The position numbers and the translations under genes were made by a program. The notes under the pieces were generated by a model. It was given only the letters and a program-made list of their open reading frames with translations. It was not told the origin of the DNA and ran no database searches. From an uncultured bacterium (GTDB lineage: Bacteria; Bacillota; Clostridia; Lachnospirales; Lachnospiraceae), in NCBI GenBank assembly GCA_905214855.1, contig CAJMNU010000011.1:1-26200 (forward strand): a DNA stretch of 26,200 nt, in the 5' to 3' direction. Positions 1-26,200 of the stretch are shown piece by piece. How positions within the stretch are numbered: the stretch's first letter is position 1; the number at the start of each line of letters is the position of its first letter.

Positions 1-1761
1 TTTCATAGAAAGTAAAGAATCTCTCGTCTCCTTATCCACTATCTCATTGTTGTGGATATCCAAAGTATCTGCTGGCAGATTCAGCATTTCAGATGCATAC
101 TCCAAAATACGTTCTTTTAAAATCTGTGCTGTCTGCTTTAACGCCATACCACTCACATAAGTCTGTCTGGATGCATAAGCTCCCGTATCAAATGGTGTGA
201 TATCTGTATCCTGTGTTGAAATGATATATATCTTATCTTCCGTAAATCCCAAAGAATCCGCAGCCATCTGCGTAAATATGGTATCTGCTCCCTGACCAAT
301 CTCCGTAGCTCCCATTTGAAGCTGAATAGAGCCATCTTGATTTAATACCATTCTACAAGATGCAGTTTCTAGGGAGATTGGATATACCCCTGTTTTGTAA
401 CAAAAGATCGCCATTCCGATACCACGCCGTATCATTCCTGTCTGATCCTTGTATAAACGGCGTTTTTCATCCCAATGCATTCTCTCTCGTCCCTTTTCAA
501 TGCATTGTTTTAGACCATAGCTGTGGAATGTAATACCTGTGTGTGGATCACGGTATCCTTCTTTCATACAATTTTTCAAACGATATTCCAGAGGATCTAT
601 GTGCAGCATATAGGCGAGATCATCTGTCATCGCCTCTGTGACAAAAGCTGCCTGAGGGATTCCATATCCTCTCATCGCTCCTGCTGATGCAGAACTCGTA
701 TACACCGTATAGGAATCTGCCTCCATTCCCCTTTCATCCTGATAAAGCTGTTTAAACATATTTGCCATGTTTGCCACAATAGAATGACCATGTGATGCAT
801 ATCCACCCTGATTCGAATATGCCTCCAGTTTTCTTGCCACCAGTGTGCCATCTTTTCTCACTGCTGCCTTTATGTGGCATTTGATGGCATGACGCACTCT
901 TGTGGAAGTAAAAGTTTCCTCTCTGGAAATCTCCAACTTCACACAGCGTCCCCCTGCCTGAAGACAGAGAAACGCATTCAATGGCTCATACAAAACATCC
1001 TGTTTGTTGCCGAATCCGCCTCCAATATATGGCTTGATAATACGGATCTGTCCCCAATCCATTCCCAGCGCCTGCCCTACCACACGCCTTACAATATGTG
1101 GGGTCTGTGTGGAAGTGACGATCACTAATTTTCCATTTCCATCTTGGTATGCAAAGGAAACTGGAAGTTCCAGATGGCAGTGTTGTACTCTCTGTGTCTG
1201 ATACACTTTATCCAAAATCAGAAGATCTTCCTCTTCTTGTACACTCTTCTCAAAATCACCTTCCCCCACAGTCATTCTGGAGTGTGCCAAGATATTGTCC
1301 GGTCTTTCTTCATGAAGAACAGAAGCCCCCTCTTTCATGGCATCTTCTACCTCAGGAATCGGCGGCAGTTCCTCATATTCCACCCGAATCAGCCTTACTG
1401 CTCTTGCTGCCGCAACTTCATCCTTTGCTATTACCGCAGCAATATCATCGCCATAAAGCCTTACTCTCTGATTTAACAATTTTCTATCCTGTACATCCTG
1501 ATGTGCCTTCTCCACAGACCACGGATGACCGGGTGTTCCAAACAAAATATCCGGCACATCAAAACAAGTCACAATCTTTACCACCCCAGGTACTTTCTGT
1601 GCCTCTTCCAGATCAAAACCTTTTACCCATCCATTTGCTATCGTACTATGTACCACTTTTGCACACAACACATCCTCTGGCATCAAGTCAGCAGTATATT
1701 TTGCCTCTCCTGTCACCTTTGCATATGCATCTACACGGGTCGTTTTTGCTCCAACACCCAC
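1..1761 (-). CDS. xdhA: Xanthine dehydrogenase, molybdopterin-binding subunit (partial, runs off left edge)
   Basis: The frame stays open from a GTG at 1761 to base 1, giving 587 residues. I chose GTG because GGAGGG sits six bases upstream; no ATG is suitably placed. The protein begins with the VGAKTTRVDAYAKVTGEAKY type of opening typical of the family. It then shows GGGFGNKQD near residues 247-255, AMRGYG near 361-366 and GATEIGQGAD near 482-491, which are molybdopterin and active-site segments of the xanthine oxidase family. The family is usually about 750-780 residues, so the last 150-190, with the catalytic glutamate, lie outside. It should oxidise hypoxanthine or xanthine in the cytoplasm, passing electrons to FAD and 2Fe-2S partners. 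It follows guanine deaminase and a purine permease on the same strand, which supports a purine substrate over nicotinate or another hydroxylase substrate. Subfamily assignment is from context. Confidence 0.88.
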   Translation of the reverse strand, partial: MGVGAKTTRVDAYAKVTGEAKYTADLMPEDVLCAKVVHSTIANGWVKGFDLEEAQKVPGVVKIVTCFDVPDILFGTPGHPWSVEKAHQDVQDRKLLNQRVRLYGDDIAAVIAKDEVAAARAVRLIRVEYEELPPIPEVEDAMKEGASVLHEERPDNILAHSRMTVGEGDFEKSVQEEEDLLILDKVYQTQRVQHCHLELPVSFAYQDGNGKLVIVTSTQTPHIVRRVVGQALGMDWGQIRIIKPYIGGGFGNKQDVLYEPLNAFLCLQAGGRCVKLEISREETFTSTRVRHAIKCHIKAAVRKDGTLVARKLEAYSNQGGYASHGHSIVANMANMFKQLYQDERGMEADSYTVYTSSASAGAMRGYGIPQAAFVTEAMTDDLAYMLHIDPLEYRLKNCMKEGYRDPHTGITFHSYGLKQCIEKGRERMHWDEKRRLYKDQTGMIRRGIGMAIFCYKTGVYPISLETASCRMVLNQDGSIQLQMGATEIGQGADTIFTQMAADSLGFTEDKIYIISTQDTDITPFDTGAYASRQTYVSGMALKQTAQILKERILEYASEMLNLPADTLDIHNNEIVDKETRDSLLSMK

Positions 1762-1792
1762 AAGATTCCCTCCAATCTCTTCTTTATATAAC

Positions 1793-1858
1793 AAAAGTGT
1801 GCCTCAAATTTTACTCTGCACGCTAACTATACAGAAAAACATTTCAAGGCACACTTTT
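1793..1858 (-). terminator. 12-bp inverted repeat between permease gene and xdhA
   Basis: AAAAGTGTGCCT (1793-1804) and AGGCACACTTTT (1847-1858) are perfect inverted repeats separated by 42 bases. Read on the minus strand, the closing arm ends in CTTTTGTTAT, so it may act as a leaky terminator after the permease gene. It may equally be a leader structure or operator for xdhA. The long loop and weak T-tract make it a poor classical terminator. Confidence 0.45.
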
Positions 1859-1898
1859 TACTAACTATTCGAATCGTTTTTACATAGATCGAAATTGA

Positions 1899-3275
1899 TT
1901 ACAAGATAATATATTTAATTATAAACAATACAGCCAATATATACATCAATACACTGATCTTTTTCTCTTTTGCTTTTCCACAAAGAAGATTGATCGCTAC
2001 ATAAGAGATAACTCCCATTGCAATACCTTCTGAAATGCTGTACATAAATGGCATAGCAATGATAGCGATAAAGCATGGGATCGCTTCTGATGCATCGTCA
2101 AAGCTGATCTTTGTGATAGAGGTCAGCATCAGATATCCTACCACTACCAGAGCCGGAGCTGTGGCAAAGGATGGGATTGCCAAAAAGATTGGAGACAAGA
2201 ACAGAGCGATCAAAAACATTCCGGCAGATACCAGCGCTGTCAATCCAGTACGTCCACCCTCAGAAACACCGGATGCACTCTCTACGAATGTTGTAGTAGT
2301 GGAAGTACCCAGAGCTGCACCTACAGAAGTACCGATGGAATCTGCAAGCAGAGCTCCACGGATCCTAGGAAGTTTACCATTCTTATCCAGCATGTTTGCC
2401 TTAGAGGAAACACCGATCAAAGTTCCCAGAGTATCAAACAGATCGACAAACAGGAATGCAAACATAATGATCAAAAAGTCCAGTGAAAATACTTTTGTGA
2501 AATCCATCTGGAACAAGGTAGGAGCAACACTTGGAACAGAAATACCACCAGAAAAGTCCGGAAGCAGACTGAAAAATCCCATATCTGGATTTGGCTGGTA
2601 GATTCCTAAGAACTGACAGATAATGCCAAGTCCCCATGTGATCAGGATACCCCAAAGGATATTACCCTTTACATTCTTGTACAACAGTACTGCTGTGATG
2701 ATAATTCCGATCAAAGCCAAAAGCACTGTGATCCCCTCACTGCTGAATGTACCAGTTTCAAGTGAAGTCTTAAAAGAGAATACTCCTAAAAGAGTGGAAT
2801 CATTATTTACTACAACATGTGCATTCTGAAGACCAATGAATGTGATAAATAAACCGATACCAACGGAAACTGCATGTTTCAGGTTCATCGGAATCGCATT
2901 AAAGATTGCCTCACGCACACTTGTCAATGACAACACGATAAAAATAAAACCTTCTACAAAAACAGCTGCCAAAGCCTGCTGCCAAGTATATCCCATCTGA
3001 AGAACTACGGTATATGCAAAGTATGCATTCAGTCCCATACCCGGAGCCAATACAAATGGATAGTTTGCCAGCAATGCCATCAAGATGGTGGCAACTGCGG
3101 AAGCCAATACGGTTGCGGTAAATACAGCGCCCTTGTCCATTCCTGCTACTGACAGGATGGATGGATTTACTGCCAGAATATACGCCATTGTCATAAATGT
3201 CGTAATACCTGCTACAACTTCTGTCTTGACATCCGTATTGTTTTCCTTCAAGTGAAATAGTTTTTCTAAATTCAT
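1899..3275 (-). CDS. pbuG: NCS2-family (AzgA/PbuG-like) guanine/hypoxanthine permease
   Basis: A 458-residue, very hydrophobic protein expected to span the membrane many times (AzgA-type members have about 12-14 segments). It imports purine bases, probably by proton symport. Hallmarks are TTFMTMAYILAVNPSIL near residues 25-41, the APGMGLNAYFAY segment near 78-89, VGIGLFITFIGLQNAH, and FVDLFDTLGTLIGV in the second half; all match the PbuG/GhxP branch of NCS2. I set the start at ATG 3275 because GGAGGG lies seven bases upstream; a longer open frame upstream lacks such a site. The gene begins 10 bases after the guanine deaminase stop, so the two are almost certainly co-translated. Which of guanine, hypoxanthine, adenine or xanthine it prefers cannot be read from the sequence; the neighbours suggest guanine or hypoxanthine. 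Confidence 0.9.
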   Translation of the reverse strand: MNLEKLFHLKENNTDVKTEVVAGITTFMTMAYILAVNPSILSVAGMDKGAVFTATVLASAVATILMALLANYPFVLAPGMGLNAYFAYTVVLQMGYTWQQALAAVFVEGFIFIVLSLTSVREAIFNAIPMNLKHAVSVGIGLFITFIGLQNAHVVVNNDSTLLGVFSFKTSLETGTFSSEGITVLLALIGIIITAVLLYKNVKGNILWGILITWGLGIICQFLGIYQPNPDMGFFSLLPDFSGGISVPSVAPTLFQMDFTKVFSLDFLIIMFAFLFVDLFDTLGTLIGVSSKANMLDKNGKLPRIRGALLADSIGTSVGAALGTSTTTTFVESASGVSEGGRTGLTALVSAGMFLIALFLSPIFLAIPSFATAPALVVVGYLMLTSITKISFDDASEAIPCFIAIIAMPFMYSISEGIAMGVISYVAINLLCGKAKEKKISVLMYILAVLFIIKYIIL

Positions 3276-3285
3276 ATTTTCCCTC

Positions 3286-4566
3286 CTAAAATAGCTGTCT
3301 GCCCGCTGCGAACTTATGAAGCACCTCATTTCCATTATTCAAATAAATAAAACGCTCCAGACGTTCTTTCACGCTCAACTGCTGCGGGTGCCGGAATCTG
3401 CCATCATCCAATACAATGGCATCCAATTCATACCCAGTCTCAAAACTTCCCACATTTCCAAAGAAAGCGCCTCCGCCCTTTGTTCCCAGATAAAACGCCT
3501 CTGTCACTGTAAGAGGTTTCTGTGTTTCATCCACCAAACGCCAACGCATCTTTGACATTTGGATGGCATCAGACATCGCTCTGAAAATAGACATGTGTAC
3601 GCCTCCTGCCACATCACTTCCCAGTCCAACTCTCATTCCTTCCTGCAGATAGGTTCGCACCGGAGCGATACCAGAAGATAGATTTTCATTTGACTGTGGG
3701 CAGTGTGCAATAAATACCCCCCTTTCTTTCATACGTCTTCTTTCTTGTTCTTCAGACCAGACACAATGAGCCATAATCGTTGGAACTCCACCGCCAAAAA
3801 GCTGGAACCTGTCATACGCATCCCCATAAAATTCTGCCTGCGGGGAAAGTTCCTTTACCCATGTGATCTCACCTTGATTTTCTGACAAATGAGACTGCAC
3901 TGGCAATGTATACTCTTTTTGTATCTTGCTCAGTCCATCCATAAGCTCATCTGTACAAGATGGAATAAAACGTGGTGTTAAGATCGGCTTTACTCTTTGA
4001 TATCTGCGTTTTTCTGTCTCTTTTAGCCACTTTTCTGTGCACCTAAGAGATTCCATCGCATTTGCTTCTCTCAAAAAGTCAGGACTATTGCGATCCATAT
4101 TGACTTTTCCAACAAAAGCACAAACACCCGACTCTTCCAATTTATCCATCAGTATCAATGTTCCTGAGACATGAAGTGTTCCAAAAATACATGCTCTTGT
4201 ATTAGGACCATTTCTAAGATCTTCCACAAATATCTCATACGCTTTTTGGGCGTATTCCTCATCCTGATATTTTCCTTCTTCTGGAAATGTATGGCAATTC
4301 AGCCAATCCAGAAGTTCCATATCCATTCCTAAGCCACGAAACGCATACTGAGGTGCATGAACATGCAGATCAACCAGTCCCGGCACAATCAGTTTACCAC
4401 TATAATCCAAGATTGGAAAGCCCTGAAGTTTCTCCGGAAGCACTTTTGTAACCCCAGCACACAGTCCATCCTCACAGATCAGGTAACCATTCTCCACACA
4501 GACCATCGTTTCCTTATCTGGAGTATAACAAATATCTCCCTTTAAAATAAAACTTTTCTGCTCCAT
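3286..4566 (-). CDS. guaD: Guanine deaminase
   Basis: A 426-residue amidohydrolase that converts guanine to xanthine and ammonia. The metal-binding HVHAPQY motif follows PGLVDL near residue 70. It is followed by the deaminase signature FRGLGMDMELLDWL, then QSHLSEN, MAHCVWS, the HCPQSNENLSSGI segment and GLGSDVAGG with the catalytic aspartate. Together these match bacterial GuaD and not cytosine or S-adenosylhomocysteine deaminases. The upstream frame is open to 4680, but ATG 4566 has AAGAAGGGGTAGGA before it, and the longer version would translate the riboswitch. The gene heads the purine operon: permease follows at once and xanthine dehydrogenase next, so guanine would be imported, deaminated and oxidised. 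Activity on 8-oxoguanine is possible within this superfamily but not shown here. Confidence 0.93.
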   Translation of the reverse strand: MEQKSFILKGDICYTPDKETMVCVENGYLICEDGLCAGVTKVLPEKLQGFPILDYSGKLIVPGLVDLHVHAPQYAFRGLGMDMELLDWLNCHTFPEEGKYQDEEYAQKAYEIFVEDLRNGPNTRACIFGTLHVSGTLILMDKLEESGVCAFVGKVNMDRNSPDFLREANAMESLRCTEKWLKETEKRRYQRVKPILTPRFIPSCTDELMDGLSKIQKEYTLPVQSHLSENQGEITWVKELSPQAEFYGDAYDRFQLFGGGVPTIMAHCVWSEEQERRRMKERGVFIAHCPQSNENLSSGIAPVRTYLQEGMRVGLGSDVAGGVHMSIFRAMSDAIQMSKMRWRLVDETQKPLTVTEAFYLGTKGGGAFFGNVGSFETGYELDAIVLDDGRFRHPQQLSVKERLERFIYLNNGNEVLHKFAAGRQLF

Positions 4567-4626
4567 TCCTACCCCTTCTTTCTTAAACCAAAATGCCTTT
4601 ATATTTAACAGTTCTTCTCTCAAAAT

Positions 4627-4660
4627 AAAAAAACACCTGAACAGTCTTATCCCTTTGGTG
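4627..4660 (-). terminator. Possible riboswitch expression platform (terminator)
   Basis: Downstream of the aptamer, CACC (4660-4657) can pair with GGTG (4637-4634), which is followed by seven T (4633-4627). The terminator stem is short. A competing hairpin, CTCTTTG/CAAAGGG (4668-4662 with 4657-4651), would sequester CACC and shares two bases with aptamer P1. Transcription control is therefore plausible, but the direction of switching is not clear by eye. Confidence 0.4.
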
Positions 4661-4666
4661 CCAAAG

Positions 4667-4732
4667 AGACTTATAGACAACTATTCCGGTAGTTGGTAGA
4701 TACGCCTGACCAATCTCAGGCTTATATAACTC
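4667..4732 (-). ncRNA. Purine-riboswitch-like aptamer in the guaD leader
   Basis: On the minus strand the leader folds as a three-way junction. P2 is GCCTGA/TCAGGC (4721-4716 with 4709-4704), J2/3 reads GTATCTACC (4703-4695), and P3 is AACTA/TAGTT (4694-4690 with 4683-4679). P1 pairs about 4731-4725 with 4674-4667, with one G-G mismatch. L2 (GATTGG) and L3 (CCGGAA) keep the GG and CC that form the loop-loop contact in purine aptamers. The residues equivalent to U22, U47, U51 and C74 of the B. subtilis xpt aptamer are present (C74 at 4676), predicting guanine-type recognition. Differences are A73 changed to U (4677), a G-C pair in place of U25-A45, and both loops having six rather than seven bases. 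A family search was not possible. Confidence 0.82.
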
Positions 4733-4750
4733 TTATAGTGCTTTTTTATT

Positions 4751-4779
4751 TATATAGTTATTGAGAGAAATTTTATCAA
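4751..4779 (-). promoter_or_regulatory. Promoter of the purine catabolism operon
   Basis: On the minus strand, TTGATA (4779-4774), a 17-base spacer and TATATA (4756-4751) form a good sigma-A promoter. Transcription would start near 4744, just ahead of the aptamer, which supports the riboswitch reading and makes guaD the first gene of the operon. Confidence 0.7.
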
Positions 4780-4900
4780 GAAAAATAATAATCTACAGAT
4801 ACTATTTCTTTACTATAAATAATTTCTTTTAATTATCTCTATCATATCTAAATTTTCACTAAATTTCAAGTTTATTTTTCATTATAATTCTTAAAAAATG

Positions 4901-4963
4901 CAAAAAATAGGAGGAAGCCACAGCTATCTCCTCTAGGAGAGGATCATATCACAAGCTTCCTCC
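4901..4963 (-). terminator. Terminator of the DUF1858 gene
   Basis: GGAGGAAGC (4910-4918) and GCTTCCTCC (4955-4963) pair over nine bases and enclose a second hairpin, TCTCCT/AGGAGA. On the minus strand this is followed by TATTTTTTG, a clear Rho-independent terminator for the gene ending at 4972. It also separates that gene from the purine operon promoter. Confidence 0.8.
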
Positions 4964-4971
4964 ACTGTTTC

Positions 4972-5172
4972 TTACTTATTTGCAAGATACTCATTCACAG
5001 AATCTACTACTGTATTCACATCCAGTCCGTGTACCATACAAGCCTCTTCCAGAGACTCCATCTGTGCGGATGGGCATCCTAAACAATGCATTCCCACTCT
5101 CATCAGAATAGGTGCAATTCCCTCATCCAAACGAACCAGATCACCGATCAGCATATCTTTATTAATCTGCAT
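4972..5172 (-). CDS. DUF1858 domain-containing small protein
   Basis: A 66-residue protein with the DUF1858 pattern: an opening 'INKDMLIGDLV', then a middle MRVGMHCLGCPSA with two cysteines in a CxxC spacing, then a helical end. Stand-alone DUF1858 proteins are common in anaerobic Firmicutes, and the same domain is found at the N-terminus of ScdA-type iron-sulphur repair proteins and next to hybrid-cluster proteins. The biochemical role is not established; binding of a metal, sulphur species or redox partner through CLGC is only an inference. AGGAGG stands eight to nine bases before the ATG, and the gene has its own promoter and terminator, so it is a single-gene unit. Confidence 0.8.
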   Translation of the reverse strand: MQINKDMLIGDLVRLDEGIAPILMRVGMHCLGCPSAQMESLEEACMVHGLDVNTVVDSVNEYLANK

Positions 5173-5205
5173 TTTATTTTCCTCCTTTGGTTGCTACATT
5201 CCTTG

Positions 5206-5234
5206 ATTTTAACATATTTCTACTTCACCTGCAA
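5206..5234 (-). promoter_or_regulatory. Promoter of the DUF1858 gene
   Basis: On the minus strand, TTGCAG (5234-5229) and TAAAAT (5211-5206) are 17 bases apart, and a TATG just before the -10 box gives an extended -10 character. The start would lie about 25-30 bases before the ATG. Confidence 0.6.
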
Positions 5235-5327
5235 GTATTTCCTTTCTCCAAAAAACTCATACTTTCCTTGTAGAAACAACATTTTTCCATACCAAAAAAT
5301 CAACTCTTCTCTATATTCTCACTCATA

Positions 5328-5996
5328 CTATAAGGTATCCAAAATAGTAAAAGAATTACGCTCAAATTTCAGAATTCCCTCATCACGCAATTTACTCAGT
5401 TCCACTGACATCGCACTCCTGTCCACATTCAGATATTCTGCAAGCTGCTGCCTGTTAAATGGGATCTCAAACTTGAGGCTCTTCTGCCGTTTTGACTCAT
5501 CAGACAGATACGAAAGTAATTTATTCCTTGTTGTCTTTTGGGAGGTATGTTCAATCTTCTTCATCAATACCTGATTTGCCTCTGCCATCACTTGGAGCAG
5601 ATTGTGGATCAACTGTGTATGGCTGAAACATGCCTTGGAACAAACCCCCAAAATATTCTTTACATTCAAAAATGCGACAACCGTTTTCTCAGAAGCGATC
5701 ACTCCAAAAGATAATGTCTCTTTATTCATAAAAGCAAAACTTTCACCAAAAGGCTGTCCCTCCTCCATTTTTGCCAAAATGGTACGGTTTCCCCAGATAT
5801 CTTCCTTTACAATATATACACTTCCCAAAAGGATCAGACCAAACTTTTGTAATTTCTCACCCTCCCTGAAAATGTAGTCCCCCTTCTCATATTTTAATAT
5901 CTGAGGTCTTTGACATTCTAATGTATGTAATATCTCCTCTTCCTGCATTCCTGTAAAAATAGGTGAATTTCTCAACTGAAGTAAATAATCTCTCAT
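5328..5996 (-). CDS. Crp/Fnr-family transcriptional regulator
   Basis: A 222-residue protein with an N-terminal cyclic-nucleotide-binding-like beta-roll (about 10-120) and a C-terminal winged helix. The roll has GDYIFREGE, LILLGSVYIVKED and EGQPFGESFAF, which are phosphate-binding-cassette-like positions. The helix-turn-helix reads FNRQQLAEYLNVDRSAMS near 175-192. Three cysteines (two in GVCSKACF near 120-126, one near the N-terminus) do not match the FNR cluster pattern, so the signal is unknown. ATG 5996 is chosen over an upstream in-frame TTG at 6059, which has no ribosome site; even the chosen site (GAGGGAAAGAG) is modest. The gene diverges from the pyruvate formate-lyase operon across about 315 bases, so it is a good candidate for that operon's regulator, as Crp/Fnr proteins often control fermentative genes. 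This link is inferred from position. Confidence 0.88.
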   Translation of the reverse strand: MRDYLLQLRNSPIFTGMQEEEILHTLECQRPQILKYEKGDYIFREGEKLQKFGLILLGSVYIVKEDIWGNRTILAKMEEGQPFGESFAFMNKETLSFGVIASEKTVVAFLNVKNILGVCSKACFSHTQLIHNLLQVMAEANQVLMKKIEHTSQKTTRNKLLSYLSDESKRQKSLKFEIPFNRQQLAEYLNVDRSAMSVELSKLRDEGILKFERNSFTILDTL

Positions 5997-6190
5997 TTTT
6001 TCTCTTTCCCTCTTCCTTAAAGAGCCTTCCAACCGAAACTTATAACACAAAAAGTCCAATCAGAAAGCAAAAAATCTGTACTATTCTCTATATTGTTCCT
6101 TTTTGTATATTAAAAAAAACAATTTTTCTTCTTTTTTGTTGTATATCTAACAGACTTGATGGAAATATTCTATTATAATACAGATAATCA

Positions 6191-6223
6191 GTCAAGAAAA
6201 AATTTTCGTCAGACCTTCTTGAC
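6191..6223. promoter_or_regulatory. Inverted repeat (candidate operator) overlapping the pfl -35 box
   Basis: GTCAAGAA (6191-6198) and TTCTTGAC (6216-6223) are perfect 8-base inverted repeats with 17 bases between them. The right arm contains most of the -35 hexamer, so a protein bound here would touch the promoter directly. The adjacent Crp/Fnr protein is the obvious candidate, although the arms do not resemble the E. coli CRP or FNR half-sites. Confidence 0.5.
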
Positions 6224-6247
6224 GTGTATACAATATCCAATTATAAT
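6219..6247 (+). promoter_or_regulatory. Promoter of the pyruvate formate-lyase operon
   Basis: TTGACG (6219-6224), a 17-base spacer and a perfect TATAAT (6242-6247) form one of the strongest promoters in the window. Transcription would begin near 6254, leaving a leader of about 58 bases before the ATG at 6312. The strength agrees with the highly expressed codon choice of the first gene. Confidence 0.8.
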
Positions 6248-6311
6248 AACTCTGTATTTAACTCTTAAACCATACTACAAAATAGAGAACAATAGGAGGA
6301 GGATTTACCCC

Positions 6312-8372
6312 ATGAGACCAGAATGGACAAATTTTAAAGGCGGCGTATGGGAGCGCGAAATCAATGTTCGTGACTTCATTCAGAAGAACTATACCCCATA
6401 TGACGGAGATGACACTTTCCTTGTCGGTCCCACACAGAATACAACAGATTTATGGAACCAGGTACTGGAGTTATCCAAACAGGAGCGTGAAAAAGGCGGT
6501 GTCCTTGATATGGATACCAAGGTGATCTCCACGATCACTTCCCATGGACCGGGTTATTTAAACAAAGACAAAGAGACCATCGTTGGTTTCCAGACTGATA
6601 AACCATTCAAGCGTTCCCTGCAGCCTTATGGCGGTATCCGTATGGCAGTAAAAGCTTGTCAGGATAACGGATATGAAGTAGACCCAGAGATCGTTGAATT
6701 TTTCACTACTCATAGAAAGACACACAACGCTGGTGTATTTGATGCATATACTCCAGAAATGCGTGCTTGCCGTTCCAGCCACATCATCACTGGACTTCCG
6801 GATGCATATGGTCGTGGACGTATCATCGGCGACTACCGTCGTGTCGCACTGTACGGTGTTGACCGTCTGATCGAAGATAAGACAGAGCAGAAGAATACAA
6901 CTCGTACAATTATGTATTCTGATGTTATCAGAAACCGCGAAGAATTATCTGAGCAGATCCGCGCACTTCAGGAACTGAAGAAACTGGGTGAGATCTACGG
7001 TTATGATATCGGAAGACCTGCTGAAAACGTAAAAGAAGCAATCCAGTGGACATATTTTGGATACCTTGCAGCTGTAAAAGAGCAGAATGGTGCTGCAATG
7101 TCCCTTGGACGTACTTCCACATTTATCGACATCTATGCTGAGCGTGACTTAAAGAACGGAACATTTACAGAGGAGCAGATCCAGGAGTTCGTAGACCACT
7201 TCATCATGAAGCTGAGACTTGTAAAATTTGCTCGTACTCCAGAATACAATGCACTGTTCTCCGGAGACCCAACTTGGGTTACAGAGTCTATCGGTGGTGT
7301 CGGCATTGACGGTCGTCACATGGTAACAAAGATGTCCTTCCGTTACCTGCACACACTGTCCAACCTTGGAACTGCTCCAGAGCCAAACCTGACTGTTCTT
7401 TGGTCCACAAGACTTCCGGAAAACTTCAAACGTTTCTGTGCTAAGACTTCCATCGAGTCCTCTTCCGTTCAGTACGAGAACGATGACTTAATGCGTGTAA
7501 CACATGGCGATGACTATGCGATCGCATGCTGTGTATCTTCCATGAGACTTGGTAAAGAAATGCAGTTCTTCGGCGCTCGTGCAAACCTTGCAAAATGTCT
7601 CCTTTACGCAATCAATGGTGGTGTAGATGAGATCACAAAGAAACAGGTTGGTCCTAAGTACCGTCCGATCACTTCTGAGTATCTTGATTATGATGAAGTA
7701 ATGGATAAGTACAAAGATATGATGCAGTGGCTGGCTCGTGTTTATGTAAACACATTGAACATCATCCACTATATGCATGACAAATACTGCTATGAGAGAA
7801 TCCAGATGGCTCTTCATGACAAAGAGATCACACGTTGGTTCGCAACCGGTATTGCAGGTCTTTCCGTAGTAGCTGACTCCCTGTCTGCTATCAAATACGC
7901 AAAGGTTAAGACAGTCCGTGATGAAAACGGTATCGTTGTAGATTACGAAGTAGAAGGTGATTTCCCGAAATACGGAAACGATGATGACCGTGTAGATCAG
8001 ATCGCTTCTGAGCTGGTTCACACATTCATGAACTATGTAAGAGGAAACCACACATACCGTGGCGGCAGACCTACTACTTCTATCCTTACCATCACATCCA
8101 ACGTTGTATATGGTAAGAATACAGGTTCTACACCAGACGGAAGAAAAGCAGGCGAGCCATTCGCTCCAGGTGCAAACCCAATGCACAGACGTGACAGCCA
8201 TGGTGCAGTTGCATCCTTATCTTCTGTTTCCAAGCTGCCATTCCGTGACGCACAGGATGGTATCTCCAATACTTTCTCCATCATCCCGAACGCACTTGGA
8301 AAAGATGATGTAGTATTTGCAGGAGATCTTGATGTAGACTTAGATCTGGATCTTAGCAACAACGACAAATAA
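6312..8372 (+). CDS. pflB: Pyruvate formate-lyase body lacking the glycyl radical domain
   Basis: A 686-residue protein matching formate C-acetyltransferase (pyruvate + CoA to acetyl-CoA + formate, cytoplasm). The N-terminus '[19 protein letters not shown]' and the catalytic cysteine pair in [10 protein letters not shown] (Cys406-Cys407) followed by [12 protein letters not shown] are classical PFL. Full PFL is about 740-760 residues; this one stops after [11 protein letters not shown] and a short acidic tail (DVDLDLDL). It therefore ends exactly where the C-terminal radical domain would begin. That domain, with RVSGYAV, is encoded separately at 8732. The end is a clean pair of TAA codons followed by a non-coding spacer, not a frameshift. 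ATG 6312 has GGAGGAGG nine bases upstream; an upstream open extension lacks support. Alone it could not hold the glycyl radical. Confidence 0.95.
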
Positions 8373-8391
8373 TAACTATATAAACAAAACA

Positions 8392-8406
8392 GGATCTAAA
8401 TGATCC
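8392..8406 (+). other. Small hairpin between the lyase body and the 88-residue gene
   Basis: GGATC (8392-8396) and GATCC (8402-8406) can form a five-pair stem with a five-base loop in the 74-base spacer. There is no proper T-tract, so it is not a strong terminator. It might affect RNA processing or relative expression of the lyase pieces. Confidence 0.3.
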
Positions 8407-8446
8407 CCTTGTATCTTTGTCAATGACGCTGAAAGGAGTCTGCCGT

Positions 8447-8713
8447 ATGGGAGATAAAAACAAAGAAGAAAAAATTGATGACATTGTCGCCATGATTGAT
8501 CAGTTTATGTCAAACAACGGCGGACATATGAATATACAAGTCGATGCTTCCGGCACAGTTACTGCCGAAAAGACTGTACAGACAACCAATTCTCTGGAAT
8601 GTGCTGCCGGAGATATGGCATGTAAAGTTCCTACTCTCTTTGAGGGTATGGATCTTTCAGAAGATACAGAAGAACAGCACGATGATTACAATTATAACCA
8701 TCACGAAGATTAA
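8447..8713 (+). CDS. Radical-domain-like small protein lacking the glycine loop
   Basis: An 88-residue acidic protein with no function I can name. Residues 9-32 (KIDDIVAMIDQF, then NGGHMNIQV) closely follow the first 30 residues of the separate glycyl radical protein encoded next ([12 protein letters not shown], then [10 protein letters not shown]). It then diverges: no RVSGYAV loop is present, two cysteines appear (ECAAGDMACK, residues 52 and 59), and the end is rich in Asp, Glu and His (DDYNYNHHED). It thus looks like a duplicated radical domain that lost the radical site. It could dock on the lyase body as a placeholder, assembly or protective factor, but this is inference. AAAGGAG eight bases before ATG 8447 decides the start over an earlier in-frame TTG and ATG. 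The next gene begins 18 bases after its stop. Confidence 0.85.
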   Translation: MGDKNKEEKIDDIVAMIDQFMSNNGGHMNIQVDASGTVTAEKTVQTTNSLECAAGDMACKVPTLFEGMDLSEDTEEQHDDYNYNHHED

Positions 8714-8731
8714 CTAAAGGAGGGCTTTATT

Positions 8732-8974
8732 ATGTCTATTAGCGAAAATCAAATTGATAACCTGGTATCCTTGTTAGACGGATATGCAGAAAAAGGCGGA
8801 CATCACTTAAATGTCAATGTATTTACAAAGGAAACTCTTCTGGATGCACAGGCACATCCTGAGAAATATCCTCAGCTGACCGTTCGTGTTTCTGGTTACG
8901 CTGTAAACTTCATCAAACTGACAAAAGAGCAGCAGGATGAAGTTATCTCCAGAACTTTCCACAACAATCTGTAA
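8732..8974 (+). CDS. Stand-alone glycyl radical domain of pyruvate formate-lyase (GrcA-like)
   Basis: An 80-residue protein equal to the C-terminal domain of PFL. It has GGHHLNVNV at residues 22-30, then [19 protein letters not shown], with the radical glycine at residue 55, and ends [16 protein letters not shown], as normal PFL does. E. coli GrcA (YfiD) and phage T4 Y06I are separate proteins of this type that rescue oxygen-cleaved PFL, but there the main enzyme keeps its own domain. Here the lyase body has none, so this protein should be the essential radical subunit, loaded by the downstream PflA. AAAGGAGGG stands about eight bases before ATG 8732. The start coincides with where the PFL chain resumes after a short linker, so both halves look natural. 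I leave the symbol empty because grcA implies a repair role only. Confidence 0.93.
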
Positions 8975-8986
8975 AATTTGAGCTGA

Positions 8987-9102
8987 CAGGAAATCTTTCC
9001 TGAAGGACAATCTTGATGCCTGCAACGGGCTGATCTTGACAGCATCTTTTTCACCGCTGCAGTGCAATTCCCCATAGTGCCTGACATTCCTTGTCAGGCA
9101 CT
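8987..9102 (+). terminator. Run of hairpins between the radical subunit and pflA
   Basis: The 208-base spacer holds several stems: CAGGAA/TTCCTG (8987-9002), a GATGC...GCATC pairing followed by TTTTT (around 9015-9051), and AGTGCCTGAC/GTCAGGCACT (9076-9085 with 9093-9102) followed by TAAACTATTTATT. The second and third look like partial terminators. They would lower pflA relative to the abundant lyase proteins, as often seen where a catalytic activase follows its target. Confidence 0.55.
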
Positions 9103-9182
9103 TAAACTATTTATTCTACTATTATAGACAGAATCGAGCCTAACTGGGTCGATCTGATCAAAGCAAAGGAGCGATCAACATC

Positions 9183-9947
9183 ATGACGGGTCAAATCCAT
9201 TCTATCGAGAGTTTCGGAACCGTTGACGGACCGGGAGTCCGTATGGTTGTCTTTACCAAAGGCTGTCCTATGCGCTGCCAGTACTGCCATAATCCTGATA
9301 CATGGCAGTTTGATGGGGGAACTGAGATGACCACGGATGAAATTCTGGAACAATATGCAAGAAATAAGACATTCTACCGCAGCGGTGGTCTTACTGTCAC
9401 CGGCGGAGAGCCAATGGTACAGATGGCATTTGTCACAGAGCTTTTCGAAAAAGCCCACGCACAAGGTATCCATACCTGTCTGGATACATCTGGTATCATG
9501 TTTCATCCTGACAGCCCTTCCAATATTGAGCAGGTAGATGCCCTTCTCGCAGTTACCGATCTGGTCATGCTTGATATCAAACACATCGATCCAACAGAGC
9601 ATCAAAAACTGACAGCACAGCCAAACCAGAATATTCTTGCGTTTGCCCGCTATCTGTCCGAAAAACAGATTCCTGTCTGGATCAGACATGTTGTAGTCCC
9701 TGGGATCACAGATGATCCAAACTGGCTCTACCAGCTTGGGCATTTTATCGGAACACTCTCCAATGTGAAAGCCTTGGATGTCCTTCCTTACCATGATATG
9801 GGCAAGACCAAATACCATGAGCTTGGTATCCCGTACCCGCTTGAATCGCTCAAACCTCTTTCCCGTGAGGATGCCCTTGCTGCAAAAAAGATCATTCTTT
9901 CTGGGATTCGTGATGAGCATACTTGTACCGAAAAGAAACCAATTTAG
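9183..9947 (+). CDS. pflA: Pyruvate formate-lyase activating enzyme (radical SAM)
   Basis: A 254-residue radical S-adenosylmethionine enzyme. The cluster motif is CPMRCQYCHNPDTW (CxxxCxxC, cysteines near residues 29, 33 and 36), preceded by the PFL-activase signature ESFGTVDGPGVRMVVF. The GGEP SAM-binding motif follows near residues 75-78. The length fits the family (about 245-260). It uses a reduced [4Fe-4S] cluster to split SAM and abstracts hydrogen from the PFL glycine, which here lies on a separate 80-residue protein. It must therefore recognise a free radical domain or a body-domain complex. GGAG eleven bases before ATG 9183 supports the start. A ferredoxin gene follows 87 bases after the stop and may supply the electron. 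Confidence 0.95.
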   Translation: MTGQIHSIESFGTVDGPGVRMVVFTKGCPMRCQYCHNPDTWQFDGGTEMTTDEILEQYARNKTFYRSGGLTVTGGEPMVQMAFVTELFEKAHAQGIHTCLDTSGIMFHPDSPSNIEQVDALLAVTDLVMLDIKHIDPTEHQKLTAQPNQNILAFARYLSEKQIPVWIRHVVVPGITDDPNWLYQLGHFIGTLSNVKALDVLPYHDMGKTKYHELGIPYPLESLKPLSREDALAAKKIILSGIRDEHTCTEKKPI

Positions 9948-9961
9948 TTTATAATTTCCAC

Positions 9962-9990
9962 TTGAATATTTGCGAATTATAGTATAAAAT
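9962..9990 (+). promoter_or_regulatory. Possible promoter of the ferredoxin gene
   Basis: TTGAAT (9962-9967) and TAAAAT (9985-9990) are 17 bases apart in the pflA-ferredoxin spacer. The ferredoxin could be made both from the pfl transcript and from here. Confidence 0.5.
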
Positions 9991-10034
9991 AAGGACAACA
10001 ATGATTTATTTAATCTATAAGGAGGTATTTTACT

Positions 10035-10205
10035 ATGGCATACGTAATTAATGATGGATGTGTATCCTGCGGCGCTTGTGCTGATGGATGTCCAGTTGGC
10101 GCTATCTCTGAGGGAGACGGCAAATATGTGATCGACGCTGATACTTGCATCGAGTGCGGTTCTTGTGCAGCTACTTGCCCAACAGGTTCTATTGAGCAGG
10201 AATAA
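10035..10205 (+). CDS. 2[4Fe-4S] ferredoxin
   Basis: A 56-residue protein with two bacterial ferredoxin motifs: CVSCGACADGCP (residues 9-20) and CIECGSCAATCP (residues 38-49). Each has the CxxCxxCxxxCP spacing that binds a [4Fe-4S] cubane, and the size is that of clostridial ferredoxins. It carries low-potential electrons in the cytoplasm. GGAGGT stands about nine bases upstream of ATG 10035. Its place directly after pflA suggests that it reduces the activase cluster, although it may serve general metabolism (pyruvate:ferredoxin oxidoreductase, hydrogenase). A very strong terminator follows at once, so it is the last gene of the unit. Confidence 0.95.
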   Translation: MAYVINDGCVSCGACADGCPVGAISEGDGKYVIDADTCIECGSCAATCPTGSIEQE

Positions 10206-10209
10206 TTCT

Positions 10210-10290
10210 GACAGTTGCATAATGGCTTCCCCATATGACTAATATATGGGGAAGCCATTTTTTTAATACATAAGAAAGCCTGTAACTGTC
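10210..10290 (+). terminator. Strong terminator after the ferredoxin gene, inside a wider inverted repeat
   Basis: AATGGCTTCCCCATAT (10221-10236) and ATATGGGGAAGCCATT (10244-10259) pair perfectly over 16 bases with a seven-base loop, followed by a T-run to 10264. An outer pair, GACAGTTGCA (10210-10219) and TGTAACTGTC (10281-10290), brackets it with one G-T pair. It ends the pfl-ferredoxin unit. Confidence 0.92.
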
Positions 10291-10338
10291 CACTCATAAC
10301 AACGGCTTTTGCCTAAAACAAACGAAAGGATCTTATTT

Positions 10339-11058
10339 ATGAAAAAACCATTCATTGGCTTATGCCCTTCACACAATTTAGAAACCAATGATCTTGCCAT
10401 GCGCTATACTTATCTGGACGCTGTAGCACATGGTGGAGGCATTCCCCTTGTCCTTCCTCTCAAAGCAAGCCGTGAAGATCTTGCTGCGATCGTAGAAAAG
10501 ATGGATGGGATCATTCTGATCGGAGGTCCTGATATCCATCCATTCCGTTTTCATGAAGAAACCCACGCTGCCTGTGGAGAGGCATCTCTGATCCGTGATG
10601 AACTCGAACTTACACTTCTTTCTGTTGCCATGGAACAAAAGAAACCAATTTTAGGTGTCTGCCGTGGCGTCCAGCTCATCAATGTAGGGCTTGGCGGCAC
10701 CCTCTATCAAGACCTGAAAAGTCAATGGAAAGAGGAATTCCCGATCGCCCATGATCAGCCGTTTGAAGGAACTGTGACTTCTCATACTGTTGAAGTACTT
10801 CCTGATACCCTCTTATCAAACATCATAAAAAAGCAAAAAATCGAAGTGAACAGCTTTCATCATCAGGCAATCAAAGATCTTGCTCCGGGTCTTAAAGTAT
10901 GCGGATATGCCCCAAACCACCTTATAGAAGCAGTAGAGCTGCCAGACTATCCATTCCTTCTTGGTGTACAATGGCATCCAGAATACCTCTTCCCAGTCAA
11001 TGAAGATGCATCCAAAATCTTTACGGCGTTTGTTGATGTCTGCCGCAAAGCTGAATAA
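10339..11058 (+). CDS. Gamma-glutamyl-gamma-aminobutyrate hydrolase-like amidotransferase (peptidase C26)
   Basis: A 239-residue class I glutamine amidotransferase-fold hydrolase. It has GIILIGGPDIHP near residues 60-71, the nucleophile elbow GVCRGVQLINV with the catalytic cysteine near residue 112, and GVQWHPEYLF with the catalytic histidine near 215. This set and the length match the PuuD family, which cleaves gamma-glutamyl amides such as gamma-glutamyl-GABA or folate polyglutamates. The real substrate is unknown, because Firmicute members often sit away from putrescine genes, as here. ATG 10339 is preferred because AAAGG lies about ten bases upstream; an earlier in-frame alternative start at 10309 lacks one. 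It stands alone between the ferredoxin terminator and a convergent gene. Confidence 0.88.
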   Translation: MKKPFIGLCPSHNLETNDLAMRYTYLDAVAHGGGIPLVLPLKASREDLAAIVEKMDGIILIGGPDIHPFRFHEETHAACGEASLIRDELELTLLSVAMEQKKPILGVCRGVQLINVGLGGTLYQDLKSQWKEEFPIAHDQPFEGTVTSHTVEVLPDTLLSNIIKKQKIEVNSFHHQAIKDLAPGLKVCGYAPNHLIEAVELPDYPFLLGVQWHPEYLFPVNEDASKIFTAFVDVCRKAE

Positions 11059-11073
11059 CTTCCTGTATCTCAT

Positions 11074-11706
11074 TTATTGGATCTTTTTGCCATTCCGTGC
11101 AAACTTTTTCTTTTTAAATTTAAAGAACGGCATTTTTAAGGCAGAGGCTGCGGCTTCTGCTTTACTCTTATCCTCTCTCTGACATGCCCGTATACTGTCA
11201 TCCAAATGCCTATATCTTGCTTCCTGTCGTTCATCCAAAATCTTCATCTGATATGCCATCTCATCCGCCACCTTTTCCGTGACAGCCGCCCCAATGACCT
11301 GACCAAGCCTTTCGTTGTTTTCTTTAAGTGCATGTCCTATGATCTGATTCATAATAGACTGAAACTCTTCCATCTTCTCCACAGCAATAAGTTCCTCATC
11401 CGGCTTGTCTACCTGACTTAAAGCTGTAGATATCTCCTCATCAAATGTTTTCTCCGGTTCCAGCCTGTCGCTGTGGTTTTCCATCATTCTGTCCAATGCA
11501 CTTTTAATTGCCTTTAACTGGTATCCTTTCTCCTTCAGATCACGGATCTGCTGAAACAATTTAATATGAAACTCTGTATAATACCGATGCCCCATATCGT
11601 TGCGAGGAATCGGTATCTCCAATTCCTCCTCCCAATATCTTAACACATGGGTTTCCACATCAACCTGCTTTGATGCATCTGATATCAGATAATGTATTTC
11701 CGACAT
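11074..11706 (-). CDS. MerR-type DNA-binding protein with coiled coil and basic tail (RacA-like?)
   Basis: A 210-residue protein. Residues about 5-75 form a MerR winged helix: 'YLISDASKQVDVETHVLRYW' and then 'RNDMGHRYYTEFHIKLFQQI' are the two halves of the DNA-binding fold. The middle (about 90-185) is charged and helical, a likely coiled coil, with no effector domain or metal cysteines. The end is strongly basic (FKFKKKKFARNGKK). This layout recalls RacA/MerR-like chromosome-anchoring proteins more than stress-sensing MerR regulators, but I cannot decide. ATG 11706 has AAAGGAGAGG eight bases upstream. It follows dnaB on the same strand after a large palindrome, so it may be co-transcribed in part with replication genes. 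It converges with the C26 hydrolase, stops only 15 bases apart. Confidence 0.78.
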   Translation of the reverse strand: MSEIHYLISDASKQVDVETHVLRYWEEELEIPIPRNDMGHRYYTEFHIKLFQQIRDLKEKGYQLKAIKSALDRMMENHSDRLEPEKTFDEEISTALSQVDKPDEELIAVEKMEEFQSIMNQIIGHALKENNERLGQVIGAAVTEKVADEMAYQMKILDERQEARYRHLDDSIRACQREDKSKAEAAASALKMPFFKFKKKKFARNGKKIQ

Positions 11707-11755
11707 AGCAAAATCCTCTCCTTTAGTCCACAATATTGTATTCCTATCTCTTTAC

Positions 11756-11791
11756 ATAGATAACCATACCGCCATATGGCGGCATATCTAT
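11756..11791. promoter_or_regulatory. Nested palindrome upstream of the MerR-like gene
   Basis: CCGCCATATGGCGG (11769-11782) is a perfect 14-base palindrome, bracketed by ATAGATA (11756-11762) and TATCTAT (11785-11791). It lies after the dnaB stop and before the MerR-like gene, next to a weak promoter (TTATCT, 17 bases, TACAAT on the minus strand). It may be an operator for the MerR-like protein or a hairpin ending or processing the dnaB transcript; there is no T-tract. Confidence 0.55.
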
Positions 11792-11826
11792 CTATACTAT
11801 ATGTGGACACAGAGAAAAATATGATA

Positions 11827-13161
11827 CTATTTCTCCATATTGGCAAATTTCGTATAATTCGGCAGCCATACCAGTTCTACAGTACCAATCGGACCATTTC
11901 TCTGCTTCGCTATAATGACTTCTGCCACATTGGGTTTATCCGTATCTTTGTTATAATAATCATCACGATATAGAAACATCACCACATCCGCATCCTGCTC
12001 AATTGCACCAGATTCTCTAAGATCTGAAAGCATTGGTCTATGGTCTGTTCTTGTCTCACAGGCACGGCTCAGCTGAGAAAGAGCCACCACTGGTGCATTC
12101 AATTCCCTCGCCAGAGCTTTCAAAGAACGAGAAATCTCTGAGATCTCCTGCTGACGGTTCTCACCGCTCTTCGTCCCGCTTCCGCTCATCAACTGCAAAT
12201 AGTCAATGATAACTAGGCTAAGACCATATTCCAGCTTCATCTTACGACATTTCGAGCGCAATTCTGTGATGGAAATTCCAGGGGTATCATCGATCATAAG
12301 TGTGGAATTGCTGATTACTCCGATTCCCTCAACTACCTTGTCCCAATCAGAATCACTTAATGTTCCAGTTCGAAGAGTTTGAGAATCTACTTTAGATTCC
12401 ATAGAAAGCATTCGGTTGACAAGCTGCTCTTTGCTCATCTCCAGACTAAAGATCATACAGGGCAGCTTTTTCTTCACTGCAACATGATGTACCACATTTA
12501 AAACGAACGCTGTTTTTCCCATAGAAGGTCGTGCTGCGATCAAGATAAAATCGGAAGGCTGCATACCAGAAGTCCTATAATCCAAATCTGTAAATCCTGT
12601 AGGGATTCCTGTCACTGTACTTTTTGTTTTTGCGGCAATCTCGATCTTTTCCAATACATTCATGGCAACCTGTCGTATTGGTACGAATTCACCTGAATTG
12701 CGGTTCTGCAAAAGATCAAAAATCTTTTTTTCTGTTTGAGCTAAAATGTCTTCCGTTTTTTCTTTTCCCGCATAACAAGCATTAGCAATCTCCTCATTCA
12801 CCCGAATCAAACGACGCAGAATTGCTTTATCTCTCACGATAGCCGCATAATAACGTACATTGGCTGATGTTGGGACTGTTGACATGATATCTTTTACGAA
12901 CTCAAGACTGCTGATCTCAGGCGGCACATCTTTCTCTTTCAAACGATTCTGAAGTGTTACAAGGTCAACCGGTTTTCCTTCATTATACAATTCTACCATT
13001 GTCTCAAAGATCACACCATATTGGTGCTGGTAGAAATCATCCCCCATAAGCATCTCAGATGCTGTGACGATCGCAGCCTTGTCAAGCAGCATGGAACCGA
13101 TCACAGACTGTTCTGCCTCCAGACTATGAGGCAATATTCTTTTGATCAAAGCCTCTTCCAT
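11827..13161 (-). CDS. dnaB: Replicative DNA helicase DnaB
   Basis: A 444-residue hexameric helicase that unwinds DNA at the replication fork. The N-terminal primase-interacting domain begins PHSLEAEQSVIGSML. The RecA-like core shows Walker A in AARPSMGKTAF near residue 205, SLEMSKEQLVNRML, Walker B IIDYLQLM, and ALSQLSRACETR followed by LRESGAIEQDADVV. The length is normal for DnaB (DnaC of B. subtilis). No intein or insertion is present. AGGAGG seven bases before ATG 13161 sets the start. gdpP, rplI and dnaB in this order is a conserved Firmicute arrangement, here with an unusual structured spacer of about 250 bases between rplI and dnaB. Confidence 0.97.
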   Translation of the reverse strand: MEEALIKRILPHSLEAEQSVIGSMLLDKAAIVTASEMLMGDDFYQHQYGVIFETMVELYNEGKPVDLVTLQNRLKEKDVPPEISSLEFVKDIMSTVPTSANVRYYAAIVRDKAILRRLIRVNEEIANACYAGKEKTEDILAQTEKKIFDLLQNRNSGEFVPIRQVAMNVLEKIEIAAKTKSTVTGIPTGFTDLDYRTSGMQPSDFILIAARPSMGKTAFVLNVVHHVAVKKKLPCMIFSLEMSKEQLVNRMLSMESKVDSQTLRTGTLSDSDWDKVVEGIGVISNSTLMIDDTPGISITELRSKCRKMKLEYGLSLVIIDYLQLMSGSGTKSGENRQQEISEISRSLKALARELNAPVVALSQLSRACETRTDHRPMLSDLRESGAIEQDADVVMFLYRDDYYNKDTDKPNVAEVIIAKQRNGPIGTVELVWLPNYTKFANMEK

Positions 13162-13211
13162 TTTGTTTCCTCCTATGTGAATCCCCATTCTACGGTGTTA
13201 CAGCGAAAAGT

Positions 13212-13274
13212 TGAGGACGCTCAAGCCTCTGTGTACCTTATGCGGCACACCGGTTCGACCCGAAAGCGTCCTCA
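13212..13274 (-). ncRNA. Structured RNA element between rplI and dnaB
   Basis: TGAGGACGCT (13212-13221) pairs with AGCGTCCTCA (13265-13274) over ten bases. Inside, GTGTACC (13231-13237) pairs with GGCACAC (13244-13250) with one G-T pair and a six-base loop; unpaired segments are left on both sides. The minus-strand tail ACTTTTCG is too weak for a good terminator, so this may be the rplI terminator, an attenuator or a leader element for dnaB. I do not recognise a known riboswitch. Confidence 0.5.
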
Positions 13275-13408
13275 CTCTTGTATTTATGCACATTTTTCTT
13301 ATTTTCATACCAAACACCACAATATATATTTATCTACAAACCAAACTATATCTATTGATCCTGCGGCATCTGATACAAATCTGTTCTCTGTCATCTTAAC
13401 ATGAACAA

Positions 13409-13855
13409 TTATGCCTCTACTACCTTAACCATCAGTGTAGCTGTCACATCTTTGTGCAGTTTAATGCTGACCTCATGTGAACCAAATGTCTTGATCGGCT
13501 CTGGCAATACGATCTTTTTCTTGTCAATGTCGTGTCCCAACTGTGTTGTGATCTCCTGTGCGATCTCCTTGCTGGAAACAGAACCGAAGGCTCTTCCGCC
13601 CTGACCTGCCTTAATGGAGACTGTGATAGACTGCTCTTTTAAAATATCAGAGAGTTTCTGTGCCTCTGCCAGTTTCTCTGCGGCAATTTTTTCCTCACTT
13701 GCTTTCTGGAGTTTTAAGTCATTTAAGTTCTTTGGTGTTGCCTCAAGCCCCAGTTTTTTCTTTAAAATAAAATTTCTTGCATATCCATCATTTACCTTTA
13801 CAATCTGACCTTTTTTTCCAAGTGCCTTTACATCCTCTAACAAAATTACTTCCAT
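13409..13855 (-). CDS. rplI: 50S ribosomal protein L9
   Basis: A 148-residue ribosomal protein binding 23S rRNA through its N-terminal domain. It starts [16 protein letters not shown] and continues [18 protein letters not shown], the L9 signature. A long connecting helix follows (about 40-75) and then a C-terminal domain with [18 protein letters not shown]. Length and domains are complete. ATG 13855 lies one base after the gdpP stop, with the ribosome site AAGGGAG inside the end of gdpP, so translation is coupled. The longer reading from 13876 would overlap gdpP and is rejected. Confidence 0.98.
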
Positions 13856-13856
13856 T

Positions 13857-15902
13857 TTATATTTCTCCCTTCTCAAGCATGGATTTCAGCGTTTCTTTTA
13901 ACAGCTTTTTCGCTTCATCCACAGTCATATCTTTCAACTGGGCTCCGGCGATCGTTCTGTGACCGCCTCCTCCAAGTTTTTCCATAATAATCTGTACATT
14001 GACTTCATCAATGGAACGAGCACTCAAATATATCTTTCCATTAAACGGTGTCAAAACAACGGATGCCCTGATACCTATAATATCCAACAGCTCATTTGCC
14101 GCCTGCGCTCCCACAACGGTAGGACTTTCCACATTTTCTGCCGGACATACTCCGATCGCAAATGCACCTTCAAAAATCTCTGCACTTCGGATTGCTTCCG
14201 CCCGTGCCTTATAATCCACCATCTTCTCTCTAAACAGTTTGCGCACACGGGTGACATCCGCACCAGAACGGCGCAAGAACGCCGCTGCCTCAAATGTACG
14301 CACGCCTGTCTGGTTCTCAAAATTATGTGTATCAATTACAATTCCAGCGTACATGGCATCTGCCTCTGCTGGACGTACCTTAATCCCATCTGCAATATAC
14401 TGTAAAATCTCTGCTACCATCTCACATGTAGAAGATGCATACGGTTCTACATAGGACAATACCGCATTGTCAATGATCTCACTTGTCTGTCTGTGATGAT
14501 CTAACACCACGATCGTCTTCACCATCTGCAAAAGTTCCGGTGATTCTGTAAAGCTAGGTCTGTTTACATCCACAACGACCAACATGGTAGAGCTATCCAC
14601 CATCTCTGCTGCCTTACTTCCAGTCAGGAACAGATCTTCTGGATAATCTGCATTGTTCATAAAACGCTCCATCATTGGGCGTACAGAAGAAGTTACATCA
14701 TTGATAACAATATGTGCTTTTTTGTTCAGTGCTGTTGCAATACGGTAAATACCAATGGAAGCGCCCAGAGAATCAATATCTCCTATCTTATGTCCCATGA
14801 TCAGAAGGCGCTCTTTGCCATCCATCAATTCACGCAGCGCATGTGCCTTGACACGGGCTTTTACACGGGTCGTTTTCTCTGCCTGCTGTGCCTTTCCTCC
14901 ATAATACTGGATCTTATTTCCATTTTTGACAACAGCCTGATCTCCGCCCCTTCCCAGTGCCATATCAATAGCAGTTCTTGCGTAATCATAATTTTGACTG
15001 TAGCTTTCCCCATTCATTCCAAGACCAATACTCAAAGTAACAGCCATTTCATTGCCGATATTCACTGTCTTTACCTCTTCCAACAATGAAAAATGGTCTT
15101 CTTCTATATTGTTCATATATTTTTGTTTGATCGCAATAAAATACTTGTCTTTCTCCAAACGCTTTACAATACCACCAAAACCGGAAATATACTTGTTGAT
15201 CTTGCGGTCAATCAGCGCTGTCAAAAGAGAACGTCTCACGTCTTCTACACTGTTCAGGGCTTCTTCATAGTTATCCAGATAAATTAAACCTGCCACCAGC
15301 TTCTGATCTAAGATCTCCTGACGGTATTTCAAAATATCCGTCTCATCATAGAGGTACACTGCAAGTAAAGATTCCTTTTCTATCTCACTTCCCAGTGTTT
15401 CTGCCATCAGCTCATCATTCTCAAAACAGACTTCCTTGATCTCTACAGAAAATCTTCGTTCTTTTGTCTTGATATGGATCGGTTCTCCATTTTTTATCTT
15501 GTCCAATCCTTCTTTTGCAAGTTCCGGAAATAATGTACTAAGGCTTTTTCTGCATGACCGTTCTTCTCCTATCACCTCTGCAAACGCATGGTTCATCCAA
15601 AGCAGATGTCCATCTTTGTCAGCGATCGCATATGGAACTCCCATATGGAGCAGCAGTTCTTTCTGCACCCAGGCATACTGGGAAGAGAAATCCACAAGAC
15701 CTGCTAAAAGACCTTTTCGTTTATAGAAGTACAGCCATATTGCGATCGCCACATAAACGATCGTCAAAGCCGCCATTACAATTCCAGCCTGAATATCGAC
15801 TGCTGCTATGAGCAGGTTCATCGCCACCAGCAGAACGGACAAAAGCAGCGGCCACATCAAATAAATCCCCAGCTGCCCTTTTATCTTTATTTTCTCTTTC
15901 AT
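13857..15902 (-). CDS. gdpP: Cyclic-di-AMP phosphodiesterase GdpP (DHH family)
   Basis: A 681-residue membrane protein that hydrolyses cyclic di-AMP. Two membrane helices lie at about 12-55 ([17 protein letters not shown] and an [13 protein letters not shown] segment). A PAS-like domain follows (about 80-160), then a degenerate GGDEF domain (about 175-310) lacking the GGDEF signature, then DHH and DHHA1 domains (about 345-680). The catalytic motifs are visible: [19 protein letters not shown], the DHH in VVLDHHRQT, and [12 protein letters not shown] near the end. The order and length match B. subtilis GdpP (YybT). ATG 15902 with GGGAG six bases upstream is better than a TTG at 15908. It controls cyclic-di-AMP and so potassium and cell-wall homeostasis. 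It is first in the gdpP-rplI unit. Confidence 0.96.
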
Positions 15903-15978
15903 ATCCAACTCCCTACTTTTCTTTTACCCCGCCAAACATTGTTTCTATAAAATTAGTCGATCAAACCTCTTTCAGCAC

Positions 15979-16007
15979 ATTGTATCATAATTTCATGTTT
16001 TCGGCAA
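15979..16007 (-). promoter_or_regulatory. Promoter of gdpP-rplI
   Basis: On the minus strand, TTGCCG (16007-16002), a 17-base spacer and TACAAT (15984-15979) give a plausible sigma-A promoter with a leader of about 70 bases. ATTAGTCGATCAAA in that leader shows no convincing terminator or riboswitch. Confidence 0.6.
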
Positions 16008-16153
16008 CTTCTGAACGCTTTAAGCAGCATTTCAAACGTATGAATCCAGCCTCTACTTTTACTTATTTTCTATTTTTTTCTTCTACTGGAATATTTTTTC
16101 TGACTATGTTAAGATATCTTTATTCTAAATTAAAATAAGATTGGGGAATTGAG

Positions 16154-17308
16154 ATGAATACAAAAGCAGAAACTGAACACCGTATGTGGAAACGCAATGC
16201 TGGACTGATCGCTTTTTTTATCAGTGGGATCTGTGCGATCAGCCCAGGCATTATCGTAACACACCTTCAGGAACAGTATCAATTTGATTATGGAATGACA
16301 GGAACTTTCATATCTCTTATGAACATCGGTAACTTAATCGCCGGTTTTCTGGCTGGCATATTGCCCACCCGACTTGGAATGAAAAAAAGTGTTGCACTTC
16401 TCACAATAGGATATACGATCGGATATGCCTGTATGGGAATCCACGGATGGATGCTTCTTTTCATGCTTGCCTTCTTCCTTCTTGGTATTGCCAAAGGTTC
16501 TACCATCAACACTTGTACCATTTTAGTTGGGAATAACAGTACAAACCGTACCACTGGAATGAACCTTATGCATGCCTGTTATGCCTGTGGCGCTCTTCTG
16601 TGCCCGTTCCTTATTTTAATGGCACAAAATAGTGGATTTACTGCACCCATGTTTCTCCTCTCTGCCTGCGGTATGGTTCTCTGGATCGTATTTTTTACAG
16701 TACCCATGGAAGACGGACAAAAAACAGCCCAGACACAGCACACAGATTGGGCTTTCCTCAAAAGCAGGCGTTTCTGGCTTCTGACAGGACTGATCTTCTG
16801 TCAAAATGCAGCTGAAACCAGTGTCAACAACTGGATGGTCTCCTACTTTAAAGGAAGCGGTATCCTGACAGGTGTTCTCAGTACTTATACCGTCACTGTG
16901 ATGTGGGCTGCCACCCTGATCGCCAGACTTTTGATCGCCTTTGTCTTTCCTCTCAAAAAACCGGCAAAAGCCATGGTTTCTATGTCACTTGGATGCACTG
17001 TCTTTTATTTTGCCATGATTCTGGCTAATACACAGACTTCTGCCATCCTGCTTTTATTCTGCTTTGCATTCAGTATGGCAGGCATGAATCCCACTGCTAC
17101 GTCCTTAGCCGGCAGAATGACAAGTGTGACCAGCATCGGTGTCATGCTGCCTGTAGCAAGCAGTGGTGCTATCCTAATGCCTTGGATCATAGGTATCGTG
17201 ACAAACCATGTCGGAATTCAAGCAGGAATGATGACAAACATCATCCCCTGTGCCGGTCTGTTTCTCTTTGCTATATTAGTTCACCGACTTCCAGAAGAAG
17301 CCCCATAA
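16154..17308 (+). CDS. Major facilitator superfamily transporter
   Basis: A 384-residue integral membrane protein with about 12 predicted membrane segments in two halves. Features are FFISGICAISPGIIVTHL in helix 1, ILPTRLGMKKSVALL as the conserved loop between helices 2 and 3 (glycine, arginine, basic residues), and a second-half loop before AMVSMSLGC. The overall look is of the Bacterial MFS-1/FucP-like group that moves sugars or small metabolites, but the substrate is not evident. The start at ATG 16154 has only a weak site (GGGGAATTGAG). It lies alone between the gdpP promoter and a GNAT gene 131 bases downstream. A drug-efflux role cannot be excluded. Confidence 0.85.
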   Translation: MNTKAETEHRMWKRNAGLIAFFISGICAISPGIIVTHLQEQYQFDYGMTGTFISLMNIGNLIAGFLAGILPTRLGMKKSVALLTIGYTIGYACMGIHGWMLLFMLAFFLLGIAKGSTINTCTILVGNNSTNRTTGMNLMHACYACGALLCPFLILMAQNSGFTAPMFLLSACGMVLWIVFFTVPMEDGQKTAQTQHTDWAFLKSRRFWLLTGLIFCQNAAETSVNNWMVSYFKGSGILTGVLSTYTVTVMWAATLIARLLIAFVFPLKKPAKAMVSMSLGCTVFYFAMILANTQTSAILLLFCFAFSMAGMNPTATSLAGRMTSVTSIGVMLPVASSGAILMPWIIGIVTNHVGIQAGMMTNIIPCAGLFLFAILVHRLPEEAP

Positions 17309-17396
17309 ATCTTTACTTTTGTAACTAAAAACATATTCGCCTCTATCAGGCAAAACACATTCACTTCTATAAATAAGAAAGGAAAACGGTGATTCT

Positions 17397-17418
17397 CCCA
17401 CCACCTAAAGGCAGTGGG
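17397..17418 (+). repeat. IS200/IS605-like terminal hairpin remnant
   Basis: CCCAC (17397-17401) and GTGGG (17414-17418) enclose CACCTAAAGGCA, whose CC and GG can pair again around TAAA. This imperfect hairpin, followed by TTTCCGCACCGAGG, resembles the subterminal hairpins of IS200/IS605 elements. No transposase gene is near, so at most an orphan end remains. The GAGG that serves the next gene lies just after it. Confidence 0.35.
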
Positions 17419-17439
17419 TTTCCGCACCGAGGTAATTTT

Positions 17440-17922
17440 ATGAACATTAGAAGAGCCAAAAACAAAGATATCCCTAAGATCAATGACTTACTGACACAGG
17501 TTTTAAAAATACATGCGGATATCCGACCTGATATCTTTATTCCAGACACGACCAAGTATACCAATCCTGAACTGGAACAGATGGTCTTAGATGACCAAAA
17601 TCCTATTTTTGTAGCAACAGATGATAAAGATGAGGTGATCGGTTATGCTTTCTGCCGAATCAAAGAACCTTATATCTCTAATAATATGATTCCTTTTAAA
17701 AGTTTCTTCATTGATGATCTGTGTGTAGACCAGACCGTACGGGGAATGAACATCGGAAGACATCTATTTGAGTTTGCCAAAGAAGAGGCAAAGCGACTGG
17801 GATGTTATGAACTGACGTTAAATGTATGGGAAGGCAATGACACAGCAAAACATTTTTATGAAAAAATGGGGATGTCCCCCAAAAAAACACTTATGCAATG
17901 TATCTTAGAGGAAAAGAATTAA
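17440..17922 (+). CDS. GNAT-family N-acetyltransferase
   Basis: A 160-residue cytoplasmic acyltransferase. It starts MNIRRAKNKDIPKINDLL, the usual first strand and helix. It continues to SFFIDDLCVDQTVRGMNIGR near residues 88-107, where the V-x-x-x-x-R-G-x-x-I-G-R region is the acetyl-CoA pyrophosphate loop. It ends with NVWEGNDTAKHFYEKMGM, the typical final motif. Length is normal. Substrate is unknown; RimI-like protein or small-molecule acetylation are both possible. ATG 17440 uses a GAGG six to seven bases upstream, next to the insertion-sequence-like hairpin; an in-frame start at 17389 would translate that hairpin and is rejected. Confidence 0.9.
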   Translation: MNIRRAKNKDIPKINDLLTQVLKIHADIRPDIFIPDTTKYTNPELEQMVLDDQNPIFVATDDKDEVIGYAFCRIKEPYISNNMIPFKSFFIDDLCVDQTVRGMNIGRHLFEFAKEEAKRLGCYELTLNVWEGNDTAKHFYEKMGMSPKKTLMQCILEEKN

Positions 17923-17940
17923 ACTTTTTTGAGTAAAGTC

Positions 17941-18005
17941 TGTGAAGTCCCATAAACGACCTTTGGGTTATGGATAAATTTGTTTATGAGACTTCACAAA
18001 TTTTT
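17941..18005 (+). terminator. Terminator of the GNAT gene
   Basis: TGTGAAGTC and CATAAAC (17941-17957) pair with GTTTATG and GACTTCACA (17982-17998), giving 16 pairs with one C-A mismatch. The loop is 24 bases and AAATTTTT follows. It lies 19 bases after the stop codon. Confidence 0.8.
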
Positions 18006-18015
18006 CACAAAATAA

Positions 18016-18042
18016 TTAGCACTCACCTCTTGACATTGCTAA
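18016..18042. promoter_or_regulatory. Degenerate CIRCE operator (HrcA site) of hsp20
   Basis: TTAGCACTC (18016-18024), nine bases, then CATTGCTAA (18034-18042). CIRCE is TTAGCACTC-N9-GAGTGCTAA, so the left arm is perfect and the right arm differs at two positions. It overlaps the -35 box of the small heat-shock gene, exactly where HrcA repression would act. Confidence 0.8.
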
Positions 18043-18058
18043 TAATGCGTGTTATATT
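18030..18058 (+). promoter_or_regulatory. Promoter of hsp20
   Basis: TTGACA (18030-18035), a 17-base spacer and TATATT (18053-18058). Transcription would start near 18065, leaving an A-rich leader of about 124 bases. Confidence 0.8.
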
Positions 18059-18188
18059 ACAGATATAACAAAGGAAAGAGAATGGATAAAAAGAAAACAG
18101 AAATCCGAATATAGATTCTCTTCCCCTGTATATACTATAGACAAACAATAAAAAAATATATAACATCTTTAGAATGGAGGAATGATTT

Positions 18189-18641
18189 ATGTTAATGCCT
18201 AGTATTTTTAATGATAACGTATTTGATAACTGGATGAATGATCCGTTTGATATGGATTTCTTTGGACGCAGCAATCCACTTTATGGCAAACATGCAAAGA
18301 ACATGATGAAGACAGATGTTCGTGAGACAGATTCTTCTTATGAACTGGATATTGATCTTCCTGGTTTTAAGAAAGATGATATCAACGCTTCCCTGAAAGA
18401 CGGCTATTTGACCATTGAGGCTGCCAAGGGTCTGGATAAAGACCAAAAGGATGAGAAGGGTAACTACATCCGCCGTGAACGCTACGCAGGTTCTATGAGC
18501 AGAACATTCTATGTAGGCGATCAGATCAAACAGGAAGATATCAAAGCAAAATTTGAAAACGGCATCCTTCAGCTTTCCGTTCCTAAAAAAGAGGCACTTC
18601 CTAAGAATGAAGAGAGCCATCTGATATCCATTGAAGGCTAA
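18189..18641 (+). CDS. Small heat-shock protein, Hsp20/alpha-crystallin family
   Basis: A 150-residue ATP-independent chaperone that holds unfolding proteins. A short N-terminal part with DNWMNDPFDMDFFGR precedes the alpha-crystallin domain (about 38-140). That domain has ETDSSYELDIDLPGFKKDDI, YLTIEA and FENGILQLSVPKKE, the last being the conserved GxLxxxxPK-type strand. Length is normal. GGAGG eight bases before ATG 18189 gives the start; a second in-frame ATG two codons later is possible. It is monocistronic with its own promoter, terminator and a CIRCE-like operator, so induction by heat or misfolding through HrcA is likely. Confidence 0.95.
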   Translation: MLMPSIFNDNVFDNWMNDPFDMDFFGRSNPLYGKHAKNMMKTDVRETDSSYELDIDLPGFKKDDINASLKDGYLTIEAAKGLDKDQKDEKGNYIRRERYAGSMSRTFYVGDQIKQEDIKAKFENGILQLSVPKKEALPKNEESHLISIEG

Positions 18642-18758
18642 TCTCTGGTAAAATGCTCATCATATACAGTTGTGAATAAGATATATATTATAGTTTAACT
18701 ACAATATGCATTGGAATCTAATGAAAAAGAATCCAATGTGAAGGAATCTGAAAAAAAA

Positions 18759-18811
18759 GACAGATATTGGAATACCACCATAATGTGATATTTCCAATAT
18801 CTGTTTTTTAC
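18759..18811 (+). terminator. Terminator of hsp20
   Basis: ACAGATATTGGAA (18760-18772) pairs with TTCCAATATCTGT (18792-18804); the stem extends inward with few mismatches to a loop around CATAAT. It is followed by TTTTTTA and preceded by eight A, so it could work in both directions. It lies about 120 bases after the hsp20 stop. Confidence 0.85.
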
Positions 18812-18881
18812 TTTTCCAATCTCAAAAATCCAGAAAGAATACTTTCCCCTTTCATAATCTTATGATAAAGTATGAAATAGA

Positions 18882-18955
18882 AGAAACCTATACTATATGG
18901 TTTCTCCACAATTTGTAGTGTGACTCTTTTCATAGAATGTCACATCTACTACAAA
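18882..18955 (+). promoter_or_regulatory. Two inverted repeats upstream of the GH31 gene
   Basis: AGAAACC (18882-18888) pairs with GGTTTCT (18899-18905). TTTGTAG-TGTGAC (18912-18924) pairs with GTCACA and CTACAAA (18939-18944 and 18949-18955), with TCTA bulged. They are the only structured items in the 350-base spacer besides the hsp20 terminator, and may be operators or a leader fold for the glycosidase gene. No confident promoter was found. Confidence 0.4.
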
Positions 18956-18989
18956 ATACAGGGGATCTTGAGAAAGGAAGAAAAGGAAG

Positions 18990-21900
18990 GTGAACGAAGA
19001 AAAGGGAAAATGGCAGCTTCAACAGCTGGAATCGGCAAAGGTATCTGAACAAAATCATATCGTTGACCTGACTTTTGCAAACGGAGTGAAAGGAAGGATC
19101 ACATTCCTTGAGGAAACGATTTTCCGTTATGATGTGGAAAAGACAGGAAATTTTAGGGAGTACGCCCTACCAAGAGATGAAGCGCACACAGCAAAGATCC
19201 AGCAAAGACCTGATGGATCTGAGGAATATACAAAGCCTGCTGTTTCGGTGTTAGATAACGAAAAAACACTGTCTGTACTATGTGAAAAAACAATGCTCAC
19301 ATGGGAAAAAGATACGGCAAACATGTCTGTATCTGTCCATGGAAACACGGTCTTGGAAGAAGCCGGATCTCTTGTGATCCAAGAAAACGAAATGATACAG
19401 ACCCTGAAAAAGCATCCAAAAGAGAACTTCTTTGGAGGAGGAACTCAAAACGGACGCTTTGTGCACACAGGAAAGAAAATTCGAATTGTGAACGAAAGTG
19501 CATGGATGGACGGAGGAGTGGCATCTCCAAATCCATTTTATTATACAACAAACGGATATGGCATACTTTTCAATACATTTTCAGATGGATTCTAGGACTT
19601 TGGTGAAGAACATGAAGATCTTGTAACCATCATCCACAAAGAAAACCAATTCAGCGCTTATTATTTTGTGACAGAAAAAACTTGCGGGCGTGAGGTGGTT
19701 CAAGATCTCTTGAAAGCCTACTATCATATAACCGGCAATCCCATCCTTCTTCCAGAATATGGATTCTACGAGGGACACCTAAACTGTTACAACCGTGATG
19801 CATGGTCTGAAGAATCCGGAGACAAGGCATGGAACATAAAAGGAAATGCCGCTTATGACAGCAAAGGCATCACCCATTACGAGAGCGGCATGGCAACTGG
19901 TTATCATCTAAGCGCCGGAGCACATTCGGAATCTTTAAATGGAGAAAAACCATATGTGAGCACGCAGAATTACCCAGAATCGACAGACACTCCATACAAA
20001 TACTCTGCAAGGGCAGTTTTAGATGAATACATAAAACATGATATGCCTCTCGGATATTTCCTTCCAAATGACGGCTATGGCGGCGGATATGGTCAAAATG
20101 GCTATTATGTGCAGGGAGGTGTAAACGGAAACGGCAGCAGTACGCCAGAACATATCGCTGCAGTGGATGCGAACGTAGAAAATTTTTCCCGATTTACAGA
20201 ATATGCCAATGCACATGGTGTCGCATCCGGACTTTGGACAGAGAGCAATCTGACACCGGATTCCAACAAAGATACCTACTGGCACTTGCTGCGTGACTTC
20301 AGAAAGGAAGGGGCAAAAGGCAAGGCTACTACCCTAAAAACAGACGTTGCATGGGTTGGTCCAGGGTATTCTTTTCAATTAAATGGTGTAAAAACAGCCT
20401 ATGACATCATAACCACGTCAGAACACTTCCGCCCCAACATCATCTCTCTGGACGGATGGGCAGGTTCACAGCGTTTCAACAGCGTCTGGACCGGCGATCA
20501 GACGGGGGGAAACTGGGAATATATCCGTTTCCATATTCCAACCTACATCGGAAGTTCCCTGAGCGGGAATCCGAATATCGGAAGTGATATGGATGGTATT
20601 TTCGGTGGGCGTGCTCTGATCGCAGCCCGTGATTATCAGTGGAAATCCTTTACCCCACAGATGCTGAACATGGACGGCTGGGGAAGCTATATGAAAGCAC
20701 CATTTACATTCGGTGATCCATACACAGGGATCAACCGCATGTAAATGAAAATGAAAGCACAGCTGATGCCTTACATTTATACCTGCGCTGTCTCTGCTTC
20801 TAATATTAACACAGGAAATCAGGATACCGCTCTCCCGATGGTGCGGGCTATGTTTCTGGAATATCCGCAGGATACATACGCATACAGCAGACAGATCCTA
20901 AACAATTTCAAAGCGCCGCTCTGGAAATTACCGATATTTGTAAAAAACGGTGCGATCCTTCCGATGTATGAGGAAAACAATACCCCAGATCATGTGGATA
21001 GAAAAAACCGCATCATTGAATTCTGGCCTTATGAAGAAAGCCAATTCTATACTTATGAAGATGATGGGAAATATATCCAAAACCAGACTGAACAAGAGGA
21101 CACATATGGTGTGATTGGGCATGTTTCTTATGGAAACTCTGTCTCCACACTCTATACTTCTAAATTACATGACGGTCTGGCTGTCCTGACAGCAGAAAGA
21201 TCAGTCGGAACATATCAAGGTTATGAACCAACCAGAAACACAACTTTTGTCGTACATCTCTCCGAAAAACCTTCTGCCATATATGCCAAGAATGGCGATG
21301 TCCCTCTTTTTGTGAGGGAAGCCGCAACAAAACAAGCATTTGATACGGCTGTACTCTATGAAAACGAAGCCATCTTCTTCTATGATGAAGCTCCAAAACT
21401 CTGTACCTATGCGTCAGAGGAAGAGACAAAACTTCTGGAAATGACAAAAGATGTAAAAGGAACACCAAAGCTGTATGTAAGATTTGCCTCCGTAGACGCC
21501 TCAGAAACAATGCAGTCTTTGGAGATCCACGGCTATGTAAATACTTTCCCCTATCCAAAAGACCAGATCAATGCTGCATTAGACATTCCTCTCCTTCATG
21601 TACCAGAAGAAAAAAAGACTCCATCCAGCCTCTGGCTTGAATGGACAGGTGTGACAGAGGCAACATCTTATGAGATGCTGGTCGATGGAAAATTCTGTAC
21701 CATGGGAGATTCCCTGTCTTTCCTTCATGACGAACTGGAATATGAATCCACACACACCTACTGTATCCGTTCGAGAAACGCTGAGGGATACTCAAAATGG
21801 AGCGATGAGATCACCTCTGCAACCCTTTTAGATCCATGGAGAAATGAAATCGGTGCGCTCGGAACTGTGAAATTTGCAGGAAGTGATGAGGCAGATGCAT

Positions 21901-22892
21901 TGCGCTATGCTATAGACTACAGTTTCAAGGGAATGTTCTTCTGTGTAGACGATGTTGTAAAAGCACAGTATCCGTTTATCTATGACTTTGGAGCGGTCTA
22001 TGAACTTGACAGATTTGAATATTATCCACGTGACAACTATGGAAGCGGTTCAGTACAGAAACTGAACATCTATTCCAGTTTAGACGGCAGACACTGGAAC
22101 CTCGAATGGAATGGCGAAGAAGAAAATGACTGGACATATGATAAAAATTTAGAATTGGAAGAAAATGTAAAGATTGTCTCTTTGGATAGTGTGAACGCAC
22201 GCTACCTGAAACTGGTTGTTACCAAATCCATCCGTAATTACTTTGCTGCCCATGAACTTCCGGTATATAAGAAAGACGGAACAAAACCATTTGCCGTGGG
22301 AAGTACAAACAAGAATGAAACCGTCTCCGCAGGCGACTACACGAATATGAAGAACTATCTTGGAACTTCCGTAAAAGATGGTTCTAACTTTGTGGATCAG
22401 ATCCAAAAACGCTGTGGCGATATCAACAGGAACGGTATTTATGATGTCTATGACTACGCATATACGATGTTCCATCTGGACGGAGGGACAAAACAGACCG
22501 GTCCTGTATCCGGAAGTATTTCTTTGATCCCAGACACAGATATCGTACACGCTGGAGATACCTTTGCTCTTACAGTTTCAGCAAAAGATGTGAAGAATCT
22601 AAATGCATTTGGAAATGTATTACATTATGATCCTGCTGCCCTCAAATTTATGTCCATTGAACAGGATGATTCTATAAAATCTATGGAAAACCTGACGGTA
22701 AACAAACAGTATGAAGATCATACAGCGTATATCAACCTTGCATTTGCAAACCGTGGAGATCAGGAACTCTATCATGAAAGCGGCAGGCTTGCTGTGATCA
22801 CTTTAAAAGCGCTGAAAGATCTCAAACCAGCTGAGGAGATGGCTTGTGAAGGGATCTGGCTGATCGGACCAGAATTTGACCTGATCCAATAA
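18990..22892 (+). pseudogene. GH31 glycosidase with fibronectin, discoidin, dockerin and cohesin-like domains, broken by two in-frame stops
   Basis: One frame of 1301 codons from GTG 18990 (AAAGGAAG upstream) is interrupted only by TAG at 19593 (codon 202) and TAA at 20742 (codon 585). Protein similarity runs straight through both. The first part is a GH31 N-terminal beta domain with FFGGGTQNGRFVHTGK. The catalytic barrel follows, with nucleophile KTDVAWVGPGYSF (Asp452) and acid/base WTGDQTGGNWEY (Asp503). After the second stop come the barrel end (MPYIYTCA), a GH31 C-terminal domain, a fibronectin III-like stretch (about 875-950), a discoidin/CBM32-like domain (about 960-1090), a dockerin-like GDINRNGIYDVYD and a cohesin-like end. 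No signal peptide precedes it, though such proteins are secreted. Both stops need one base change from Tyr codons. It is probably a recent pseudogene; readthrough or sequencing error are alternatives. Confidence 0.85.
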
Positions 22893-22982
22893 GATAAAAT
22901 GAGATGAAACAAAACAACATAAGATAATACAAGGCAAAACAAGATAAAATGACATAACATAATGACATCTGTAAAGCGGCGA

Positions 22983-23029
22983 TAAAAAATGAGGGGATTT
23001 TTCCTATGTTCAGGGAAAATCTCCTCATT
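22983..23029 (-). terminator. Terminator of the amino acid ABC transporter operon
   Basis: AATGAGGGGATTTTTCC (22988-23004) pairs with GGGAAAATCTCCTCATT (23013-23029) over 17 positions including two G-T pairs, with an eight-base loop. On the minus strand ATTTTTTATC follows, so it ends the transporter operon; it may also stop transcription from the glycosidase side. Confidence 0.88.
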
Positions 23030-23056
23030 CTAACTTACATTATTCTAACTTACATT
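23027..23056. repeat. Perfect tandem duplication of a 15-base unit
   Basis: ATTCTAACTTACATT occurs twice back to back (23027-23041 and 23042-23056), right after the terminator stem and just before the ABC ATPase stop. It looks like a replication slippage event with no evident function. Confidence 0.85.
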
Positions 23057-23064
23057 GACAATGA

Positions 23065-23832
23065 TTATAAGACTTTGGATAAGAAGTTCTTTAAGCGGTC
23101 TGATTGTGGATTGGTGAAAAATTCCTGCGGATTGTTTTCCTCTACAAAATCTCCTCCATCAAGGAACATCACTCTTGTGGCAACCTCCCTCGCAAAGCTC
23201 ATCTCATGTGTTACAACCACCATCGTCATTCTCTCGTTTGCAAGTTCTCTCATAACATTGAGAACCTCTCCTACCATCTCTGGATCCAGAGCAGATGTCG
23301 GTTCATCAAACAACATGACATCTGGTTTCATTGCAAGAGCCCTAACGATCGCAATTCTCTGTTTCTGACCACCGGACAGCTGGTTCGGATATGCATCCGC
23401 TCTGTCTGCCAGTCCGACTCTCTTCAAAAGCTCCATCGCAGTCTGTTCTGCCTCCTGCTGGGAACGTCCCTGCAATTTTACTGGTGCAATGGTAAGGTTT
23501 TTCATGATCGTCATATGTGGAAATAAATTAAACTGCTGGAACACCATTCCCATCTTCTGACGCAGCTTATCAATATTGGTTTTAGGGTTTGTGATATCCG
23601 TCCCCTCAAACAAGATGTGTCCTCCCGTAGGCTCTTCCAGACGGTTCAAACACCTAAGAAATGTAGATTTTCCAGATCCGGAAGGACCTACTACAAATAC
23701 AATATCCCCTTTATAAATATCTACATTGATATTTTTCAGAACATGCTGACTTCCCTTAAAGGATTTCGACAGATTTTCCACATGGATCAAAGGCTCTGTA
23801 CGGTTCTCGATTGCATTCATCTTATCGTTCAT
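23065..23832 (-). CDS. Polar amino acid ABC transporter, ATP-binding protein
   Basis: A 255-residue ATPase of the GlnQ/HisP group that powers amino acid uptake at the membrane. Walker [10 protein letters not shown] is near residue 50, the Q-loop is in [12 protein letters not shown], the signature LSGGQKQR is near 150, Walker B is [15 protein letters not shown], and the H-loop is [17 protein letters not shown] after the Q-loop is typical of polar amino acid transporters. Its ATG at 23832 lies inside the last codons of the permease gene (11-base overlap), with AAGGAG about 12 bases upstream, so the two are translationally coupled. The amino acid transported cannot be read from this subunit. Confidence 0.95.
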
Positions 23833-24523
23833 TCTTGCGCAAACTCCTTTCCAGAATGCTGACCAGTTTTGTAAGGATTGTTACAACAACCCAATAAATC
23901 AACGCTACTGTGATCAGAGGCAGCACCGGATTATAGGTACGGCTTTTTACCAGATCGCCTGCACGGGTCAAATCCTGCAATGCGATAAAGCTGACTACAG
24001 AAGTCTCTTTTAAAAGAGCAATAAATTCATTACAAAGTGCCGGCAGGGCATTTTTGAATGCCTGAGGCAGCACAATATACCAGATGGTCTGTACATAGTT
24101 AAATCCCAAACTTCTTCCTGCCTCAAACTGTCCATTATCCACTGACATGATCCCACTTCTAAAGATCTCAGCTACATACGCACCAGAGTTGATGGCAAAA
24201 GCAAGAACCGCTGTCACCATTTTGTTGGCATCCGGACTGCTGAAAACAATAAAATACATGATCATCAACTGTACCAGAACCGGCGTTCCTCGGATAATAG
24301 AAAGATATGCCTTACAGATCATATCTAAAATACGCATTTTTCCGGTTTTATCATATGTGGAGCGGATCGTTCCCACTAAAAACCCGATCACGATTCCTAT
24401 TAAAACAGAAAAAAGCGTTACAGTAAGTGTCACTTTTAAACCATTGATAAAAAATTTATATCTGTCATCTGATATAAAATTCAAATAAAATTGTTCTTTT
24501 GTTAAATATTGTGATAAATCCAT
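23822..24523 (-). CDS. Polar amino acid ABC transporter, permease protein
   Basis: A 233-residue membrane protein of the HisM/GlnP type. Several hydrophobic helices are seen: about 30-55 ([20 protein letters not shown]), 85-105, 110-130 and a last one ending [10 protein letters not shown]. The conserved cytoplasmic ATPase-contact loop is [28 protein letters not shown] near residues 148-175. [16 protein letters not shown] is the other family signature. ATG 24523 has AGGAAG eight bases upstream; a longer frame from 24562 has no ribosome site. Such permeases work as homo- or heterodimers; only one permease gene is present, so a homodimer is expected. Confidence 0.95.
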
Positions 24524-24577
24524 GCTATCTTCCTTTTCTTTTTCGGCTGTTCTCCTTTTCACCTGAAAACAGAGGAA

Positions 24578-24601
24578 GCCCCAACTTTATCTTGTTGGAG
24601 C
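24578..24601 (-). terminator. Attenuator hairpin between binding-protein and permease genes
   Basis: GCCCCAAC (24578-24585) pairs with GTTGGAGC (24594-24601), eight pairs with one G-T and an eight-base loop. On the minus strand TTCCTCTGTTTTC follows. It would reduce read-through or protect the upstream message, so the binding protein is made in excess over the permease and ATPase. Confidence 0.6.
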
Positions 24602-24672
24602 TCGATCAATCTGCGTACTTGTCTGTCTATCCTGTTTTATTGTCCAGCTAATGCTATGCTAACGGAACTCTC

Positions 24673-25539
24673 TTATTCTGCTGGAATGTACTTATTCATA
24701 ATTGTATCAAATGTTCCGTCTTCCTGCAACTCTGCAATTGCCTTATTTAACTTCTCAGTCAGTTCTGTATTGCCCTTTGCAACTGCGATCGCATATTCCT
24801 CTTTACTCAGTTCCTCGCCAACCTGCTTGATGTCATCATTCTGGCTCAGAAATACTTTTGCTGGTGCTTTATCAATTACAATGGCATCAATCTTGCCCTG
24901 TTTCAAAGCCTGTACAGCCTCAAAGTAGGTTGTGTAACGCTCCATGCCTTCCTCTCCCACGATCTCTGTTGCTGTAAGGTCGCCTGTTGTTCCAAGCTGT
25001 ACACCGATTTTCTTTCCTGTCAGTGTGTCAGCAGAAGTGATCTCCTCTTTTGCACCCTGTACCAGAATGACCAGAGAAGACTCTGCATAATTATCACTAA
25101 AATCTACAGATAACTTTCTCTCTTCGTTCTCTGTGATCGCTGCCATACCAATATCTGCTTTTCCTGTTGTGATAGAAGGAATGATCGCATCGAATGCCAT
25201 ATCCTCGATCTGGAGTTCCATCCCCATTTTATCAGCGATCGCCTGTGCCATCTCGATATCAATACCAACGATTTCTCCGCCTTCATGATACTCCCATGGA
25301 TCAAACTCAGCATTGGTTGCCATTTTCAGAACACCGCCTGCTGCCTCTGTTGCCTCTGTTTTAGACTCTTCTGCTTTGGAAGCAGCTGTAGTTGTCTCTG
25401 CATCTGCTTTTGTATCTGCTGCTGTAGTAGCCGCAGTCGTTGCTGCAGTTGTTTCTTTATCAGAACTTCCGCATCCTGTAAAAGACATTGCCATCATTGC
25501 AGCAAGTCCAAGAGCTGCAAATTTTTTCATATTTTTCAT
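24673..25539 (-). CDS. Amino acid ABC transporter substrate-binding lipoprotein
   Basis: A 288-residue lipoprotein. The signal peptide is KKFAALGLAAMMAMSFTGC with the lipobox cysteine at residue 23. A linker very rich in Ala, Thr and Glu (about 25-68) holds the protein off the membrane. The remainder is a family-3 periplasmic binding protein: MATNAEFDPWEY, IVGIDIEMAQAIADKMG, then SITTGKADIGMAAIT and GKKIGVQLGTTGD. These match polar amino acid binding proteins. AAGGAG nine to ten bases before ATG 25539 supports the start. It captures an amino acid outside the cell and delivers it to the permease encoded next; the ligand is not predictable with confidence. Confidence 0.95.
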   Translation of the reverse strand: MKNMKKFAALGLAAMMAMSFTGCGSSDKETTAATTAATTAADTKADAETTTAASKAEESKTEATEAAGGVLKMATNAEFDPWEYHEGGEIVGIDIEMAQAIADKMGMELQIEDMAFDAIIPSITTGKADIGMAAITENEERKLSVDFSDNYAESSLVILVQGAKEEITSADTLTGKKIGVQLGTTGDLTATEIVGEEGMERYTTYFEAVQALKQGKIDAIVIDKAPAKVFLSQNDDIKQVGEELSKEEYAIAVAKGNTELTEKLNKAIAELQEDGTFDTIMNKYIPAE

Positions 25540-25614
25540 AATCTTCTACTCCTTACTCTGTTTTTATTCTTCTAATTTGAATTTTTATACATTTTCTTGT
25601 AAATCACACTGTAC

Positions 25615-25642
25615 ATTATATCCTTTTTTTTCTAAAATGCAA
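25615..25642 (-). promoter_or_regulatory. Promoter of the amino acid ABC transporter operon
   Basis: On the minus strand, TTGCAT (25642-25637), a 16-base spacer and a perfect TATAAT (25620-25615). The leader to the ATG is about 70 bases and shows no T-box motif or riboswitch. Confidence 0.65.
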
Positions 25643-25650
25643 GCTCTTTT

Positions 25651-25708
25651 TTTGCATATTTTTTGGAAAAAATACTTTTTTCCGTATATTTTTTCTAATA
25701 TATGCAAA
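25651..25708. promoter_or_regulatory. AT-rich inverted repeat upstream of the transporter promoter
   Basis: TTTGCATAT (25651-25659) and ATATGCAAA (25700-25708) are inverted repeats, with the palindrome ATTTTTTGGAAAAAAT between them. TGCAT occurs again in the -35 box. It may be an operator or a curved upstream element. The remainder of 25709-25851 holds nothing I can identify. Confidence 0.35.
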
Positions 25709-25851
25709 TCTACAAAGATTCAAAATTATCCAACTGTTATCTTGATGATCCAATGAACACATAATTATCTTCTATGTTATCCTCTATACCAGCACTCTAT
25801 CTTACTGTAAAATATTGCATTTTTAAACAAACCCATAAACCCAAACCAACA

Positions 25852-25887
25852 CAAAAAAGACCCCATACCATCTCTGGTACAGAGTCT
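25852..25887 (-). terminator. Terminator of the rpsR operon
   Basis: AGACCC (25858-25863) and TACCA (25866-25870) pair with TGGTA (25875-25879) and GAGTCT (25882-25887), with a CA/CA internal loop and a TCTC loop. On the minus strand TTTTTTG follows. It lies about 86 bases after the rpsR stop. Confidence 0.8.
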
Positions 25888-25973
25888 CTTCAAATTCTTT
25901 ATACGTTTTTTGTGAGTAAAAAAATGAGTAAAATATTTCTCAAAAGCCCGAAAACCCTTGATTTTACTATATC

Positions 25974-26186
25974 TTATTCACATGTATATGGCATCAGAGC
26001 GATATGACGTGCTCTCTTGATTGCAACAGTCAAAGCTCTCTGGTGCTTTGCACAGTTACCGGTAATTCTTCTAGGAAGGATTTTACCTCTCTCAGATACA
26101 TATCTTTTTAACTTGTTTACGTCCTTGTAATCAATAACGCCGTTCTTCTCGCCACAGAATACACAAACTTTTTTTCTTCTGCGCAT
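25974..26186 (-). CDS. rpsR: 30S ribosomal protein S18
   Basis: A 70-residue ribosomal protein of the small subunit. It starts [15 protein letters not shown], with cysteines in CVFC and a later NCAKHQR, so it is the zinc-binding form. The core [19 protein letters not shown], followed by [20 protein letters not shown], is the S18 signature. Length is normal. ATG 26186 is preceded by AGAGGCGG. In Firmicutes it follows rpsF and ssb, which would lie to the right of the window. It is the last gene of its operon, given the terminator downstream. Confidence 0.98.
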
Positions 26187-26200
26187 ACCGCCTCTTCTTA

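Follow-up and report, generated by a model that had tools for sequence, protein, structure and literature searches.

The window, the whole 26,200-nucleotide stretch of Lachnospiraceae DNA analysed here, holds on its forward strand a cluster of genes for a pyruvate formate-lyase (PFL) in separate parts. A promoter-like site at 6219–6247 (TTGACG-17-TATAAT; identified solely by its match to the consensus, at 11 of 12 bases) precedes a gene for a PFL catalytic body of 686 aa (6312–8372; ribosome site AGGAGGAGG at 6294–6302), which carries the active-site pair Cys406-Cys407 (codons at 7527–7532; by motif, C418-C419 of E. coli), lacks a glycyl radical domain and ends in a short, acidic, cysteine-free tail closed by the tandem stops TAATAA. 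Next comes a middle gene of 88 aa (8447–8713; ribosome site AAAGGAG at 8432–8438), whose product joins an apparent docking half of a radical domain (residues ~7–34) to a cysteine motif (C-x6-C-x2-P-T, Cys52 to Cys59, codons at 8600–8623) and an acidic tail, and has no radical glycine loop. The radical subunit (80 aa, 8732–8974; ribosome site AAAGGAGGG at 8716–8724) is cysteine-free and bears the radical glycine Gly55 (codon at 8894–8896; G734 of E. coli). The three ribosome sites were read from the sequence, as was a perfect 11-bp stem-loop without a T run (9076–9102), absent from the hairpin scan output, that lies between the radical subunit gene and the gene for a radical SAM PFL-activating enzyme (9183–9947; TIGR02493, 297 bits against a cut-off of 232). 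A two-cluster 4Fe-4S ferredoxin of 56 aa (10035–10205) follows, with a strong terminator-like hairpin of 17 pairs and a T run 3' of its gene (10221–10259). The ferredoxin is a possible electron donor to the activase; among the split loci described below, a ferredoxin motif lay within 3 kb in 22 of 63, and a radical-SAM motif within 1.5 kb in 53 of the 66 with room for one.

In profile searches the body matched TIGR01255 over model positions 2–665 of 744 (1105 bits) and the 80-aa protein covered positions 664–744, indicating that PFL has been cut at the start of its glycyl radical domain. The window thus has the PFL body sequence and fold of TIGR01255, its adjacent active-site cysteines and its own radical SAM activase, whereas the radical domain, expected on the same chain, is a separate 80-aa protein. 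That protein is by score a member of NF038360, "GrcA3" (170.2 bits, cut-off 158), a family whose name implies a cofactor protein, and it falls under the cut-off of the GrcA/YfiD equivalog TIGR04365 (93 bits against 170). Translations and profile matches agree with the initial annotation, made from the sequence alone, which had described a 686-residue body with Cys406-Cys407 ending where the radical domain begins and a separate RVSGYAV protein with Gly55 and a ribosome site of its own.

The same annotation had argued that the split was no frameshift or stop mutation and had proposed a search of other genomes for the arrangement. A body-query scan of GTDB genome contigs (the best 80 of 587 relatives were used), together with loci from genome searches, gave 180 loci in addition to the window, a non-random set selected by similarity to the window or to locus L021. 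Before counting, we dropped 8 duplicates, 11 fused PFLs, two loci cut before the radical gene (L017 and L022) and 31 loci without a recognised body end; the last comprised two cut loci (L076 and L078), 10 fused PFLs (L089, L150, L153, L155, L157–L162), four partial ones (L163–L166), 14 other glycyl radical enzymes (L167–L180) and L130, which was later restored to give 130 distinct split loci, window included. These come from records titled Lachnospiraceae, Oscillospiraceae, Erysipelotrichaceae, Collinsella, Atopobiaceae and Spirochaetales, among others. A body gene followed, often after a middle gene, by a separate radical gene therefore recurs in 129 further distinct loci, which bears out the earlier argument and rules out a frameshift, a stop mutation or a sequencing or assembly error as the source of the split. 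All 129 split bodies in the alignment had equivalents of both Cys406 and Cys407; the pattern that picked the bodies already required the first of them. Five further residues (Lys305, His398, Ser410, Cys429 and Arg451) reached at least 90% conservation among the 129 split bodies and were seldom found in 11 fused PFLs; they were rejected as split-specific because nearly all are retained in seven re-fused PFLs, so that they mark the clade and not the split.

Other PFLs are scarce in genomes that hold a split locus. Among 30 such genomes, many of them metagenome bins of unstated completeness, 29 contained no further PFL when the identity threshold was set at 60%, and weaker matches of 27–41% were taken as other glycyl radical enzymes; the 29 include Ruminococcus bicirculans (G024), with a locus record that bears the title of a complete sequence, and the exception, Claveliimonas bilis (G025), has an additional full-length PFL. 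Wider searches covered selected taxa. In the family of R. bicirculans, 65 of 100 genomes had a match, sorted by eye into 14 split, 43 fused (fragments included), two unclear and six with other enzymes only, and in the class of Collinsella, 39 of 119 had a match (29 split, six fused, four with other enzymes only, also by eye); no second PFL-type match was counted by eye in the 14 or the 29 split genomes. The family of G007, a Blautia, had matches in 189 of 250 genomes, at least 89 of them split by an eye count, with the fused ones left uncounted; at a threshold of E 1e-90, a second match turned up in 3 of the 89 listed split genomes and was fused in two of these (G260 and G247). In the phylum of the spirochaete G021, 42 of 149 genomes had a match and, by eye, G021 alone was split. 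Since 29 of 30 genomes lack another close PFL, the small protein must supply the radical, and the dependence of the enzyme on it that was first proposed from the window is supported by these relatives, the genomes in which a full-length pflB was looked for.

Autonomous glycyl radical domains are already known from E. coli (GrcA/YfiD) and phage T4 (Y06I), and like the radical subunit described here they are homologues of the PFL C-terminus that work with a PFL body and an activase. They rescue full-length PFL that is oxygen-cleaved or inactive, as reported in the cited parts of two studies (PMC8683613, PMC12338860). In contrast, the window body has no radical domain of its own, the small protein is the sole source found, and the 60-residue disordered head of YfiD is absent from it. 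The full-length PFL that a GrcA-type spare part would accompany was missing from 29 of the 30 relatives. In the cited part of the E. coli work, PFL trimmed to residues 1–695 bound and activated YfiD poorly, residues 696–733 were proposed as the recognition element for YfiD, and YfiD activation was undetected without the cleaved PFL body (PMC8683613). The last of these results implies that activation probably takes place on the complex. Since region 696–733 lies past the end of the split bodies, the split lineages must have another solution to recognition, one to which the middle protein may contribute.

The initial annotation was right that a gene lies between the body and radical genes; this middle gene is no bystander but part of the PFL system, which the first reading overlooked. 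A search of 5.8 billion proteins returned 70 homologues of the middle protein, without a Pfam domain and, in the few cases that are named, called hypothetical or uncharacterised. The start of the protein aligns with that of the radical subunit (IDDIVAMIDQF...GGHMNIQV against ...GGHHLNVNV), with E 6e-6 in a single BLAST comparison and, for the docking half, an hhalign probability of 96 (E 4.5e-9, 29 columns), and a profile of the middle family also matches the heads of radical subunits genome-wide (E 6e-7 to 2e-4). Judged by these alignments, the middle protein carries the putative docking half of a glycyl radical domain (helix plus strand), homologous to that of the radical subunit. An RVSGY-type radical glycine loop is absent from it and a cysteine motif stands instead, as C-x6-C-x2-P-T in the window, CxxCx6C in 29 of 60 loci and Cx6C only in 20 of 60; Asp18, His27, Cys59 and Pro62 are invariant in 46 aligned members. 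The last cysteine follows the docking histidine at a median distance of 30.5 residues (range 26–48, 56 loci), a loose match to the 30 residues from His25 to Gly55 in the window's radical subunit. By its sequence, then, the middle protein looks like a counterfeit radical domain in which thiols replace the glycine. It is not a member of NF038360 (17.9 bits), a Pfam search with 46 members at E up to 0.1 found no Fe-S subunit family, and Pfam and PDB searches with the family gave, besides the radical domain itself, chance-level matches only. A structure model from 46 sequences was too weak to place the arm (mean pLDDT 61), and a Foldseek search with the model returned nothing at E 0.001.

Across the split loci, the middle gene alternates with cysteines on the body itself. 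It was present in 60 of 130 (56 by pattern and four, L081, L087, L114 and L118, by eye), none of which had a tail cysteine, while 64 of 130 lacked the gene and had at least two cysteines on the body tail after ALGK; none had both and six had neither, so that 124 of the 130 have a dithiol element of one type or the other. Tail cysteines occur in forms such as CSNGACGTPTLFEGLD, DCACCEPN and a C-terminal CGCC, with spacing that varies among the 64 tails (CxCC in 20, CxxC in 12, CxC in nine, Cx4C in eight and CC in five), and the ending PTLFEGLD is common to some middle proteins and some body tails. The six loci with neither element are four near-identical Collinsella-type bodies (L067, L068, L124 and L129), L130 of the same class, and L072; with no dithiol near their genes, they indicate that a dithiol arm is not absolutely needed. 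The exclusion extended beyond the locus in a set of hand-chosen genomes, in which full-length matches to the middle family were found in 16 of 16 classed as middle-gene and in none of 13 cysteine-tail, one neither and 20 fused-PFL-only genomes. An unrelated insertion as the origin of the middle gene was ruled out by its conservation, by this mutual exclusion with the cysteine tail and by the docking-half homology.

On a maximum-likelihood tree built quickly from 142 bodies, of which 129 were split, 11 fused and two undetermined (L130 was left out), the middle gene changed state 12 times and the tail 14 times, approximate numbers because many branches are weak. Among seven independent pairs on supported branches (L130 again left out), an average of 6.5 changed in opposite ways and none in the same way, with a median sign-test p of 0.016 and a range of 0.016–0.063 in which some choices of pairs exceed 0.05. 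Eight fused PFLs (L021, L025, L066 and L091–L095) form one clade nested within the split clade on a tree with only three fused outgroup rows; none has a cysteine after ALGK or, in the flanking DNA examined, a middle-like gene. Re-fusion of PFL thus appears, from these sequences, to go along with loss of the arm. We infer that a body with a detachable radical domain usually needs a dithiol arm.

Two solved structures bear on the tailed form. The sequences in the PDB closest to the window body are 38lb (1177 bits) and 38la (1157 bits), both labelled "Formate acetyltransferase". Chain A of 38lb continues beyond ALGK into a CxxC tail (GECDMC) and matches an Atopobiaceae split body (1318 bits) better than it does that of the window, so it looks like a solved split body; 38la, which ends directly after SLGKE, may be a trimmed construct. 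A PDB search with the window's radical subunit found no radical-subunit chain of either entry. Both were probably released after the PDB set of 8 April 2026, in which they are absent among the 50 matches listed. Our own model of one tailed body (L013; pTM 0.75, pLDDT below 50 at residues 651–699) was too weak to place the arm. The cysteine parts of the models are of low confidence, as a flexible arm would be, which is weak evidence for one.

In PFL, the activase must place a radical on a glycine (here Gly55), and catalysis needs that glycine beside the cysteine pair. We propose, in a reading that we hold with evenly balanced confidence, that the split enzyme is a multi-chain PFL with the radical domain as an obligate subunit that can be replaced, and that when this cartridge is away a dithiol arm guards or re-reduces Cys406-Cys407. 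The sequence shows that body and radical domain are encoded by different genes of a single cluster, which also includes the activase gene; gene content suggests that the activase would radicalise the small protein docked on the body, after which the pair would work as an ordinary PFL. Comparison among the loci shows that split bodies, a few exceptions apart, come with a dithiol, located either on the C-terminal tail of the body itself or on the middle protein. Whenever the cartridge was missing, damaged or under replacement, this arm would enter the vacated site and guard or re-reduce the exposed cysteines, leaving the large body reusable; the middle protein of the window would then be a place-holder that alternates with the radical cartridge. 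Guarding or re-reducing the active-site pair is, as far as sequences allow, the most likely role for the arm. A broader form of this proposal, which we advance more tentatively and think somewhat likelier to fail than to hold, is that cartridge and arm alternate in one active site, the former for catalysis and the latter for keeping or restoring the thiols, such that lineages that cut the domain loose would gain an arm (as a tail or a counterfeit domain) and those that re-fused it would lose the arm, with the six exceptions among 130 being later losses or true exceptions.

A working analogy, in which no homology is claimed, is provided by ribonucleotide reductase, whose C-terminal cysteine pairs deliver electrons to the active site (in the cited part of PMC5704485) and so likewise bring a dithiol at the C-terminus to the active site in a radical enzyme. 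Variable cysteine spacing, weak arm models and this precedent for a thiol tail together make a flexible thiol arm likelier than a fixed metal site. Ribonucleotide reductase requires electrons at each turnover, whereas PFL does not; as PFL turns over without an outside reductant, a re-reducing arm would serve repair only. Small cysteine-bearing Fe-S partner subunits are also found in benzylsuccinate synthase and 4-hydroxyphenylacetate decarboxylase, whose large subunits retain the radical domain. The middle protein resembles these in being a cysteine-bearing partner, and no match to such subunits was present among the Pfam or PDB matches listed for it.

Several other readings could account for parts of this pattern. 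The middle protein or tail might be a metal-binding regulatory subunit (zinc or iron-sulfur), comparable to the Fe-S subunits named above, that controls opening of the radical site without thiol chemistry. The CxxCx6C motif of 29 of the 60 middle genes and the invariant His27 would fit such a site, and the six-cysteine tail of a class II ribonucleotide reductase both binds zinc and transfers electrons (in the cited part of PMC5704485), but the number and spacing of cysteines vary widely in tails (n = 64) and middle genes (n = 60) and the Pfam matches of the 46 members included no Fe-S subunit family at E up to 0.1; we consider this reading unlikely. The frequent set of three cysteines with an invariant histidine in the middle family would suit a metal site as well as a thiol arm. 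Comparably improbable, in our judgement, is that the middle protein acts mainly as a docking or recognition element in trans, its helix and strand aiding binding or activation of the cartridge and its cysteines being secondary. The need of E. coli PFL for residues 696–733 for good YfiD binding and activation (cited part of PMC8683613) speaks for it, since that region lies beyond the end of the split body and its first part overlaps the stretch copied in the middle protein, and in light of the 1–695 result the docking half may outweigh the cysteines. The radical subunit, however, has its own copy of helix and strand, and 64 of the 130 split loci keep only the cysteines and lack a docking half of this kind beside the body, making the cysteines the common denominator.

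The dithiol might instead quench the radical, returning a hydrogen atom to the glycine on exposure to oxygen and forming a disulfide, so that the cartridge is spared cleavage. An adjacent thiol pair is, by general chemistry, a good hydrogen donor, and, counted along the chain, the last cysteine of the middle protein is roughly as far from the docking strand as the radical glycine is; a cheap, replaceable cartridge would nonetheless have less need of quenching, and this reading, from which our data do not separate re-reduction, seems to us quite unlikely. Last, the 80-aa protein could be an ordinary GrcA spare part for a full-length PFL elsewhere, with the body gene a relic, as its NCBI family name would suggest and as the coexistence of split and full-length PFLs in C. 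bilis (1 of 30) and, among listed genomes, G260 and G247 would allow. We regard this as very improbable, given the general lack of a full-length PFL in the other 29 genomes, the active-site pair retained in the bodies and the continued pairing of body and radical genes in Lachnospiraceae, Oscillospiraceae, Erysipelotrichaceae, kin of Collinsella and Spirochaetales. Set against these alternatives, the reading we prefer remains that of a replaceable radical subunit with a dithiol arm that guards or re-reduces the active-site cysteines.

Already known are the GrcA3 family and two likely structures of split bodies, one of them possibly trimmed, whereas the split, the middle protein and the dithiol pattern are apparently new, as we found no description of any of the three in the open-licence literature. 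Annotation is affected accordingly: solved bodies are labelled formate acetyltransferase, and the named relatives of the middle protein are labelled hypothetical proteins. The lineage has passed between fused, tailed and three-gene forms, so the requirements of a glycyl radical enzyme with a detachable domain can be tested directly. In many anaerobes PFL is one of the main ways of breaking down pyruvate and producing formate, and oxygen destroys its radical. If common gut bacteria use a replaceable radical subunit, oxygen damage would cost them 80 residues and not a whole enzyme, which, if true, would alter the view of oxygen tolerance and formate output in gut bacteria.

The codon for Cys429 of the body lies at 7596-7598 of the window, and the residue is near the substrate-binding stretch of the protein. 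It is a cysteine in every split body (129/129) and every re-fused body, in which a fused pyruvate formate-lyase (PFL) nests inside the split clade (7/7), versus only 1 of the 11 other fused PFLs; judging from these aligned sequences, Cys429 is a marker of the split/re-fused clade.

Between the radical subunit and activase genes of the window cluster is a perfect 11-bp stem-loop (9076-9102) without a T run, which could raise the first three proteins (body, middle protein, and radical subunit) above the level of the activase. Adjoining the cluster is a divergent gene for a Crp/Fnr-type regulator with cNMP-binding and Crp-like HTH domains (5328-6059, minus strand), and a 66-aa protein with a "hybrid cluster protein-associated redox disulfide" domain (TIGR03980, 90.8 bits) is encoded at 4972-5172, also on the minus strand.

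The genome of Lachnospiraceae bacterium 28-4 (G023, source of split locus L052) encodes a second stand-alone radical subunit of 79 aa (L184:1926-2165, minus strand; GrcA3, 162 bits) on a different contig from its pfl cluster, possibly an extra cartridge serving the same body. By eye, the adjoining gene resembles polynucleotide phosphorylase. Small cysteine-tailed proteins of 63-112 aa with weakly similar heads (L181:741-962, minus; L182:633-824, plus; L183:712-1050, minus) differ in their cysteine tails (GCCHMYGRPASETVALLDMYTD; HGRCDIGSPFADG). Since the L182 gene immediately precedes a class III ribonucleotide reductase activase gene (NrdG2, 214 bits), there is a hint of a broader class of radical-domain look-alikes.

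Split bodies related to those of Collinsella (L067, L068, L124, L129, and L130) have no dithiol element, on body tail or middle protein, at the locus, and in one of these genomes (G028) a genome-wide search found no middle gene elsewhere either. These bodies provide a natural test of whether the dithiol arm is needed.
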